Assembly (NCBI RefSeq): GCF_900100875.1
Contig: NZ_FNKQ01000001.1
Span: forward strand, 682,001 to 746,000
Direction: 5' to 3'
DNA from: Halopelagius longus
Lineage (GTDB): Archaea; Halobacteriota; Halobacteria; Halobacteriales; Haloferacaceae
Length of the DNA stretch: 64,000 bases
This document shows, piece by piece, positions 1-64,000 of the stretch; position 1 is the stretch's first letter, and every line of letters begins with the position of its first letter. The position numbers were made by a program, and so were the translations under genes. The notes beneath the pieces were generated by a model that was given only the letters and a program-made list of their open reading frames with translations, was not told the DNA's origin and searched no databases.

Positions 1-21
1 GAACGCGCGCGAACCGACGGT

Positions 22-936
22 ATGTCATCGACGGACGTTCCCGCGGACGGCGTCACGCCCGAGAAAGTCGGCGTCGACGCCGAATCGAGGATGGTGGACG
101 TCGGCGACGTGCGCCTCCACGTCGTCCTCGCCGGGCCGGAGGACGGCGCTCCGGTCGTCCTCATGCACGGCTTCCCCGAGTTCTGGTACGCGTGGAAGGA
201 ACACGTCGAACCGCTCGCACACGAGGGGTACCGCGTCGTCGTCCCCGACTTGCGCGGCTACCACCTCAGCGACAAGCCCGAGTCGGTGTCTTCGTACGCC
301 CCCGACGAACTCGCGGGCGACGTGCTCGGACTCCTCGACGCACTCGACGCGCCCGACGCGCACGTCGTCGGCCACGACTGGGGCGGCTTTCTCGCGTGGT
401 GGGTCGGACTCCACCACCCCGAACGCGTCCGGACGCTGTCGGCGCTGAACATCCCCCATCCCACCGCCTTCCGGCGGGCCATCTACCACGACTGGGAGCA
501 GCGACTCCGGAGTTGGTACGTCCTCTTCTTCCAACTCCCGAGGCTCCCCGAGGCCGTCGCGTCTGCGACGGACTACCGCCTCCTCTCGGACCTGATGCGG
601 CGGACGAGCGAACCCGGGACGTTCAACGCGGCGGACTTCGACTGCTACCGCGCCGCGTGGCGCCGCCCGGGCGCGTACCGGTCGATGGTGAACTGGTACC
701 GCGCCGTCGTCCGGGCGAACCCCCGTCCGGCGACGGACCGGTGCGACTGCCCGACGCTCGTCCTCTGGGGAGCGAAAGACGACTTCCTCTCCCGGTCGCT
801 CGCGCTGGACAGCGTGCAGTACTGCGACACCGAACACCTCGTCGTCTTAGACGACGCGACGCACTGGCTTCACCACGAGGAACCCGTCCGCGTCCGCAAC
901 GAACTGACGAAACACTTCGAGAAAGCGCGCGCGTGA
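22..936 (+). CDS. alpha/beta hydrolase, epoxide hydrolase-like
   Basis: This is a 304-residue alpha/beta-hydrolase-fold protein. The oxyanion-hole motif HGFPEFW lies near residue 50 and the nucleophile elbow GHDWGG near 118. An Asp in the nucleophile position, not Ser, is the mark of soluble epoxide hydrolases and haloalkane dehalogenases. The charge-relay Asp is probably in LVLWGAKDDF near 250 and the His in DATHWLHHEEP near 280. The family opens epoxides to diols through an Asp-ester intermediate in the cytosol. The length is normal and the ATG start leaves a short acidic N-terminal extension typical of haloarchaea. The natural substrate cannot be told from sequence. The family call is firm, the precise reaction less so. 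Confidence 0.85.
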   Translation: MSSTDVPADGVTPEKVGVDAESRMVDVGDVRLHVVLAGPEDGAPVVLMHGFPEFWYAWKEHVEPLAHEGYRVVVPDLRGYHLSDKPESVSSYAPDELAGDVLGLLDALDAPDAHVVGHDWGGFLAWWVGLHHPERVRTLSALNIPHPTAFRRAIYHDWEQRLRSWYVLFFQLPRLPEAVASATDYRLLSDLMRRTSEPGTFNAADFDCYRAAWRRPGAYRSMVNWYRAVVRANPRPATDRCDCPTLVLWGAKDDFLSRSLALDSVQYCDTEHLVVLDDATHWLHHEEPVRVRNELTKHFEKARA

Positions 937-1251
937 GGCCCCTCAACGACGGAGAGAGGAACCGCCGAGAGCACCGTCGGAACGGCGCTGTACCGCTATA
1001 TATCGCCACCGAGTTAACTTAGCGACATTCTTAAGCCCCGACGATAAAGCAGTAATCGACGCGGGGCATGGCCCTGTACGAAACCGGGACTGGATGACCC
1101 CGATTCTACTCCCGCCCCCGCGTCCTTCATGAGCCGGTCGCGGTCCCGCACCGCGGGCCCGGGCCGTTTTCTCCCTTCCGAGCGACCGCTCGGAACCGAC
1201 CTCTCCGCCGGGTAGCGGCACGTTGAAACCGTTGGCCGGCGACCCACTCGC
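937..1251. other. 315-bp intergenic stretch with AT-rich island
   Basis: No convincing gene is seen here. An AT-rich patch at 990-1050 holds a TATATAT run near 997-1003 and a second TATA-like TTAAGC near 1031. Both are about 200 bases upstream of the next gene, so if either drives it the mRNA has a long leader. Only tiny reading frames (about 10 codons) start in the interval. Confidence 0.4.
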
Positions 1252-2271
1252 ATGACCGATTTGGGCAAGGTGGACAGAGCGTTCTTCGACGAGTACATCT
1301 ACCCGAACCTCGGCGCCGACCGCGACGACGTGGCTATCGGACCGACGCACGGCGTGGATTTCGGACTGCTCGAACTCGGCGAGTACGCCGTCTCCATCGC
1401 CACCGACCCCGTCTCTCTCCTCCCGGGCCTCGGCTTCGACCGGGCCGGTCGCTTCGCCCTCGATTTCGTCCTCGCGGACGTTGCCGTCTCCGGCCTCGCG
1501 CCCTCCCACCTCGCGATCTCCTTTACGCTCCCCCCGGAGATGTCCGACGAGGAGTTCGCCGCCGTCTGGCGGTCGATGCACGAGGAGGCCGAAGAGTTGG
1601 GCGTGAGCGTCGTCACGGGTCACACCGCCCGCTACGCGGGGTGTTCGTTCCCGTGGGTCGGCGGCGCGACGGCACTCGGCGTCGGCGACCCCTCGGACGT
1701 GGTTCGCCCGGACGGCGCGCGCGTCGGCGACGACGTCCTCGTCACCAAGGGTCCCGCGGTGGAGGCGACGGGTCTGCTCACGAACCTCTACCCCGACCAG
1801 TTCGACCTCCCGGCCGAGACGCTCGAAGCCGCCCAATCTCGGCTCGACGAGGCCGAGTGCGTCAGGGACGCGATGACCGCGTCCGCGGCGGGCGAGGTGC
1901 ACGCGATGCACGACGCCACCGAGTGCGGCGTCTTCGGCGCGTTGAACGAAGTCGCAGACGGCGCGTGCGTCCGCTTCGACGTCTCCTTGGAGGAGGTTCC
2001 GGTGCGCCCGGGCGTCCGCGAGACGTGCGAGTACCTCGGCATCGACCCGTGGGCCGCGACGACGGGCGGAACGCTCGTCCTGACCGTCGCTCCGGAGGAC
2101 ACCGACGCCATCGTCTCCGCGTTAGAAGCCGAGGGCACGCCCGTCGGCGTCGCCGGGCGCGTCTCGGAAGGGTCCGGCGTCTACGCGGACGGCGAGCGAA
2201 TCGACCACCCGGACGTGGACCCCTCGTGGGAGGCGTACGACGAGTTGGCGCGGCGGGCCGACGGCGAGTAG
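1252..2271 (+). CDS. AIR synthase-related (PurM/ThiL/HypE superfamily) protein
   Basis: The 339-residue protein has the two-domain AIR-synthase-related architecture. The N-terminal ATP-binding half contains the acidic DVAVSGLAPSHLAISF segment near residues 80-95, and the C-terminal half carries the glycine-rich TTGGTLVLTV motif near 273. It resembles archaeal HypE/ThiL-like proteins that use ATP to activate a carbonyl or carboxylate. No hydrogenase (hyp) or thiamine genes are nearby, so a HypE or ThiL role cannot be assigned. ATG start at 1252. The superfamily is clear, the substrate is unknown. Confidence 0.75.
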   Translation: MTDLGKVDRAFFDEYIYPNLGADRDDVAIGPTHGVDFGLLELGEYAVSIATDPVSLLPGLGFDRAGRFALDFVLADVAVSGLAPSHLAISFTLPPEMSDEEFAAVWRSMHEEAEELGVSVVTGHTARYAGCSFPWVGGATALGVGDPSDVVRPDGARVGDDVLVTKGPAVEATGLLTNLYPDQFDLPAETLEAAQSRLDEAECVRDAMTASAAGEVHAMHDATECGVFGALNEVADGACVRFDVSLEEVPVRPGVRETCEYLGIDPWAATTGGTLVLTVAPEDTDAIVSALEAEGTPVGVAGRVSEGSGVYADGERIDHPDVDPSWEAYDELARRADGE

Positions 2272-2277
2272 CGTCCC

Positions 2278-3180
2278 CTACTCGTCGTCCACCACGCGAA
2301 CGTCGAACGCGTCGCGCCACTCGTAGCGCCGCCCGCCCCACTCGAATCGGGGCGCGAGGATGCCGGCGAGAAGCGCGACGGGGAGACAGAGAACGGACGG
2401 GTACGCGAGGACGACGGACGCGCGCCGGACGCCGAGTTTGGCGTACCCCGCCGCCGCGAGCGTCGTCGCGGCGACGACGCCGAAGACCGGAAAGAGAGCG
2501 AACAGGGCGGCGGCGACGAAACTCGCCGCGAGGAGGACGCTCGTCCCCGCGCGGTCGAAGAAGTACGCCGCCTTGGCGAACCGCGCGATGCGGTCGTACA
2601 CGTCGCCGGGCGCGCCGGAGACGGGAACCTCCCGCGGGTGGTCCTCGTCCGCCCACGGGTCGTCGAGGTAGGTGCTCAGGACGCTATCGTCGCCGACGGT
2701 GCGCCGGAGGTCCGAACGGAGGGCGTCCTCGTCTATCTCCGTCCGGTCGAAGGCGACGCCGCCGCCCCAGACGAAACCGCCTTCGACGAGGCCGAGGGAG
2801 CCGAGCAGGACGAACGCGGGTTCGAGGAGGGGCCAGATACCCCCGCCGACGTAGACGGGCACCTCGGTGGCCGCGCCGCGGTTGCGCGCCATCGACACGA
2901 GTCTGTCGCGCCACCCCGAATCGCGGGACACGTCGTCGTCGGTCCAGACCACCACGTCGTGGGTCGCCCGTTCCATCCCGTAGGCGAGGGCGTTCGCCTT
3001 CCCGGCGCACCCCTCGGGGTCGCCGGCGACGAGAACCGTTACCTCGTCGGGGGCGTCGGAGACGACGGAGGCGTTCTCGGAGTCACAAACCACGAGCAGT
3101 TCGTCGTCCTCGCGAACGTCGGCGGCCACGTCCGCCGCCCCGTCGGTCCACCTATTTGACGGCAGGATGACACTCGCCAT
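2278..3180 (-). CDS. membrane-bound glycosyltransferase, family 2/21 type
   Basis: A 300-residue protein with an N-terminal GT-A domain and C-terminal membrane helices. The WTDDDV motif near residue 79 is the DXD-type metal/nucleotide-sugar site. GGGVAFDRTEI near 140 matches the acceptor-side loop of GT2/GT21 enzymes. Hydrophobic segments follow at roughly 215-240 and 255-275. Such enzymes transfer a sugar from an NDP-sugar to a lipid or polyprenyl carrier on the inner face of the membrane. It converges on the AIR-synthase-like gene with a 6-base gap. Acceptor and sugar are unknown. Confidence 0.75.
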   Translation of the reverse strand: MASVILPSNRWTDGAADVAADVREDDELLVVCDSENASVVSDAPDEVTVLVAGDPEGCAGKANALAYGMERATHDVVVWTDDDVSRDSGWRDRLVSMARNRGAATEVPVYVGGGIWPLLEPAFVLLGSLGLVEGGFVWGGGVAFDRTEIDEDALRSDLRRTVGDDSVLSTYLDDPWADEDHPREVPVSGAPGDVYDRIARFAKAAYFFDRAGTSVLLAASFVAAALFALFPVFGVVAATTLAAAGYAKLGVRRASVVLAYPSVLCLPVALLAGILAPRFEWGGRRYEWRDAFDVRVVDDE

Positions 3181-3265
3181 GGAGACACGTAACCGAGCGG
3201 ACCCATAAAACCACGCGACCGACCTCGGAAACGGACGTTTCGAGCGGTACCGCCGCAGTCCGTCG

Positions 3266-3973
3266 CTACCAGTCGATGACCTGTTTGTCGCGCCAGAACT
3301 TGCCGGCCGGACTCTCGGGCTTGAACCGGGAGAGCCAGACGGGCGTCTCCGCGCCCTTCGTCACCGACCGGTCGGCGTCCTCGCCGCCCATGTCCGTGCG
3401 GACGTACCCGGGACAGACGGAGTTGGCGATGAGGCCGTCCTCGGCGTACTCGCCGTGGAGGTAGGCGGTGAGGCCGTTCAGCCCCGTCTTCGAGACGCGG
3501 TAGGCGGGCGACCCGCCGGACTGGGACTCGGTGAGCGCACCCATCCCCGAGGAGACGTTGACGACGCGTCCGCCGTCGGTCTGAAGCAGGAGGGGGACGG
3601 TGTGCTTGCAGACGAGCATCGGCCCGCGGAGGTTCGTAGCGAGCGTCCGGTCGATGTCCTTCGCCGACTCGGAGACGATGTCGTTGTCGAACTCGCCGAC
3701 TCCGGCGTTGTTGACGACGATGTCGAGGCGACCCGCCGCCGCGAAGATGTCGTCCGCGGCGTCGGATATCTCGCCCTCTTGGGTCACGTCCACGAGGAGG
3801 TGTTCCCACTCGTCGGGCACGTCGTGGGTGATGCTGCGCGTCGCCGCGAACACCGTCGCGCCGAGGTCGTACAGTTGCTCGGCTATCTCTCGTCCGAGGC
3901 CGCGGTTCGCCCCCGTCACGAGGGCGACCTGTCCGTCCAACGAGTCGTATAACTCGGGTCCGTCGTCGCTCAT
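3266..3973 (-). CDS. short-chain dehydrogenase/reductase
   Basis: A 235-residue classical SDR. The cofactor motif TGANRGLG is near residue 19, the NNAG motif near 88, the catalytic Ser in VNVSSGMG near 138, and the Tyr/Lys pair in the YRVSK motif near 155. SDRs reduce or oxidise alcohol/carbonyl groups with NAD(P)H in the cytosol. The Arg residues after the glycine motif (AATRS) hint at NADP(H) preference. No pathway partner is adjacent. Confidence 0.88.
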   Translation of the reverse strand: MSDDGPELYDSLDGQVALVTGANRGLGREIAEQLYDLGATVFAATRSITHDVPDEWEHLLVDVTQEGEISDAADDIFAAAGRLDIVVNNAGVGEFDNDIVSESAKDIDRTLATNLRGPMLVCKHTVPLLLQTDGGRVVNVSSGMGALTESQSGGSPAYRVSKTGLNGLTAYLHGEYAEDGLIANSVCPGYVRTDMGGEDADRSVTKGAETPVWLSRFKPESPAGKFWRDKQVIDW

Positions 3974-4028
3974 CGCCCGATTCGACGCGGCGGCGCGGGA
4001 AGGGGGTTGCGCTCTCGGGCGAGGCGGC

Positions 4029-4460
4029 TCACGCCTCGATTCGCAGACGCTCGAACGCCGCGCCCGTCCACCGGTGGGCGCGCATCCGGCCGTCCGGGGC
4101 GCAGATGAGGTAGACGTACCCCGTCCACGTCGCCCGCCGTTTGTCGGTTTCGCTGGGCACGGGGTCCGATTCGGGGTGACTGTGGTAGAAGCCGACGACG
4201 TCCCGCCCCTCGGATTCGACCGCCTCTATCGTTCGAAGCGTCTCCTCGGGGTCGAGTTCGTACTCGACGCGGGGGTTCGCCGCGACGTTCGGGACGCGCC
4301 GGACGCTCTCTACGGTGGCGTCGTCGCTCGGGTCGTCGGTGCGCCGTCCCGCGAGGACGCCGCACACCTCCCTCGGCGGGTCGGAGTTCGCGCCCTCGCG
4401 CGCGTGCGCGAGAATAGTGCCTCGGACGCCCTCTCGGAGGGCGAGGGTCCTCGCGGTCAC
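4029..4460 (-). CDS. JAMM/MPN+ domain metalloprotease (desampylase-like)
   Basis: A 143-residue single-domain MPN+ protein. The zinc motif is intact: an upstream Glu in PREVCGVLAG (near 32) and HSHPESDPVPSETD (near 93), i.e. HxHx7SxxD. In haloarchaea this family (HvJAMM1) removes ubiquitin-like SAMP proteins from targets and makes free SAMPs for sulfur transfer. The GTG start at 4460 directly abuts the TAA stop of the upstream idi gene, so the two are almost certainly cotranscribed and perhaps translationally coupled. Whether this copy is a desampylase or another JAMM paralogue is inference. Confidence 0.8.
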   Translation of the reverse strand: MTARTLALREGVRGTILAHAREGANSDPPREVCGVLAGRRTDDPSDDATVESVRRVPNVAANPRVEYELDPEETLRTIEAVESEGRDVVGFYHSHPESDPVPSETDKRRATWTGYVYLICAPDGRMRAHRWTGAAFERLRIEA

Positions 4461-5048
4461 TTACTCCTCTTCGAAGTCGCGGCGCATGGCGATTTCGAAC
4501 CACGGGCAGAGGCGGAGTTGGCGGTACCACTCGGGGTGATCGTGGAGGTGTTCGTAGTCCACCCAGAGCATCCCCGCAATCTCGTCTTCGTCGGGGTCCA
4601 AGGAGGTGTCTTCGAGCGTCACCTTCAGGACGGCGCACACCTCCCACTCCAGTCCGGCGTTCTCGTAGTAACGCTTGTACTCGAAGCGGTCGGTCACGCG
4701 CAGGTCGCCGTACTGGTCGGGCGTGATGCCGAGTTCCTCTTCGAGACGCTGTTCCGTGGCCTCCACCTGCGTCTGTCCCTGCACGGGGTGGGAGGCGACG
4801 GTGCCGTCCCAGCAGGTGTCCCACAGGCGCTTGTCGGGCGCGCGTTGCGCCAAGAGTAGTCGCCCCTCCTCGTCGAAGACGAGACAGGTGAACGCGCGGT
4901 GGCGAATCCCGTCGCCGGTGTGCGCCTCCAGTCGGTTCACGAGGTCGACCTCGTTGTCGTCGGAATCGACGGCGATGACGTCCTGCTCGGCGTTCGCGTG
5001 AAGTTCCTCGGGGGAGTCGGCGGCGTTCCCGCCCTCGTCTGCGCTCAT
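4461..5048 (-). CDS. idi: isopentenyl-diphosphate delta-isomerase, type 1 (Nudix fold)
   Basis: A 195-residue protein matching type 1 IPP isomerase, which interconverts isopentenyl and dimethylallyl diphosphate for archaeal lipid and carotenoid synthesis. Visible motifs are HRAFTCLVFDEEG (near 37), the Nudix-like TQVEATEQRLEEELG (near 80) and the catalytic-Glu region WEVCAVLKV (near 118). Where bacterial enzymes have the catalytic Cys (NSVCGHP), this protein has GTVASHP, so that Cys is replaced by Ala. The His-Pro that follows is kept. First gene of a two-gene unit with the JAMM protease. ATG start at 5048. Confidence 0.85.
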   Translation of the reverse strand: MSADEGGNAADSPEELHANAEQDVIAVDSDDNEVDLVNRLEAHTGDGIRHRAFTCLVFDEEGRLLLAQRAPDKRLWDTCWDGTVASHPVQGQTQVEATEQRLEEELGITPDQYGDLRVTDRFEYKRYYENAGLEWEVCAVLKVTLEDTSLDPDEDEIAGMLWVDYEHLHDHPEWYRQLRLCPWFEIAMRRDFEEE

Positions 5049-5101
5049 AGTCCGTCAATCGGTAAGGTGGGTCAAGGACCCTTCGATGCGCGTCGGCGTC
5101 C

Positions 5102-6046
5102 TCACTCCGCGCCGGGGTCCGGCGGCGACGGGTCGTACGTCTCGCCGACGGCGAACCGCATCGCGCCCGGCCTGCAGTCCGCGACGAGGTGGCGTTCCTC
5201 GACCATCTCGCCGTCGAGGCTGAACTGCCGGGGCGTCGCCGCGTCCACGACGAGGTGCGGCACCTTCAGGCACGTCAGGTGGGAGGCGTCGCGGCGCAGG
5301 AGGGCGTCCGCCGCGCCGGATCTGAGGTAGTTCAGCGCCGGCGCGTGTTCGACGACGACGACGTTCAGGAGGCCGTCCTCCATGTTCGCCTGTTGCATCC
5401 CCTCGCCGGGGAACCGTCGCCCGTTACCGACCAGAAGCATCAACGCCTGCCCGGACCACGCGGGTTCCCGGTCGGCCCCCGCGCGCACGTCCAACTCCAA
5501 CCCCTCGAACGACCGGGTGCGTTGGAGCGTCGAGAGGACGTACGCGAGAACGCCGAAGCGACGCTTCGCCACGGGCGTGGTGCGGGCACTCGCCTCCGCG
5601 GTGAGTCCGCAGACGCAGGAGTTCAAAAAGAGGTCGGGCGCGCCCGCGTCGGCGTCGGACGACCCGTCGGTCCACCGGACGCTCCCGATGTCGATTCGGC
5701 GTTCCTCGCCGGATTCCACCACCTCGAAGGCGTGGTCGACGCCGCGGATGCCGACGTTGTCCGCGAAGTCGTTGCCCGTCCCCGCGGGGACGACGCCGAG
5801 GCGCACGTCGTCGAGTTTGCCGGCCTCGTCCACGCCGCGGACGACCGCGTTCAGCGTTCCGTCGCCGCCGCAGGCGACGATCGTCGCCGCGCCCTCGGCG
5901 GCGGCCTCGCGCGCGAGAGTCCGCGCGTCGTCGCCGCTGGTGCTGTTTCGAACGTCGTAACCGCGGGACTCGGCGATGTCGCGGGCGCGTTCGCTCTGCC
6001 GTCCGTCTCCGCTCTCCGGGTTCCGGACGAGCACGCGTCTGCTCAC
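5102..6046 (-). CDS. diacylglycerol/lipid kinase family protein (YegS-like)
   Basis: A 314-residue protein of the DAGK catalytic family. The nucleotide-binding signature ACGGDGTLNAV is near residue 58 and GTGNDFADNVG near 89, both diagnostic. The C-terminal beta-sandwich contains the DGLLNVVVVEHAP segment. The family phosphorylates lipid or sphingoid-base hydroxyls with ATP at the membrane. In archaea the acceptor may be an archaeol-type lipid, which is inference. A GTG start at 6046 gives the canonical N-terminus MSRRVLVRNPESGDG. Divergent from the PHP gene with about 50 bases between. Confidence 0.85.
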   Translation of the reverse strand: MSRRVLVRNPESGDGRQSERARDIAESRGYDVRNSTSGDDARTLAREAAAEGAATIVACGGDGTLNAVVRGVDEAGKLDDVRLGVVPAGTGNDFADNVGIRGVDHAFEVVESGEERRIDIGSVRWTDGSSDADAGAPDLFLNSCVCGLTAEASARTTPVAKRRFGVLAYVLSTLQRTRSFEGLELDVRAGADREPAWSGQALMLLVGNGRRFPGEGMQQANMEDGLLNVVVVEHAPALNYLRSGAADALLRRDASHLTCLKVPHLVVDAATPRQFSLDGEMVEERHLVADCRPGAMRFAVGETYDPSPPDPGAE

Positions 6047-6098
6047 GGGTCGCTCTTACGGCAGAAGAACAAAGCGTTGGCGGCCCGACCGAGGAGAC

Positions 6099-6755
6099 GT
6101 GCTGGCCGTAGACCTTCACGCGCACACTCGCTTCTTCCACGCCCGTCCGGGCCGCCCGACGTGGTACGACGCTCTCGGCTTGGACCTGTTGACCGCGGCG
6201 GCGAAGTGGCGCGAGTTGGACGCCGTCGCGGTGACGAACCACGACTACGCGTACTCCGCGGACCGGCGGTTCCCGACGGTCCCGGGCGTCGAGATATCGA
6301 CGACGCTCGGCCACCTCGTCGTCGTCGGCCCGAACCCGCCGAGTCGGACGACGCCCGGCGAACTCGAACCGGAGGCGGCGGTCGAACTCGCCCACGAGAG
6401 GGGCTGTGCGGCCATCTTGGCGCACCCGTACCGCAACGGGACGCTCCTCGAATCGGACGCCCCGTTCGACGCCATCGAACTGAACGGGAAGAACCCCGAA
6501 CACATCAGACAGACGCGGGAACTGGCGGAGCGACTCGAACTGCCCCTCGTCGGGGGGAGCGACGCGCACTTCCCGTTCGAGGTGGGGCGCGCGTACACCC
6601 GCGTCGACGCCGACGCGCCGACGCCCGAGGCGGTGGCCGACGCGGTTCGGGAGGGGGACGTCGAAGCGGTCGTGAAACTCGGGCGGGGCCACGCACTGCT
6701 CGATAAGGTGTACAACGAGGTCCACCGGCGGAAGGCGACGATGCGTCGCCGCTGA
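6099..6755 (+). CDS. PHP-domain metal-dependent phosphoesterase
   Basis: The protein is about 218 residues when begun at GTG 6099, which puts the metal-binding motif DLHAHTRFF at the very N-terminus as the PHP fold requires. GAGGAG at 6091-6096 lies just upstream, unusually close. Further metal ligands are seen in TNHDYAYS (near 46) and GSDAHFPFEVG (near 150). PHP enzymes hydrolyse phosphoesters with a trinuclear metal site; the stand-alone archaeal kind may act on nucleotides or sugar phosphates. Extending the frame upstream to an ATG would overlap the divergent lipid-kinase gene and adds no domain. Confidence 0.82.
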   Translation: MLAVDLHAHTRFFHARPGRPTWYDALGLDLLTAAAKWRELDAVAVTNHDYAYSADRRFPTVPGVEISTTLGHLVVVGPNPPSRTTPGELEPEAAVELAHERGCAAILAHPYRNGTLLESDAPFDAIELNGKNPEHIRQTRELAERLELPLVGGSDAHFPFEVGRAYTRVDADAPTPEAVADAVREGDVEAVVKLGRGHALLDKVYNEVHRRKATMRRR

Positions 6756-6775
6756 GCGTCGGCGTCTCCGTCCCG

Positions 6776-7198
6776 TTACGGGGTCTGTCCGAGGCGTTCG
6801 TCGAGGATGAGTCGCGTCTTCGTGCTCTTTACCTCCGCGAGTTCCCGCGCCTGCGTGATGAGTTCGTTCACCGCGCGGGTGTCCGCCGCGTCCACGACGA
6901 GGACGATGTCCTCCTCGCCCGACACCTGCCAGACGAAGTCCACCTCGTCCCACTCCGCCATCCGTTCGGAGACGGCGGTGGTGTCGACGTCCACCGCGAC
7001 GGACACCTCTATCATCGCCTTGATGTTGCCCGTGTGGGTGGCGACGGTGAACCGTTCGATGACGCCGTCCTCGATGAGGCGTTCGACGCGGTTGCGAACG
7101 GTCCCCTCGGAGGTTCCGACCTGCTCTGCGATTTCCGTGTACGGCGTTCGGGCGTCCCGTCGGAGGATGTCGAGGATTCGACGGTCGAGGTCGTCCAT
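6776..7198 (-). CDS. Lrp/AsnC-family transcriptional regulator
   Basis: A 140-residue regulator with an N-terminal winged HTH (MDDLDRRILDIL, then TPYTEIAEQVGTSEGTVRNRVERL) and a C-terminal RAM ligand-sensing domain (KAMIEVSVAVDVDTTAV onward). Lrp proteins form dimers or octamers and sense amino acids. The gene is divergent from carA, and a perfect 15-bp palindrome lies between them, 32-46 bases upstream of its ATG and so over its own core promoter. Autoregulation plus control of carA is therefore likely, though inferred. Confidence 0.9.
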   Translation of the reverse strand: MDDLDRRILDILRRDARTPYTEIAEQVGTSEGTVRNRVERLIEDGVIERFTVATHTGNIKAMIEVSVAVDVDTTAVSERMAEWDEVDFVWQVSGEEDIVLVVDAADTRAVNELITQARELAEVKSTKTRLILDERLGQTP

Positions 7199-7229
7199 GT
7201 ACGTCGTCGTCTCCCGCGAGACTTACACA

Positions 7230-7244
7230 TTACGAATTTCGTAA
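7230..7244. promoter_or_regulatory. 15-bp palindrome, probable Lrp operator
   Basis: TTACGAATTTCGTAA is a perfect inverted repeat with a single central T. It lies in the lrp-carA divergent region. A related half-site TACGAAAG follows at 7251-7258 and CTCGTAATG lies at the carA start. The position fits a regulator covering its own promoter and flanking the carA TATA-like CTTATG at 7264-7269. Confidence 0.6.
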
Positions 7245-7263
7245 CTTGGCTACGAAAGCAACA

Positions 7264-7269
7264 CTTATG
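7264..7269 (+). promoter_or_regulatory. carA TATA-like box
   Basis: CTTATG is centred about 29 bases before the carA ATG at 7296, the spacing expected for a leaderless or nearly leaderless haloarchaeal transcript. Confidence 0.4.
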
Positions 7270-7295
7270 CCCCCGGAATCCATGTGTTTCTCGTA

Positions 7296-8369
7296 ATGTC
7301 GGACGCCTACCTGGCCCTGGAAGACGGCCGCGTCATAGAAGCGCGCGGTCGCGTTCCGGGATACACACGTGGCGAACTGGTGTTCACGACCGCGTACACG
7401 GGATACGAAGAGAGCCTGACCGACCCCTCGTACGAGGAACAGGTCCTCACGTTCTCGTACCCGTTGATCGGAAACTACGGCGTCCGAGACGAACGATTCG
7501 AATCGGACCGCGTCCACCCGCGGGCCGCAATCGCTCGCGAGTTCACCGACGAGATAGTCGAGTGGTTGGGCGACCAGTCCGTCCCCGCCATCGACCACAT
7601 CGACACGCGCGAACTCGTGACGGCCATCCGCGAGGAGGGCGCGATGAAGTGCGGTATCGCCGTCGGCGACGACGTGACGCCCGAAGACGCCAAAGAGGAA
7701 CTCGCGAAGTGCAAGGGGATGAGCGAACACGTCGACATCGGCGCGCAGGTCAGCACGCCCGAAGCGGTGACTTACCGCGCCGGCGGCGACGCCCACGTCG
7801 CCCTCGTCGACTGCGGCGCGAAGGGCTCTATCGTCGATTCGCTCCTCGAACGCGGCGCCGACGTGACCGTCCTCCCGTACGACGCGACGGTCGAAGACGT
7901 CGAGGAACTGTCGCCGGACGTCCTGTTCATCTCGAACGGTCCCGGCGACCCCGCGAACTTCACGCAGGCGCAGGAACTCGTCGAGGAGTTCGTCGGCGAG
8001 ATTCCCCTCGCGGGCATCTGCCTCGGCCAACAGGTCGTCGCCCGCGCACTCGGCGGCACCACCGAGAAGATGGACTTCGGCCACCGCGGCGTCAACCAAC
8101 CGGTCCGCGACCTCGACTCCGGGAAAGTCGTGATGACGACGCAGAACCACGGCTACACCGTCGACGAACCCGGCGACCTCGACGTGACGCAGGTCAACGT
8201 CAACGACGGCACCGCCGAGGGACTCGAAAACGACGACCTGAACGTCATCACCCGTCAGTACCACCCCGAGGCCCACCCCGGCCCGAACGACTCGCTCGAC
8301 TTCTTCGACGACGTGTTGGCGATGACCGACGCGAAGCAACAGACCGCCGTCGCGTCGTCCTCCGACTGA
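7296..8369 (+). CDS. carA: carbamoyl-phosphate synthase small subunit
   Basis: 357 residues when begun at ATG 7296, which gives the canonical N-terminus MSDAYLALEDGRV. The N-terminal half has the family-specific GELVFTTAYTGYEESLTDPSY segment. The C-terminal class-I glutaminase domain has the nucleophile motif LAGICLGQQ (Cys near 246) and the His/Glu pair in YHPEAHPGPNDS (near 325). CarA supplies ammonia from glutamine to CarB for arginine and pyrimidine synthesis. carB is not in this window. The adjacent lrp gene and palindrome suggest amino-acid-responsive regulation. An alternative GTG at 7284 would add only four residues. Confidence 0.95.
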   Translation: MSDAYLALEDGRVIEARGRVPGYTRGELVFTTAYTGYEESLTDPSYEEQVLTFSYPLIGNYGVRDERFESDRVHPRAAIAREFTDEIVEWLGDQSVPAIDHIDTRELVTAIREEGAMKCGIAVGDDVTPEDAKEELAKCKGMSEHVDIGAQVSTPEAVTYRAGGDAHVALVDCGAKGSIVDSLLERGADVTVLPYDATVEDVEELSPDVLFISNGPGDPANFTQAQELVEEFVGEIPLAGICLGQQVVARALGGTTEKMDFGHRGVNQPVRDLDSGKVVMTTQNHGYTVDEPGDLDVTQVNVNDGTAEGLENDDLNVITRQYHPEAHPGPNDSLDFFDDVLAMTDAKQQTAVASSSD

Positions 8370-8499
8370 CCACCTCACCTGACGCACTCCGGCGGACGGA
8401 CACCCCGTCCGACACCACTCGCTTTCTCACCCGATGCGGTAGCGTCGAACGTACCCCCACCACCGTCATTGTGATTGCCTAGCACGACCAACGACCGGT

Positions 8500-9513
8500 A
8501 TGGCATCCGCGCTCTCCCTTCCCGAACGGGGCTTCGACGACTTGCCGACGGAGGTGGCAATCGTGGATTCGCGCGGCGACATCGTCTACACGAACCGCGC
8601 GTGGCGGCAGTTCGCGGAGGACAACGGGTACGACGGACCCGACGACTTCCGCGACGTGAACTACCTCGCGGTCTGTGAGGAGTTCCGCGACGAGTCCGAG
8701 GAGGCGGGCCGCGTGGCCGACGGGATACGAGACGTCCTCGACGGGGAGAGCGACGGCTTCAGACTCGACTATCCGTGTCACTCCCCGACGGAACGGCGGT
8801 GGTTTCTCCTGCGCGCGGTCCCGTTCGAGGGAGAGGACGGAGACCGGTACGCGCTTTTGATGCACCTCGACATCACGGACCGGAAACTGGCCGAACTCCG
8901 GTTGGAGGAGCGGAACCGGCAGTTGGTGAGCATCGCGGGCGTCCTCTCGGAGGACATCCGGCCGCCGCTTTCGGCCGCCGTCCGCGCGTCCGAGATGCTC
9001 GCCGAGTCCGGCGGGGACGAGGCCTGGCGACTCGCGCAGATCCTCCACCAGATCGACGCCATCGTCCAAACGGGTACCGTCCTCGCGGAGAACGCACCCT
9101 CCTTGGAGTTCGAATCGGTCGAACTCCGGGACGTCGCCGAGTCGGTGTGGCACCGCGTCGAACCGGGGGACGCCTCGTTTCTCGTCGTCGATTCGCGGGC
9201 GTTCCTCGCGGACCGGGAACTGCTCTCGTACCTCCTGGAGAACCTCCTCGCGACGGCCGTCGTCCGCGCGGGCGACGCGGTCCGCGTTCGCGTCGGGACG
9301 GCGGCGGAGGGGTTCTACGTCTCGGACGACGGGACGGACGTGGCCCACCAGTACGAGACGATGTTCGACTCGGCCACCTCGGAGTTAGAGGGTGAGACGT
9401 ACAGTCTCGCCACCGTCGCCCGCGTCGCCGGGATTCACGGGTGGGACGTGAAGGTCGGCGAGTCGGACATGGGCGGGACCTGCGTCACGGTGTCCGGCGT
9501 GACGTGGGTGTAG
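8500..9513 (+). CDS. PAS-domain protein with degenerate histidine-kinase core
   Basis: A 337-residue cytosolic protein. Residues about 15-130 form a PAS domain (EVAIVDSRGDIVYTNRAW at its start, YALLMHLDITDRK at its end). It is followed by a HisKA-like helix pair and a HATPase-like domain with a kept DDGTDV G1 box. The usual phospho-acceptor motif SHDLRNPL is here SEDIRPPL, so the His is Glu. The N-box, usually LLENLFRNA, is LLENLLATA, without the Asn. It has the layout of a haloarchaeal PAS kinase but probably cannot phosphorylate itself. It may act as a sensory partner or dimerisation decoy. Convergent with the downstream GNAT gene. Confidence 0.75.
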   Translation: MASALSLPERGFDDLPTEVAIVDSRGDIVYTNRAWRQFAEDNGYDGPDDFRDVNYLAVCEEFRDESEEAGRVADGIRDVLDGESDGFRLDYPCHSPTERRWFLLRAVPFEGEDGDRYALLMHLDITDRKLAELRLEERNRQLVSIAGVLSEDIRPPLSAAVRASEMLAESGGDEAWRLAQILHQIDAIVQTGTVLAENAPSLEFESVELRDVAESVWHRVEPGDASFLVVDSRAFLADRELLSYLLENLLATAVVRAGDAVRVRVGTAAEGFYVSDDGTDVAHQYETMFDSATSELEGETYSLATVARVAGIHGWDVKVGESDMGGTCVTVSGVTWV

Positions 9514-9543
9514 CGGCGGTCGAAAGCGGGCGACGACGCCGCC

Positions 9544-10521
9544 CTACGTCAGGTCCGCTTCCATCACGAACGTCGGTTGCTCCGCGAGGTCCGCGCGGGC
9601 GACGGCGGCGTCGGTCACCCACCGCGGCCCCTCGGGGACGAGGACGCGCGTGCGGTCCGCGCCCGCCGCGGCGGCGTCGCGGGAGACGGCGGCGACGACG
9701 GCGCGGGCGGCCTCGGCGTCGTCGCGCGCCCACGCGCCCACGGCGTACTCCGCCCACGTCTCCGTCTCGCCGTCGTCGTTCTCCCTATCGTACGTTCGGT
9801 TCCGGTAGGCGAACCCGCGGGTGCCGCCCTCGCGGACGACGAACAGGCGGCCGTCGTCGGCGGCGTCGCGGAGTCGCGCCCGCGTCAGCGAAGAGAGCGC
9901 CCACGTCTCATCGGGGTCCAAGACGAGGCCCTTCAGGTCCGTCCGAACGTCGCTGCCTGTCCAGAACGACCACGCCGCGTCGGGGTCCGCGTCCCCGCCC
10001 GCCTCGATTCGCAGGTCGGCCGCCGCGTCCGCGTCCGGGTCGGGGTGGACCCACCGGAACTCGATGCCGGGGTCGTACCCCGTATCGCGCGTGAGGCCGA
10101 GGCTGGGAACGTTCCACGAGAAGATCATGTTCCGAATCACGGACGCGCCCGCCTCGCGGGCGAATCTGAACGTCGCGTCGCTCAGACGCTTCGCCAGTCC
10201 GCGCCCCCGGTAGTCGGGGTTGACGCGCATCCCCTGCGCCCACGCCTCGTACCCCGAGAGCGTCGTCACCTGCACGATGCCACCGAGGTCCGTCGTCGGG
10301 GCGTCCGCGCCCGCATCGACGACGAACGTCTGCCGCGTCTCGCCGTCGTCGTCGGCTATCCAGTCGGGGTAGACGTCGCCGATGTAGTCGTCCACGCCGC
10401 GGTCGCCCCACGTGTCGCTCGTGAACGCCGCGACGGCGTCGTAATCCTCCTCGCGGGCGGGTCGGACGAGAACCGTCTCGCCCGCCTCGTCCTCGTACTC
10501 GTAGCGGGGACCGGCCGTCAT
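9544..10521 (-). CDS. GNAT-family N-acetyltransferase
   Basis: A 325-residue protein, about twice the length of a single GNAT domain. The N-terminal half has VRPAREEDYDAVAAF and the acetyl-CoA-binding motif NPDYRGRGLAKRLSD near residue 100. The second half repeats a weaker GNAT-like pattern (FVVREGGTRGFAYRNRTY, then a segment rich in Ala/Asp), so it may be a tandem GNAT with a degenerate second copy. It transfers an acetyl group from acetyl-CoA to an unknown amine. It is 9 bases downstream of gatD on the same strand, probably cotranscribed. Confidence 0.78.
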   Translation of the reverse strand: MTAGPRYEYEDEAGETVLVRPAREEDYDAVAAFTSDTWGDRGVDDYIGDVYPDWIADDDGETRQTFVVDAGADAPTTDLGGIVQVTTLSGYEAWAQGMRVNPDYRGRGLAKRLSDATFRFAREAGASVIRNMIFSWNVPSLGLTRDTGYDPGIEFRWVHPDPDADAAADLRIEAGGDADPDAAWSFWTGSDVRTDLKGLVLDPDETWALSSLTRARLRDAADDGRLFVVREGGTRGFAYRNRTYDRENDDGETETWAEYAVGAWARDDAEAARAVVAAVSRDAAAAGADRTRVLVPEGPRWVTDAAVARADLAEQPTFVMEADLT

Positions 10522-10530
10522 CTCAGCGTC

Positions 10531-11787
10531 TCACTCCCACGGCACGGAGCGTTGCTGGAGTTCGCCCGCGAGGGAACGAGTCATCGCCTCCGCGGGGTCC
10601 TCGAGGTTCGAGAGCGCCCACATCAGTTTCACCTTCGCCGTTCCGGGGAGGGTGTCGCCCGCCTCGACGACGCCGGCGTCCAACAGGTCCCGTCCGGTGT
10701 CGTACACCCGGTCGCAGACGCGGCCCCGGAGGCACTGACTCGTCATGGCGACGACGACGCCGTCGTCCACGAGGTCCGCGATGACCGGGATGAAGTCCGT
10801 GTGGACGTGGCCGAGTCCCGTCCCCTCGATGACGAGTCCGTCCAACTCCGAGTCCTTCAGGAACTCGCCGTAGCGGTCGACGTCCATGCCGGGCGTGAAC
10901 TTCAGCAGGTCCACGTCGCCGTCGAGTTCCGGCGACAGCGACAGGTCCGCCTCTCCGCGTTCGGCGTACTCCCGGCGGAACCGGACCTCCTCGGACTCGT
11001 AGTCCACCTCGCCCAACGGTTCCGCGCCGACCGTCTCGAACGCGTCGCGTCGGGAGGTGTGGTTCTTGCGCACGCGCGTGCCGCGGTGAAGCGCGCAGAC
11101 GTCGTCGCTCTCGGTTGCGTGCATGCAGACGAGCACCTCCGCGCAGTCGGATTTGGCGGCCTCGACGGCGCAGACGGCGTTCATCACGTTGTCCGAGGAG
11201 GGGCGATCCGCCGAGCGCTGACTGCCCGTGAAGACGACCGGGACGGGCGTATCGAGCATGAAGGAGAGCGCCGAGGCGCTGAACTGCATCGTGTCGGTGC
11301 CGTGCATGACGACGACGCCGTCCGCGCCCGCTTCTATCTCCTCGCGGACCGCCTCCGCGAGGTCACGCCACACGTCCGGCGTCGCGTTCTCAGAGAGGAT
11401 GTTGGCGACGACGCGGCCCCGGTAGTTCGCCCGCCCCGCGAGGTCCGGGACGGCCCGAAGCACGTCTTCGGCGTCGAACTGCGCGGTCACCGCGCCGGTC
11501 CGGTAGTCCACCGTGGAGGCGATGGTGCCGCCGGTGGAGATGAGAGAGACGGTCGGCAGGTCGTCGTCGAACTCGATTTCGGAGGCCGAGGAGTCGTCCG
11601 TCTGTGCGTCCTCGACGTCGTAGACGTCCGTCTCCAGTACCTCCACGTCGGCGTCGTCGCGGTCGATGCCGACGTTGTACCCGCCGTCGAGTTTGACGAC
11701 GAGGTGGTCCGGCGTCGACGACGGCATCAACACGCCCTCGTTCGTGACGCCCGCGCGTTCGACGCGGACGCGGTCCCCTGCGTTCAT
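10531..11787 (-). CDS. gatD: glutamyl-tRNA(Gln) amidotransferase subunit D
   Basis: 418 residues, the full length of archaeal GatD. A short N-terminal beta-barrel domain (GDRVRVERAGVTNEGVLMP) precedes an asparaginase-type domain with its two Thr motifs, STGGTIAS (near 90) and MHGTDTM (near 160). GatD releases ammonia from glutamine, which GatE uses to convert Glu-tRNA(Gln) to Gln-tRNA(Gln); archaea lack glutaminyl-tRNA synthetase. gatE is not in the window. The N-terminal barrel separates it from the plain asparaginase at 26071. ATG start at 11787. Confidence 0.93.
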   Translation of the reverse strand: MNAGDRVRVERAGVTNEGVLMPSSTPDHLVVKLDGGYNVGIDRDDADVEVLETDVYDVEDAQTDDSSASEIEFDDDLPTVSLISTGGTIASTVDYRTGAVTAQFDAEDVLRAVPDLAGRANYRGRVVANILSENATPDVWRDLAEAVREEIEAGADGVVVMHGTDTMQFSASALSFMLDTPVPVVFTGSQRSADRPSSDNVMNAVCAVEAAKSDCAEVLVCMHATESDDVCALHRGTRVRKNHTSRRDAFETVGAEPLGEVDYESEEVRFRREYAERGEADLSLSPELDGDVDLLKFTPGMDVDRYGEFLKDSELDGLVIEGTGLGHVHTDFIPVIADLVDDGVVVAMTSQCLRGRVCDRVYDTGRDLLDAGVVEAGDTLPGTAKVKLMWALSNLEDPAEAMTRSLAGELQQRSVPWE

Positions 11788-11888
11788 ACCGCGACGTACC
11801 GCCGGGCGAGACTTGAAACCACCTTTTCGGCGTCGGGTCGGAACCGACGCGGCACAAGAGCCATGTTGCGGGCCGTCCCACGTCCACT

Positions 11889-12410
11889 ATGCAACGAAGT
11901 GACGAGACGGAGTCGACCGCCCCCTCCACCTCCGTCTCCGCCTCCGACTTCGGTCTCGACGGGTTCGGCACCGACTCGGGCGAGGACGACGCCGCCGCGG
12001 CGCGCCGGACCGACTCCGGCGGGAGCGAAAGCCGACTCGGGCGGGTGTTCTCGCCGAAGTCGTTCGTCGCCGTCCTCGGTCTCTCGCTGGCGGGCCTGTT
12101 CGTCGGCGGGGCGATTCCGATCATCGGGTTCGTCGGCCGGTTCCTCGGCCTGTTCGCCGTGGGGTTCGCCGTCGGCCTGTTGGCGTCCCGGCGGCGCTAC
12201 CTCGAAGTCGGCCTCGCGGGCGCACTCGCGTCCGGACTGGCGTTCGTCCTCTCGACGCTCACCTCCGTGGTCGCCCCGTTCGCCGTCGATTTCCTCGCCG
12301 AGTACGGCGTCGCCGTCGCCGGAATCGGCGCGGGCGCGGGCCTGTTGGCGTCGCTGGCCGGACACTACTTCGGACGCGACCTGCGAAACGGGCTAACCCA
12401 GGATATCTGA
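11889..12410 (+). CDS. small membrane protein, haloarchaeal, unknown function
   Basis: A 173-residue protein with an acidic, Ser/Thr/Asp-rich N-terminal 50 residues and then about four hydrophobic segments (near 60-80, 85-105, 112-132, 140-160) rich in Gly and Ala. It resembles many small haloarchaeal integral membrane proteins with a DUF456-like glycine pattern. No catalytic motif is visible. It converges on the winged-helix regulator gene with a 4-base gap. Function unknown. Confidence 0.7.
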   Translation: MQRSDETESTAPSTSVSASDFGLDGFGTDSGEDDAAAARRTDSGGSESRLGRVFSPKSFVAVLGLSLAGLFVGGAIPIIGFVGRFLGLFAVGFAVGLLASRRRYLEVGLAGALASGLAFVLSTLTSVVAPFAVDFLAEYGVAVAGIGAGAGLLASLAGHYFGRDLRNGLTQDI

Positions 12411-12414
12411 GCGT

Positions 12415-13083
12415 CTACCCCGAGGAGACGGCCCACCCGTCCTCGTCGCGCGCGACCAATCCGCGCTCGGCGAGGTGTTCGAGCGACCGTTCGACCGACT
12501 CGGGAGCGGCGTTGACCTCCTTGGCGATGCTCCGGACGGTTCGGGCCCCGCCCGCCACCGCCGCTAACACTTCCGCGTAGAACCGACTCTCCCCGTCGGA
12601 GCCGATTCTGTCGCTCAGCCGGTCCAGCACGTCCGTCATCCGCCCGTGGACCCACCGCTGAGCGAGCGACAGTTCGTTCTCTAACTCCTCCAGTCGCCCG
12701 ACTTCGCGGGCCAAGTCGGCCACGTCGTCGGCTTCCTCCGCGTCGTCCTGCGGGATGTCGAACGAGACGTGCGGACACCGCCCCGTCATGTCGAGGCTGG
12801 GACTGGCGGGGTAGGCCGACTTCGCGCCGAACCCGTACGGGGAGACGTGGACTTCGAGACGGAGGTTCCGAGAGATGTGGAAGTACTTCCGACGCTGGTC
12901 GTCGGTTCGAGACTCGATGAGACCGGCATCCTCCAGTTTGCGGAGGTGGTCTATGACCGCCTTCGGACTGACGCCGAGGTACTCGCTGATCTCCGTGACG
13001 TAGCACGGTTTGTGGGCGAGAAGCCGGAGAATACGCCGGCGGTTCTCGTTCCCGAGAAGGTCGAGGAGTACCGCGGAATCCAT
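12415..13083 (-). CDS. ArsR-like winged-helix transcriptional regulator
   Basis: 222 residues from ATG 13083. The N-terminal winged helix is clear: LLGNENRRRILRLLAHKPCYVTEI then EYLGVSPKAVIDHLRKLEDAGLI and the wing RRKYFHISRNLRL. A middle helical region (about 115-165) may dimerise. The C-terminal part (about 165-222) carries a second HTH-like segment (TVRSIAKEVNAAPESVERSLEHLAERGLV). This two-HTH layout is known in a haloarchaeal regulator family. A longer upstream frame to 13272 overlaps the next gene and lacks sense. Target unknown. Confidence 0.82.
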   Translation of the reverse strand: MDSAVLLDLLGNENRRRILRLLAHKPCYVTEISEYLGVSPKAVIDHLRKLEDAGLIESRTDDQRRKYFHISRNLRLEVHVSPYGFGAKSAYPASPSLDMTGRCPHVSFDIPQDDAEEADDVADLAREVGRLEELENELSLAQRWVHGRMTDVLDRLSDRIGSDGESRFYAEVLAAVAGGARTVRSIAKEVNAAPESVERSLEHLAERGLVARDEDGWAVSSG

Positions 13084-13213
13084 AACCGTAGGTAAATCGT
13101 GAGCACGGAAAAGGCTGACTCCCCCCGCCGGGAGTGCGACCGGTTCGCACTCCGTCGCCGTCCCTCGACTCGCGGCGGTCGAACTCGTCGCCCGTCCGAA
13201 CGACGGACCGCCG

Positions 13214-13909
13214 CTACTCGGCCGACTCCTCGAGTCGGTCGAACGTCCGCGCGGCGAGTCCGACCACCGCAAAGGACAGAGCGACGGTGATACCGGCGAG
13301 GAAGAGGCCGGGTTCGTACTTCAACGGCGGGTAGAAGCCGAACCCGTAGTCGTACACGTCGTTGACGAGTGCGAGGACGAGAGCGACGACGAGTGCCTCG
13401 CGGGTCGTCCGCCCGTAGTACGGTATCAGCGCCGCCTCCGCCAGAAACAGCAGGTGGGTGAGCATGATGCCCCAGTAGTCCCACAGCAGGTCCGGCGAGA
13501 ACCCGAAGTAGAGGTCCAAACGGAGGTTCAACGCGACGGCGGTCCAGACGCCGTACTTCACCAGCCAGACGAACGCCAGCGTGTGGAGGACGGCGAGGAC
13601 GCGGTTGTTCGGCGCGTCGGTGACGGGCTTTCCGACGCGCGGAAGCAGCGTCGCCAACGAGAGCGTCGCGAGCGCAAGCGCCGTCGGCGAGTCGCCGAAC
13701 AGGGGGTAGAGCATCGAACTCACGTCGGCCAAGGAGGGCTCGGAGTGGACGTAGAAGCTGACGCCGACGAAGAACGCGGCGGCGTTGACGACGAGAAGCC
13801 ACCCGAGGCTCGCGCCGTTGCCGAGGTAGTACTGTACCCACCGCACCGGGAACGGACGTCGGAGTCGGTTCGCCCGCGCCGCCGTCGCCGTCGTCTCGTC
13901 GTCGGCCAT
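13214..13909 (-). CDS. DUF1405-family membrane protein
   Basis: 231 residues from ATG 13909 (MADDETTATAARANRLRR). It has about six or seven membrane helices: WLLVVNAAAFFVGVSFYV near 34, LALATLSLATLL near 75, VLAVLHTLAFVWLVKYG near 100 and further helices to the C-terminus. The pattern WDYWGIMLTHLLFLAEA near 145 is typical of DUF1405. Function is not established for the family. It lies divergent from gpmI and upstream of the winged-helix gene. Confidence 0.7.
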   Translation of the reverse strand: MADDETTATAARANRLRRPFPVRWVQYYLGNGASLGWLLVVNAAAFFVGVSFYVHSEPSLADVSSMLYPLFGDSPTALALATLSLATLLPRVGKPVTDAPNNRVLAVLHTLAFVWLVKYGVWTAVALNLRLDLYFGFSPDLLWDYWGIMLTHLLFLAEAALIPYYGRTTREALVVALVLALVNDVYDYGFGFYPPLKYEPGLFLAGITVALSFAVVGLAARTFDRLEESAE

Positions 13910-14098
13910 CGCTCCCAGGAACGCCCGGCGCGCGAAAGAAGGTGTCGCGTCGGCGCGGCGACTCGCCGACTCGCCGCGTCGCACCGAGGCGTCGGGCGAG
14001 CGTTCGGACCCGAGCGCCAGGGACGCCGAGAACGTTCCGTCAGTCCGGCGACCCCATGAAACGAAGAGTAGTTACCGCTCGCCGCCCACCGTCCGACT

Positions 14099-15616
<1,518 letters not shown>

Positions 15617-15645
15617 CGATAGCGTTCGGGCGCTCTTCGCCCGCC

Positions 15646-16305
15646 TCAGGCCGCGTCTTTTCGGCTCCGCCGCCGTTCGTCGTACCACTCGTAGAGCGTC
15701 GGGGCCACGAGCATCGCCGCCGCGAGGGCCGCCGCGACGCCGAGTCGGAGGTCGATAGCGCCGGCCACGTCGCCCGCGGCGAGCGTCTCGGCCGACGCGC
15801 CCGCGAGGACGCCCGCGACGGCCCACGGCGTCTCTCCGACGGCCGTGCCGACGACGAACGCGCCGAGGCGGACGCCGGAGACGCCCGCGGCGACGGAGAC
15901 GACGTCCGAGGGCGCGGGGAGGAGTCTGCTGGCGACGACGCTCCGAACGTCGCCGGTTCGCTCGACGAACGCCTCGCCGGCGGCCGCGACCCTGCCGCCG
16001 CGGCCGAACCGCCTCGCGAAGAGGAACGGCGGAACGCTCGTCAGGACGATGAGCGCGAGCGCAAAGGGGACGCCGCCGACGCCGACGACGTACCCGACGA
16101 CGACGGCCAGAAGCGTCGTCGGCCACGCGAGAAGCGGTCGGACGAGCGCCAGACAGACGGCGACGGCGGCGAACCGCGCGGGGTCGGCGCTCGCCCACGC
16201 GAGGTGCGAGAGGAAGGCGTCCGGCGAGGTGACCGCGGCGGCCACTACGACCGCGGCCAACGCGGCACCGACGCCGATTCGCGCGCCGAAGCGGAGTCGT
16301 CGCAT
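15646..16305 (-). CDS. TVP38/TMEM64-family (SNARE-associated, DedA-like) membrane protein
   Basis: 219 residues from ATG 16305. About six hydrophobic segments flank the family core: VRPLLAWPTTLLAVVVGYV near 55, FLFARRFGRGGRV near 93 and SRLLPAPSDVVSVAAGVSG near 120. The last is the characteristic Pro-rich re-entrant segment. These proteins are thought to move lipids or maintain membrane potential; the role in archaea is unknown. Convergent with gpmI, gap 29 bases. Confidence 0.78.
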   Translation of the reverse strand: MRRLRFGARIGVGAALAAVVVAAAVTSPDAFLSHLAWASADPARFAAVAVCLALVRPLLAWPTTLLAVVVGYVVGVGGVPFALALIVLTSVPPFLFARRFGRGGRVAAAGEAFVERTGDVRSVVASRLLPAPSDVVSVAAGVSGVRLGAFVVGTAVGETPWAVAGVLAGASAETLAAGDVAGAIDLRLGVAAALAAAMLVAPTLYEWYDERRRSRKDAA

Positions 16306-16464
16306 CGTCTCCCCTTCGCTCACGACTCGATATACGCCTTGTGCCTCGGCCGAGCACCGGCGTCCGTCGCGACCGGAGTCTGAAATCGTCGGCGTCGTCA
16401 CTCCGCGAGGCGACCGAAGCACGCTGCGTTTTTGGTCTCGCACCGCGCAGGTGGAGGCGTAGCC

Positions 16465-16995
16465 GTGCCCGACGACGAGTCCGACGCGCAAGCCGACCTC
16501 TCCGCGTTCGGCGGCGGAGACGATCCGAGCGCAGACGCCGAGGCAGACCCCGAGAGCGACGCGGACGGGCGTTCGCCCGGCGGAAGAACGCGCTCCGAGG
16601 GGAGCGACCCGGTCGACGCCGACGTTCGGGAGATGGACGCCGAGGAACGCGTCGAACTCGCCGTAGAGCTGTTGGCGCACGTCGAGGCGGACGAACTTCC
16701 GCTCTCGGACGTGGTGGACCGAATCGAGACGGTGACGACGAACCCGACGCTCACGCGGGACATCTTGGACGCCGCCGAACTCCGGGGGGTAATCGACCGC
16801 GAGGGCGGCACGATACGGACGCGCCGCGGCGGAACGTACGTCAGGTTCGAAGAACAGGTCGTCCGACGCGAGGGGGAGTTCGACTGCCGTCGCTGCGGCG
16901 CGAGCATCTCGACGGGGCACTTCGTCCGCTTCGAAACCGGCGAACTCGGGCCGTTCGGCTCCTCCTGCATCCGGAAAGTCCTCGGCCGCGAGTAA
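16465..16995 (+). CDS. haloarchaeal zinc-finger protein, unknown function
   Basis: 176 residues from GTG 16465, which gives MPDDESDAQADLSAF. An acidic disordered N-terminus (about 50 residues) is followed by a helical domain (MDAEERVELAVELLAHVEADE onward) resembling a winged helix (RDILDAAELRGVIDREGGTIRTR). It ends in a zinc site: CRRC at about 142-145 plus a later Cys in SSCIRK near 168. DNA or RNA binding is plausible. The GTG is chosen because upstream residues look like untranslated intergenic sequence. Confidence 0.65.
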   Translation: MPDDESDAQADLSAFGGGDDPSADAEADPESDADGRSPGGRTRSEGSDPVDADVREMDAEERVELAVELLAHVEADELPLSDVVDRIETVTTNPTLTRDILDAAELRGVIDREGGTIRTRRGGTYVRFEEQVVRREGEFDCRRCGASISTGHFVRFETGELGPFGSSCIRKVLGRE

Positions 16996-17025
16996 CGACG
17001 AGAGAACCGCAGACGCCCGGTGCGT

Positions 17026-18258
17026 CTACCTGCCGCGCCGCAGTTCTTCGATGAGTTGCTCTATGAGTTCCTGCTGGCGGCGAATCTCCTCGCCCTGCGC
17101 TTCGACCGTCTCCCGAAGCGCCGCCACCTCGTCGGCGAGGGCGTCCTCGGCGACGGGGCCCGCCGACTCGAACCCGGAGTTCTCGAACCCCGCGTCGGCG
17201 TTCGCTCCCTCCTTCGCCTTTCGCGCGTCGCCCTCTTCCGGGCGGGCGTCCGCGGCGCTCGGTTCCGAGCGCTCGTCGGACGCCGATTCGGTCTCCGACG
17301 CACTCCGACCGGCGGACGGCGCGGCGTTCGCTCCCGCGGACGCCTCGGCGGACGCTTCCGCCGTCTGTTCGTTCGTCGCGTCGGCGTCGGCCGTCGTCGT
17401 CTCCGCCGCTTGCGACTCGGCCGTCCCCGGTTCCTCGGTCCGAACCTCCGCCGTCTGCTGTCCGGCGGCGTGCGACGACTCCGATTCGGTCTCCGTCTCG
17501 GATTCGGCGTCTCGCGTGGCGTTCTTCGGTTCGTCCGAGAGTTCCGCGGGGTTCGCGCTCAACGGGTCCGGACCGTCTCCGAACGACACTTCGTCGGTTT
17601 CGGCGGGTTCCTCGTCTTCGGGTTCGTTCGCGGCGCGGAGTTCCTCGAGCGAGGCGACGCCCCAGTAGTCCAAAAGCGTCGATTCGAGGGCCTCTCGGAC
17701 CGCGCGGGCGTCCTCGTTCGGCGTCTTGAACCGCTCCTGGCGGTCGCCGACGGTCATGACGACGGAGGTGGCGACGCTCCCGTCCTCGAAGGTGAGGTCG
17801 GTCACGTCCTCGTAGCGGTACTCCTCGTAATCTTCGTCCCAGAGGCTGCTCCCGATGTGTCTGACGACGCGCGTGCCCGCGACGACCAACGTGAGTTCGC
17901 TGAACCTGAACAGTCGTTCCACCGACTCCTCCTCTTTCAGGATGCCGTTCGCCTTCAGGACGCCCTCCACGAGGGGGTGGAGGGCCCTGTCGAGATACTT
18001 CGACGGCAAGGCGAACGTCTCCGACCCGTCGAGACCGTACTCGAGGGTCACCTTGGACTTCCGACGGCCTTCCGATACCGTCACTCGCTCTGCATCGTGC
18101 GGGTACTCCTCGACGGACTCGTCCGAGAGGAGGCCTTCGGCCCTGTAGACGAGCGTCCGCGTCGGCGTCGCGTACAGTTCGTCTTCACCGCCGAGACCGA
18201 GACGGGTGACGACGGCCTCCCCGCCGAGGGCGGACTGGACGATCTGCGGTTGACTCAT
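17026..18258 (-). CDS. haloarchaeal protein with N-terminal PH-like domain, acidic linker and coiled coil
   Basis: 410 residues from ATG 18258 (MSQPQIVQSALGG). Residues 1-195 form a beta-rich domain with repeated strand patterns (ATPTRTLVYRAEGLL, EEYRYEDVTDLTFEDG) like bacterial PH/short-PH domains. About 200-365 is a low-complexity, Ala/Glu/Ser/Thr-rich acidic linker. The last 40 residues (VAALRETVEAQGEEIRRQQ onward) are a strong coiled coil. The layout suggests a scaffold or membrane-associated assembly protein. It is related to haloarchaeal proteins of unknown function. No enzyme motif is seen. Confidence 0.7.
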   Translation of the reverse strand: MSQPQIVQSALGGEAVVTRLGLGGEDELYATPTRTLVYRAEGLLSDESVEEYPHDAERVTVSEGRRKSKVTLEYGLDGSETFALPSKYLDRALHPLVEGVLKANGILKEEESVERLFRFSELTLVVAGTRVVRHIGSSLWDEDYEEYRYEDVTDLTFEDGSVATSVVMTVGDRQERFKTPNEDARAVREALESTLLDYWGVASLEELRAANEPEDEEPAETDEVSFGDGPDPLSANPAELSDEPKNATRDAESETETESESSHAAGQQTAEVRTEEPGTAESQAAETTTADADATNEQTAEASAEASAGANAAPSAGRSASETESASDERSEPSAADARPEEGDARKAKEGANADAGFENSGFESAGPVAEDALADEVAALRETVEAQGEEIRRQQELIEQLIEELRRGR

Positions 18259-18351
18259 AGATTCGTTGTCCCCGTGCCTATTGATAAATCCGCGGGTGAT
18301 TCGCGGGAGAGTGATATGTGCTGACACGCCCTCCGGCGAGGACGGATGAGA

Positions 18352-18361
18352 AGCTTAAAGA
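18352..18361 (+). promoter_or_regulatory. TATA box for tRNA-Met
   Basis: AGCTTAAAGA is centred about 30 bases upstream of the first tRNA base, the standard archaeal TATA-to-start spacing. Confidence 0.55.
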
Positions 18362-18386
18362 TACTCATCGCACAACGAGAGAGTGA

Positions 18387-18539
18387 GCCCGGGTGGCTTA
18401 GCTGGACATAGCGCCGCACTCATAGGGTTTCTGAGATTCGGTGCGGTAACGCCTTGGAAGCTTCCGCGTGCAATCGGGGCCCGCCGAGCCTCGAACCTGA
18501 GTCATGCGGAGATCGCGGGTTCGGAGCCCGCCCCGGGCA
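18387..18539 (+). tRNA. tRNA-Met (CAT), elongator, with intron about 18425-18503
   Basis: The 5' acceptor strand GCCCGGG (18387-18393) pairs with CCCGGGC (18532-18538), followed by discriminator A and no encoded CCA. The anticodon stem CCGCA and TGCGG is split by an insertion after the anticodon loop CTCATA, so the anticodon is CAT. Exon 1 is 18387-18424 and exon 2 about 18504-18539, giving a 74-nt mature tRNA. The intron of about 79 nt sits between positions 37 and 38, the usual archaeal site cut by the bulge-helix-bulge endonuclease. Haloarchaeal elongator tRNA-Met is known to carry such an intron. Exact splice bases could be off by one or two. Confidence 0.9.
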
Positions 18540-18797
18540 CTTCCGAAGCCACCGTTTCCTCCGAGAACTACTGCTTCGAGCGATCCGTCTCTCGTCCGTT
18601 CGCGTCCGTCGATTTCTCGCTTCGTCTTCGCCGTTGAGTGACGCGTTCGGCCCTGCAGGATGCGCGTAGTACTACGTCGTCGGTCCCGGTCGTCGGCCGA
18701 CGGTCGCCGATCACTCGATCCGATAGCGGCGCTTCCGTACTCGCCTCACGCTCGCCCGACGGCGACGGAGAGAGCCGTCGCTCCTCGGTCGAGACGC
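18540..18797. other. intergenic stretch between tRNA-Met and the S-layer gene terminator
   Basis: About 260 bases with no convincing gene. Open frames here have no start signals or domain content. No repeat of the tRNA 3' end is seen, so there is no attachment-site evidence. Confidence 0.4.
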
Positions 18798-18835
18798 CAA
18801 AAGAAAGGAACGTCGAAGGCCGGAGGGAACTCCGG
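18798..18835 (-). terminator. terminator of the S-layer gene
   Basis: On the minus strand, 13 bases after the csg stop, a hairpin CCGGAG-TTCC-CTCCGG (18820-18835) is followed by a T-rich tract (18798-18810, read CTTTCTTTT). This fits a strong transcript end after a highly expressed gene. Confidence 0.5.
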
Positions 18836-18848
18836 TAGTTAGCGGTCG

Positions 18849-21680
18849 TTAGTCGCGGCGGACTGCGAGCAGCGCCGCGGCGAGGAGTGCGACAACAGCG
18901 ACGGCGATGCCGAAGCCGGGCGTACCGGTGCCCGTCTCTCCGCCGCCACCGTTACCGCCCTCGGCCGTGGTCGTCTCGCCGCCGGCCGTGGTCGTCGCGG
19001 CCGTGGTCGTCTGACCGCCGGCCGTCGTGGTCTCGGTCACCGTGGTCTCGGTCTCCGTACCTGCGGTGCCGGTTTCGGTCTGGTTCTGCTCTGCGCCGCC
19101 TTCGACGACGTTACCGTCGACCTCGAGGTTGTCCGCCTCGGGGTGGTTGCTGCTGACCGTGACGGTGAACGTGTCGTTGGCGCTCTGCTCGCTGAAGTCG
19201 AACGTTCCGCTGAACGTCCGGTTCTCCGTCACGTAGACGGTCGACGTCTTCAGGAAGCTCGGGCTCGTGTCGTCGCTGCTGCGGACACGCAGTTGGAGCT
19301 CCGTACCGGGTGCGAGGGTCGTCGTACCCTCTATCGTCTGGTTCGACGTCGCCGTCACGTTGACGGGTTCGTCCATGTTGTACTCAGCGGTGCTGAACTG
19401 GTAGTCGGATTCGACCGACTGCTCTTCGTCAGCGAGGCCGTCCTCGAGGACGGTGAAGTTGCCCGTGAGGGCTTCCTCGTCGTCGAGACGGTCGTTGACG
19501 ACGGTGTCCTCGCTGGCGTTGAACTGACCGTCCTCGTTCTCATCGACGTACGCCGTCACCTGGGACGGGTTGTACGTGATGTAGTAGGTGTCGTTCTGGC
19601 TGTCAGCGATGACGTTGGAGTTCGAGTTGTTGAGCGCGAGCTGGAACGGTTCGCGGTTCGCACCAGCTTCGGTCTGCTCGACCGAGTAGTTGAACTGGGT
19701 CGCACCGTAGAACTGGCTACCCACTTCGTCGCTGTCCTGCGCTTCGAGGACGCCTTCCAGACCGGAGGCGTTCACCTGCTGGACGACGCGGTCGCCGAAG
19801 GCGATGTCCTGGGCCTGGGTGAGGTTGTTGTTCTGAGCCGCCTCGTAGAGCTCTTCCTTGTCGGAGAAGCTCTCACCCGAGGGGGCCGTCCACGTGTTCA
19901 GACTGCGCGTTTCGCGCTGTTCGAGGACGAGCGTCGCGACGTTCTGCGAACTGACGCTGGCGTCCTGACCCGAGCGGACCTCGAGGTCGTACTCGCCGTT
20001 GTCGAGCAGCGATTCGACGCCCGTGCCGATGGACGAGCTCGTGATTTCGTCGTCGTCGGACTCGACCGAGTAGACGTCGCTGGCATCGTCAGTCTCGCCG
20101 TTCTGGGCTGCCCACGTGTTGAAGTAGAGCCTGACGACGCCGTCGTCGTTACCGTCTTCGACGGTGACGTTGGAGACGAAGCCGACGTCTTCGCTACCGA
20201 TGGTGACGGTCGCGTAGTCGGAGTTGCTCATCGTGATGTTCATCCCGACAACGTCACCGCGTGCGTCGGTGATGATGCTGTTCTCGAAGTTGGCCTGGCC
20301 TTCACCGGCCTCCGCGACGTTGATCGTCGAGGAGCTGTCGGTGACGCCGGAGTTGTTGTCGCGGGCTTCGACGGTGTAGTCGCCCGTGTCGACGTCGTTC
20401 AGGTCGAACTCGAAGTTGTACTCACCCTGACCGCTGAGGGTGGCACCGATTTCTTCGACTTCGTCGCCGTCACTGTCGAGGAGCGAGACTTCGATGGGGC
20501 GGTTACCCGCGTTGGCGGTGATCGTCCCTTCGATGCTGTCCTCGGTGGTGACGTTCTGGTCGTCGATAGTCATGTTGAAGCCGAGGTCGCGGACTTCGAT
20601 GGCCGCGTTCGGGCTTCCCTGACCGATCGAGAAGTTGTACTGGTCGATTTCGCGGTTCGTCGTGTTGAACACGAAGACCTCGCTGTTTGCGCCGGTCGAA
20701 CCGCTGAAGGCGTAGTTCGAGTCGTCGCCTTCGACTTCGACGTTGGTGTTCGTGCCGTTACCGAGGACCGCGACGTTCTCGCCCTGGTAGACGTTCGCGG
20801 GGTTAGAGACGCCGGTGTCCGAATTGATCGAGACGGTCGCGACCGTGACGCTGACGTTGTTGTCGTCGTCGAGGTCGCTCGCTCGGACGGGGTTACCCTC
20901 CGTGTCCGTGACCGAGTCAGGGACGTTGAGGGTAACGTCGCCGGTGTTCAGGTCGCTTCCGGTGTCGATGAGGACGCGACCGTCGGTCGTCTGCGTGAAC
21001 GCAGAGTCGGACAGGCCGACGGCCTCATCTTCGACGTAGAGCGTCATTTCGGACGCGTTCTGGATCTCCTCGTTGAAGGAGACTTCCACGACGGTGTCCT
21101 GCACGCCGCTGGACGCGTCAGTGTCGTAGTGAGTCGCAGAGAGGAGGTCGGGCGAACCCGCCTGGCTACCGCTGCCGGCGTTCTGGACGGTGACGTTGGC
21201 GCTAGCCGAGCCGTCCGCGGCGGCGGAGTCGGTGAAGTTGAAGTCGAACGAGTCCGTGACGTCGGAGCTCACGGATTCAGCGGTCGCCGTAACCTCACCG
21301 GAGACGGTGATCGTCGCGTTGCTAGCGTTGACGCTACCGTCGTCCTCGATGGTCCACGTTCCGTCCGAGTTGGACGTGACGTTGAGGTCGGTACCGCCCG
21401 CGCTAGCGTTCACGTTGTCGACCGAACTAACGTTGAGGTTAGCGGGTGCGCTAGCGGAGAAGGTATCCGTAGAGTTGTCTGTGCTATAGTTGTCGAACGT
21501 TACCTCGAAGGTATGGGTCTGGGTCGAGCCTTCCTCGACTGTACTCGGAGAGACGGTTGCACTCCCAGTAGAGTCGACAGCAGCCGCAGACCCAGAGAGC
21601 GCGACGGTGCCCGCAAAGACGGAGAGCACCATCAGCGCTGCGAGGAATACTGCGCGGAACTTGTCTGTCTTGCTTGTCAT
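18849..21680 (-). CDS. csg: S-layer glycoprotein with PGF-CTERM anchor
   Basis: 943 residues from ATG 21680 (MTSKTDKFRAVFLAALMVLSV). A signal peptide ends near AAA at residue 36. The mature protein is very acidic with repeated beta-sandwich segments and dozens of N-x-S/T sites for N-glycosylation. A Thr-rich stretch (about 870-920, TTTAGG-like repeats) would carry O-glycans. The C-terminus has TPGFGIAVAVVALLAAALLA and RR, the PGF-CTERM sorting signal cut by archaeosortase A and swapped for a lipid anchor. It forms the cell-wall lattice. It is longer than the Haloferax volcanii homologue. A 25-codon upstream extension lacks signal-peptide sense. It is divergent from the pilin pair and likely has a long 5' leader. 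Confidence 0.95.
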   Translation of the reverse strand: MTSKTDKFRAVFLAALMVLSVFAGTVALSGSAAAVDSTGSATVSPSTVEEGSTQTHTFEVTFDNYSTDNSTDTFSASAPANLNVSSVDNVNASAGGTDLNVTSNSDGTWTIEDDGSVNASNATITVSGEVTATAESVSSDVTDSFDFNFTDSAAADGSASANVTVQNAGSGSQAGSPDLLSATHYDTDASSGVQDTVVEVSFNEEIQNASEMTLYVEDEAVGLSDSAFTQTTDGRVLIDTGSDLNTGDVTLNVPDSVTDTEGNPVRASDLDDDNNVSVTVATVSINSDTGVSNPANVYQGENVAVLGNGTNTNVEVEGDDSNYAFSGSTGANSEVFVFNTTNREIDQYNFSIGQGSPNAAIEVRDLGFNMTIDDQNVTTEDSIEGTITANAGNRPIEVSLLDSDGDEVEEIGATLSGQGEYNFEFDLNDVDTGDYTVEARDNNSGVTDSSSTINVAEAGEGQANFENSIITDARGDVVGMNITMSNSDYATVTIGSEDVGFVSNVTVEDGNDDGVVRLYFNTWAAQNGETDDASDVYSVESDDDEITSSSIGTGVESLLDNGEYDLEVRSGQDASVSSQNVATLVLEQRETRSLNTWTAPSGESFSDKEELYEAAQNNNLTQAQDIAFGDRVVQQVNASGLEGVLEAQDSDEVGSQFYGATQFNYSVEQTEAGANREPFQLALNNSNSNVIADSQNDTYYITYNPSQVTAYVDENEDGQFNASEDTVVNDRLDDEEALTGNFTVLEDGLADEEQSVESDYQFSTAEYNMDEPVNVTATSNQTIEGTTTLAPGTELQLRVRSSDDTSPSFLKTSTVYVTENRTFSGTFDFSEQSANDTFTVTVSSNHPEADNLEVDGNVVEGGAEQNQTETGTAGTETETTVTETTTAGGQTTTAATTTAGGETTTAEGGNGGGGETGTGTPGFGIAVAVVALLAAALLAVRRD

Positions 21681-21880
21681 AGTTAGGGGGTTTTCCTTGT
21701 CGGCGACACCTGCTTTCGTCCAGCCTGATTTCCCACTCGGCGCCCGGGTCACCGGACTCGGATGGAGTTACTCACGGATGTCACCATGGGCAGGGGTACA
21801 TCAGAACAGCACACGTCTGTGTGGTAAATACTTTGTGTACTAACACAATCCCGATGATTCAAATGTCCTGAACAAGAACC

Positions 21881-21906
21881 ATGATAAACTTACGGGCGTT
21901 AAAAAT
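21881..21906 (-). promoter_or_regulatory. candidate core promoter of the S-layer gene
   Basis: Read on the minus strand, two TATA-like elements lie here: TTTTTAA (about 21899-21905) and TTTATCAT (21881-21888). Either would start transcription 175-195 bases before the csg ATG, giving a long leader. Long leaders are known for haloarchaeal csg genes. Which element is used cannot be decided by eye. Confidence 0.4.
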
Positions 21907-21984
21907 TTGACAGTAGGACGAGTACCCGTTAGATGCGTGTACACGCCGCCTTGGGTAGGGCGGCCCGCGAGAGCGGGTACGTGA

Positions 21985-22017
21985 GAACGCCACGCAAGCG
22001 CGCGTGGCGTGGCGTTC
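21985..22017. repeat. perfect 11-bp inverted repeat in the S-layer/pilin intergenic region
   Basis: GAACGCCACGC at 21985-21995 is matched by GCGTGGCGTTC at 22007-22017 with an 11-base loop. It lies in the long region between the divergent csg and pilin genes. It may be an operator, a regulatory RNA hairpin or a transcription stop. Confidence 0.55.
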
Positions 22018-22306
22018 AGTCTCCGTTTTCGACGCCGGAACGAAACGCGGAGTCGTAGGTCCCTTCCGCGTACGTCGATCCTCGTCACGTCACGCGCACG
22101 CGATAGTCGTCCTATGTCGGAACGTCCTCCGCAAACCTGTCCCGGCGTCCGACGAATCGGTCCGCGTATGTTGTCTGTTCTCATACAGTAGCGCCGTTTC
22201 GCGCGCGCTCCGGCAGAACGGGCGACATAGGGGCCTTAAACGGTATTTAAACCCTGTATTAAGTAGTAATCAACTATATCACAGTTTGGTTAACTTCTCC
22301 TTTAAC

Positions 22307-22314
22307 TTTATATC
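22307..22314 (+). promoter_or_regulatory. TATA box of the pilin pair
   Basis: TTTATATC within an AT-rich tract. The start point should be near 22338, leaving a leader of about 140 bases before the first pilin ATG at 22479. Confidence 0.5.
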
Positions 22315-22478
22315 AGAGTAGTGTGAGGGAGAGATTGGACACACCACGACAGGGGGTGGGACGGGAGTCGCACTCGCCGGGGACGGCCCCGGTAGGCGGT
22401 CGGGTTCGCCCGACATCGACTCCCGGGGGAAGGCACGACCGTCCGCTGTCGCCTTGGGGTGTCGTCCGAACACAAATC

Positions 22479-22898
22479 ATGAAGCTAAAACAGCTATTCA
22501 CGGACGACTCGGCCGTTAGCCCCGTCATCGGGGTCATCCTGATGGTGGCTATCACGGTCATCCTCGCAGCAGTTATCGGCACATTCGTACTGAACCTCGG
22601 CGGAAGCGTCTCGGAGACGAGTCCGCAGGCGAGTTTCGGATTCGACTTCAGCGCCAACAACGTCACAATCACGCACGAGACGGGCGACTCGATCGAGGCT
22701 GCGCGCCTTGATACGAAAGGCCTGAGCAGTGAAAGTGGTGCAGACTGGGCGGGTGCGTACTCGGATTCCATCGGTGCTGGGGACTCCATCGAACTCAGTA
22801 ACGGCGGCGCTTGGGCAGGCGAAACGATTCGTGTTGTCTGGACCTCTGAGAACGAGGAGACCTCTGCTACGCTGAGTAAGACGACTGCACCGAACTAA
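22479..22898 (+). CDS. archaeal type IV pilin (PilA family)
   Basis: 139 residues from ATG 22479 ([19 protein letters not shown]). After a short charged N-terminus comes the archaeal pilin hydrophobic domain [19 protein letters not shown] near residues 14-32, matching the H-domain that is strictly conserved among Haloferax PilA1-6 adhesion pilins. PibD should cut just before it. The remaining domain is Ser/Gly/Asn-rich and acidic, with [12 protein letters not shown] near 63. It assembles into surface pili for adhesion and biofilm formation. It is the first of two tandem paralogues; the second starts 3 bases after its stop. Confidence 0.88.
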
Positions 22899-22901
22899 TC
22901 C

Positions 22902-23396
22902 ATGAAGATCACCGAACTCCTCTCCGACGATAACGCCGTGTCACCCGTGATCGGCGTTATTCTGATGGTGGCAATCACGGTCATCCTCGCGGCCGTTATC
23001 GGGACGTTCGTCCTGAACCTCGGCGGAAGCGTCTCGCAGACCGCTCCGCAGGCGTCGTTCGCGTTCGACTTCGAGAACGGGTCCAACGATAACGTGACCA
23101 TCACTCACGAAACGGGTGACTCCATCAAGGCAGCCCGCCTCAATCTGACGGCTAGCAAAGCCGTTGACATCGCCACGGACAAGAGCAACCTTGGTGCTGG
23201 CGGTGGAAGTGCGGCTACCTCTCGGTCCTTCGTTGACAGTGACGCATACGGTGCTAGTGATACTATCAGTGCAGGTAGTACTCTCTATGCAGGCAACGCT
23301 AGTGACCTGAACGGTGAAGAGTTCCGCGTCGTCTGGGCCTCCGAAACCGGCGACTCCTCCGCGACGCTGTCCAAGTGGACGGCACCGGACAACTAA
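22902..23396 (+). CDS. archaeal type IV pilin (PilA family), second copy
   Basis: 164 residues from ATG 22902 ([19 protein letters not shown]). It shares the same H-domain with the first pilin almost residue for residue ([19 protein letters not shown]), the [18 protein letters not shown] block, and a similar C-terminus ([17 protein letters not shown]). The two differ by a Ser/Gly-rich insertion near 95-130 in this copy. Clear tandem duplication, and cotranscribed given the 3-base gap. Localises to the surface after PibD processing. Confidence 0.88.
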
Positions 23397-23528
23397 CTCG
23401 CTAACCAACCATTTCTTCGATCGCAAAACCCCGTAGCGACGGCGTTCAGCGGTACTCGATTGGAACGTTACAGACGGCTCTCGACGGAATTCTACCGAGA
23501 GACCGTGTACGAAAAACGAATCGACGAT

Positions 23529-23717
23529 TCAGACCGGTCGTCCGCTTCCGGACGTTCCGACGAGGTACGTTCCGAGGGTGAGAAGCGCCGTGGCCAACAC
23601 GAGAACGTACGACGCCACGGGCGGCGTCCCCGAGAGTACGCCCGGGAGGAACCCGAGGACCCCGACGACCATCAGGACGACCCCGACGATGCTCTTCTTG
23701 CTGCTGAACAGTCCCAT
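23529..23717 (-). CDS. small two-helix membrane protein
   Basis: 62 residues from ATG 23717 (MGLFSSKKSIVGVVLMVVG). Two hydrophobic segments (about 10-28 and 36-55) with Gly and a basic Lys pair at the N-terminus suggest a small inner-facing membrane protein. No family recognised. It lies in the reverse orientation to the pilins and just downstream of the DUF1684 gene on the same strand. Confidence 0.6.
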   Translation of the reverse strand: MGLFSSKKSIVGVVLMVVGVLGFLPGVLSGTPPVASYVLVLATALLTLGTYLVGTSGSGRPV

Positions 23718-23767
23718 ACCCGTCACGTGAGACGCGTCGAATATGGGTGTTGCGCTTTTCGGCGTCC

Positions 23768-24349
23768 TCAGGCGTGGGGCGACCACGTCCGTTCGCCCGC
23801 CTCCACCGCCACGTCGAGCCAGTTCTCCTCCGGCGGAAGCGGACAGGCGAACGTCTCGCTGAACGCGCAGAACGGGTTGTAGGCGACGTTGAAGTCCACC
23901 ACGACCTCTCGGCCGTCCATCAGTTCGCCCTCGGGGTGGAGTTCGATGTACCGGCCGTTCTCGTACGTCTGCTGTCCCGTCGTCTTGTCGCGGAAGGGGA
24001 CGAACAGCGTCCGGTCCTCGCTCGTCTCCTGTCGGTAGCCGTGGAGTTCGAGGTTCTCGCCGCGGAGGGAGAACTCGAACGTGACGACGCGGAGGTACCG
24101 CACCTCGTTTCCGGCCGTCGTCTCCATCGTCACCGGTTCGGGGTCGCCGTGGACGCGCGCCGTCGCGGAGACGCGGTACGCCGGGTCCGGGTCGAAGTAG
24201 TCGAGTCCGTCGAACTCCTCGCGCAGTTCCGGCGGGATGGGCGACTGCGGGTGCGAGCCGAAGAACTCGTCCTTCTCGGCGCGCTTCTCCCGGAGTTCCT
24301 CGACGTACTCGGCCGGCGCGTCCGTCGCGGCGTCTGCGTCCTCGCTCAT
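23768..24349 (-). CDS. DUF1684-family protein
   Basis: 193 residues from ATG 24349 (MSEDADAATDAPAEYVEEL). It has the DUF1684 pattern: an N-terminal helix with WR/REKRAEKDEFF, then beta strands with FVPFRDKTTGQQTYENGRYIEL near 115 and the ending VVDFNVAYNPFCAFSETFACPLPP near 155. The conserved Asn-Pro-Cys segment is the family hallmark. Function has not been settled for the family. Cytosolic, no signal peptide. A longer upstream frame has no haloarchaeal start signal. Confidence 0.85.
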   Translation of the reverse strand: MSEDADAATDAPAEYVEELREKRAEKDEFFGSHPQSPIPPELREEFDGLDYFDPDPAYRVSATARVHGDPEPVTMETTAGNEVRYLRVVTFEFSLRGENLELHGYRQETSEDRTLFVPFRDKTTGQQTYENGRYIELHPEGELMDGREVVVDFNVAYNPFCAFSETFACPLPPEENWLDVAVEAGERTWSPHA

Positions 24350-24474
24350 AGCGTCCGGTACGGCGCGCGGACTGGTACACCTGACGATTCCGGCGGGCGC
24401 GGATACGTGCGGGGTGTGCGGGAGGCGTGCGCGGGTGACGCGAAGACGGACAGAAGGAAGTCTGGGACGAGGCC

Positions 24475-25452
24475 TCAGTCGTCGCGCTTCGCGGCGGTCA
24501 GCCGGTCGAACTGTTCGGTCGTCAGCGAGATGTCCGCCGCGGCGAGGTTCTCTTCGAGTTGGTCGGTCGTCCGCGCGCCGACGATGGGTGCGGTCACTTG
24601 CTCGTGGTGGAGTAACCACGCGAGACTGACCTGCCCCGGCGTCGCATCGACTTCCGCGGCGACGGCTTCCACGGCGTCTAAGGCGTCGAAGTTCTCCTCG
24701 GTGAGGTAGGAATCGACGAACTGCTGGTCGGTCGCCGCGCGGGAGTCCGCTGGCGGTTCCTCCCCGCGGGTGTACTTCCCGGTGAGAAAGCCGCCCGCGA
24801 GGGGGGACCACGGGACGACGCCGATGTCGTAGTCGGCGCACATTTCGAGGTAGTTGCCCTCTATCTCCCGGTTGACTGCGTTGTACCGCGGTTGCGCCAG
24901 CGAGAACGGCTCGTACCCACGCCTGTCCGCGAGTTCGTTCGCCTTCACCACCTTCCACGCGTTCGGTTCGAGCGTCGAAGTGCCGAGGTAGTTCACCTTC
25001 CCGTCGCGGACGAACGAATCGAGGGTGCGCATGAACTCCTCGACGGGCGTCTCGTCGTCCCAGCGGTGGGTGTACAACACGTCCACGTAGTCGGTTCCGA
25101 GTCGGTCGAGGATGCGGTCCGTCTGGCGGCGGAGGTGCTTGCGGTTCAGACCGCTTCCGTTGGCGTCCTCGCGGGTCGGCCAGTAAATCTTCGACGCGAC
25201 GACGAACTCCTCTCTGTCGCGTTCAGCCAACCACTCGCCGATGTACGTCTCGCTTCGCCCTTCGCCGTACATGTCGGCGGTGTCGATGAAGTTGCCGCCG
25301 GCGGCGGCGTAGGCGTCGAGCAGTTCGTGGGCCCGTTCGCGCCCGACTTCGACGTTCCCCTCGTCGTCCGCCCGCCCGAACCGCCACGTTCCGAAGGCGA
25401 GTTCCGAAACCGACGTTCCGGTCCGTCCGAGAGACACCGTATCGAGAGACAT
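24475..25452 (-). CDS. aldo/keto reductase
   Basis: 325 residues, full-length AKR TIM barrel. The catalytic tetrad is visible: Asp and Tyr in DTADMYGEGRSE (near 58), Lys in VASKIYW (near 87) and His in VLYTHRWDD (near 118). The C-terminal NADPH-binding segment PIVGARTTDQLEENLAA is near 290. It reduces aldehydes or ketones with NADPH in the cytosol; substrate unknown. Sits between DUF1684 and a small membrane protein, transcribed toward the former. Confidence 0.92.
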   Translation of the reverse strand: MSLDTVSLGRTGTSVSELAFGTWRFGRADDEGNVEVGRERAHELLDAYAAAGGNFIDTADMYGEGRSETYIGEWLAERDREEFVVASKIYWPTREDANGSGLNRKHLRRQTDRILDRLGTDYVDVLYTHRWDDETPVEEFMRTLDSFVRDGKVNYLGTSTLEPNAWKVVKANELADRRGYEPFSLAQPRYNAVNREIEGNYLEMCADYDIGVVPWSPLAGGFLTGKYTRGEEPPADSRAATDQQFVDSYLTEENFDALDAVEAVAAEVDATPGQVSLAWLLHHEQVTAPIVGARTTDQLEENLAAADISLTTEQFDRLTAAKRDD

Positions 25453-25493
25453 GGTCGCAGAAAGGAGCGTCGGCGGCTAAAACGCCGCGATTC

Positions 25494-25760
25494 TCAGCGC
25501 GCGTGACCGTGACCGACGACGAGAGCGGCGACGTTCAACGCGAGCAACGTTCCGAACACCGTGACCTGTTCGCCTCGCAGTCCGCTGACCAAGAGGGGGA
25601 GATACAGAAACGGGAGCGTGACGGCCAGCCAGAACGCCAGAAATCGAATCGGCGCACCGATTATTTCGAGACCGGTCTGGAGCGTAGACGGCGACGTTTC
25701 GATGAGTTTGCCGAGAACGCCGACGCGTTCGTCGTGGGCGGGGGCCGAAGAGTTCGACAT
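25494..25760 (-). CDS. small two-helix membrane protein, unknown function
   Basis: 88 residues from ATG 25760 (MSNSSAPAHDERVGV). Two membrane helices at about 40-60 and 68-84, and an acidic N-terminus. A second ATG four codons upstream is possible. No recognised family. Confidence 0.55.
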   Translation of the reverse strand: MSNSSAPAHDERVGVLGKLIETSPSTLQTGLEIIGAPIRFLAFWLAVTLPFLYLPLLVSGLRGEQVTVFGTLLALNVAALVVGHGHAR

Positions 25761-26070
25761 ACGTTGGGACACACCTACTCGATTACAGCACGTCCGGGAA
25801 CATATAGCCGACCGAGTGTTAAGACTCGTTTACAATCGTTCCTTAGTGAAACTCACGAAAACCTAACTTTTCCAAACCCATCGAGTGGAGTCGAGACGTT
25901 TCATAGGGGCCTCTCGACGCGTCTTCACGATTAACGAGCGGTATATCGTGACAGTATTTCGTTCCGGGGGGTGAGCGCCGAGATATTGTCTCGGCGGGCG
26001 CGTCGTCGAAGCGCCTCGCACGGATGACGAAAGACGTAATCGACCTGGCAGAGAGTGCAGAGACGATACG
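25761..26070. other. 310-bp intergenic region before the asparaginase gene
   Basis: No gene is seen. It is AT-richer than its surroundings (25790-25950) and holds a TATA element near 25942 and a hairpin at 25976, listed separately. Confidence 0.4.
25942..25996 (+). promoter_or_regulatory. asparaginase promoter and 5'-leader hairpin
   Basis: TATATC at 25942-25947 would start transcription near 25970, about 100 bases before the gene. Immediately after lies a perfect hairpin: CGCCGAGA (25976-25983), loop TATTG, TCTCGGCG (25989-25996). A folded leader at the mRNA 5' end is plausible. Its role is not known. Confidence 0.45.
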
Positions 26071-27093
26071 ATGCCACAGGTACACGTCGTCAGTTGCGGC
26101 GGCACTATCGCGAGCGAACCGAGCGAAGACGGGGCGGCCCCGGCGAAGGCGGGGGACGAACTCGTGGAGGCCGTTCCGGAGGTGTCGACGCACGCGGACC
26201 TCCGCGTGACCGACGTGGGCTCTCGACCCGGATTCGACATGGACTTCGGCGTCGTCGGGCGGGCGGCGGACGCGGCCGTCGAAGCGGTTTCCGAGGGGGC
26301 CGACGGCGTCGTCGTCACCCACGGGACGGACACGCTGGCGGACACGGCGTACGCGCTGGACCTCGTCACGGAACTCGACGTTCCGGTCGTCGTCACCGGC
26401 TCTCAGCGCCGGTTCGATGAACCCGGTTCCGACGCCCCTTCGAACCTCCTGACGGCGGTGCGCGCGGCGGCGGACGACCGGTTCGACGGCGGCGTGTACG
26501 TCGCCTTCGACGGCGAACTCCTCGCGGCCCGCGACGCGGTGAAGACGCACACGAACGCGCTCAACACCTTCCGAGCGCCCGGAAAGGGACCCGTCGCGTC
26601 GTTCACGAGACGGTCCGTCCGCGTTCACCGCGACCCCGGTTCGGCCGCCTCCGAGACGTCGCTCCCGCGCGACGCCCTCTCCGAGGCGGACGCCGTCGAC
26701 GTACCCGTCGTCCACTCGGGGACCGGCGTGGACGGCCGGTGGCTCACCCGGGCGGTCGAGGCGGGGGCCGACGGCGTCGTCGTCGAGGGGACGGGACTCG
26801 GGAACACCACGAGCGGACTCGGCGACGCCATCCGCGACGCACTCGACTCGGTGCCGGTCGTCGTCTCGACGCGGTGTCACGCCGGGCCGACCGAAGCCGT
26901 CTACGGAACCGGCGGCGGGGGCGTGACGCTCCGCGAGCACGGAATCGCCTACGCGGGCGACCTCTCGACGGCGAAGACCCGGGTAAAACTCGTTCTCACG
27001 TTGGCCGCCGTGGACGGACGGGACGACGCCGACGAGCGACGTTCGTCGGCCCGCCGAACCGTGGCTGACGACGTCGCCGCCGCCTTCGAGTAA
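26071..27093 (+). CDS. L-asparaginase (type I-like)
   Basis: 340 residues with both Thr motifs of the asparaginase family: SCGGTIASEPS near residue 8 and VTHGTDTLADTAY near 87. It hydrolyses asparagine, or glutamine, to the acid and ammonia. It lacks the N-terminal beta-barrel and long insert found in GatD, so it is not that subunit. The C-terminal part has the TRCHAGPTEAVYGTGGGG segment. Cytosolic, no signal peptide. Downstream cmk is a separate unit 67 bases away. Confidence 0.88.
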   Translation: MPQVHVVSCGGTIASEPSEDGAAPAKAGDELVEAVPEVSTHADLRVTDVGSRPGFDMDFGVVGRAADAAVEAVSEGADGVVVTHGTDTLADTAYALDLVTELDVPVVVTGSQRRFDEPGSDAPSNLLTAVRAAADDRFDGGVYVAFDGELLAARDAVKTHTNALNTFRAPGKGPVASFTRRSVRVHRDPGSAASETSLPRDALSEADAVDVPVVHSGTGVDGRWLTRAVEAGADGVVVEGTGLGNTTSGLGDAIRDALDSVPVVVSTRCHAGPTEAVYGTGGGGVTLREHGIAYAGDLSTAKTRVKLVLTLAAVDGRDDADERRSSARRTVADDVAAAFE

Positions 27094-27160
27094 CCCGCCC
27101 GGGAGCCCCCGAGACCGTTCACCGCGGGTTTTTGGTCCCCCGGAAATAGTGTCGAACACC

Positions 27161-27775
27161 ATGTCCGAGGCAGACGCCCTGACAGACCGCCGGGTCGACA
27201 GCAACCTCTTTATCACCGTCTCCGGTCCGCCGGGATGCGGCGCGACGACGCTGTGCGAGGGGCTCTCGACTGCGCTCGACTGCGGATTCGTCTCGGGCGG
27301 CGACATCTTCCGGACGCTGGCCGAGGAGCGCGACATGAGCCTCTCGCAACTCATCGCGAAGACGGACGAGTCCGACGAGATAGACCGCGCCTTGGACCGC
27401 CGCCTCCGGACGATAGCCGAGAAGTGGGGCGCGGCGAACAAGGCGTTCATCCTCGAATCTCGCCTCGCAGGGTGGCTCGCGGGCAACCGCGCCGACCTCA
27501 GAATCTGGCTCGACGCGCCGGAGGAAGTCCGCGTCGACAGGACGCGGGACCGCGAGGAGATGGAAGCCGAGATGCGCGTCCGCGAGGTGAGCGAGGCGGG
27601 GCGCTACGAGTCGTACTACGGCATCGACGTCTCCGACCAGTCGTTCTACGACCTGACGCTCAACACGGCCCGGTGGAGTCCCGAGGCGCTCTTAGAGGTA
27701 GTCCTCGCGGCCGTCGAGGAGTACGACCCCGAGACCGACGAGGGCGCGTTCCACACCGACGACGTCGACGTGTAA
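27161..27775 (+). CDS. cmk: archaeal cytidylate kinase
   Basis: 204 residues from ATG 27161 (MSEADALTDRRVDSNLF). It phosphorylates CMP/dCMP with ATP. The P-loop is SGPPGCGATT near residue 22, lacking the usual Lys, as is usual in archaeal Cmk (GSGTTT in Pyrococcus). FVSGGDIFRTLA near 46 is the CMP-binding part and LDRTRDRE-like RVDRTRDREEME near 127 the lid. A GTG 12 bases upstream is an alternative start. It is followed after 30 bases by the small protein at 27806. Confidence 0.87.
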   Translation: MSEADALTDRRVDSNLFITVSGPPGCGATTLCEGLSTALDCGFVSGGDIFRTLAEERDMSLSQLIAKTDESDEIDRALDRRLRTIAEKWGAANKAFILESRLAGWLAGNRADLRIWLDAPEEVRVDRTRDREEMEAEMRVREVSEAGRYESYYGIDVSDQSFYDLTLNTARWSPEALLEVVLAAVEEYDPETDEGAFHTDDVDV

Positions 27776-27805
27776 CTTTTTGGGCGTCGCCGCCTCCGCG
27801 GTGGT

Positions 27806-28096
27806 ATGGCCGACCTCAACCCGGTCGCGAAGCGAATCCACAACGTCTCGCCGAAGCCCGTCCGCCTGACGCTTTCCGACGGCACGTCGGCGATTTACCG
27901 CATGCACAGCACGGAGTTCTTCCAACTGGAGTTTCAGGCCGAGGGCGAACGCGTCGACGACCGTGCCGACTACCGACTGATAACGACCGAGGACAACGAG
28001 TCCGTCATCCTCGGCCGGAAGGGACCCGACGACGGCGAGTGGTCGATGGTCGGCGAGGTGACGGAGGCGGCGCGCGCCGACGCAGCCGAGAACTGA
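27806..28096 (+). CDS. small haloarchaeal conserved protein
   Basis: 96 residues, acidic, predicted mostly beta (VSPKPVRLTLSDGTSAIYRM, YRLITTEDNESVILGRK). No recognised domain. Position 30 bases after cmk suggests the same transcript. Possible RNA- or protein-binding barrel, but this is a guess. Confidence 0.6.
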   Translation: MADLNPVAKRIHNVSPKPVRLTLSDGTSAIYRMHSTEFFQLEFQAEGERVDDRADYRLITTEDNESVILGRKGPDDGEWSMVGEVTEAARADAAEN

Positions 28097-28119
28097 GAGA
28101 GCGGCCGGTCGAGCGGCGA

Positions 28120-29067
28120 TTACTCCCTCGTTCTGGACTCCGACCCGCCGAGGCGACGGCGGAGGCGCGGCAGTTCCGCGCGGATGGCGTTTCGCTTCAG
28201 CAGCGCGAACCCGCCGAAGATGACGACGAACCCGACGAGCGTGTGGACCGTCGGCAGTTCGCCGAGGAACGCCCACCCCGCGAGCGCCGCGAACACCGGC
28301 GCGACGTAGGAGACGAGGTTTATCTCGATGGGACCGAGGCGGTCCAACAGGTCGAAGTAGACGAGGAACCCGAGCGCACTCGCCACGACGGAGAGGTAGC
28401 CGAGGGCGGCGAACGCCTCGAACGACCAGACGACGTCGCCGAACGACTCGCCGAGGCCGGCGCTAATCGCGTGCATGAGGAGCGCACCGCCGACCATCGA
28501 CCACGCTTCCATCGTCTCGATGGGCATCGCCGAGTCGATGCGGCGCGTGAGAACCGACCCGAGGGCGAAGCAGGCCGCGGCGGCGAAGATGAGTAACTTG
28601 GCGACTGCGCCCCCCGCGAGCAGGTTGTTCGGGTCCGGGTTCGAGAGGACGACGACGCCGACGAGTCCGAGCACCATGCCGACGACGCCGAGGAGCGTCA
28701 GGCGTTCGTCCGGGAGGAACGCCCGCGCGAACCCCGTCGTCAGCAGGGGACTCAGGCTGACGATGACGGCGGCGGCGGCGCTCGTCACCGCCGGGTCGAG
28801 TTCCCCGACGAACAGAAGCGCGTGGTACCCCGCGATGAGAAGCGTCGAACCGACGGCGACGACGGTCCACTCGTCGCGTCCCCGCGGTAGCGGGTGGTCC
28901 GTCGCGTAGGCGGCGTACGCTAACATCAGGACGCCCGCGATGTCGTAACGGATCGCCGCGAACAGGACCGGCGGGATGTACTTCAACCCCGCCTTGATGG
29001 CCATGAACGCCGCGCCCCACGCCGCCGCGAGGAGGAAGAACAGGATGGCGTTTCTGTACCGTGTCAC
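28120..29067 (-). CDS. EamA/DMT-family transporter
   Basis: 315 residues from GTG 29067 (MTRYRNAILFFLLAAAWG). Ten membrane helices in two five-helix EamA halves are visible; LLAAAWGAAFMAIKAGL near residue 10 and the second-half repeat ALGYLSVVASALGFLVYF near 215 are typical. The family exports metabolites or drugs across the membrane. A further ATG at 29151 would add 28 residues with a basic RRRRTD segment unlike the family, so GTG is preferred. Substrate unknown. Confidence 0.8.
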   Translation of the reverse strand: MTRYRNAILFFLLAAAWGAAFMAIKAGLKYIPPVLFAAIRYDIAGVLMLAYAAYATDHPLPRGRDEWTVVAVGSTLLIAGYHALLFVGELDPAVTSAAAAVIVSLSPLLTTGFARAFLPDERLTLLGVVGMVLGLVGVVVLSNPDPNNLLAGGAVAKLLIFAAAACFALGSVLTRRIDSAMPIETMEAWSMVGGALLMHAISAGLGESFGDVVWSFEAFAALGYLSVVASALGFLVYFDLLDRLGPIEINLVSYVAPVFAALAGWAFLGELPTVHTLVGFVVIFGGFALLKRNAIRAELPRLRRRLGGSESRTRE

Positions 29068-29273
29068 ATCGGTTCTGCGTCGTCTCGGAGCCTGAAAGTT
29101 TCGCTTCGAACCATCTCCGGACTGTAGTTCCACCCCAGTTTCCCTCGTCAATCACCGGCAGTCAGTTGATGTTCCTCGTCTCGTCATGACATCCCGTGCC
29201 ACAGTAGGCATACGTACGCTATCGAGCGGTTTCGGCGTATGCGTTCCGATCGGAGGGGGCGAATCCGGGATAT

Positions 29274-29280
29274 GCTTAAG
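29274..29280 (+). promoter_or_regulatory. TATA box of the RNase H gene
   Basis: GCTTAAG is centred 27 bases before the ATG at 29304. The spacing implies a leaderless mRNA. Confidence 0.5.
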
Positions 29281-29303
29281 TCGCCTGACCGGCTACGAAG
29301 GGT

Positions 29304-29939
29304 ATGGCCGTTCACGGCCGGTCAACACTCCGCGACCTGTTCGACGACTCTCCGACCCCGCACATCGCGCATCCCCCGCGCACACATCATCGCCACTTCT
29401 ACGTCGCCACCGACGGGTCTTATCGTCCCGACGGCGGCGGCCTCGGGGTCGTCATAGAGGCGCGCGACGGAACGAGGGTGGCCCGCATCGCATCGACCGA
29501 TGCGGCCCCCGACAACAACGTCGCAGAGTACCGAGCGCTCCACCTCGGACTCGACGTACTCGCGGCGAGAGCGCCGCCGAACGCCCGCGTCGGCGTCCTC
29601 GTGGACCACGACGACCTCGCCGAGAACGTGAACACCGAGGTGCTCGCCGCCGACCCCGAGTGGAAGGCGGGGCACCCGCGGTCGGTCCCCCGCGGGAGCG
29701 AGCACCACTGGCGCGGGATTCGCGCCCGCATCGCCGGATTCGGCGAACTCCGTGCGGCGCGCATCGACGGGCGGGAGAACCCGGCCCACCCCCTCGCCAA
29801 CGCGCCCGGCGAGTACGCGCACGTCAACTACAAGGCCGACAGGTGCGTCCTCCCCGAACCGCTATCGGGCGAGACGGCCGAGGCCGACGACCCGCAGTTC
29901 CCCCCGCCGTCGCGGTTCGAGAGTCGCGCGAGCGACTGA
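29304..29939 (+). CDS. ribonuclease HI family protein
   Basis: 211 residues. The RNase H core starts at YVATDGSYRPDGGGLG near 33 (catalytic Asp), followed by DAAPDNNVAEYRALHLGL near 67 (catalytic Glu) and VLVDHDDLAENV near 100 (third Asp). Length and motif order match RNase HI/reverse-transcriptase-like H domains. The N-terminal 30 residues (His/Pro-rich) are extra. It cleaves RNA in RNA-DNA hybrids or a related substrate. The final acidic ligand is not obvious, so activity needs a check. Confidence 0.8.
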   Translation: MAVHGRSTLRDLFDDSPTPHIAHPPRTHHRHFYVATDGSYRPDGGGLGVVIEARDGTRVARIASTDAAPDNNVAEYRALHLGLDVLAARAPPNARVGVLVDHDDLAENVNTEVLAADPEWKAGHPRSVPRGSEHHWRGIRARIAGFGELRAARIDGRENPAHPLANAPGEYAHVNYKADRCVLPEPLSGETAEADDPQFPPPSRFESRASD

Positions 29940-29984
29940 CGGCGAAAGAGAAGATTGACAATACCCCTTCTCTAGTCCGTTCTC

Positions 29985-30731
29985 GTGCCGTCTGAAGCCA
30001 CTCGCGCGCCCTCGGGAACCGTCTCGTGGCGCACGACTCTCGGTGCGGTCGTCCACGCACGCGCTCAGAGACTCGTCGCCGTCTTCGCCCTCACGACCAT
30101 CGCCGTCACGGCGGTGTTCGTCCTGACGGGGTTCGACCTCCAGACGCTTCTCCCGGCGGCGTTCGGACCGGTCGAAGTGTCGCCGCTCGCCCAACAGGTC
30201 GAGTACAACCGCCTCGCCGTCGAAATCGCTATCCTCGTCGGCGTCGTCGCCGCGGCGCTTTTCGTCGCACCGCATCTCGTCCGCCACGAGGCGGTCGAGT
30301 TCTCCCGCGCCCGGAGACCCCTCGCCGTCGCCGCAGTCGGGTTCGTCGCGGGCACCGCCGCCGGCAGAACGCTCGTCCTCCCGGCGATGTTCGAGTTGTT
30401 CGCCGACAGCCTCGTCGATATCGACGCCGCCGTCGGTCCGTACTGGGTGACGGAACTCGGCCTGTTCTTCCCCGTCACCCTCGGCGTGGCGGCGGCGTTC
30501 CCGGCCCTCTTGGTCGGGGCGGTTCGGGCGGGTCTGCTCCCGCGCCTCACCACCGCCCGCCACCGGACGTTCGCGGCGGTTCCGTTCCTCGTCTTCTCGG
30601 CGACGCACGCGCCGCCGACGCCCACCACGTTCGTCCTCTACGCCGCGCCCCTGTTCGCGGGACTCGGCGTCGGCGTCGCGTGGTTGGAGTTCGCGGACTC
30701 GCCGACGGTCGGTCGCTACGGCGAGGAGTAG
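29985..30731 (+). CDS. divergent TatC-like six-helix membrane protein
   Basis: 248 residues from GTG 29985. Six hydrophobic segments are seen: about 31-50, 75-95, 107-127, 145-168, 195-215, 217-238. Layout and some residues parallel TatC: an N-terminal amphipathic stretch (HARAQRL), then a long second helix, an LVLPAMFELFADSL segment, the GLLPRLTTARHRTF cytosolic loop, and HAPPTPTTFVLYAAPLFAGLGVG. That last part resembles the TatC TPPDP-x-LLL-x-LPLLLLYE sequence. TatC proteins recognise twin-arginine signal peptides. Key TatC Glu residues are not seen, so the call is a remote-homology inference. Confidence 0.5.
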   Translation: MPSEATRAPSGTVSWRTTLGAVVHARAQRLVAVFALTTIAVTAVFVLTGFDLQTLLPAAFGPVEVSPLAQQVEYNRLAVEIAILVGVVAAALFVAPHLVRHEAVEFSRARRPLAVAAVGFVAGTAAGRTLVLPAMFELFADSLVDIDAAVGPYWVTELGLFFPVTLGVAAAFPALLVGAVRAGLLPRLTTARHRTFAAVPFLVFSATHAPPTPTTFVLYAAPLFAGLGVGVAWLEFADSPTVGRYGEE

Positions 30732-30922
30732 TCTACCTTCCCTTCCTCCTCTCGCATCTCTATCCAGTAGACGCGGGCGGAGGGGATGTGCAGGTAACGG
30801 CCGTCGTCGAGTCTGAGGCGAACGCCGTGGACCTTTCCGGATTCGGATATCTGGTCGGCGTCGACGTTCACCTCGGCTCTCCCGTCCGGGTCCTCCGGGT
30901 CTTCGTAGGCTATCTTCGCCAT
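30716..30922 (-). CDS. small conserved haloarchaeal protein
   Basis: 68 residues, acidic, beta-rich, with VHGVRLRLDDGRYLHIPSARVYWIEM near residues 32-57. Its 3' end overlaps the TatC-like gene tail-to-tail by 16 bases. No family recognised, though the length and residue pattern are typical of conserved haloarchaeal small proteins. Confidence 0.6.
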   Translation of the reverse strand: MAKIAYEDPEDPDGRAEVNVDADQISESGKVHGVRLRLDDGRYLHIPSARVYWIEMREEEGKVDYSSP

Positions 30923-31028
30923 AGCCTCTCTAGCACGTACGGCGGGATAAGGCCACTACGTGACACGAATGCGACGGGTGCGGCCGTCCCGCCCCAAGGG
31001 TTACCCGCGTCTCGCCGGTACGTCGCGT

Positions 31029-31328
31029 ATGGGAACCGACGGAGGCCGTACGCCGGACGACCGGTCGAACAACGCGCACACGCCGCCCGACTCGACGGCG
31101 AGTGACGAGACGTACGCCACGAACGAGGAGGGACAGCCGAGAATGACCAACCGGTCCCGCGGGGGCGAACGCGTCACCGACGCCGATAGCCCAGGCGCGG
31201 GAACGGCCGCGTTGCTCATCCTCGCGGGCGTCATCCTGTTCGTCTTCCCGGAACCGGTAACCTCCATGGCCGGAGTCGTCCTCATCGTCGCCGGGATACT
31301 GCTGTGGGGCGTCGAACGGTTCGCATAA
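31029..31328 (+). CDS. small membrane protein with acidic N-terminus
   Basis: 99 residues from ATG 31029 (MGTDGGRTPDDRSNN). About 55 residues of disordered Asp/Thr/Asn-rich sequence precede two close hydrophobic segments (AALLILAGVILFVF and VTSMAGVVLIVAGILLWGVE). It resembles DUF7312-like haloarchaeal proteins, but the assignment is weak. The start follows the composition change. Confidence 0.55.
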   Translation: MGTDGGRTPDDRSNNAHTPPDSTASDETYATNEEGQPRMTNRSRGGERVTDADSPGAGTAALLILAGVILFVFPEPVTSMAGVVLIVAGILLWGVERFA

Positions 31329-31412
31329 CCACCTTTTCCCGAGAGATGCTCCGAGTAGAGATTGCGGAGTAGAGCGCGCCTGTGGGCGTCTGCTTCCCTT
31401 CGTTCTCTTTCT

Positions 31413-31628
31413 CTACACAGACTGTGCGGTCTTCCGGTGCCAAGCGACCAAGACGAGTCCGACCCCGAAAACGAGGGCGTAAAATACGTACCCCAATACT
31501 GCAGGATAGTAACCGACATTACTGACATCTTGGAGTGAAAGCAGTGGCGTGCCTCTGTAAAGCAGAGAGGCGACGCCAACCGATCCGATACTACAGGCGA
31601 TCAACCCATAGCGCTCTATGGATTCCAT
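31413..31628 (-). CDS. small membrane protein of lower G+C, unknown function
   Basis: 71 residues, two hydrophobic segments (about 8-25 and 45-63). The surrounding 31330-31640 stretch is clearly lower in G+C than the rest and uses codons such as ATA and TTA that neighbours avoid. That suggests recent acquisition or relaxed constraint. No family recognised. Confidence 0.5.
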   Translation of the reverse strand: MESIERYGLIACSIGSVGVASLLYRGTPLLSLQDVSNVGYYPAVLGYVFYALVFGVGLVLVAWHRKTAQSV

Positions 31629-31788
31629 GCCGTCACTTAGCGACGCTTCGCCTTGAACGATTCGCGGCCCCGTCTGTGTCGGCTGTTTCGGGTATACTCC
31701 GGATGAAGAAACCGTCGTACGAGCGACTTTACAACGGAGTCTCGCGTCACCGACGGACGAAAAAGTCGGTCGGTCAGTTACGCTCCGA

Positions 31789-34035
31789 CTACTCGTTCTG
31801 GGCGTCCACCACGGCGACGGCGCCGAGGTTGACGATGTCCTTCACCTCGTCGCCGCGTTGGAGGACGTGGACGGGCTTGTCCATGCCGACGAGCATCGGG
31901 CCGATGGCCTCCGCGCCGCCGAGGCGTTGGAGGAGTTTGTAGCCGATGTTGCCCGCTTCGAGGTTCGGGAACACGAGGACGTTCGCCGGGTCTTCGAGGT
32001 CCGAGAACTCGTAGGTCCCTTCGAGGATGTCCTCGACGACGGCGGTGTCGGCCTGCATCTCGCCGTCCACCTGGAAGTCCACCTCGGGGTCGTCGTGCAT
32101 GAGTTTCACCGCGTCGCGCGGTTTCTTCGTCCCCTCGTTGGTGACGCTCCCGAAGTTCGAGTACGACAGCATCGCCGCGCGCGGTTCGACGTTGAACCGG
32201 CGGGCGAGGTCGGCGGTGTGCTTCGTCACCTCGGCCAACGTCTCCGCGTCGGGGTCGAGGTTCACCGTCGTGTCGGCGCAGAAGATGACGCGGTTCTTGA
32301 ACGTCAAGAGGTACACCCCGGCCGCGTAGTTCGCCTCCGGCGCGGTGCCGATGACCTGCAACGGCGGGCGAAGCGCCGAGGGGTAGTGGTGCGTCAGGCC
32401 GGTGAGCATCGCGTCGGCGTCGCCCTCCTCGACCATCACGCTGGCGAAGTAGTTGGTGTCGTTGCGGATCCACTCGTTGGCCTCGTTCTTCGTCAGGCCC
32501 TTGCGCCGCCGGAGTTCGTACAGGCGGTCGGCGTAGTGGTCCCAGTCGCCGCTCTTGGGGTCCACGACGTTCGGGTCGAAGTCCAGACCGAGGTCCGTGG
32601 CGATGGCGGTGATGCTGTCCTCGTCGCCGACGAGGATTGGTTCCGCGATACCTTGATCCTGCATCTGGTACGCCGCCCGCACCATCTTCTCGTCTGTGCC
32701 CTCCGCGAGGGCGACGCGCTTGGGGTCGGATTTGGCCTTGTTGAGGACGACGCGCATCATCTCGCGGGACTTCCCGAGGCGCGCCTCCAGACGTTCCTCG
32801 TACGCCTGCATGTCGAGGTCGGTCCGCGCGGACCCGCTGTTTATCGCCGCCCGCGCGACGGCGGGCGCGACTTTGAACAGGACCCGGGGGTCGAGCGGTT
32901 TCGGGATGACGTAGTCGGGGCCGAACTGAAGCGGTTGGTCGCCGTAGGCCTTCACGACGGCGTCCGGTACGTCCTGCTTAGCCAAGTCGGCGAGAGCGTG
33001 CGCCGCCGCGCGCTTCATCTCCTCGTTTATCTCCGTCGCGCGCGCGTCCAACGCGCCGCGGAAGATGAACGGGAACCCGAGCACGTTGTTCACCTGATTC
33101 GGGTAGTCCGAGCGACCCGTCGCCATGATGACCGTGTCGTCTCTGGCCTCCTTGGCCTCCTCGTAGCCGATTTCGGGGTCCGGGTTCGCCATCGCGAAGA
33201 TGATGGGGTCCTCCGCCATCGACCGCACCATGTCCTGCGAGACGATGCCGCCGACGGAGAGACCGACGAACACGTCCGCTCCCTCCATCGCCTCCGCGAG
33301 TGTGTCCGCCTCGACGTCGTTTGCGAACTCCCGCTTGTACTCGTTGACGTCGTCGCGGTCCGTCGTGATGACGCCGTCGGAGTCGCACATCACGATGTTC
33401 TCCTTTCGCGCGCCGAGGGAGACGTAGAACCGCGCGCTGGCGATGGCGGACGCGCCCGCCCCCGAGAAGACTATCTGGAGGTCCTCGATGTCTTTCTCCA
33501 CGATGTCGGCGGCGTTGATGAGTGCCGCCCCGGAGATGATGGCCGTCCCGTGTTGGTCGTCGTGGAACACCGGAATCGACACCCGTTCGCGGAGTTGCTC
33601 CTCTATCTCGAAGCACTCGGGGGCCTTGATGTCCTCCAAGTTGATGCCGCCGAACGTCGGTTCCATCGCCGCGGTGGCGTCGACGAACTCGTCTACCTCG
33701 CTGAGGTCGAGTTCGATGTCGAACACGTCGATGTCGGCGAACCGCTTGAAGAGGACGCCCTTCCCCTCCATGACGGGCTTCGACGCCTGCGCGCCGATGT
33801 CGCCGAGTCCGAGCACCGCCGACCCGTTGGAGACGACGCCGACGAGGTTGCCCTTGGCGGTGTACTCGTACGCCTTCTCGGGGTCCTCGTCGATGTCGCG
33901 ACACGGCGCGGCGACACCCGGCGAGTACGCGAGACTCAGGTCGCGTTGGGTGTTCGTCGGCTTGGTCGTCGAAATCTCTATCTTCCCCGGCGGGTCCTCG
34001 CGGTGATACTCCCGCGCGTCGTCGTCGAGTCCCAT
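31789..34035 (-). CDS. maeB: NADP-dependent malic enzyme with C-terminal phosphotransacetylase domain
   Basis: 748 residues, the full fused MaeB form. Residues about 1-430 are the malic enzyme: [20 protein letters not shown], the catalytic-Lys region [20 protein letters not shown] near 60, [10 protein letters not shown] near 158 and an NAD(P) fold [13 protein letters not shown] near 190. About 430-748 is a PTA-PTB domain. It makes pyruvate plus CO2 from malate for gluconeogenesis or NADPH supply; the PTA-like part usually binds acetyl-CoA for allosteric control. Preceding T-rich TATA-like sequence lies near 34064. Confidence 0.93.
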
Positions 34036-34123
34036 GCATTAGGGCCACCGCGGGAGGCGTCAAAAATGTACCGTACTGTCGAACTCCATTTCGACAGACG
34101 ACGAAAATAAACTCGAAACCGAG

Positions 34124-35251
34124 TTACTCCTCGGGGGCGAGAATCGCGTGGCGTTCGACGGAGAACTCGCCGTCAGCCGACTCGACGGTCCGCGTGGGCC
34201 ACTCGCCCGTCTCGGTCAGCAGTTCTGTGCTGTCTTCGGTCACGAGAACCGTGTCCTCGGACTTTGCGCCCCGCACGGTCGGGTTGTAGGCGTACGCCAT
34301 CGGCGCGTGGACCGGCCGGTCCTCGTTCGGGGAGGCGAACCACTCCCGTCCGGCGAATCCGGCCGCCCCGCCTTGGTGGTGGTTCCGCCACTCGCCGGGT
34401 TCGCCGGCGTCCTCGTAGGCGGCGGCGATGGCGTCGAACACGTCCGCGGCGGTGCCGCCCTCTCGGGCCGCCTCCCGCGTCGCGCCGAGGGCCGTCGCCT
34501 CCACGCGCATCGATTTCTCGTGGCGGTCTTGTAGCCACGAGGGCGGGTCGAACGCGACGGTTCGGGTGGTGCTGGCGTAGAGGCCGCCGCGTTCGGCCGT
34601 CACCGACAGGAGGGCGTAGTCGCCGAGTTCCGCGAACGTCGGCGTGTAGTGGCGGTACGACTGCGCTCGTTCGGCCCCGCCGACGAGGACGACGGGCGCG
34701 TTGGCGTTCCGGGTGGCGAGCGAGATGCGGAGGCCCGCGGCGACTTCGTGTTCGGTGTCGCCGGGTTCTATCTCGCGGGCGACCCGTTCGACGGCCGACG
34801 CCACGTCCCGGCCGAGTTCGCGGTAGCGTTCCGCGTCGGTCTTAGAGAGCGGTTGTCGCAGTTCCGTCGCGTCGAGGGCGTCGAACCCCGGCACGTCGAA
34901 GTCCGCGGCGGCGCGGCCCTCCGTGCGTTCGGCGACGGCCTCCGAGAGCGACGATTCGTACCACGCCGCGGACTCGACGTCGAACGCGGCGGGGAGTTCC
35001 TCGTCCCGGAGACGGTCGGCTTCGATGTTGTCGGTGACGACGCGCCACCCCTCGTCTCGGTCGTACCCGGCGGCGGCGACGCCGACGTCCGCGTGGTGGT
35101 CCACGACGTTGCTCCCGCCCGTGAGCCACGAGAAGGAGTTCGGCCGGGCGAACCAGACGGCGTCGAGTCCCTCCCGGTCGAGGTACTCGTCGAGGCGTTC
35201 GCGGCGGTCGGTGAGGTGCATCTCGACCCGTTCGGGGTCGTCGTCGGTCAT
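34124..35251 (-). CDS. M24-family (aminopeptidase P/creatinase fold) protein, probably inactive metal site
   Basis: 375 residues with an N-terminal creatinase-type domain (RRERLDEYLDREGLDAVWFARP) and a C-terminal pita-bread domain. The first Asp ligand region, usually DAGAxYxGYxSDITRT, here reads VTAERGGLYASTTRTVAF: both Asp ligands appear absent. The His region is NHHQGGAAGF. The later Glu ligands (usually IEPG, VRIED) appear as VLVTEDSTELLTETG. Fold membership is sure, peptidase activity is doubtful. Single gene, convergent with nothing close; divergent from ctaA. Confidence 0.8.
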   Translation of the reverse strand: MTDDDPERVEMHLTDRRERLDEYLDREGLDAVWFARPNSFSWLTGGSNVVDHHADVGVAAAGYDRDEGWRVVTDNIEADRLRDEELPAAFDVESAAWYESSLSEAVAERTEGRAAADFDVPGFDALDATELRQPLSKTDAERYRELGRDVASAVERVAREIEPGDTEHEVAAGLRISLATRNANAPVVLVGGAERAQSYRHYTPTFAELGDYALLSVTAERGGLYASTTRTVAFDPPSWLQDRHEKSMRVEATALGATREAAREGGTAADVFDAIAAAYEDAGEPGEWRNHHQGGAAGFAGREWFASPNEDRPVHAPMAYAYNPTVRGAKSEDTVLVTEDSTELLTETGEWPTRTVESADGEFSVERHAILAPEE

Positions 35252-35400
35252 GCGTTGGCGTTTCGACGCCGGGCCTTCAAACGTGTCGGTGCGACGGGGT
35301 CGTCGCCGTCGTCTCCGCGTCGGTGTGGCGGGGGTCGCCGAAATAGTTCGCCCGGCGAAAGGTAGAGCGATTCAAGTGTCCGCGACACGGAACTGGCGGT

Positions 35401-36231
35401 ATGAACACCCGCCTTCGCCGTCTCGTGGCCGCTTCGTTCGTCCTCACGGGGATACTGATGGTGCTCGGGGTGTACACGGCGGCCGCCGGGGCCGGACTCA
35501 CCTGCGCCGGTCGGTGGCCGTTCTGCGACGGCTTCCTCGGCCTGTTCCCGGCCAACTGGAGCAGTTTCATCGAGTGGTTCCACCGCCTCGTCGCGATGGT
35601 GACCGGCTTCCTCGTCCTCGGGACGACGCTTCTGGCGTGGCGCGAGGGGGCCGCCCGGCGGATTCGCGTCTCGCTCGCCGTCTCGACTATCCTCTTGCCC
35701 TCGCAGATAATCCTCGGGGCGCTGACCGTCACGACCTACCAGTGGGTGATTCTGACGGCCCACTTCCTCACCGCCTCGATAATCTTCACCGGCGTCGCCC
35801 TCGCCGCCGCGTGGGCGTTCGAGACGGCCGACCCGACCAGAGTCCGGACGGCCGTCACCGTCGCCGCGGCGGGCCTCCTCGTCATGGTGGTCGCGACGCC
35901 GCACGCGTTCGTCCCGTTCGGCGCGAACGTCCAAGCGGTGTACTACGGGGTCGGTCTCGCGGCGTACGCCGCCCTCCTCGCCGCCACCGTCTGGACCGCC
36001 GACGCCGTCGAGGACGGCCTTCGTTCCCGTCTCCGACTGACGACCGGTGCCGCGGCCGTCCTCACCGTCTCGTTGCTCGTCCTCGGGCGGCAGGTGTACG
36101 GCGGCGGGCTAGAGTACGTTTCGCTCGCGGGCACGGCCATCGCGTTCGGCCTCGCCGCCGCGGCGGCGTGGCTTCTCTACGACCGGACGCGGGCGGGGCG
36201 CGTCCGCGGCGTCCCCGGCGGAAGCGACTGA
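35401..36231 (+). CDS. ctaA: COX15/CtaA-family haem A synthase-like membrane protein
   Basis: 276 residues with eight membrane helices in two four-helix bundles. Cys pair CAGRWPFC near residue 38 and the haem-ligand His in IEWFHRLVA near 60 are kept. A His in helix 4 (ILTAHFLTAS) and others follow. The family oxidises haem O to haem A for terminal oxidases. The second bundle's His in ATPHAFVPF may be the other ligand. ATG start follows AGGTAG-containing leader sequence. No ctaB or oxidase genes are next to it. Confidence 0.82.
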   Translation: MNTRLRRLVAASFVLTGILMVLGVYTAAAGAGLTCAGRWPFCDGFLGLFPANWSSFIEWFHRLVAMVTGFLVLGTTLLAWREGAARRIRVSLAVSTILLPSQIILGALTVTTYQWVILTAHFLTASIIFTGVALAAAWAFETADPTRVRTAVTVAAAGLLVMVVATPHAFVPFGANVQAVYYGVGLAAYAALLAATVWTADAVEDGLRSRLRLTTGAAAVLTVSLLVLGRQVYGGGLEYVSLAGTAIAFGLAAAAAWLLYDRTRAGRVRGVPGGSD

Positions 36232-36288
36232 GGCAGCGAACGTCGCCGTCGCGGCGACAAGTTGCGTAATTATCCAAGTTTCTCGCGT

Positions 36289-36363
36289 ATTCTGAAACGT
36301 ACGAATCACCGAACGTCGCTCTTGTTCGGGTTCCGAGTTTTCAGAATCGAAGGGGTGTTATAC
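36289..36363 (+). promoter_or_regulatory. promoter of the amino-acid ABC operon with inverted repeat
   Basis: A TATA element TTATA (36358-36362) is centred 28 bases before the ATG at 36388, so the mRNA is leaderless. Upstream, ATTCTGAAA (36289-36297) and TTTCAGAAT (36339-36347) form a perfect 9-bp inverted repeat with 41 bases between, containing a smaller CCGAAC/GTTCGG pair. It may be an operator spanning the region upstream of TATA. Confidence 0.45.
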
Positions 36364-36387
36364 CTCGGTCGGTTACCGAACACTGTC

Positions 36388-37299
36388 ATGGATAGACGTA
36401 CGTATCTCAAGACCGGTACCGGTGCCGTCGTCGGCACGCTTCTGGCCGGTTGTACCGGCGGCGGTAGCGGAGGCGGCGAAGGTGAAACGACCGAAGGGGC
36501 CGGCGAGGAGACGACGGGCGCCGAAACGACGGCGGGCGAAGAGACGACGACGGGCGAGTCCGAATCGCTCCCCGAGACGGTCGTCATCGGGTCGGACATC
36601 CCGTACCGCCCGTTCGAGTACGAGACCACGTCCGGCGAACTGACCGGGTTCGACGTGGACATCGCCAAGGCCATCTTCGAGGGCGAACTCGGCATCGGCT
36701 ACGAGTTCAAGCCGACGAGTTTCGACTCCATCATCCCCTCGCTGAACAACAACAACTTCCGCATCATCATGTCCGCGATGACCATCAACGAGGAACGCGC
36801 GAAGAAGGTGGACTTCTCGGACCCCTACTTCACGGCGTACCAGACGGTCATCGTCCGGAAGGACAGCGACATCACCTCGAAGGAGGACCTCAAGGGGAAG
36901 AACGTCGGCGTCCAGAAGGGGACGACCGGCGCCAGCGCCGCCGAGGGACTCAAAGAGGAGTTCGGCGGCGACCTGACCCTCAAGAAGTTCGACCAGATTC
37001 CGGGGGCGTTCCAAGCGCTCATGAACGGACAGGTCGACGCCGTCGTCAACGACAACACGGTCAACGCCGAGTTCGTCAACGGAAAGGGCGAGGGGAAGGT
37101 CCGCTTCCTCGAAGGCGAGGGTGAGGCCGCCGAGCAAGGCAAGGACGCCCCGCCGTACCTCACGCTGACCGTCGAGGAGTACGGTATCGCCTTCCGCAAG
37201 GACGACGACGAGTTCCGCAAGAAGGTCAACGAGGCCCTCGCCGCCATCAGAGAGAGCGGCAAGTACGACGAGATCTACTCGCAGTACTTCCAAGGCTGA
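36388..37299 (+). CDS. amino-acid ABC transporter substrate-binding lipoprotein
   Basis: 303 residues from ATG 36388. The N-terminus DRRTYLKTGTGAVVGTLLAGC is a Tat signal with lipobox, so the protein is exported folded and lipid-anchored. A Gly/Glu/Thr-rich linker (24-70) follows, then the type II periplasmic-binding domain, SBP_bac_3 type: GFDVDIAKAIFEGEL (near 95) and DPYFTAYQTVIVRK. It captures a polar amino acid outside the membrane for the permease. First gene of a three-gene operon. The ligand, likely Glu/Gln or basic, is not fixed. Confidence 0.92.
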   Translation: MDRRTYLKTGTGAVVGTLLAGCTGGGSGGGEGETTEGAGEETTGAETTAGEETTTGESESLPETVVIGSDIPYRPFEYETTSGELTGFDVDIAKAIFEGELGIGYEFKPTSFDSIIPSLNNNNFRIIMSAMTINEERAKKVDFSDPYFTAYQTVIVRKDSDITSKEDLKGKNVGVQKGTTGASAAEGLKEEFGGDLTLKKFDQIPGAFQALMNGQVDAVVNDNTVNAEFVNGKGEGKVRFLEGEGEAAEQGKDAPPYLTLTVEEYGIAFRKDDDEFRKKVNEALAAIRESGKYDEIYSQYFQG

Positions 37300-37346
37300 G
37301 CCTCTACCCTTCTCTTTAACACCGCACGACGCAATCTGAACCAACA

Positions 37347-38180
37347 ATGGCTGATTCATACTCGGGCGCCGCGTCCGACGCGGAAGGGGGCAGAGGGGGG
37401 CCGGCGTACTTCGACGACACGACGCTGAAGTACCTCGGGGCCGGACTGGCGAGTCTGTTCGCACTCGGCGTCGTCCTTCTCGTCCTCTACATCCTCACGA
37501 CGCAGGTGGACTTCGGCCTGATCGGGACGATTCTGCCGCAGTTCATCGACGCGTACTTCCTGGTGCTCGGCATCGTCGTCACGTCGAGCATCCTCTCGGT
37601 GTCCTCCGGCGTGTTCGTCGGACTCGCGCGCGTCTCGAAGACCAGAATCACGAACGGCATCTCGGGGGCGTACGTCCAGTTCTTCCGGGGGACGCCGCTC
37701 CTGTTCCAGATATTCGTCATCTACTTCGGCATCCCCGCGCTGTGGCCGGGGTCGTTCCCCTTCTCGAACTGGGGGATTCCGACGGCCGTCATCGCGCTCA
37801 CCCTCAACCACGCGGCGTACGTCGGCGAGGCGGTTCGCGGCGGCATCAACGCCGTCCCGGACGGGCAGATGGAGGCGGCGCGTTCGCTCGGGATGGGCTA
37901 CGTGCAGGCGATGCGCGAAGTCGTCATCCCGCAGGCGTGGCGCAACGCCCTCGCCGCCGTCGGGAACGACCAGGTCATCCTCGTGAAGGACACCTCCCTT
38001 CTGACCGTCATCGCCATCCCCGAACTGATGCAGCAGTTCCGCGACGTAAACAGCGCGACGTTCGACCCGTGGACGCCGTTGCTCCTCGTCGCCGTCGCGT
38101 ACCTCTCCATCACGATTCCGATGGGCAAACTCGTGACCTACCTCGAAGACCGCTCCGACTGGGGAGGTGAGCGCCGATGA
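37347..38180 (+). CDS. amino-acid ABC transporter permease
   Basis: 277 residues, His/Glu/Arg/opine (HEQR)-type permease with about five or six helices. The conserved [17 protein letters not shown] segment near 110 and [23 protein letters not shown] (EAA loop) near 165 are diagnostic; the EAA loop contacts the ATPase. It forms the membrane channel. 47 bases after the binding protein gene and overlapping the ATPase gene by 4 bases (ATGA). Confidence 0.92.
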
Positions 38181-38911
38181 GCGCGCCCCTGCTGGAGTTC
38201 GACGGCGTGGACAAGTTCTTCGGCGAGACGCACGTCCTCAAGGACGTCTCCTTGGACGTCGAGGACGGCGAGGTGTGCGTGGTCGTCGGCCCCTCGGGGT
38301 CGGGGAAGTCCACGCTGCTTCGCTGCGCGAACCGACTCGAAGAGATACAGGGCGGCGAGATTCGCCTGGACGGTCAGTCCATCTCCGACCCGGACGCGGA
38401 CATCAACCGACTCCGCCAGCGCATCGGGATGGTGTTCCAGTCGTTCAACCTGTTCCCGCACAAGACGGCCATCGAGAACGTCACGCTCGCGCCGGAGAAA
38501 GTCCGCGGCGTGAGCGAGGCGGAGGCGCGGGAACGCGCGGAGTCGCTCTTAGACCGGGTGGGACTCGCGGACCAAGCGAACTCCTACCCGAACCAACTCT
38601 CCGGCGGGCAGCAACAACGCGTCGCCATCGCACGCGCCCTCGCGATGGACCCGCGCGTCATGCTGTTCGACGAGGTGACGAGCGCACTCGACCCCGAACT
38701 CGTCGGCGAAGTGCTCGGCGTCATGCGCTCTCTCGCCGAGGAGGGGATGACGATGATGGTCGTCACCCACGAGATGGGCTTCGCCCGCCAGGTGGGCGAC
38801 CGAATCGTCCTCATGGCCGACGGGAAAATCGTCGAGACGGGCGAACCGACGCAGTTCTTCGAGAACCCCGAGACCGACCGCGGCAAGCGGTTCCTCTCGA
38901 AACTCCTGTAA
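38177..38911 (+). CDS. amino-acid ABC transporter ATP-binding protein
   Basis: 244 residues with every ABC ATPase element: Walker [10 protein letters not shown] (near 37), Q-loop [11 protein letters not shown] (near 85), signature LSGGQQQR (near 138), Walker [14 protein letters not shown] (near 157) and the switch His in VVTHEMG (near 198). It powers the upstream permease. The ATGA overlap with the permease indicates translational coupling. PAAT-family length is normal. Confidence 0.95.
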
Positions 38912-38997
38912 CCGAGCGGACCGGTCGGCTCCCTATCCTTCATCGTTTTTTCGGCGCAGACGCCACCGCTATCCCCTCTGAGCACGTAATTCGCCAC

Positions 38998-39198
38998 ATG
39001 AGTGCAATGGAACGAAACCCGAACGCGGCCGGCGACGAAGAGCGCCGAACAGCCCGAAAGGGCGTGCTCTTCTGCCCCGACTGCGGTCGAATCGCCTCGC
39101 CCGACCGGTGGGAGTGGAACCACGGCGACGACGTCGAAACGCTCGACTGTCCGAACTGCGGAACCACCCTCACGACCCGTCCGCGCGCGCTCGCGTGA
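38998..39198 (+). CDS. small zinc-ribbon protein
   Basis: 66 residues from ATG 38998. Two CxxC pairs (LFCPDCGRIASP near 26 and LDCPNCGTTLT near 50) form a zinc ribbon. A second ATG nine bases later is possible. Function unknown; could be a protein- or nucleic-acid-binding adaptor. Its stop lies 102 bases from the rfcL stop, tail to tail. Confidence 0.65.
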   Translation: MSAMERNPNAAGDEERRTARKGVLFCPDCGRIASPDRWEWNHGDDVETLDCPNCGTTLTTRPRALA

Positions 39199-39300
39199 CC
39201 GCCGAACCTCCGACCTAGTTTTTCGACGCCGCGAGAAGCGAACGTACGATACCGACCCGCGTCGGCGACGCGCCGCGTCGGGCGGGAGAAAACGTGCCGC

Positions 39301-40764
39301 TCAGAAGTCCGTCAGGCTGAACTGTCCGTCGTCCTCGTCGGCCGCCTCGTCTTCGTCGCCGTCGGACGCGTCCCTGTCGAGTACGTCGTCCGTCGCGTCG
39401 TCGCCCTCGTCGGCGTCGTCCGCCGAGTCGTCGTCTCGGTCCGGAACGCCGCCGGAGAAGGCGTCGCCCGCGTGGTCCTCGATGGCCTCGTCGCGGAGTT
39501 CTCGGGCGTCTTCGACGATGGACTGGACCTTGTTCGTCGTCTCGCCGCTTCCGGTGACGTAGGAGACGGCCGACTCGTCGAGGTCGTAGTGGGCGGCCAT
39601 CGCCACGGTCAACTCCCGCGGCTTGCAGTGGTGGGTCATCGCCGAGAGGAACGGCAACACGTCGCGCCGCGCGGCGGCCATGCTGAACCCGCCGGATTCG
39701 GCTATCTTCCGCACCACGTCGTCGCGGGTCTTGTTCCGCGTCGAACGGTAGGGCGCGCCGCCGTACCGCGTCCACCCGCCGCGGGTTCGGTCCCGCGAGG
39801 CGGCGACGCCGGCGGCGAGGTTGTCCGTCGCGTACCGCCAGTAGGAGTACTCCTGCGACGCCCGGACGCGCCCCAACCACACGTCGGCGTTGGCGAGGAA
39901 CTCGTAGGCGCGGGCGAGTTCGTCGGGTTCGTAGACGATTGACACCTTGTCCTCGACCCACTTCGTGAGGTCGTCCGGCGTCTCGTCCACCGAGTACGCC
40001 GACTGGAGGGCGTCGCGGGCCGAGTCCTCCTTGAGGACGGCGTCGAGGAACTCGAAGAGGCCGACCGCCTTGTCTCGGGACCCGGTCACCACGTCCTCGA
40101 CTGTCAGACGCTCCTTCCCGTCGGCGGCCGCCTGCAGGTCGTTGATGGCCGACCGGAGGTCGCCCTTGTTCACTTCCGCGAGGTGGTCGAGGGCCTCGGA
40201 GTCGAACTCGATGCCCTCCTTGCGGAGGATGTCCCGGAGGACGGGGACGATGGACCGCGAGGACACGTCGCGGAACTCTATCTCCTGGGCGGCGTTCCGC
40301 AACCCGTTCGACATGTCGTAGTACTCGTTCGCGATGAGGACGATGGGCTGGTTCGACTTCTTGACGAGTTTGGTGATGGCCCCCGCGCCGCCCCTGTCGT
40401 AGTTACCGTGGATGTTGTCCGCCTCGTCCAAGATGACGAGTTGGCGACCCTCGTCCGTGCCCGTCGAGTCGCCGGAACTCGACCCCGCGAGCGTCGTGTT
40501 CATCGCGGCGCGACCGGCGAATCGCTCGATGACGTCCGCCGTCCGCTGGTCCGAAGCGTTCAGTTCGACAGACTCCCACCCCATGTCGTTGGCGAGTGCG
40601 TGCGCCGCGGACGTCTTGCCGACGCCGGGCGCGCCGTGGAGGACGACGGCCTCCCGGTGGTCGTCCCACGTCTTCGCCCACTCCTCGAACGCGTCGCGGG
40701 CCTTGTTGTTCCCGCGGACCTCCGCCAACGTCGAGGGGCGGTACTTCTCCGTCCAGTCGCTCAT
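39301..40764 (-). CDS. rfcL: replication factor C large subunit
   Basis: 487 residues, AAA+ clamp loader that puts PCNA on DNA with RfcS. Walker A is GAPGVGKTS near residue 46, Walker B LVILDEADNIHG near 110, and Sensor 1 region IVLIANEYYDMSN near 136. The C-terminal 70 residues are acidic and end with GQFSLTDF, matching the PCNA-interacting (PIP) box Q-x-x-L-x-x-F. ATG start at 40764 and N-terminus DWTEKYRPSTLAEVRGN are standard. Confidence 0.95.
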   Translation of the reverse strand: MSDWTEKYRPSTLAEVRGNNKARDAFEEWAKTWDDHREAVVLHGAPGVGKTSAAHALANDMGWESVELNASDQRTADVIERFAGRAAMNTTLAGSSSGDSTGTDEGRQLVILDEADNIHGNYDRGGAGAITKLVKKSNQPIVLIANEYYDMSNGLRNAAQEIEFRDVSSRSIVPVLRDILRKEGIEFDSEALDHLAEVNKGDLRSAINDLQAAADGKERLTVEDVVTGSRDKAVGLFEFLDAVLKEDSARDALQSAYSVDETPDDLTKWVEDKVSIVYEPDELARAYEFLANADVWLGRVRASQEYSYWRYATDNLAAGVAASRDRTRGGWTRYGGAPYRSTRNKTRDDVVRKIAESGGFSMAAARRDVLPFLSAMTHHCKPRELTVAMAAHYDLDESAVSYVTGSGETTNKVQSIVEDARELRDEAIEDHAGDAFSGGVPDRDDDSADDADEGDDATDDVLDRDASDGDEDEAADEDDGQFSLTDF

Positions 40765-40813
40765 TATCGACAGAAAGCGCGAGGCGCGTTTAGTGGTTGC
40801 GGAGGCCGGTCGC

Positions 40814-40942
40814 CTACGACGAATCGACGTTCAGTTCGGCGAACGCCCCGTCCTCGCTCACGTCCGTCGGAGCCCGGTTGACCAGTTCGCGCACGACGAA
40901 CGCCTCGTAGTGTTGGGTCTCGCAGTACTCGCACGGCGTCAT
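40814..40942 (-). CDS. small CxxC protein, 42 residues
   Basis: ATG 40942 to TAG 40814-40816, too short for ordinary gene calling. It begins MTPCEYCETQHYEAFVV, with one CxxC motif, and is acidic at the end (EDGAFAELNVDSS). It overlaps the 3' part of a decayed regulator frame and precedes rfcL on the same strand. Composition is haloarchaeal-like. Whether it is a gene or the remnant of a longer protein is uncertain. Confidence 0.4.
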   Translation of the reverse strand: MTPCEYCETQHYEAFVVRELVNRAPTDVSEDGAFAELNVDSS

Positions 40943-41144
40943 ACGCGAACACCCGCGTGTTCGATTCGTCGTGCTCGAGCGTCCCGCCGCCAGCGTCTTC
41001 GAGCCGAGCGATTCCGACCGGACCGGCGTCCTTCAGGACGATGACGTGGTGGCGAACGGTAGCCTCGACCTTCTCCTCGCCCCGTCGCGTCAGTTCCTCG
41101 TGATTTATCACAGCGGCTTTCACCGCTTGGATCCAAGGGCGGGC
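40943..41144 (-). pseudogene. fragment of ArsR-like winged-helix regulator
   Basis: In the minus frame from about 41144 a winged-helix-like block is readable: ALTR-type HEELTRRGEEKVEATVRHHV then IVLKDAGPVGIARLEDAGGG and SNTRVFAYD. This matches the recognition helix and wing of haloarchaeal ArsR-like regulators. The usual N-terminal helices and a start codon are missing, and the frame runs into unrelated sequence. I read it as a truncated regulator beside the metal ATPase it may once have controlled. Confidence is moderate. Confidence 0.4.
41100..41111 (+). promoter_or_regulatory. TATA box within short palindrome before the metal ATPase gene
   Basis: GTGATTTATCAC has 5-bp arms GTGAT/ATCAC around TT and includes TTTATC, about 42 bases before the ATG at 41149. 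It could be both the TATA box and a repressor site. Confidence 0.4.
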
Positions 41145-41148
41145 ACCG

Positions 41149-43452
41149 ATGAGTCCCGCGGACGCCCAGTACGACATCGGCGGGATGTCGTGTTCGTTCT
41201 GCGCCGAGAGCATCCGCAAGGCGTACGAACGGACGGAGGGCGTCGAGGAGGTGAACGTCAGCCTCGCTCACGAAGAGGTTCGAGTCCGGTACGATAGCGG
41301 CGCGCTGGGCGAGGTCGAACTGAAGGACACGCTCCGTGACCTCGGCTACACTATCCGCGACCCGGACAAGCAGAAACGGTTCGAGGAACAGCAGAGAGAA
41401 GTCGAAGAGGCCGCCCGGCGACTGACGCTCGCGGGCGCGGCGGCCCTCGTGACCGTCGGGCTGATGCTGTTCATGATTCTCGTCCGCGGGACGTTCGAGT
41501 CGGGGGCGCTGTGGATGGACCTCGCGACGCTGAGTCTCGCAGTGGGGACGATGTTCGGCCCCGGACGCTACATCGCCGCGAAGGCCTACAACAGCCTTCG
41601 ACGCCGCATCTTCAACCAGCACGTTCTCCTCGAAGCCGGCGCGTTCGCCGGTCTGATCGGGGGGGTCCTCGGGCTGTTCGTCTTCCCCGGGTTCCCGACG
41701 GTCCACTTCTTCGCCGTCTCGGTGTTCATCACGGCGTATCACATCCTCTCTGAGTACACCAGCCTCATCGTCCGGACGCGGGCGTCGCGGGCCGTTCAGG
41801 GACTTCTCGACCTCCGACCGGACACCGCCCGGCGCGTCCGCGGCGGAGAGGAGTCGGGCGCGCCCCGCGCAGACAGTGACGCGGAGGAAGTGGAGGTGAC
41901 CGAACTGGAGACGGGCGACCGCGTCCGCGTCAAACCCGGAGAGAGCATCCCTGTGGACGGCACCGTACTCGACGGCGAAAGCGCCGTGGACGAAAGCGTC
42001 GCGACGGGCGAGTCCGTTCCGGTGGACAAAGCGCCGGGCGACGAGGTAATCGGCGGAAGCGTCAACGACACCGGGACGCTCCTCGTGGAAGTGACCGCGA
42101 CCGGTGACGACGCGTTCCTGACTCGGGTTACGCGGCAGATAGAGGAGGCGAGGGCGATGAAACCCGGGGTCGTCCAGTTAGCGGACCGCGTGCTGAAGTA
42201 CTTCGTCCCCGGCGTTCTCACCGTAGCCGTCGCCTCCTTCCTGTTTTGGGTGCTCGTCCCCGCCGTCTGGTCGGGCGGGCCGTTCGGGACCGGCCCGAAC
42301 GTCCAACGCGGAGCGTTCGCGGCGTTGGCCGTACTCGTCCTCGGATATCCGTGCGCGCTCGGAATGGCGACACCGCTCGCACTCGTTCGAGGCGGCGGCA
42401 TCGCAGCGAATCGGGGCATTCTGATGCGAAGCGGCGACGCCTTCCAGATTTTCCGAGACGTGGACACCGTCGTCCTCGACAAGACGGGCACTGTAACGAA
42501 GGGCGAACCCGCGGTCGAGGAGGTGGTCGCCGTCGAGTGCGCGGCGTCCGACGTGATACGCCGCGCGGCCGCCGCGGAGGCGTTCAGCGAACATCCCCTC
42601 GCGGACGCCGTCCTCGATTGCGCGGCCGAACGCGGCGTCGAGTTCCCCGACCCCGACGAGTTCGACAGCGTGACCGGCAAAGGCGTTCGCGCGGGGGTCG
42701 GCGAGGAGCGGATTCTCGTCGGGAAACCCGAGTGGGTCGCCGAAGAGGGAGCCGATACGACGGCCGCACGGGGCGATATCGACCGACTCCGGGGCCGAGG
42801 CTACACCGTCGTTTGCGTGGCCGTGAACGGATCGGTCGTCGGTCTCGTCGCCATCGGCGACCCCGTGAAAGACGACGCCGCCGAGACAGTCGAGCGAATG
42901 AAGCGGGTCGGCATCGCGCCTGTCATGATCACCGGCGACAACCAGCGAACCGCCGACGCGGTGGCGGAAGCGGTGGGCATCGACCGGGTGATGGCCGACG
43001 TGCTTCCCGACGAGAAGCGCGACGAGATACGGCGACTGCAGGACGACGGTGAACGCGTCGCGATGGTCGGCGACGGCATCAACGACGCGCCCGCACTGAC
43101 GCAGGCCGACATCGGCATCGCCATCGGCGCGGGGACTGACATCGCTATCGAGTCGGCGGACATCGTGTTGATGGGTGACCGACTCGGCGGCGCGGTGGAC
43201 GCCTACGAGATCGGAAAGAGCAGTTATCGGAAGACGAAGCAGAATCTCATCGCCGCGTTCTCGTTCAACGGTATCGGCGTGGCCGCCGCGACGACGGGCC
43301 TCGTCCACCCGGTGTTCGCGATGATCGCGATGGTTCTGTCCGTCTCGGTCGTTCTCGCGAACAGTTTCGCGGGGCAGTTGCTTCGGGGCGAGCGTCCCAC
43401 AACGGACTTCGCGGCCGAATCCAACGTCCCTCCGGTCGATACGGACGCGTAG
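41149..43452 (+). CDS. copA: heavy-metal P1B-type ATPase (copper-type, variant YPC motif)
   Basis: 767 residues. An N-terminal HMA domain with MSCSFC (CxxC) at about 12-17 precedes eight membrane helices. Motifs: TGES near 287, phosphorylation site DKTGTVTKG near 443, SEHPL near 481, GDGIND near 639. The membrane metal motif, normally CPC in copper pumps, is GYPCALG near 398, i.e. YPC. Helix 8 has MVLSVSVVLANS instead of the usual MxxSS. It extrudes Cu(I) or a related soft metal using ATP. Convergent with a CopZ-like gene, gap 19 bases. Metal identity is inferred. Confidence 0.9.
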   Translation: MSPADAQYDIGGMSCSFCAESIRKAYERTEGVEEVNVSLAHEEVRVRYDSGALGEVELKDTLRDLGYTIRDPDKQKRFEEQQREVEEAARRLTLAGAAALVTVGLMLFMILVRGTFESGALWMDLATLSLAVGTMFGPGRYIAAKAYNSLRRRIFNQHVLLEAGAFAGLIGGVLGLFVFPGFPTVHFFAVSVFITAYHILSEYTSLIVRTRASRAVQGLLDLRPDTARRVRGGEESGAPRADSDAEEVEVTELETGDRVRVKPGESIPVDGTVLDGESAVDESVATGESVPVDKAPGDEVIGGSVNDTGTLLVEVTATGDDAFLTRVTRQIEEARAMKPGVVQLADRVLKYFVPGVLTVAVASFLFWVLVPAVWSGGPFGTGPNVQRGAFAALAVLVLGYPCALGMATPLALVRGGGIAANRGILMRSGDAFQIFRDVDTVVLDKTGTVTKGEPAVEEVVAVECAASDVIRRAAAAEAFSEHPLADAVLDCAAERGVEFPDPDEFDSVTGKGVRAGVGEERILVGKPEWVAEEGADTTAARGDIDRLRGRGYTVVCVAVNGSVVGLVAIGDPVKDDAAETVERMKRVGIAPVMITGDNQRTADAVAEAVGIDRVMADVLPDEKRDEIRRLQDDGERVAMVGDGINDAPALTQADIGIAIGAGTDIAIESADIVLMGDRLGGAVDAYEIGKSSYRKTKQNLIAAFSFNGIGVAAATTGLVHPVFAMIAMVLSVSVVLANSFAGQLLRGERPTTDFAAESNVPPVDTDA

Positions 43453-43471
43453 AAGGCGGACGCGAGGCGAC

Positions 43472-43681
43472 TCAAGCGACGACTTCGTAGCCTGCGCCGT
43501 GGATGACGGGTCCGAGGTCGTCGTCAGTCACGTCGTCCTCTACGACGATTTCGACCGTACCCGCCTCGTGGTCCGCTTCGACGCGGCGCACGCCGTCGAT
43601 GTTCTTCAGTGCGTTCTCGACGTTGCGTTCGCACCCGTTACAGGACATCCCGGAAACGTCGATACTGCGACGTTGTACCAT
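43472..43681 (-). CDS. copZ: CopZ-like heavy-metal-associated chaperone
   Basis: 69 residues, a single HMA ferredoxin-like domain with the metal loop SGMSCNGCERNVENAL (CxxC near 14-17). Small soluble proteins of this type carry Cu(I) to P1B ATPases. It lies tail-to-tail with the ATPase at 41149, so the pair forms a metal-export set although they are not cotranscribed. Confidence 0.88.
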   Translation of the reverse strand: MVQRRSIDVSGMSCNGCERNVENALKNIDGVRRVEADHEAGTVEIVVEDDVTDDDLGPVIHGAGYEVVA

Positions 43682-43818
43682 AGCCGGTCGACGGGTTTCG
43701 AGAGGATGAGCCTTACGACGGGAGCCGTATCGGCACGCATCGGTCGGTTACGGGCGCGTTTTCGCACTCCGAGCGCCGAGACGGCGGTCGGTTCGAGCGA
43801 CTACCGCCGCGGGCCGAG

Positions 43819-44146
43819 CTACTCGGCCACGTCTCCCCCCACCGCGTCGGCGACGCGGTGGCCGACCGGGTAGGAGCGAAACGTCACGTCGAGTCCGGCG
43901 TCGTCGAGTCGGGCGTCGCTCTCCTCGCCGTACTGGGGTCCGATGACCGAATCGTTCTCACCGACGCCGACGAACGCCGACTTCTCTCGCGTGCGAGAGA
44001 GTGTGTCCGCGTCGTCGGCCCCCGGGAGGAATCCGTTCAGCGAGGCGGCCCAGCGGAACCGTTCGGGCTTTTCGACTAAGGCGGCGAAGCCGTCTTCGCG
44101 CCCTAACTGAAGCCGAAGAGGCCGATACGCTCGGGGCCTACGTCGT
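43819..44146 (-). pseudogene. decayed phospholipase/carboxylesterase
   Basis: On the minus strand, GPERIGLFGFS is followed at once by TAG, where intact esterases continue GFSQGG. In another frame the rest appears: LVEKPERFRWAASLNGF, a Gly-Val-x-x-Asn-Asp block (VGVGENDSVIGPQYG) and SYPVGHRVADAV with the catalytic His, ending at 43819. The segment between nucleophile and helix is shortened. The whole N-terminal third is missing, cut off where the ABC permease gene ends. This is a clear broken gene. Confidence 0.65.
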
Positions 44147-44977
44147 TCACCCGCGGTTTAGAAGCGTCCGTATCCCTCCGTCGGTGGGTTCCTCGAACGG
44201 TTTCAGTTGCTCCGCCTCCGTGAACGCGTACTTCCCGACGAGGAGCGTGCTCGCCATGCTCGTGAGGCCGCCCGCCGCGAACAGCATCCCCATGATGACG
44301 AACTGGTACTCCGCCGCGTAAATCGGGTTCGCGCCCGCCAGAATCATCCCCGACATCATCCCCGGGATGTAGACGAGTCCGAGACTCTTCAGCGAGTCCA
44401 CCATCGGGATGAGCGACGCCCGGACGCTGGTCGTCACGTACTCGGATATCACCTTCTCGGGGGGGACGCCGAGTGCGAGCACCGCCTCTATCTCCGCCCG
44501 GTTCGACCGAACCTCCCCCTTGAATCGGTCGAGGGCCAGCGAGTTCGTCTTCATCGCGTTCGCGATTATCATCCCGCCGACGGGGATGAGGTTCCGAACC
44601 GTCGCGTCGATGGCCCCCGCCGCGAGCATCGCGACGATGACGAGGCCGGAACCGAACAGAACCGCGACGAACGACACCCGCAGAACGCCGGGGACGCCCC
44701 CACCGCGGTCCTTCGATATCCACGCGGCGATGGCCATCATGGCGAGGAGGACGCCGCCGCTCCACGCCAACGGGACGGAGAACAGGACGCCGATGAACGC
44801 CCCCATCGCGATGACCTGCACGAACCCGCGCACGAACGCCCACCCGAGTTCGGATTCGAGGTCGAGGCTCCGGAGGTACGAGAGGCCGAGGACGACGGCC
44901 GCCAGTGCGGACGCGGCGGCCACTTGGACGAGTCCCCGCACGACGACCGGTTCGAGGAATCGGTCGAGGAGCGTCAC
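44147..44977 (-). CDS. UPF0014/FetB-family ABC transporter permease
   Basis: 276 residues with about seven membrane helices. It has the FetB pattern: RGLVQVAAASALAAVV near the N-terminus, GMIIANAMKTNSLALDRF near 135, ALGVPPEKVISEYVTTSVRASLIPMVDSLKSLGLVYIPGMMSGMILAG near 170-215. FetAB exports iron in Escherichia coli; related plants/bacterial proteins export UDP-sugar or metals. It starts inside the last codons of the ATPase gene (4-base overlap), so the two make one exporter. Iron as substrate is inference. Confidence 0.82.
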   Translation of the reverse strand: MTLLDRFLEPVVVRGLVQVAAASALAAVVLGLSYLRSLDLESELGWAFVRGFVQVIAMGAFIGVLFSVPLAWSGGVLLAMMAIAAWISKDRGGGVPGVLRVSFVAVLFGSGLVIVAMLAAGAIDATVRNLIPVGGMIIANAMKTNSLALDRFKGEVRSNRAEIEAVLALGVPPEKVISEYVTTSVRASLIPMVDSLKSLGLVYIPGMMSGMILAGANPIYAAEYQFVIMGMLFAAGGLTSMASTLLVGKYAFTEAEQLKPFEEPTDGGIRTLLNRG

Positions 44978-45645
44978 GAGAGGATCCCCTTCGTCGGACC
45001 GACGGTTTCGACGCGGCCGTCCGCGAAGACGGCAACTCGGTCGGCGAGTCGTCCGGCCTGCGAACGGTCGTGGGTCACGAGCACCGCCGTCGTGTTCGAC
45101 TCCCCGACGAGTTCCTCCAAGAGGGACTCGACCTTGGCCTCGGAGGCGGCGTCGAGGCTGGCGGTCGGTTCGTCGAGGAGGAGGGCCTCCGGGTCGTTGA
45201 GTATCGTTCGGGCTATCGCGACGCGTTGGGCCTCCCCGCCGGAGAGGTCGTCGGTGGTGCGGTCCTCGTACCCCCGCAGGCCGACGCGCCCGAGGACGCG
45301 CGCGACGTCGGCTTCGTCCACGGACTCCCCGCGAAGTCTCGGACCGACCGTGACGTTCTCGCGGACGGTCCCGCCCCGGAGGGCCGGTCGCTGAGGGACG
45401 TATCCGACGCGACGCCGGAGTTCGCGGGGCGGAATCGTCCGGTAGTCCGCCCCGTCGAGAAACACGGTTCCGCCCGTGGGTTCGTCCAGTCGGTTGAGCA
45501 ACCGCAGGAACGACGACTTCCCGGCCCCCGACGGACCGACCACTCCGAGGACGTCGCCCTCCTCGACGGAGAGCGAGACGCCGTCAACGATGCGTTCGCC
45601 GTCGGCCTCGCGGGAGAGATTTCGGGATTCGAGTTTCGGCGGCAT
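44974..45645 (-). CDS. FetA-like ABC transporter ATP-binding protein
   Basis: 223 residues: Walker A GPSGAGKSS near 37, Q-loop GYVPQRPALRGG near 83, signature LSGGEAQRVAIAR near 134, Walker B ALLLDEPTASLD near 154, His switch VLVTHDRSQ near 190. First gene of a two-gene operon with the FetB-like permease; the 4-base overlap suggests coupled translation. Short linker length and pairing fit the FetA type. Confidence 0.9.
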   Translation of the reverse strand: MPPKLESRNLSREADGERIVDGVSLSVEEGDVLGVVGPSGAGKSSFLRLLNRLDEPTGGTVFLDGADYRTIPPRELRRRVGYVPQRPALRGGTVRENVTVGPRLRGESVDEADVARVLGRVGLRGYEDRTTDDLSGGEAQRVAIARTILNDPEALLLDEPTASLDAASEAKVESLLEELVGESNTTAVLVTHDRSQAGRLADRVAVFADGRVETVGPTKGILS

Positions 45646-45798
45646 CGGTTACCTCACCGTTCGGCGTCTTCCCGTTTAGAGTCGTCCGGTGGTTCGCGCC
45701 GTGATTCGGACCGACCGACCACTGACCGCCGACCGCCGACAGATTCCGAATCGGTTTCCGCCGAGAAACTACGTTTGCGTCCTCGTACTGCCCGATAT

Positions 45799-46392
45799 AT
45801 GGACGTCCGCCCCGTAGACGAACTCGGAATGTCGAACCACTCCTCCCACCCGAACGTCTCCGTCGAAACGGTGACGCCCGGGTCGTACCCGAACCGCACG
45901 GTGACCGTCGAGTTCCTGTTTCTGGACCGCGAGCGCTGCGACCGGTGCGGCGACACCGAGGCGTCCCTGCGGGAGGCCGTAGACGCCGCGGCGGCCCCCC
46001 TCGCCGAACTCGGCGTCGATATCGCCCTCCGGTACGTCCACGTCGCGAACGAGGCGGACGCGCGCCGCGCCCGACTCGAAACCTCCCCGACCGTCCGCGT
46101 CGACGGCCGGGACGTCCAACCCGACTACGAGGAGAGCGAGTGCGACTCCTGCGGCGAGTTGTGCGACTGCGGCGACGCCTGCGGCGAGGGCGGAATCGGC
46201 TGTCGGATCTGGTCGTACCGCGGCGAGGAACGCGAGTCGGCCCCCGTCGGACTGCTACTGGAGGCGATTCTGCGCGCGGCAGTCCGCGGGGGCGCGCCCG
46301 CACGACCCGAGGCGTCCTTCCGACTGCCGGAGAACCTCCGGACCTTCTTCGGGGCGGACGCCGCAGAGGAGCGACGAAACTCGTGTTGCTGA
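45799..46392 (+). CDS. DUF2703 Cys-rich protein
   Basis: 197 residues from ATG 45799; MSNHSSHP at 45829 is another possible start. VTVEFLFLDRERCDRCGDTE at about 35-54 has a thioredoxin-fold-like CxxC, followed by a beta-alpha core and a Cys cluster ECDSCGELCDCGDACGEGGIGC near 115-136, and a final NSCC. DUF2703 members often sit beside metal or arsenic genes; this one is divergent from the FetAB-like operon. Likely metal-binding, role unknown. Confidence 0.8.
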   Translation: MDVRPVDELGMSNHSSHPNVSVETVTPGSYPNRTVTVEFLFLDRERCDRCGDTEASLREAVDAAAAPLAELGVDIALRYVHVANEADARRARLETSPTVRVDGRDVQPDYEESECDSCGELCDCGDACGEGGIGCRIWSYRGEERESAPVGLLLEAILRAAVRGGAPARPEASFRLPENLRTFFGADAAEERRNSCC

Positions 46393-46396
46393 CCGC

Positions 46397-47593
46397 TCAC
46401 CCCGCCGCCAGCGTCTCGTCCAACCAGTCGTATATCACGTCGGACGCGAGCGTCAGGTTGCCGACCTGACAGTGTTCGGCGGCCCCTTCCTCGGTCCGGA
46501 AGACGCGAACCGTCGTCGGGCAGGTCAGTTCGTCCGCGAACTCCTCTGCGAGTCCGAGGGGGACGAAATGGTCGTCCTCGCCCGCGAGGACGAGTGTCGG
46601 GCAGTCGATTCGGTCGGCCGCGCCCGAAAGCGAGTACTCCGGTAACGTCCGCTGGAGTTCCGCGGCGGAGTCGACGCCGAACACCCACTTGGAGTTCTCC
46701 ATCAGCCACCGCGACTCGAGGCTGACTCGCCCGCCGAGGGACGCGAGAGCGTTCACCGCCGCGTCCGGGGCGAGGCGCATCGCCCGCGCGAGTCGCGGCG
46801 CGTCGTACTCCGAGGCGCGGTACAGGTCGTGCATGTGGTCGAACGCGACGAGTGCCGCGACCCTGTCGTCGAACGCCGCCGCCCGCGGGGCGTAGTACCC
46901 GCCGAAACTGGCCCCGAGAAGTCCGATTCGCCCCCCGTCCACCGACGGGAGTTCCGCCGCGCGGTCCACCGCCGGGCCGACGACGTGTTCCCAGTCGGGG
47001 CGCGCCGTCAGTCCCTCCTCGCGGAGGGGCGCGCCCTGTCCCGGCCCGTCGAACAGGAGGACGGCGTACCCGCGCGCCAACGCCTCCGGGACGCCGCAGA
47101 GGAAGTACAACTCCTCCGCCACGGAGTCGAATCCGCCGAGGCAGACGACGGTGGGGCGGGGGGCGCCTCCCTCCCCCGGGACGAACAGGTAGCCCGGCAG
47201 GCGAGTGTCCTCGTACGGAATCTCGACGCGCGTCGCCGGCGAATCGAGGCGTTCGGCGGCGGCCCGGAACGCCTCCCGACTGCGTTCGTACGTCCGGCGT
47301 CGCCGGGCGTCGTCGGCGGCGAGGAAGAACTCCGCCGTCCGGAAGTACGTGTGCGCCCGGAAGTACGCCCTCCGGGCGGTTCGCTCCCGCCCCGTCTCGG
47401 CCGCCTCCTCGGCCAGTCCCTCGACGCGTTCGGCGGTCCGACGCCACTCCTCGTGCCACGACTCGGTGTCCCGCTTCCCGATTCGCTCCGCCGTCGTCAG
47501 CACCTCCCCTATCTCCGCGCCGCCGAACGACGTGTACGACATCGCCCGGAGCGTCTGGTAGTCGAACGCCTTCCCGGAGAAGTGGACTCGCAT
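46397..47593 (-). CDS. alpha/beta hydrolase (FrsA/dipeptidyl-peptidase-like)
   Basis: 398 residues from ATG 47593 (MRVHFSGKAFDYQTLRAM). An N-terminal helical part (1-130) resembles the cap of FrsA-like and 2,6-dihydroxypseudooxynicotine hydrolase-type enzymes. The core has nucleophile motif GLLGASFGGYYA near 218, acid LAGEDDHFVP near 325 and His EGAAEHCQVG near 365. Probably an esterase or C-C hydrolase. Convergent with the DUF2703 gene. Confidence 0.82.
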   Translation of the reverse strand: MRVHFSGKAFDYQTLRAMSYTSFGGAEIGEVLTTAERIGKRDTESWHEEWRRTAERVEGLAEEAAETGRERTARRAYFRAHTYFRTAEFFLAADDARRRRTYERSREAFRAAAERLDSPATRVEIPYEDTRLPGYLFVPGEGGAPRPTVVCLGGFDSVAEELYFLCGVPEALARGYAVLLFDGPGQGAPLREEGLTARPDWEHVVGPAVDRAAELPSVDGGRIGLLGASFGGYYAPRAAAFDDRVAALVAFDHMHDLYRASEYDAPRLARAMRLAPDAAVNALASLGGRVSLESRWLMENSKWVFGVDSAAELQRTLPEYSLSGAADRIDCPTLVLAGEDDHFVPLGLAEEFADELTCPTTVRVFRTEEGAAEHCQVGNLTLASDVIYDWLDETLAAG

Positions 47594-47689
47594 ACGGCCG
47601 GTAGGCGACGCGCGGTGAAAAGCGCGTTCCGTGCTATCTCGCACCGCGCACGAGGAACGCTTTTTTCGGCGTCCGCCCTTCGTCGGGGT

Positions 47690-47764
47690 ATGTGTCGAAT
47701 TGCGCACACGAACGCTCCGCGCCCGTCGGATCCGGCGGGCACTCCGAGAGGGCCGGTCCGGTGA
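47690..47764 (+). CDS. 24-residue leader ORF overlapping the acetyltransferase start
   Basis: ATG 47690 to TGA 47764 encodes MCRIAHTNAPRPSDP and nine more residues. Its TGA overlaps the downstream GTG start as GTGA at 47761-47764. This arrangement often couples translation. It may be a true micro-ORF or simply the consequence of the upstream start being non-coding. Confidence 0.35.
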   Translation: MCRIAHTNAPRPSDPAGTPRGPVR

Positions 47765-48411
47765 GCGACCTCTTTCCCGCCGCCGTCGAGACGAGTCGCC
47801 TCCGACTCGAACGCGTCGGTCACGAGGCGATCGGCGTCCGCGAACTCTACGGAGTCGTCTCGTCGGACGACGGCATCGAGGACGTGACCGAACACGCGCC
47901 GTGGTCGCCGCACGAGAACCCGAAGGAGACGGCGGAGTTCCTCGAACGGTGCGAGAAGCAGTTCCGAGACGGCGAGAACGCCGACTACGTGATTCGCCTC
48001 CGCGAGGGCGAAGAGGGGGCCGGAGAGTTCGCGGGCATGTGCGGGCTGAACTGCGAGTGGGACCGAGACAGCGCGGAACTCGGCGTCTGGCTCAGAAAGC
48101 GGTTCTGGGGCCGCGGGTACTCCGGCGAACGCGCCCGCGCCCTGATGCGCCTCGCCTTCGAACGACTCGACTTCGGCCTCGTCGCCGTCGGCGCGGCCGC
48201 GGAGAACGACCGTTCCCGGCGGGCGGTCGAGAAGTACGTCGAATCCGCCGGCGGCCGGTTCGAGGGCGTCGTCCGTCACGGACTGGCGTTCGCCGACGGG
48301 TCGGTCCGCGACGAGGCCCGCTACTCCGTCTCGCGAGAGGAGTGGTGCGGGTCCGACGCCGAACGGTCGTCGGCGTCGGTTCGGTTCTTCGACTCCCTCG
48401 ACGGCGACTGA
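47761..48411 (+). CDS. GNAT acetyltransferase, RimJ/RimL type
   Basis: 216 residues from GTG 47761 (MSDLFPAAVETSRLRLERV). The acetyl-CoA loop is WLRKRFWGRGYSGERARAL near 112 and the RimJ-like N-term TSRLRLERVGHEAIG near 12. It acetylates N-termini or small amines. The upstream reading frame (to 47692) is cut by the micro-ORF overlap. Acceptor unknown. Confidence 0.82.
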   Translation: MSDLFPAAVETSRLRLERVGHEAIGVRELYGVVSSDDGIEDVTEHAPWSPHENPKETAEFLERCEKQFRDGENADYVIRLREGEEGAGEFAGMCGLNCEWDRDSAELGVWLRKRFWGRGYSGERARALMRLAFERLDFGLVAVGAAAENDRSRRAVEKYVESAGGRFEGVVRHGLAFADGSVRDEARYSVSREEWCGSDAERSSASVRFFDSLDGD

Positions 48412-48437
48412 GGCGGGACGTCGGGGACGCGTCCTCG

Positions 48438-49016
48438 CTACAGTTCGCGGGCTATCATCTCGCCCCAGTGTTCGAAGCCGTACCGCTCGTAGAACGACTG
48501 CGCCCGTTCGTTCTGCCGGTCCACGTCGAGCACCATCCGGTCTAAGGGGAGGTCTTGGTCCTTCGCGCAGTCGAGTGCCGCCTCCATCAGGTCGTCGGCG
48601 ACGCCCGTCCCGCGGTACTCCGGCAGGACGAAGATCTCGTTGAGGACGGCGGCGTCCCAGACGAACGACAGCGACTCCGGCAGGACGAACGAGTAGCCGA
48701 CGACTTCGTACTCGTCGTTGTCGCCCGCATCGGCGTCTACCTCGGCGTCGGCGTCGCCGGTGTCGTCGCCGTCACCCGCATCGCCCTCGACGACGGCGAC
48801 GGTCACGCTGTCGGGGTCCTCCTCGACGCAGCGTTCGACCCAGTGAAGCCACCGCGCGCGGTAGTCGGCGGTCAGTTTCTCCTCGTACATCGTCAGTGTC
48901 CCCTCGTCGCCCGTCTCCGACCCGATTCCGAGTTCGAACTCGCGCTTTCTGTCCCAGAGTCCGGCGGCGTCGTCGCTCTCGTACGGACGAATCGTCACGG
49001 CTGGCGTCTCGCTCAT
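48438..49016 (-). CDS. GNAT acetyltransferase with acidic insertion
   Basis: 192 residues from ATG 49016 (MSETPAVTIRPYESDD). A GNAT domain with acetyl-CoA motif LPEYRGTGVADDLMEAAL near 140. An Asp/Gly-rich loop (about 77-100) is inserted after the first strands, a haloarchaeal-style acidic expansion. It is convergent with the RimJ-type gene. A palindrome lies just upstream of its start. Confidence 0.8.
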   Translation of the reverse strand: MSETPAVTIRPYESDDAAGLWDRKREFELGIGSETGDEGTLTMYEEKLTADYRARWLHWVERCVEEDPDSVTVAVVEGDAGDGDDTGDADAEVDADAGDNDEYEVVGYSFVLPESLSFVWDAAVLNEIFVLPEYRGTGVADDLMEAALDCAKDQDLPLDRMVLDVDRQNERAQSFYERYGFEHWGEMIAREL

Positions 49017-49022
49017 GTGTGT

Positions 49023-49036
49023 ACGATTCGAATCGT
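49023..49036. promoter_or_regulatory. 14-bp perfect palindrome in divergent promoter
   Basis: ACGATTCGAATCGT reads the same on both strands. It lies 7 bases upstream of the GNAT start and 73 before the SRPBCC gene. It may be an operator for a dimeric regulator. Confidence 0.5.
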
Positions 49037-49076
49037 CCACAATGAACGCTAGCACGCCCCGCTCATCAGCACCATG

Positions 49077-49084
49077 TTAATATA
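49077..49084 (+). promoter_or_regulatory. TATA box of the SRPBCC gene
   Basis: TTAATATA centred about 28 bases before ATG 49109, implying a leaderless mRNA. Confidence 0.5.
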
Positions 49085-49108
49085 GGAGTACGTGATTGTA
49101 CCTCTCGC

Positions 49109-49807
49109 ATGGACCTTCCGTTCGATAGACGGGCGAAGCGACTCGTCCTCGGAGTGCTCGGAGCCGTCACCGTTCAGTCGTGGCTCCGCGCGTGGCACCG
49201 CCGATGGCTGGCGACCCCCGCAGAGATGCACGACCCGCTTCCCGGCGACGACGTCGTCGACGACGCTAATTTCGTACGAACGCACGCTGTGACGGTGAAC
49301 GCGCCGAAGGAAGCGGTGTGGCCGTGGCTCGTCCGGATGGCCGCCGAACGGACGGAACTCTCCGAAGAGGACCTGCGATACGACGGCGACGGCGACGAGG
49401 GGTCGCGCCTCTCGGAGTTCCGCCGACCGACCGTCGGCGACGCGGTGCCGGCGCTTCCCAGCCGAGACGACGGGTTCGTCGTGAGCATGCTGGACCCCGG
49501 CCGGTCGCTCGTCCTCGCGTCGCTGACCGACGTCTTCGGCCGCCGCGAGTCCGAACCGGGGAAGTCCTCGCGGTGGTTCTGGCGGACGAGTTGGGCGTTC
49601 CGACTGACGGAACCGTCGCCGGGTCGGACCCGTCTCGTCGTCCGCGTCCGCGTGAGTTACGGGCCCAAGATTCTGGCACCCTTCGCGCACCTCGTGGCGT
49701 TCCCGACGCACTTCCTCGCCCAACGGCGCAAACTGCTGGCACTGAAGTCGCACGCCGAATCGCTCGCCGCCGAGTGGGACGACGACGAACGCCAGCGACA
49801 CCTCTGA
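49109..49807 (+). CDS. SRPBCC-fold (polyketide cyclase/START-like) protein
   Basis: 232 residues. VTVNAPKEAVWPWLVRMAAE near residue 62 is the classic SRPBCC start; strands VPALPSRDDGFVVSML and SWAFRLTEPSPGRTRLVVRVRVSYG near 165 and a long C-terminal helix complete the fold, which binds hydrophobic ligands. An N-terminal hydrophobic stretch (RLVLGVLGAVTVQSWL) could be a membrane anchor. Ligand unknown. Confidence 0.78.
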   Translation: MDLPFDRRAKRLVLGVLGAVTVQSWLRAWHRRWLATPAEMHDPLPGDDVVDDANFVRTHAVTVNAPKEAVWPWLVRMAAERTELSEEDLRYDGDGDEGSRLSEFRRPTVGDAVPALPSRDDGFVVSMLDPGRSLVLASLTDVFGRRESEPGKSSRWFWRTSWAFRLTEPSPGRTRLVVRVRVSYGPKILAPFAHLVAFPTHFLAQRRKLLALKSHAESLAAEWDDDERQRHL

Positions 49808-49882
49808 ACGGCGGAACGTCCGAGACGGACGGGTCGATCGCCTTTCTACGCCCGTTTCGACCGTCTTCGCGGAGCGTCGCGT

Positions 49883-50590
49883 CTACCGCGCCGAGTCCTG
49901 ACTCGCGGCGGGCGTCGCGTCCGTCTCGGCGTCCGCCGTCCCCGCCACCGCCTCCTCCTCCGCCGAACGCTCGTTCTCCCGCAGGCGCGCGCCGACGACG
50001 AACGCCGAGAGAACGAGGAGCATCAGTCGCGTGCCGGACATCGCGATCGGGAAGATTCGCTCGACGTTCTCCGGGTCCGCGCCGGGGGATGGGTCCGCGC
50101 CGGTGCTGTAGTGGAAGTTCCCCGTCGTCCGCGACGCCGGTTCCGAAGGCGAGAGGTCCACGAACGTCTGGACGACTCCCTGCCGGTTCGACAGGTAGAA
50201 CTGCCCGTTCACCGTGTAGAACGCGTCGTGAAGCGGGTAGAACGCGTTGACGCCGTTTGTGAACAGGTCCGGGAGGATGCCCCCGCCGACGAGGGTGACG
50301 ATGCCCACCCACGCCAGTCGGACGCCGCGGGGGCCGAACCGCGTCCGGAGGCGCGAGACGGAGCGAACGCGGGTGTCGTAGGCGACGGCGGCGACGAGGG
50401 CGGCCGGGAGGAGGAACGTGTGGAAGAGCGCTCGGTGCGCGCCGGGGAGGACGAACCCGAAGAAGGTGTCTACGTCCGGGAAGGCGGCGGCGACGAAGAC
50501 GACGGCGGCGGCGCGCCGGTCGAACCCCGCCCCGTGGAGTCCGGCCCCGAGGAGTCCCCCGACTGCGACGTGGACGAGCGTCGATGGCAT
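49883..50590 (-). CDS. membrane-bound metal-dependent hydrolase (YdjM/DUF457-like)
   Basis: 235 residues with about five membrane helices. The N-terminal pattern TLVHVAVGGLLGAGL then AAAFPDVDTFFGFVLP and HRALFHTFLLP near 50-60 is the YdjM family metal motif (His, Asp, His). C-terminus acidic and disordered. Substrate unknown. Divergent from the XRE regulator. Confidence 0.8.
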   Translation of the reverse strand: MPSTLVHVAVGGLLGAGLHGAGFDRRAAAVVFVAAAFPDVDTFFGFVLPGAHRALFHTFLLPAALVAAVAYDTRVRSVSRLRTRFGPRGVRLAWVGIVTLVGGGILPDLFTNGVNAFYPLHDAFYTVNGQFYLSNRQGVVQTFVDLSPSEPASRTTGNFHYSTGADPSPGADPENVERIFPIAMSGTRLMLLVLSAFVVGARLRENERSAEEEAVAGTADAETDATPAASQDSAR

Positions 50591-50768
50591 GGGAGAGACT
50601 GACGCGGGTTTCGCCTTGAATGTTCGTCTCGGGCGGGGCGGACTCCGCCCCGCGTCTCGCGGGGAATCGTCGTTCGTCGAACCCTACTTTCGGTATCCTT
50701 TTGCGGCCGTCCGACCGATGTTCGACCGATATGGCACGGCGCGAACGACCGCGCGGGGGCGAGAGACG

Positions 50769-51476
50769 GTGACGACCGTTCCGCGGGACGAACTGGCCCG
50801 GCGCATCGCGGGCGAGATAACGCTGAGCGACGACCCCGGCGCGACGCTCCGAAAGTGGCGCACCGACTTCGACATCTCCCAGACGGCGCTTGCGGGACAA
50901 CTCGACGTCTCCTCGTCGGTCATCTCCGACTACGAGAGCGGTCGGCGCGAGAGCCCCGGCATCGGCGTCGTCAGGCGGATGGTCGAGGCCCTCCTCGACA
51001 TCGACGAGTCCAGGGGCGGCGAACGCATCCGGCAGTACGCCCGCGTCATCTCCGCGGGGTTCGAGAGCGACATCGTCCAAGACCTGAGGGAGTACCCCAC
51101 GTCGATGCCGCTGGAACGCCTCTACGAGGCGATGGACGCGAAAGAACTCGTCCGCGGCGACCACGACCAGATAAGCGGTCACACGGTGATAAACAGCATC
51201 GAGGCCATCACCCGCCTCTCCTCGGAAGAGTTCTACCGCCTCTACGGCCAATCGACGAGTCGCGCGCTGATATTCACGGGCGTCAGCCGCGGCGAGTCGC
51301 CCCTCGTCGCCATGCGCGTCGTCAACCCGACGCCGCACGCTGTCGTCCTCCACGGACTCGACGAGGAGGACCTGTGGGAACACGCGCCCGCCCTCGCCAC
51401 CATCGACGGCTTCTCGCTGGCGATTTCGAACCGGGATTTGGACGACACGCTCGAAGACCTGCGGAAACTCCCGTAG
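50769..51476 (+). CDS. XRE-family HTH transcriptional regulator with C-terminal sensing domain
   Basis: 235 residues from GTG 50769 (MTTVPRDELARRIAGEI). The HTH is ISQTALAGQLDVSSSVISDYESGRRESPG near 38-65. The C-terminal 130 residues (GHTVINSIEAITRLSSEEF, RALIFTGVSRGESPLVAMRVVN) form a separate beta-rich domain common in archaeal XRE proteins. A longer start at ATG 50718 is possible but the family usually begins at this GTG. Target unknown. Confidence 0.78.
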   Translation: MTTVPRDELARRIAGEITLSDDPGATLRKWRTDFDISQTALAGQLDVSSSVISDYESGRRESPGIGVVRRMVEALLDIDESRGGERIRQYARVISAGFESDIVQDLREYPTSMPLERLYEAMDAKELVRGDHDQISGHTVINSIEAITRLSSEEFYRLYGQSTSRALIFTGVSRGESPLVAMRVVNPTPHAVVLHGLDEEDLWEHAPALATIDGFSLAISNRDLDDTLEDLRKLP

Positions 51477-51514
51477 CGGGAAAGCACTTACCGACCACCG
51501 CGGAACCCGCGGGC

Positions 51515-52276
51515 GTGTCCTCCGAAACGCCGCCCTCTCGCGCTCCGAGTTCTCGCCGCCGAATCGCCCGGAGACGCGTCCTCGCAGGCGTCGCCGGGGT
51601 CGCTTCGTCGCTCTCTGTGGCCGGGTGTCTGAACGGCACGCCGACCGACTCGTCGGGTTCGACGCCGACCGAAGACTCGACGACGGCCGGGACGACGCCG
51701 ACGGAGACGCCGCTTCCCGATTCGGTCGTCGCCTCGGGACTCGACTTCGAGGCGTCGGTGCTGTCGCAGTCGTCCGCCGACTCCCCGGCGCGATTCGAGG
51801 CGACGCTCCGAAACGCGGGCCGACACGCGCTGACCCTCGATTTCGGGCCGACGCTGATGTTCTCCGGCGGCGGAGGCGTAGCGAACACGTCCGGCCGCGG
51901 CGACGCGCTTCGAATCGTCCCCGACGGCGAAGTCGGACTCGTCGAGACGCCTTCGGAACCGAACGAGTCGGGCTGTTGGCGCGCGGAAGGCGTCACCGCG
52001 GTACAGAGTATCCTCGTGCGGAAGACGCTGGAACCGGGCGATACGTTCTCGGAGACGTACTCGATGTACACCGCGCCCGACGCGCCGACGTGTCTGCCCG
52101 ACGGCGAGGACGCGATTCGAGACGCAGTCGGGACCCACGACGGGCACGTCGTGACGACGCTCTCTTTCTCCGTCGCCGACGGGGCGGTGTCCGTCTCGGG
52201 GTCGGTCGTCCCCATCCTCGATGCTCCTCGGGAGAGTTCACGCTCACCAGAGGGTTCTTCAGGGGAGGTGGCATAA
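51515..52276 (+). CDS. Tat-secreted lipoprotein, unknown function
   Basis: 253 residues from GTG 51515. RRRIARRRVLAGVAGVASSLSVAGC-like signal: a twin-arginine run followed by a lipobox with Cys near 45, so it is exported and lipidated. A Thr/Ser/Pro-rich linker (50-75) leads to one beta-rich domain with an Asn-Ala-Gly block (TLRNAGRHALTLDFGP) resembling BsuPI-type inhibitor domains. It has one Cys pair. 8 bases before the next gene. Confidence 0.75.
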   Translation: MSSETPPSRAPSSRRRIARRRVLAGVAGVASSLSVAGCLNGTPTDSSGSTPTEDSTTAGTTPTETPLPDSVVASGLDFEASVLSQSSADSPARFEATLRNAGRHALTLDFGPTLMFSGGGGVANTSGRGDALRIVPDGEVGLVETPSEPNESGCWRAEGVTAVQSILVRKTLEPGDTFSETYSMYTAPDAPTCLPDGEDAIRDAVGTHDGHVVTTLSFSVADGAVSVSGSVVPILDAPRESSRSPEGSSGEVA

Positions 52277-52284
52277 CGGGGTCC

Positions 52285-52665
52285 ATGACCGGCTGGGACG
52301 CCGACAGCGCGTTCGACCTCTTGGGGAACGAACTCGCGCGGAAGATTCTCGTCCTCACGAGTGAGGACGCCCTGTCGGCCGAGGAACTCACGCGGCGCTG
52401 CGACGTGTCGCAACCGACGGTCTACCGACGACTCGACGCCCTCGAATCGTACGACATGGTGGCCGAGAAGATACAGTACGACGCCGACGGCAACCACTAC
52501 TCGGCGTACGAGTGCCGCCTCGAAGAACTCCGGTTCGGCGTCGAAGACGGCGGCTTCACCGTCGATATCCAGTTGCGACGAACCGTCGCGGGCGACGGCG
52601 AATCGGTGTCGCGGCGGAGTGCGACGGGCGGCGTCGGGGACGTGGGCGACACCGACACCCGCTGA
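52285..52665 (+). CDS. winged-helix (ArsR-like) transcriptional regulator
   Basis: 126 residues from ATG 52285. It begins DSAFDLLGNELARKILVL, with HTH LSAEELTRRCDVSQPTVYRRLDALESYDMV near 31-60 and wing EKIQYDADGNHYSAYEC. C-terminus is acidic tail. Starts 8 bases after the lipoprotein stop, so likely cotranscribed. Confidence 0.85.
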   Translation: MTGWDADSAFDLLGNELARKILVLTSEDALSAEELTRRCDVSQPTVYRRLDALESYDMVAEKIQYDADGNHYSAYECRLEELRFGVEDGGFTVDIQLRRTVAGDGESVSRRSATGGVGDVGDTDTR

Positions 52666-52699
52666 GGCCCGTCGGCCCGGCCGTTCGGAACGAACGGCG

Positions 52700-54037
52700 C
52701 TACTCGATGTACTCGTAGCGCCGTTCGTTCATGCGGCCCCACCCGGTGAACACGAACTCGCCGTCGGGTTGGGTGAACTCCTCGACGTCCACCTCCTTGT
52801 CGTGGTTGTGGACGTCGTGGACGAGTTCGTACTCGTCGTAGGTGACGTCGTAGCGACTGCCGAGTTGGTCCTCGACGTCGATGGCGCCGACTTCGTCCTT
52901 CCAGCCCTCGCGCACCGTCTCGGCGTGAATCTCCGCCTGCGCGCCCGACCCGTACGACCCGACGAGCATCCGCTTGCCGGCGAGGGACTCGCCCTCGCGG
53001 GCGGCGCTTCGAAGCGCCGAGAGGCGCGCGATGTGGACCGACCCGGTGTACCAGTTGCCCACCTGACTGGAGATGTCGATGGTGGGTTCGATGGCGTGGC
53101 CGTACCACTCGCGGTACCGGTCCGTCTCCTTCAGGTCGTCCATGTAGTCGCGGATGGCGTCCTCGTACGCGTCCCACGAGTCGAAGTCCGCCTCGCGCGG
53201 TTGCCGCCCGATTTCGGACTCCAAGGCGTCCTCGACGTCCGTCCCGCGGGTCATGTGCCGGTAGCCGAGGAGCGCCGCCTTCCGGACCATCCCCGGGAAC
53301 GGCGTGTGGAACGGGATGTACTCGAAGTCGTCGGGGTGGGTGTCGCCCGCGACGGACTCGTAGTCCTCCAACGCTTCGCGCATGCGTGCGAGGTACACCT
53401 GCACCGACCGCTTGCCGTCGACGCTCGGGAACTGCTGGTTCGGCTTCAGGAAGTCCGTCTCGTCTGCGCTCCCGTAGCCCTGTTCCGTCGAGAGTTCGAC
53501 CACGTTCGGGTCCTCGGAGATGAGCATCGCCACCGCGCCCGCGCCCTGCGTCGCCTCGCCCGGGTCGCCGCGTTCGTAGAGGGCGGTGTCCGTCGCGATG
53601 ACCAAGGCGGAGCGTCCGCGGTTGCGCCCGGCGCGAATCCAGTTGTACGCGTCGTCGATGCTCTGGGTCCCCGCGAGGCAGGCGAACTTCCGTTCGCCCT
53701 TGTTCGCGTGGTGGAAGTCCCCGTCGTACACCTGTTCGAGGCAGCCCGCGATGTACGTCGAGACGGGCTTGGAGTTGTCGAACGCCGACTCCGTCGCCAC
53801 GTCGATGCGCCCGATGTCGTCCGGGACGAGTCCCTTCCGGTCCATCAGGTCCTTCGCCGCGTTCGCCCCCATCGTCACGATGTCCTCGTACACGTCCGGG
53901 AACGACGAGTGCTTCAGGCCGATACCCTTCGTGTACTTCTCGGGGTCCTCGCCCTTCTTCGGCGCGAACGTGTTCGCGAGGTCGAGTTTGAGTTTCCCCG
54001 TCCGTATCTCGATGGCGTCGATGCCGACGGCTGTCAT
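52700..54037 (-). CDS. mvaS: hydroxymethylglutaryl-CoA synthase
   Basis: 445 residues, condenses acetyl-CoA with acetoacetyl-CoA to HMG-CoA in the mevalonate route to archaeal lipids. Catalytic Glu in VATESAFDNSKP near 80, catalytic Cys in FACLAGTQSIDDA near 118, catalytic His in YIPFHTPFPGMV near 238. The N-terminus MTAVGIDAIEIRTGKL is standard. Thiolase-fold halves are intact. It links functionally to idi at 4461. Confidence 0.95.
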   Translation of the reverse strand: MTAVGIDAIEIRTGKLKLDLANTFAPKKGEDPEKYTKGIGLKHSSFPDVYEDIVTMGANAAKDLMDRKGLVPDDIGRIDVATESAFDNSKPVSTYIAGCLEQVYDGDFHHANKGERKFACLAGTQSIDDAYNWIRAGRNRGRSALVIATDTALYERGDPGEATQGAGAVAMLISEDPNVVELSTEQGYGSADETDFLKPNQQFPSVDGKRSVQVYLARMREALEDYESVAGDTHPDDFEYIPFHTPFPGMVRKAALLGYRHMTRGTDVEDALESEIGRQPREADFDSWDAYEDAIRDYMDDLKETDRYREWYGHAIEPTIDISSQVGNWYTGSVHIARLSALRSAAREGESLAGKRMLVGSYGSGAQAEIHAETVREGWKDEVGAIDVEDQLGSRYDVTYDEYELVHDVHNHDKEVDVEEFTQPDGEFVFTGWGRMNERRYEYIE

Positions 54038-54163
54038 GCAGACACGTTCCGATTCCGTACATATGGGTTTGTCGATGAGCGTTACGTCAGTCGTCGAATC
54101 GGGCCGCGTGGCGGGCGAGACGAGGGAGTACGGGTCCGACGGGGGGTCGCCCGCGGTTCGCCG

Positions 54164-54691
54164 TCACCGGCCGTCTCCGCCGTCGCCGCGCGCGGCGTTC
54201 GTCGGTTCGCCGGCCGCCGACACCGTCACCGTCTCCCGATAGAGGACGCTCCCGCTCCGGTCGTTCACGACGAGGACGGTCACCTCCTCGCCCGCCGACC
54301 GAGTCCACTCGAGACGCCACGACTCGCCGCCCTCGAAGCGTCCGTCGCCGTCGCCGCGCACCGCCGAGACGTTCATCGCGTGCGAGGACTCGCCGGACCC
54401 GTCTCTGACGAGTACCCCGACGGCGTCTACCGGAATCGACTCCCCGCCGTTGTGCGCGACCGAGAGGCGTTCGGCCGACGCGTCGACGACGACTGCGGTG
54501 TCCGCGCCCTCGTCCCCGCCGACGCCCGACCCCTCGGCGAGGTAGAACGCGCCGAACGTCGCCAGACAGACGACGACGACGCCGAGAAGGAGGACGCTCC
54601 CGACGGATTCGACCTGTCCCCGGTCGTCGCACGGGGCGTTCTCCCTCCCGGCCCGCCGTCCGCCCGCCGAACCGGGTCTCGCGTCAGCCAA
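54164..54691 (-). CDS. type IV pilin-like protein
   Basis: 175 residues. After a 25-residue charged leader comes DRGQVESVGSVLLLGVVVV near 23-41, the class of archaeal prepilin with cleavage after RG and a Glu at +5. The rest is a beta-rich extracellular domain. PibD would process it for surface assembly. Its start overlaps the end of the larger pilin-like gene by 8 bases, indicating one transcript. Confidence 0.75.
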   Translation of the reverse strand: MADARPGSAGGRRAGRENAPCDDRGQVESVGSVLLLGVVVVCLATFGAFYLAEGSGVGGDEGADTAVVVDASAERLSVAHNGGESIPVDAVGVLVRDGSGESSHAMNVSAVRGDGDGRFEGGESWRLEWTRSAGEEVTVLVVNDRSGSVLYRETVTVSAAGEPTNAARGDGGDGR

Positions 54692-56267
54692 CGCGCTTCT
54701 CCTCGACTTCCTCGTTCGGCGGACTGTCGGAGTCGATTACCGTGACGCGGACGACGTACGGCCCGGCGGTTCGTTTCTCGTCGAAGTTCGCGTTGTGGGT
54801 GGCACTCGACACGCCGCCGTACTCCCGCGAGGTGGAGTCGAGGACCGCCCCCGTTCCGTCCACGAGTTCGACGGTGACTCGGCGGATGTCGTCGTCCCCG
54901 TCTGCGTCCTCGGCGGTGACCTGTGCGCTGGCCCGGACGTGGGCGGGGTTGCTGTTGTCGTTGACGTTGAATCGGGTGATGGTAATCGCCGACGTGTCGC
55001 CGTCGTCTCCTCCGCCGGTTCCGCCGCCGTCGCCCCCGCCGCCCGCCGACTGCACTCGCACGTCGTACTGGACGTTCTCCGGTCGACTCCCGTCGAACGC
55101 CCCGCCAGAAACGTCGTGTTCCGGAACGGACGTGTCCCCGTACGTCACGTTCACCGACTCCTCGCCCGTCGTGTTCGGCGCGTAGCGGTACCTGAACCGG
55201 CCGTCCTCTACGGCGACGCCGTCGGGGATGTTCGTCCGGGTGGCACCGGCGTCGACGACGGCCGGAACCGGGTTGTTGTACTTGTCGCGGACCTCCACCT
55301 CGAACGGGTACGACCGGTTGACGAACGGCGACTCGACGTCCCGGACGCTGGTGGCGTACGCCGGTTCGGTCCCCTCGACGTCGGTGCCGACGCCGACGCG
55401 CGACAGTTTCAGTTGATACGTCGCGTTCCGCTCGAAGACGATTTCGACGGTGTCGGGCCTCGGCCCGGCGTTCACCGCGTGGACGTACCGCCGGTTGGAC
55501 TCGTCGCCCGCGCCGTCGAACTGCCCGGCGTCGCGGAGGAGTCGCTCCCACGTGTCGTCGCCGAGGCGGGTGGGGACGACGACGGAGACGTTCTCCGCTT
55601 CGCTCTCGGCGGACACCGAGACGGTGCGCGTCGAGACGCTCACCGGACGCGGGTTCACCGAGAGCGTCCCGGTACCGCCGCGCGAGAGGTTCCCCGAGAG
55701 CGCGACCAAGGAGATGCGCCGCCCCGAGACGACGGACTGGTCCGTCAGGGCGACGTTCCCGGAGTCGAACCGGTTGTACACGAGGCCGTTCTCGTACGTC
55801 GTCTCGGGGGCCTCCCCGTACTGCGCGTACTGCGGCCGGTACGTCAACGCCCGCGTCGTGTAGTTGCGGTCGGACCCGTCCCAGAAGTCTCTGGTCTCTT
55901 CGAAGTCGCTCGGAGTCGTCGCGGCGTCGTCGGCGACGGCGTGTCTGACGGTCAGATTTCCGAGCGACGACGTAGAGAGGGTTCCGCCCGGCGGCCCGGG
56001 GTTGACGAACACCGCGCGCGCGGGGTACCGCGCCCCGAGTTCGACCGAGACGGGAGTCGAACCGTCGGTGGCGGCGGTCCGGAGGACGGCGTTCCGAACC
56101 TCCTGCATGTCGCCTTGGACGCGTTCGTTGTGGCGGAACTCCACCTGCCTGTTCTCGTCCGGGACGACGGCCGCCTGATACATCGACATCGACACGACGA
56201 CGAACCCCAGCAGTAGCACCGCCCCTATCTGGACGGTGACCGCTCTCTCGTCGTCCCGGAAACGCAT
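54684..56267 (-). CDS. large pilin-like surface protein, unknown function
   Basis: 527 residues. The N-terminus is short basic/acidic (MRFRDDERAVTVQIGAVLLLG) followed by one helix, like a pilin with the signal DERAVTVQIG. The remaining 490 residues are extracellular beta-strands rich in Asn-x-Thr, including a Gly-Asp-Gly-rich linker (GGGDGGGTGGGDDGD near 410) and a C-terminal Ig-like domain. First gene of a two-gene unit with the smaller pilin. Resembles haloarchaeal DUF7289-type proteins, tentatively. Confidence 0.68.
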   Translation of the reverse strand: MRFRDDERAVTVQIGAVLLLGFVVVSMSMYQAAVVPDENRQVEFRHNERVQGDMQEVRNAVLRTAATDGSTPVSVELGARYPARAVFVNPGPPGGTLSTSSLGNLTVRHAVADDAATTPSDFEETRDFWDGSDRNYTTRALTYRPQYAQYGEAPETTYENGLVYNRFDSGNVALTDQSVVSGRRISLVALSGNLSRGGTGTLSVNPRPVSVSTRTVSVSAESEAENVSVVVPTRLGDDTWERLLRDAGQFDGAGDESNRRYVHAVNAGPRPDTVEIVFERNATYQLKLSRVGVGTDVEGTEPAYATSVRDVESPFVNRSYPFEVEVRDKYNNPVPAVVDAGATRTNIPDGVAVEDGRFRYRYAPNTTGEESVNVTYGDTSVPEHDVSGGAFDGSRPENVQYDVRVQSAGGGGDGGGTGGGDDGDTSAITITRFNVNDNSNPAHVRASAQVTAEDADGDDDIRRVTVELVDGTGAVLDSTSREYGGVSSATHNANFDEKRTAGPYVVRVTVIDSDSPPNEEVEEKRVG

Positions 56268-56345
56268 ACGTCGGATTGCGTGACAGTCAGGTAAAAGCGT
56301 GCCGCCCGCGGGCAGAGGAGACGCATCGCCCCCGCCGAACGCCCG

Positions 56346-56945
56346 CTACTCCTCGTCCTCTTCGACGACTTCCGGGTCGCTGAGCGCGCTCTGAAGGCTG
56401 TCGAGCCCGTTGACCCACTCGGAGACGAGGCCGTACTCGAGTTCGTCCACGATGGCCATGTCGAGTTCGTCGCCCTCGATGATTCGCGTGCCCGCCTGCA
56501 CGAGGTAGCCCAGCGCGGCGTCTAAGTCCTCCTCCTCCTCGGCCGCGGCGGCCGCCTCGACGTACTCCGAGAGCGGTGCCTCCTCGGCGGGGCCGGCGGC
56601 GATGTACTCCTCGGCGGCGTAGAAGACGCAGACGAGGCTGGTCTGGACGCCGTCGATGAGCATCAGCTTGTCCTGCCGTTCCTCGTCGTCCTCGATTTCG
56701 AAGTCGGGCTCCTGCAGAACGATGTCGCGGACGCGTTCGAGCTCTTCGAGTGCGGTGTCCTCGTCGAGTTCGCCCTCCTCGTAGGCGGAGACGATCTTCG
56801 CGACGGCGATAGCCGCGTCGTCTTGGAGATTCAAGAGTAACCGCGCAGAGTCCTCGTTTTCGGGGTCGAGCGTCTCTTCCTCGACTCGAGTGAGCCAGTT
56901 CTGCCAGCGTTCTCTCGTGTAGTAGGTCTCCTCTGCCTCGGTCAT
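56346..56945 (-). CDS. DUF2150-family protein
   Basis: 199 residues from ATG 56945. Very acidic, mostly helical, with the DUF2150 opening YTRERWQNWLTRVEEETLDPE and helical repeats (NLQDDAAIAVAKIVSAYEEG, ALGYLVQAGTRIIEGDEL). Conserved across euryarchaea; role unknown. The 9 residues upstream in the same frame lack a supported start. Confidence 0.83.
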   Translation of the reverse strand: MTEAEETYYTRERWQNWLTRVEEETLDPENEDSARLLLNLQDDAAIAVAKIVSAYEEGELDEDTALEELERVRDIVLQEPDFEIEDDEERQDKLMLIDGVQTSLVCVFYAAEEYIAAGPAEEAPLSEYVEAAAAAEEEEDLDAALGYLVQAGTRIIEGDELDMAIVDELEYGLVSEWVNGLDSLQSALSDPEVVEEDEE

Positions 56946-56991
56946 GTATCCACCATCCCTTCCGGGACTCAAAGGCCTTTCCTATGCACGC

Positions 56992-57840
56992 TCACCGCGA
57001 GAGTGTTTCCCGAGTGTCAACCCCGTACACGCGCCGCGGCGTTTCGACGTGTGCGTTCTCGACGGCGGCCTCGAAGCCCTCCTCCAGCATCCACCGGACG
57101 CGGCGCGGGACGGTCTTCGGCCCCATCACCGCGCCCGGCCGGTCCGGGTCGTCCACGAAGTCCGTCTCCATCAGGAACGGTGCGCCCTCCTCGGCGGCGG
57201 TCCGCAGGCGGTCCTTCTCGCTCATCACGCTGGGCGTCGGCCCCGCGAGCGTTCCACCGGCGTAGTGTTTCACCACGTTCTCGGGGTCCATCCCCCGTTC
57301 TTCGGCCCACTCCGCGACGTCGGTCAGGTCGTCGGTCGCTTCGGTGTGCAACTGCACGGCGCAGTCCAGTTCCGCGCCGAGCGACAGCGCGTGTTTCAGC
57401 ACGTCGTTGGAGGCGTCCCACACCGCGTCGGACACCTCGTAGTGCGGGCGGCCGGACTTCAGCGCCAGTGCCTCGCCCCCTCGGACGTACTCGGCGGCCG
57501 CATCCAACCCCGCGCACATCAGGTCGCGCGCCTCCGCGGGCGAAAACCCTCGCTCGTCGGTGAGGCGCGTAATCAGCCCGGGGTGGACGCCGAGGACGGG
57601 CCACGCGCGCCCGGGGAGTTCGGCGTCCGCGTCGGCGACCGTCGAGAGCGTCTCCTCGAAGACGGCGCGGAAATCCTCGCCTTCGTCCGCCTCGACGCCG
57701 AGGTGCCACGACGGTTTGTTGACGACGAGGAGGTGCGTCCCGCCGAGGCGGCGGAAGTCGCGGACGGCGTCTATCCCGCGTCCGTTCGCCGGGTCGAGGT
57801 GCAGGTGGTTGTCGAGCACCGGCGTCCCGAGGTCTTCCAT
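56992..57840 (-). CDS. TatD-family metal-dependent hydrolase
   Basis: 282 residues, TIM-barrel amidohydrolase of the TatD kind. Metal motif LDNHLHLDPANGRG near 9 and a later His/Asp set are visible (VQLHTEATDDL near 176, HYAGG near 208, METDFVDDP near 240). TatD enzymes act as DNases or nucleic-acid-cleaving hydrolases in the cytosol. Despite the name it is unrelated to Tat export. Confidence 0.85.
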   Translation of the reverse strand: MEDLGTPVLDNHLHLDPANGRGIDAVRDFRRLGGTHLLVVNKPSWHLGVEADEGEDFRAVFEETLSTVADADAELPGRAWPVLGVHPGLITRLTDERGFSPAEARDLMCAGLDAAAEYVRGGEALALKSGRPHYEVSDAVWDASNDVLKHALSLGAELDCAVQLHTEATDDLTDVAEWAEERGMDPENVVKHYAGGTLAGPTPSVMSEKDRLRTAAEEGAPFLMETDFVDDPDRPGAVMGPKTVPRRVRWMLEEGFEAAVENAHVETPRRVYGVDTRETLSR

Positions 57841-57910
57841 GTGCGGGTCGTCGGCCGCCGGCGCAAAAGACCGTACGCTTTCCGACCGCGCGAGCGCCGC
57901 CGTCGCCCGG

Positions 57911-58486
57911 TTACGACTCGTCGCCGCCGTCGCCGTCGTCGTTCCTGTCGTACCCGACGAGGCGCGGACCGTCGTCCTCGGGTTCCTCGCCCGCGTCCGG
58001 CACGTCCCCGCCGAGGGTGATGCTGTCGGACGCCGCGTTCCGGAGGGCGTCGGAGCGACCGTACTCGCCGGGAGATATCGCCAGCGTCCGCAGGCCGTAG
58101 GCGTTCGCCGTCTCTATCGCGGGCTTGAAGTCTGTGTCCCGGGAGGCGATGGCGACCACGTCGGCGCGACCCTCGACTGCGAACCGCGTCATGTCCACCG
58201 CGAGGCGAACGTCCACGTCGCCGCTGGTGACGACGACTTCGAAGCCGCGGGCCTCAGCGGCCTGAATCAGCCCCGGCGTCGCGTGTTCGTCCAGATACAG
58301 TCGCCGCGCCGTCGGGCGACCGACCGTCGCCGCCGCCTCCCGAACGTCGTCTAAGTCCACGTCGAACTCGTCGCGCAACACGTTGGGGCCGTCGACGAAC
58401 AGGGCGACGCGCGGTCTATCGTCCGCCTCGCTTGTCGCCCCGCCCGCGGCGTCGTCGTCCGCGAAAAAGGGGGTGAACGCGTCCAT
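57911..58486 (-). CDS. NYN-domain (LabA/DUF88-like) putative RNase
   Basis: 191 residues from ATG 58486 (MDAFTPFFADDD). The NYN/PIN-like fold has an acidic triad: VALFVDGPNVLRDEF near 26, DVDVRLAVDMTRF near 92, and IASRDTDFKPAIE near 112. This type binds or cleaves RNA. The C-terminal 45 residues are an acidic tail. Transcribed toward TatD; lies 86 bases downstream of the EF-1alpha gene. Confidence 0.85.
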   Translation of the reverse strand: MDAFTPFFADDDAAGGATSEADDRPRVALFVDGPNVLRDEFDVDLDDVREAAATVGRPTARRLYLDEHATPGLIQAAEARGFEVVVTSGDVDVRLAVDMTRFAVEGRADVVAIASRDTDFKPAIETANAYGLRTLAISPGEYGRSDALRNAASDSITLGGDVPDAGEEPEDDGPRLVGYDRNDDGDGGDES

Positions 58487-58572
58487 ACCCACTTTCTCCC
58501 GGTGGCGAACAAATGCTCCCCGGTTCGCGTCCGCTCTCGGCTCCGCGACGCGTCGAAAAAGTGGGGGTTCGC

Positions 58573-59838
58573 TTACCGCTCGTTCACGGAGAGGACTTTC
58601 CCCGCCGCGATGGTCTGTCCCATGTCGCGGATGGCGAAGGAGCCGAGTTCCGCTATCTCCGAGGAGGGTTCGACGACCAGCGGTTTCTGCGGGCGGAGCG
58701 TCACCACCGCGGCGTCGCCCGCCTTGACGAAGTCGGGGTTCTCCTCGGCGACTTCGCCGGATTTGGGGTCGAGTTTCTTGTCGAGCGATTCGAAGGTGCA
58801 GGCCACCTGCGCGGTGTGCGCGTGGATGACCGGCGTGTACCCGGCCGTGATGACCGAGGGGTGCTGCATGACGACGATTTGGGCTTGGAACGTCTCGGCT
58901 ACCGTCGGCGGTTCCTCCGCCGGGCCGGCCACGTCGCCGCGCCGGATGTCGTTCTTCCCGATGCCGCGCACGTTGAAGCCGACGTTGTCGCCGGGGCCGG
59001 CCTCCTCGACTTCCTCGTGGTGCATCTCCACCGTCTTCACCTCGCCGGAGACGTCCGAGGGTTGAAACGAGACGCTGTCGCCCGTCCGGAGCATCCCCGT
59101 CTCGACGCGTCCGACGGGAACCGTCCCGATGCCGGAGATGGTGTAGACGTCCTGAATCGGCAGTCGAAGCGGCGCGTCCGTCGGCGGCGACGGTTCCGGG
59201 AGGCCGTTCAGCGATTCGAGGATGGTCGGCCCGTCGAACCACGAGGTGTTCTCGGACTTCTCGGCGACGTTGTCGCCCTCGAACGCCGAGATGGGGATGA
59301 AACTCGCGTCGTCGGTGCCGAAGCGAACCTGTTCGAGGAGCGTCCGAACCTCCTCTTTGACCTCCTCGTACGCGTCTTCGCTGTAGTCGACGACGTCCAT
59401 CTTGTTGACGGCGACGATGAGCGTCTCGATGCCCAGCGTCCGGGCGAGGAAGACGTGTTCGCGCGTCTGCGGCGCGACGCCGTCGTCGGCGGCGACGACG
59501 AGGACGGCGTGGTCCGCCTGCGACGCGCCCGTGATCATGTTCTTCACGAAGTCGCGGTGGCCGGGCGTGTCCACGATGGTGAAGTAGTACTTCTCCGTGT
59601 CGAACCGCTGGTGGGCGATGTCGATGGTGACGCCGCGTTCTCGCTCTTCGGCGAGGTTGTCCATCACGTACGCGAACTCGAAACCCGACTTACCCTTCGA
59701 CTCCGCCTCGTCGCGGTACTGCTCGATGATGTGTTCAGGGACGCTCCCCGTCTCGAACAGGAGTCGGCCCACGAGCGTGGACTTCCCGTGGTCGACGTGT
59801 CCGATGATGGCGAGGTTCTGGTGCGGTTTGTCGCTCAT
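58573..59838 (-). CDS. tef1a: translation elongation factor EF-1alpha
   Basis: 421 residues, carries aminoacyl-tRNA to the ribosome as a GTP complex. G1 GHVDHGKS near 13, G2 ERGVTID near 64, G3 VDTPGHRDF near 87, G4 [10 protein letters not shown] near 143, G5 PISAFEG near 182; domains 2 and 3 are complete ([33 protein letters not shown]). It stands alone, not beside the usual rpsL-rpsG-fusA or rpsJ genes, and has small departures from the familiar haloarchaeal sequence (DTPGH where DCPGH is common). It could be the only copy or a paralogue. Confidence 0.9.
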
Positions 59839-59935
59839 AGTGGGAGGGCCGGGTGTGGCCTTAGGACGAAGTACGTCGTCACTGGAGAAAACGGTTTCTC
59901 GGGGAGAGCGGCCGGGGCGACTACGGTCCGGCGTT

Positions 59936-60043
59936 TCAGAACGATTCGGAGCGCATCGTGCGCTCCATCTCGGCGAACGTCGCCGTGCGGCGGACTTGCG
60001 AGTCGGTTCGCTCCGCTTCCTCGGAGGTACTTACTACAATCAT
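59936..60043 (-). CDS. 35-residue leaderless small protein ahead of EF-1alpha
   Basis: ATG 60043 to TGA 59936, too short for standard calling. It encodes [16 protein letters not shown] and then [20 protein letters not shown] strong TATA box at 60066-60074 is centred about 27 bases before the ATG, the hallmark of a leaderless haloarchaeal mRNA. The EF-1alpha gene follows after 97 bases and has no better promoter of its own, so the small gene seems to be first on its transcript. Function unknown. Confidence 0.55.
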
Positions 60044-60065
60044 ACGTACTAATCCGGCTTCGACG

Positions 60066-60074
60066 ATAATAAAT
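60066..60074 (-). promoter_or_regulatory. TATA box upstream of the small gene and EF-1alpha
   Basis: Minus-strand ATTTATTAT is the strongest TATA match in this interval. It would start transcription at about 60043, exactly the small gene's ATG, and probably also serves the EF-1alpha gene. Confidence 0.55.
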
Positions 60075-60144
60075 CTACTCGCGACGACCGTGGCGCGTAT
60101 CGGAACGATTCGACTCCTCGCTAAAAACGGTTACTGCGGGGTCG

Positions 60145-61491
60145 TTACGTCTCGGCGCGGGGGAAGTTACGAATCGTCTCCTCCCGGAAGGCGTCCTCGT
60201 CGAACTCGTAGTCGCCGTCGAAGAAGTCCATCAACTGCTTCGTGTCGCGCATGGCGTTTTTCACGCAGGTGGACGCGCCCGGCGAGGGCGTGATGTTGAA
60301 GATGATATCGTCGCCGGTAATCTTGGCTTCGCCCATATCGAGCGTCTTGGCCTTCGTATCGACTATCTGCGGTCGGACGCCGCCGTACCCCTTCGCTCGC
60401 TCGATGTCGTCCAGTTCGATGCTCGGAACCACCTTCTGGACGTGCGGCAGGAACGCCCGCGGCCCCACCTCGGGGAGGTCGTACAGGAGGTTTCTGACGA
60501 CGTACGGGAACAGCACCCGGTCCGAGAGGATGTTGGCGTAACTCAGGAACGAGTCGAGGCTCAGACCGAACACGTCGAGGAAGTCGCCCACGGTGGAGAA
60601 CCGGCCCCGTTCGAGCGTCGGCACCACCTTCGCCGTCGGCCCGAACCGGGTGACGTTGGCGTCGTGGACGTCGGCGTCGCCGTGGACCGCCGCGAACGGC
60701 AGTTTCTTCATCTGGAGCGTGTACACCTTGCCGTTCAGGTACTCGCCCTCCGCGAGGAAGAAGCTCCCAGCGACCGGGAGCAGGGACTTGTGCTCGCCGT
60801 AGCCCATCCGCTTTGCTATCTGGAGGCTGTGTGACCCCGCCGCGACGACGGTGACGTCGGCCTCGAAGTCTCGCGCGTCGGTTTCGACGGTGAACCCCTC
60901 GCGGTTCTTCTCGATGTTCTGGACCTCCGTTCCGGTGAAGACGTCGACGCCGTCTTCCTCCGCGGCGTTCTCCACGAACGACCTCGCCGTCTTCCCGTAG
61001 TCGACGACGTACCCGTCGGGCGTCTGCAGGGCGAGCATCTCCGTGTTCGGGTCCCGGCCCTCGACGACTTTCGGCTCTATTTCGGCGATCTCCTCCCTGC
61101 CGATGGCGCTGAGTTTCGGGAACAGGTCGCCGAACCCCTCGTCGTCGTATCTCCGCCGGAGTTTCGGCACCTCGTCGTCGCCGACGGCGAGCACCATCTT
61201 GCTCCGCTTGCTGTGCATCTCGCGGTCGGGGTCTTCGTTCTCCAGATACCCCGCCAGCATCTCCGCGCCTTCCTTGACCTCCTCGGCCTTCCGTAAGGTG
61301 TAGTTCGTCTCGATGTCCCCGAAGTGCAGCGTTTGGGAGTTGTTCGTGTTGTGCGAGTTTATCGCCGCTATCTCGTCTTCCTTCTCGAGTAGCGCGACTC
61401 GCTCGATATCGGTGAACTTCGAGACCGTATAGAGCAACGACGCTCCGCTTATTCCTCCGCCGACGATAACGAGGTCGTATTCGTCTATCAT
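60145..61491 (-). CDS. mqo: FAD-dependent oxidoreductase, malate:quinone oxidoreductase-like
   Basis: 448 residues. FAD dinucleotide motif VIVGGGISGASLLY near 9. SHNTNNSQTLHFGDIETNY near 46-64 and the C-terminal GVRPQIVDTKAKTLDMG near 384 match the Mqo family, which oxidises malate to oxaloacetate and passes electrons to quinone at the membrane. The family also contains L-2-hydroxyglutarate oxidases, so the substrate could differ. ATG start at 61491. It shares the pattern of a peripheral membrane enzyme. Confidence 0.78.
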   Translation of the reverse strand: MIDEYDLVIVGGGISGASLLYTVSKFTDIERVALLEKEDEIAAINSHNTNNSQTLHFGDIETNYTLRKAEEVKEGAEMLAGYLENEDPDREMHSKRSKMVLAVGDDEVPKLRRRYDDEGFGDLFPKLSAIGREEIAEIEPKVVEGRDPNTEMLALQTPDGYVVDYGKTARSFVENAAEEDGVDVFTGTEVQNIEKNREGFTVETDARDFEADVTVVAAGSHSLQIAKRMGYGEHKSLLPVAGSFFLAEGEYLNGKVYTLQMKKLPFAAVHGDADVHDANVTRFGPTAKVVPTLERGRFSTVGDFLDVFGLSLDSFLSYANILSDRVLFPYVVRNLLYDLPEVGPRAFLPHVQKVVPSIELDDIERAKGYGGVRPQIVDTKAKTLDMGEAKITGDDIIFNITPSPGASTCVKNAMRDTKQLMDFFDGDYEFDEDAFREETIRNFPRAET

Positions 61492-61618
61492 TATTTGAGC
61501 ACTCTCGCGTCCGACCGCTCTACCCGACCGGTCGGAATTCGACTACTTTTCGGTGCCGATGTTCGACTGCGAGCGTCGCCGCTACCTTCCGGAGATAAAA
61601 ACGGTTGTCGTCCGCGGC

Positions 61619-62302
61619 TTACCGCTTCGCGTCGGAACCGGCCGACGCGGCGGCGTCCGAGGATTCGACCGCGTCGACGGCGTAGCGACGGTTCTGTTCG
61701 TGCCACGCGTCGGCGGGCAGTCGGGTCGGGTCGCGGTAGGCGAGGTCCGTCCCCTCGTGGGAGAGGCGGAGTTCGCCGCCGCGGACGCGGCACCGGTAGA
61801 CGACGTTGACGATGGAGTGGGGGTTGTTCCCCTCCCCCGGCCCGACGGAGTAGACGTCGACGAGTTCGACCGGTTCCACGTCGAGGCCCGTCTCCTCGCG
61901 AACCTCCCGGACGGCGGCCTCCTCCGCGGACTCGTTGGGGTCCACGTACCCGCCGGGGAGCGCCCACCGGCCGTTGTTCGCGCGTTCCATCGCGAGAACG
62001 CGCCCCTCGTCGTCTTCGACCACGGCGACGGCCCCCACTTTCGCCGAGACGTGGCCCAACTCCTCGCGGAGCGATTCGCGGACGGCCGACGGCGGTACGT
62101 CGAGGGCGCGCCCGTAGTAGTCGCTGACGAGTTCGAGGACGCGTTCGTACCGCTGTCGGTCGTACGCGTCCTCCGCCCCGTCGTTGTATTCGAGCCCGTT
62201 CTGGGCGATGACGCGGAGTTCGTCTAACAGTTCGAGGATGGCGATACCCCCCTTCTCGGTTCCGTTCGCCTCGTCCGGTTCTCTGCGGAGTCCCCGTTGC
62301 AC
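61619..62302 (-). CDS. Nudix hydrolase with N-terminal X-linked nucleoside-diphosphate domain
   Basis: 227 residues from GTG 62302; the longer in-frame ATG at 62392 adds a basic extension. The N-terminal LLDELRVIAQNGLEYN and DRQRYERVLELVSDYYG (about 20-60) match the small helical domain found in Nudix enzymes for X-linked nucleoside diphosphates such as ADP-ribose. The Nudix box is GGYVDPNESAEEAAVREVREETGLD near 123. It clears nucleotide derivatives. The exact start is uncertain. Confidence 0.8.
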   Translation of the reverse strand: MQRGLRREPDEANGTEKGGIAILELLDELRVIAQNGLEYNDGAEDAYDRQRYERVLELVSDYYGRALDVPPSAVRESLREELGHVSAKVGAVAVVEDDEGRVLAMERANNGRWALPGGYVDPNESAEEAAVREVREETGLDVEPVELVDVYSVGPGEGNNPHSIVNVVYRCRVRGGELRLSHEGTDLAYRDPTRLPADAWHEQNRRYAVDAVESSDAAASAGSDAKR

Positions 62303-62429
62303 GACCCGTCGTTTCCGACGGACGGATTTAGATTCGTCTGTTCGCGTCGAGGTTCGTATCGAAAGTTGGTCACAGTGTCTCCCCCGTTTCATCGCCGCCT
62401 CGAACCGAGGCGACGGTGCCTTGGGACGG

Positions 62430-62624
62430 TCAGGATTCGTCCGTCCCCTCGTCGGTGTGTTCGACCTGCCAAATCTCGATGTCCCAGTCCGGCATCTCCT
62501 CCGAGGGCGATTGCACCAACCATCCCCCTTCGATATCGACGCCGTTTCGGTGCGCCTCCGCCAATAGGCTCCGCAGTTCGTCCGTGAACCCCCCGGCGGT
62601 CGTCACACCGCTTTCTTCGGTCAT
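62430..62624 (-). CDS. small acidic protein, third gene of HalOD1 cassette
   Basis: 64 residues (MTEESGVTTAGGFTDELRS). One predicted helix (DELRSLLAEAHRNGVDI) then a beta stretch GGWLVQSPSEE and acidic tail. Starts 9 bases after the preceding gene, so likely on the same mRNA. It resembles small haloarchaeal proteins of unknown function. Confidence 0.6.
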   Translation of the reverse strand: MTEESGVTTAGGFTDELRSLLAEAHRNGVDIEGGWLVQSPSEEMPDWDIEIWQVEHTDEGTDES

Positions 62625-62633
62625 GGGTTTCGG

Positions 62634-62825
62634 TTACCGGTCGACGGATACGGTGTGAGTAGACTGTATCCACGCCCTGTCGTTCTCCGGGTCCGTTATC
62701 ATGGCGATGGTCCCGGAGCCGCTCTTGTATTCTGTGTACGTTTCTCGCACTATCTGCTCGGTTGATTGGTTCTCGTTGTTCACGACGTTTGCACTCCCCG
62801 CGTTGTTCTCGCTCGTACCGCTCAC
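62634..62825 (-). CDS. small Ser/Asn-rich protein, second gene of HalOD1 cassette
   Basis: 63 residues from GTG 62825 (MSGTSENNAGSANVV), which overlaps the TGA of the HalOD1 gene as GTGA. It is rich in Asn, Ser and Thr, with YTEYKSGSGTIAMITDPEND near the end. No family known. The overlap argues for translational coupling. A start further upstream would sit inside the HalOD1 gene. Confidence 0.6.
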   Translation of the reverse strand: MSGTSENNAGSANVVNNENQSTEQIVRETYTEYKSGSGTIAMITDPENDRAWIQSTHTVSVDR

Positions 62826-63121
62826 TGCTGCTCCGAGACGTGGATACGACCGTAACTCCACACCGTCACTTCGAGACCCGCCATCTCGAAAGTCACTCTG
62901 ACGTCTCCCTGTCGCGGCTGCCCGCCGCTCGGCGCTTGGAGGAGACTCGAGAGGGCGTCCGGATCGACGACGGAGTACAGCGGTTCGATTTCGACCGGGT
63001 CCGTGCCGACCACGTCCGAAACTGCATCGACGATACCGACGATTACCGATTCAGGCTCCTCAGCGTCGAATTCCACCATCGCATACCCGTCTGACTCATT
63101 GACGGCTAATCCGTTACCCAT
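62822..63121 (-). CDS. HalOD1 (haloarchaeal output domain 1) protein
   Basis: 99 residues, a single HalOD1 domain: a helix SVIVGIVDAVSDVVGTDPVEIEPLYSVVDPD near 28-56 and the strand end GDVRVTFEMAGLEVTVWSYGRIHV. HalOD1 is usually the output part of haloarchaeal signalling proteins; here it stands alone. First gene of a three-gene cassette with a strong TATA (63171-63182, minus-strand TATAAATACG). Confidence 0.8.
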   Translation of the reverse strand: MGNGLAVNESDGYAMVEFDAEEPESVIVGIVDAVSDVVGTDPVEIEPLYSVVDPDALSSLLQAPSGGQPRQGDVRVTFEMAGLEVTVWSYGRIHVSEQQ

Positions 63122-63170
63122 GTTACTGTAGAAGTAGTGAAGGCGGTTGAGAGATTGCGTTCATCACCTG

Positions 63171-63182
63171 CGTATTTATATA
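63171..63182 (-). promoter_or_regulatory. strong TATA box of the HalOD1 cassette
   Basis: Minus-strand CTATATAAATACG is close to the ideal archaeal TATA. Transcription should start near 63147, giving a leader of about 25 bases before the HalOD1 ATG at 63121. Confidence 0.6.
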
Positions 63183-63228
63183 GTGCCGCCGCTCTCCGGC
63201 CGCAAAACTAACTCGCGACCGAATTATG

Positions 63229-63873
63229 TCATCTCTCGGACACCACGGTCGACTCGATCAACTGCTCCGACGCCCGTCTGAGGCGTCTCCCGCAGGCGGT
63301 CGAGGAGATACCCATCTCCTCGGCGAGTTCCTGCAGGGTTATCTCGCGCGGGTCGCTGAAGTACCCCCTGTCGAACGCCAGCAACAGCGCCTCTCGCTGG
63401 CCGTCCGTCAGGCCGAACCCGCCCCGCGTCGCGGCTTGGTCGTTCTGGTACATCGCCTTCACCCGGAAGGTGATGTTCTCCGCCTTGCAGTACTCCCGGA
63501 ACGCGGTGAGCGAGTCCAAATCGGGCAGGAGTGCGCGGAACCTCCAGCCCCCGTCGTCGTGGGCAATCTCGGACAGGTAGATGCCGAGTTCGGCCAGCTT
63601 GTACGTGACGAGCTTCGCCCGGTCGGTCAACTGCACCCGGTAGATGCGCCGGTCCTCCAGTTCCGCGACGAGGCGCGGGTCGGTCACGGTGTGGTCCGCG
63701 GCCAACACCTCCTCGAACCCCTCGAAGTTCCCCTCGACGCTGAAGAACAACACGAGCGCGTCCCCCGCTTGAACGGGCTGCGTCTCCGGTCGAATCTCCA
63801 CCTCCGTCATGGCCTCTATCGTGCGTCCGAGCACGAAGTCCGGGTGCGATACGTGAACTTCTGCTATCGTCAT
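63229..63873 (-). CDS. Bat-type HTH-10 transcriptional regulator
   Basis: 214 residues. The N-terminal 140 form a Bat-associated beta-rich sensing domain (RIYRVQLTDRAKLVTYKLAELGIY). The C-terminal HTH_10 is GLTDGQREALLLAFDRGYF then ISSTACGRRLRRASEQL near 160-205, the typical Bat DNA-binding region. Homologues control stress, phototrophy and secondary metabolism genes. Downstream, after about 100 bases, lies the HalOD1 cassette. Confidence 0.88.
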   Translation of the reverse strand: MTIAEVHVSHPDFVLGRTIEAMTEVEIRPETQPVQAGDALVLFFSVEGNFEGFEEVLAADHTVTDPRLVAELEDRRIYRVQLTDRAKLVTYKLAELGIYLSEIAHDDGGWRFRALLPDLDSLTAFREYCKAENITFRVKAMYQNDQAATRGGFGLTDGQREALLLAFDRGYFSDPREITLQELAEEMGISSTACGRRLRRASEQLIESTVVSER

Positions 63874-63945
63874 CGAATCTATGCTGTGGTGGGGTCGTTC
63901 TGCGGAAGCGCGTTCCCGTGGTGGAGGGCTGAGTCATGCACGTTT

Positions 63946-64000
63946 TCAGTCGTCGGCGGGGTCGGCCGCGGCACCGGGTAACGTTTCGAGCGCGGAGCCG
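63946..64000 (-). CDS. partial gene, C-terminal 17 residues only
   Basis: The minus strand ends an open frame with GSALETLPGAAADPADD and TGA at 63946-63948. It runs off the window, so the protein cannot be identified. The Ala/Asp-rich tail and position suit a haloarchaeal gene in the same direction as the Bat regulator. Confidence 0.35.
   Translation of the reverse strand, partial: GSALETLPGAAADPADD

Follow-up and report, generated by a model that had tools for sequence, protein, structure and literature searches.

A putative leaderless microprotein gene of haloarchaea that looks like a neighbour of a second EF-1alpha gene

Is a tiny open reading frame directly upstream of an elongation factor gene part of the control of that gene, or is it a gene of its own? 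This question is raised by a 35-codon frame in Halopelagius longus. The window analysed here is a stretch of 64,000 nt from contig NZ_FNKQ01000001.1 (assembly GCF_900100875.1, positions 682,001 to 746,000). On its minus strand the small frame runs from an ATG at 60043 to a stop codon at 59938-59936, and 97 nt after the stop is the ATG (59838) of an EF-1alpha gene (Table 1). The gene upstream of the frame on the same strand (60145-61491) encodes a malate:quinone or L-2-hydroxyglutarate oxidase-like protein. A preliminary description of this locus regarded the frame as a leaderless gene driven by the EF-1alpha promoter, and suggested that the peptide or its translation may control EF-1alpha. Judged from the sequences compared here, the frame is a genuine gene for a tiny protein that had no name so far and that a group of haloarchaea has kept. 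It looks like a neighbour of the EF-1alpha gene, not a built-in control switch.

Table 1. Features of the small gene and of the EF-1alpha gene next to it (window coordinates)
Feature	Position	Strand	Evidence or remark
Predicted microprotein gene, 35 codons and stop	59936..60043	(-)	ORF, 38-genome family, alignment, codon-level constraint
TATA box of small gene, TTTATTA	60067..60073	(-)	First T 30 nt before ATG
Codons of C-terminal block (14), mostly predicted helical	59951..59992	(-)	Conservation in 38 sequences, AlphaFold
Proposed promoter box for tuf2 itself, AACCGTTTT	59888..59896	(-)	Recurrence before tuf2 in most carrier genera
Hairpin GGCC-ACACCC-GGCC in short tuf2 5'UTR	59847..59860	(-)	Same-place hairpins in related tuf2, shuffle test
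tuf2, second EF-1alpha paralog	58573..59838	(-)	NCBIfam TIGR00483 (E 8e-206); second copy in genome; clade support 0.96

The EF-1alpha gene of the window is the second of two copies and is called tuf2 here. The canonical tuf is on another contig (G000:C3:439656-440918), is 85% identical, and has no such small frame upstream. The spacing given in the preliminary description is correct, and its "EF-1alpha" is now clarified as the second paralog, not the canonical copy. In a protein tree, the tuf2 copies of the genera carrying the small gene group together with a support of 0.96.

In an initial alignment of seven related tuf2 loci, RRTATF and two methionines of the small peptide are invariant. 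A search of 170 genomes of the same family and a sample of 392 genomes from the order identified one clear copy of the small gene in each of 38 genomes belonging to 9 genera (e.g., Haloferax, Halogeometricum, and Halegenticoccus). Among the Haloferax orthologues, that of Haloferax marisrubri is at L115:6001-6105. The reading frame is therefore conserved in related genomes, as the preliminary description had asked to be checked. No clear copy was found outside the family in the sampled order. The peptides are 33-37 amino acids long (one has 48), and nearly all of them read M-x-V-V/A ... RRTATFA(D/E)M..xM(R/Q). The microprotein has no match above chance in Pfam, NCBIfam, PHROGs, PDB, or Rfam, and no relatives among plasmid records and viral contigs. 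Text searches of the literature for its motif and for work on the EF-1alpha 5'UTR found nothing relevant. The family is a defined single-copy microprotein of haloarchaeal genomes that is absent from curated family libraries, and its carriers include a genetically tractable genus, Haloferax. Note that look-alikes with a C-terminal extension in genera g3 and g9 are left out of the member count. The g3 frame has 36 amino acids with the motif RRTAxFAEM and an extension ending in GG (L138:5929-6039, L139:5995-6105, and L140:6009-6119). It is divergent from a conserved opposite-strand gene and is a possible distant relative.

Leaderless genes are recognized by a leader of 0-5 nt and by a TATA box that has its centre about 27 nt upstream of the start codon. 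The small gene has this promoter spacing in all 38 genomes. In every one of them the box begins 27-31 nt upstream of the ATG. The distance is exactly 30 nt in 28, the window included, where it is that expected of a leaderless transcript. The recurrence of frame, ATG, and TATA-to-ATG spacing in 38 genomes is beyond chance. The third positions of codons 2-5 are A or T at a frequency of 0.90, compared with 0.17 in later codons, and such AT-rich positions are as expected if a leaderless start is kept open in a genome rich in GC. As far as sequence can tell, the 35-codon leaderless gene of the preliminary description holds up well. Leaderless mRNAs are common in this group; in Haloferax volcanii they make up 72% of the mapped protein-coding transcripts (PMC4983044).

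The peptide is variable in the middle and almost invariant in a C-terminal block. For the 14 codons of this block pN/pS is 0.31 (38 sequences), and its R, T, and A residues are invariant across genera while their third bases vary. Such variation inside invariant residues indicates that the peptide itself is under selection, as a protein-coding frame would be. Within genera, pN/pS of the whole gene is 0.50-0.64, only moderately below 1, indicating that the middle of the peptide is loosely constrained. The only structure that AlphaFold predicts is a helix at the C-terminus (residues 23-34). The overall mean pLDDT is 68, with 84 at residues 21-30 and 75 at residues 31-35, and nothing is confidently predicted for the N-terminal half. 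The predicted helix fits a docking peptide.

It is quite likely that these patterns reflect a stand-alone leaderless microprotein gene whose peptide acts in trans via its C-terminal helix. Transcription would start at the ATG or within a few nucleotides of it, producing a leaderless mRNA with an AT-rich 5' end. This mRNA would be mainly monocistronic and the small frame would be translated. The peptide probably acts in trans, with the conserved C-terminal helix RRTATFA[DE]M..AMR expected to dock on a protein or RNA partner. The tuf2 gene is judged to be a neighbour outside the microprotein unit. Counted against the stand-alone reading are the presence of tuf2 in every carrier, adjacency to it as the majority state, the moderate whole-gene pN/pS, and the lack of an evident terminator between the small gene and tuf2 in the window. 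Readthrough from the small gene into tuf2 may occur, and nothing marks it as a conserved function.

In a special case of the stand-alone reading, the peptide would act in trans on EF-1alpha-2 or on the ribosome, as a partner or regulator, and would be retained in the same genomes as tuf2 even where the two genes are apart. Each of the 38 carriers has tuf2 as one of two EF-1alpha genes, and no genome with a single EF-1alpha gene has the small gene at a clear score. However, five two-copy genomes are without the small gene. On the tree the co-occurrence comes down to no more than one or two independent pairs, a pattern that common descent is enough to account for. It is unlikely, then, that the C-terminal helix binds EF-1alpha-2 or the ribosome as a partner of the translation machinery. 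If it does, genomes that have this spare EF-1alpha would retain a dedicated micro-regulator as well, and an action on translation would be directly testable in Haloferax.

The control of EF-1alpha proposed in the preliminary description would work in cis: the small frame would be a leader peptide or uORF on a shared transcript, and its translation would control tuf2 by coupling or arrest. The gene order of the majority fits this proposal. The small gene is on the same strand and adjacent to tuf2 in 28 of the 38 genomes (genera g1, g18, g20, g22, g25, and g28), with a gap of 97 to about 424 nt. In the other 10 (five of g10, four of g27, and one of g7), the adjacency is lost and the peptide is still conserved. 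The distance to tuf2 is 1.3-7.8 kb in the five g10 genomes, where a pyrimidine-rich tract is found right after the stop codon of the small gene, and in the two with genes called (L088 and L089) the next gene after the small one is on the opposite strand. In g27 and g7, tuf2 is 0.2-2.5 Mb off or on another contig. A leader that is always upstream on the same transcript is not what these genomes have. Furthermore, where the two genes are adjacent, the spacer between them is conserved neither in length nor in sequence.

tuf2 also appears to have its own start signals. The preliminary description saw no second clear promoter before EF-1alpha, and this part fails. A separate promoter at this place, which it had named as counting against its own reading, is indicated by the sequences. 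A proposed promoter box for tuf2, separate from that of the small gene, is AACCGTTTT, found 58 nt before the tuf2 ATG. Counterparts exist at -57 to -64 in most carrier genera whether the small gene is adjacent or not (ACGGATWTAC in Haloferax), and the canonical tuf has an analogous box, CGAAATSGTTTTA, at the matching place. Exceptions are g25, whose box is about 85 nt upstream with a longer leader, and g20, whose box is weak. Downstream of the box, related tuf2 genes have a hairpin at the same place in the 5'UTR, and its stems differ by genus yet pair, including GGGCG/CGCCC versus GGGCA/TGCCC within Haloferax. Two MAFFT alignments left these stems unaligned and a shuffle test was used instead. 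Single-sequence ranks are modest, and the signal is strong only in the combined test (Fisher p 7e-7; nine rows, one per genus, g25 left out). With this recurring box and hairpin before tuf2, the idea that the EF-1alpha promoter drives the small gene is unsupported.

Regulatory leader and arrest peptides such as TnaC and SecM are short, are encoded upstream of another gene, and have a conserved C-terminal block. The small gene resembles them in all three respects, and its contiguous invariant C-terminal block may be read as what arrest peptides conserve. Unlike them, it is not tied to one downstream gene, has no fixed spacer, and is followed by a separate promoter box. Nor does the peptide have a run of a single amino acid as in attenuators. 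Control of tuf2 in cis by the small frame is thus quite improbable, and the claim of the preliminary description that the peptide or its translation acts on EF-1alpha is left without support by the ten genomes in which tuf2 is 1.3 kb to 2.5 Mb away. Adjacency to an elongation factor gene does not mean regulation, because tuf2 has a promoter box to itself and in three genera the two genes are no longer side by side.

On the far side of the small gene, divergent gcvT is the neighbour kept in all 38 carriers, at about 0.13 to 20 kb and at less than 400 bp in about 15 of them. The small gene might belong with the glycine cleavage genes and share or modulate the gcvT promoter region. This is very unlikely, since gcvT is also present in most genomes without the small gene, no diverged relative of it turned up upstream of gcvT in 18 such genomes, and in several genera other genes have moved in between the two. 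The short size, and the promoter and first codons conserved partly at the nucleotide level, would suit a noncoding RNA whose frame is incidental. This is extremely improbable given that, from genus to genus, third positions vary in the codons of invariant R, T, and A residues.

A stand-alone microprotein gene has likenesses in Haloferax volcanii. Its micro-proteins are also encoded by very small genes with a basal promoter and a leaderless start (PMC4983044, PMC11241148). The zinc-finger micro-proteins of Haloferax have two C(P)XCG motifs, which are absent from the 24 aligned members of the present family. The uORFs in long 5'UTRs of H. volcanii are another likeness, being small frames with an upstream start site before a gene of normal size (PMC4983044). 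They are 15-31 amino acids long, shorter than the members of the present family, and none of the entries in Table 2 of that study is for EF-1alpha (PMC4983044). For 7 of the 16 cases listed, a start site of its own is given for the downstream gene too. The same study names small genes that immediately precede normal ones as another possibility besides uORFs (PMC4983044). Unlike these uORFs, the small gene is conserved across genera and persists in genomes that have the downstream gene at another place.

A few other features of haloarchaeal EF-1alpha genes are found. Both copies have a small hairpin in a 5'UTR of 25-30 nt (the window, canonical tuf, L002, and L036), and in canonical tuf the stems are nearly invariant (GCGC-CTTA-GCGC). 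Two other second copies, L048 (G011:C1:1405960-1407219) and L050 (G051:C5:29572-30831), are about 81% identical to the EF-1alpha of the window and are outside the tuf2 clade. More than one duplication or exchange of EF-1alpha therefore seems to have taken place among haloarchaea. At G014:C45:93166-94329, the EF-1alpha match is in two pieces within one open frame and is missing about residues 91-125, which is either an internal deletion or an assembly error.
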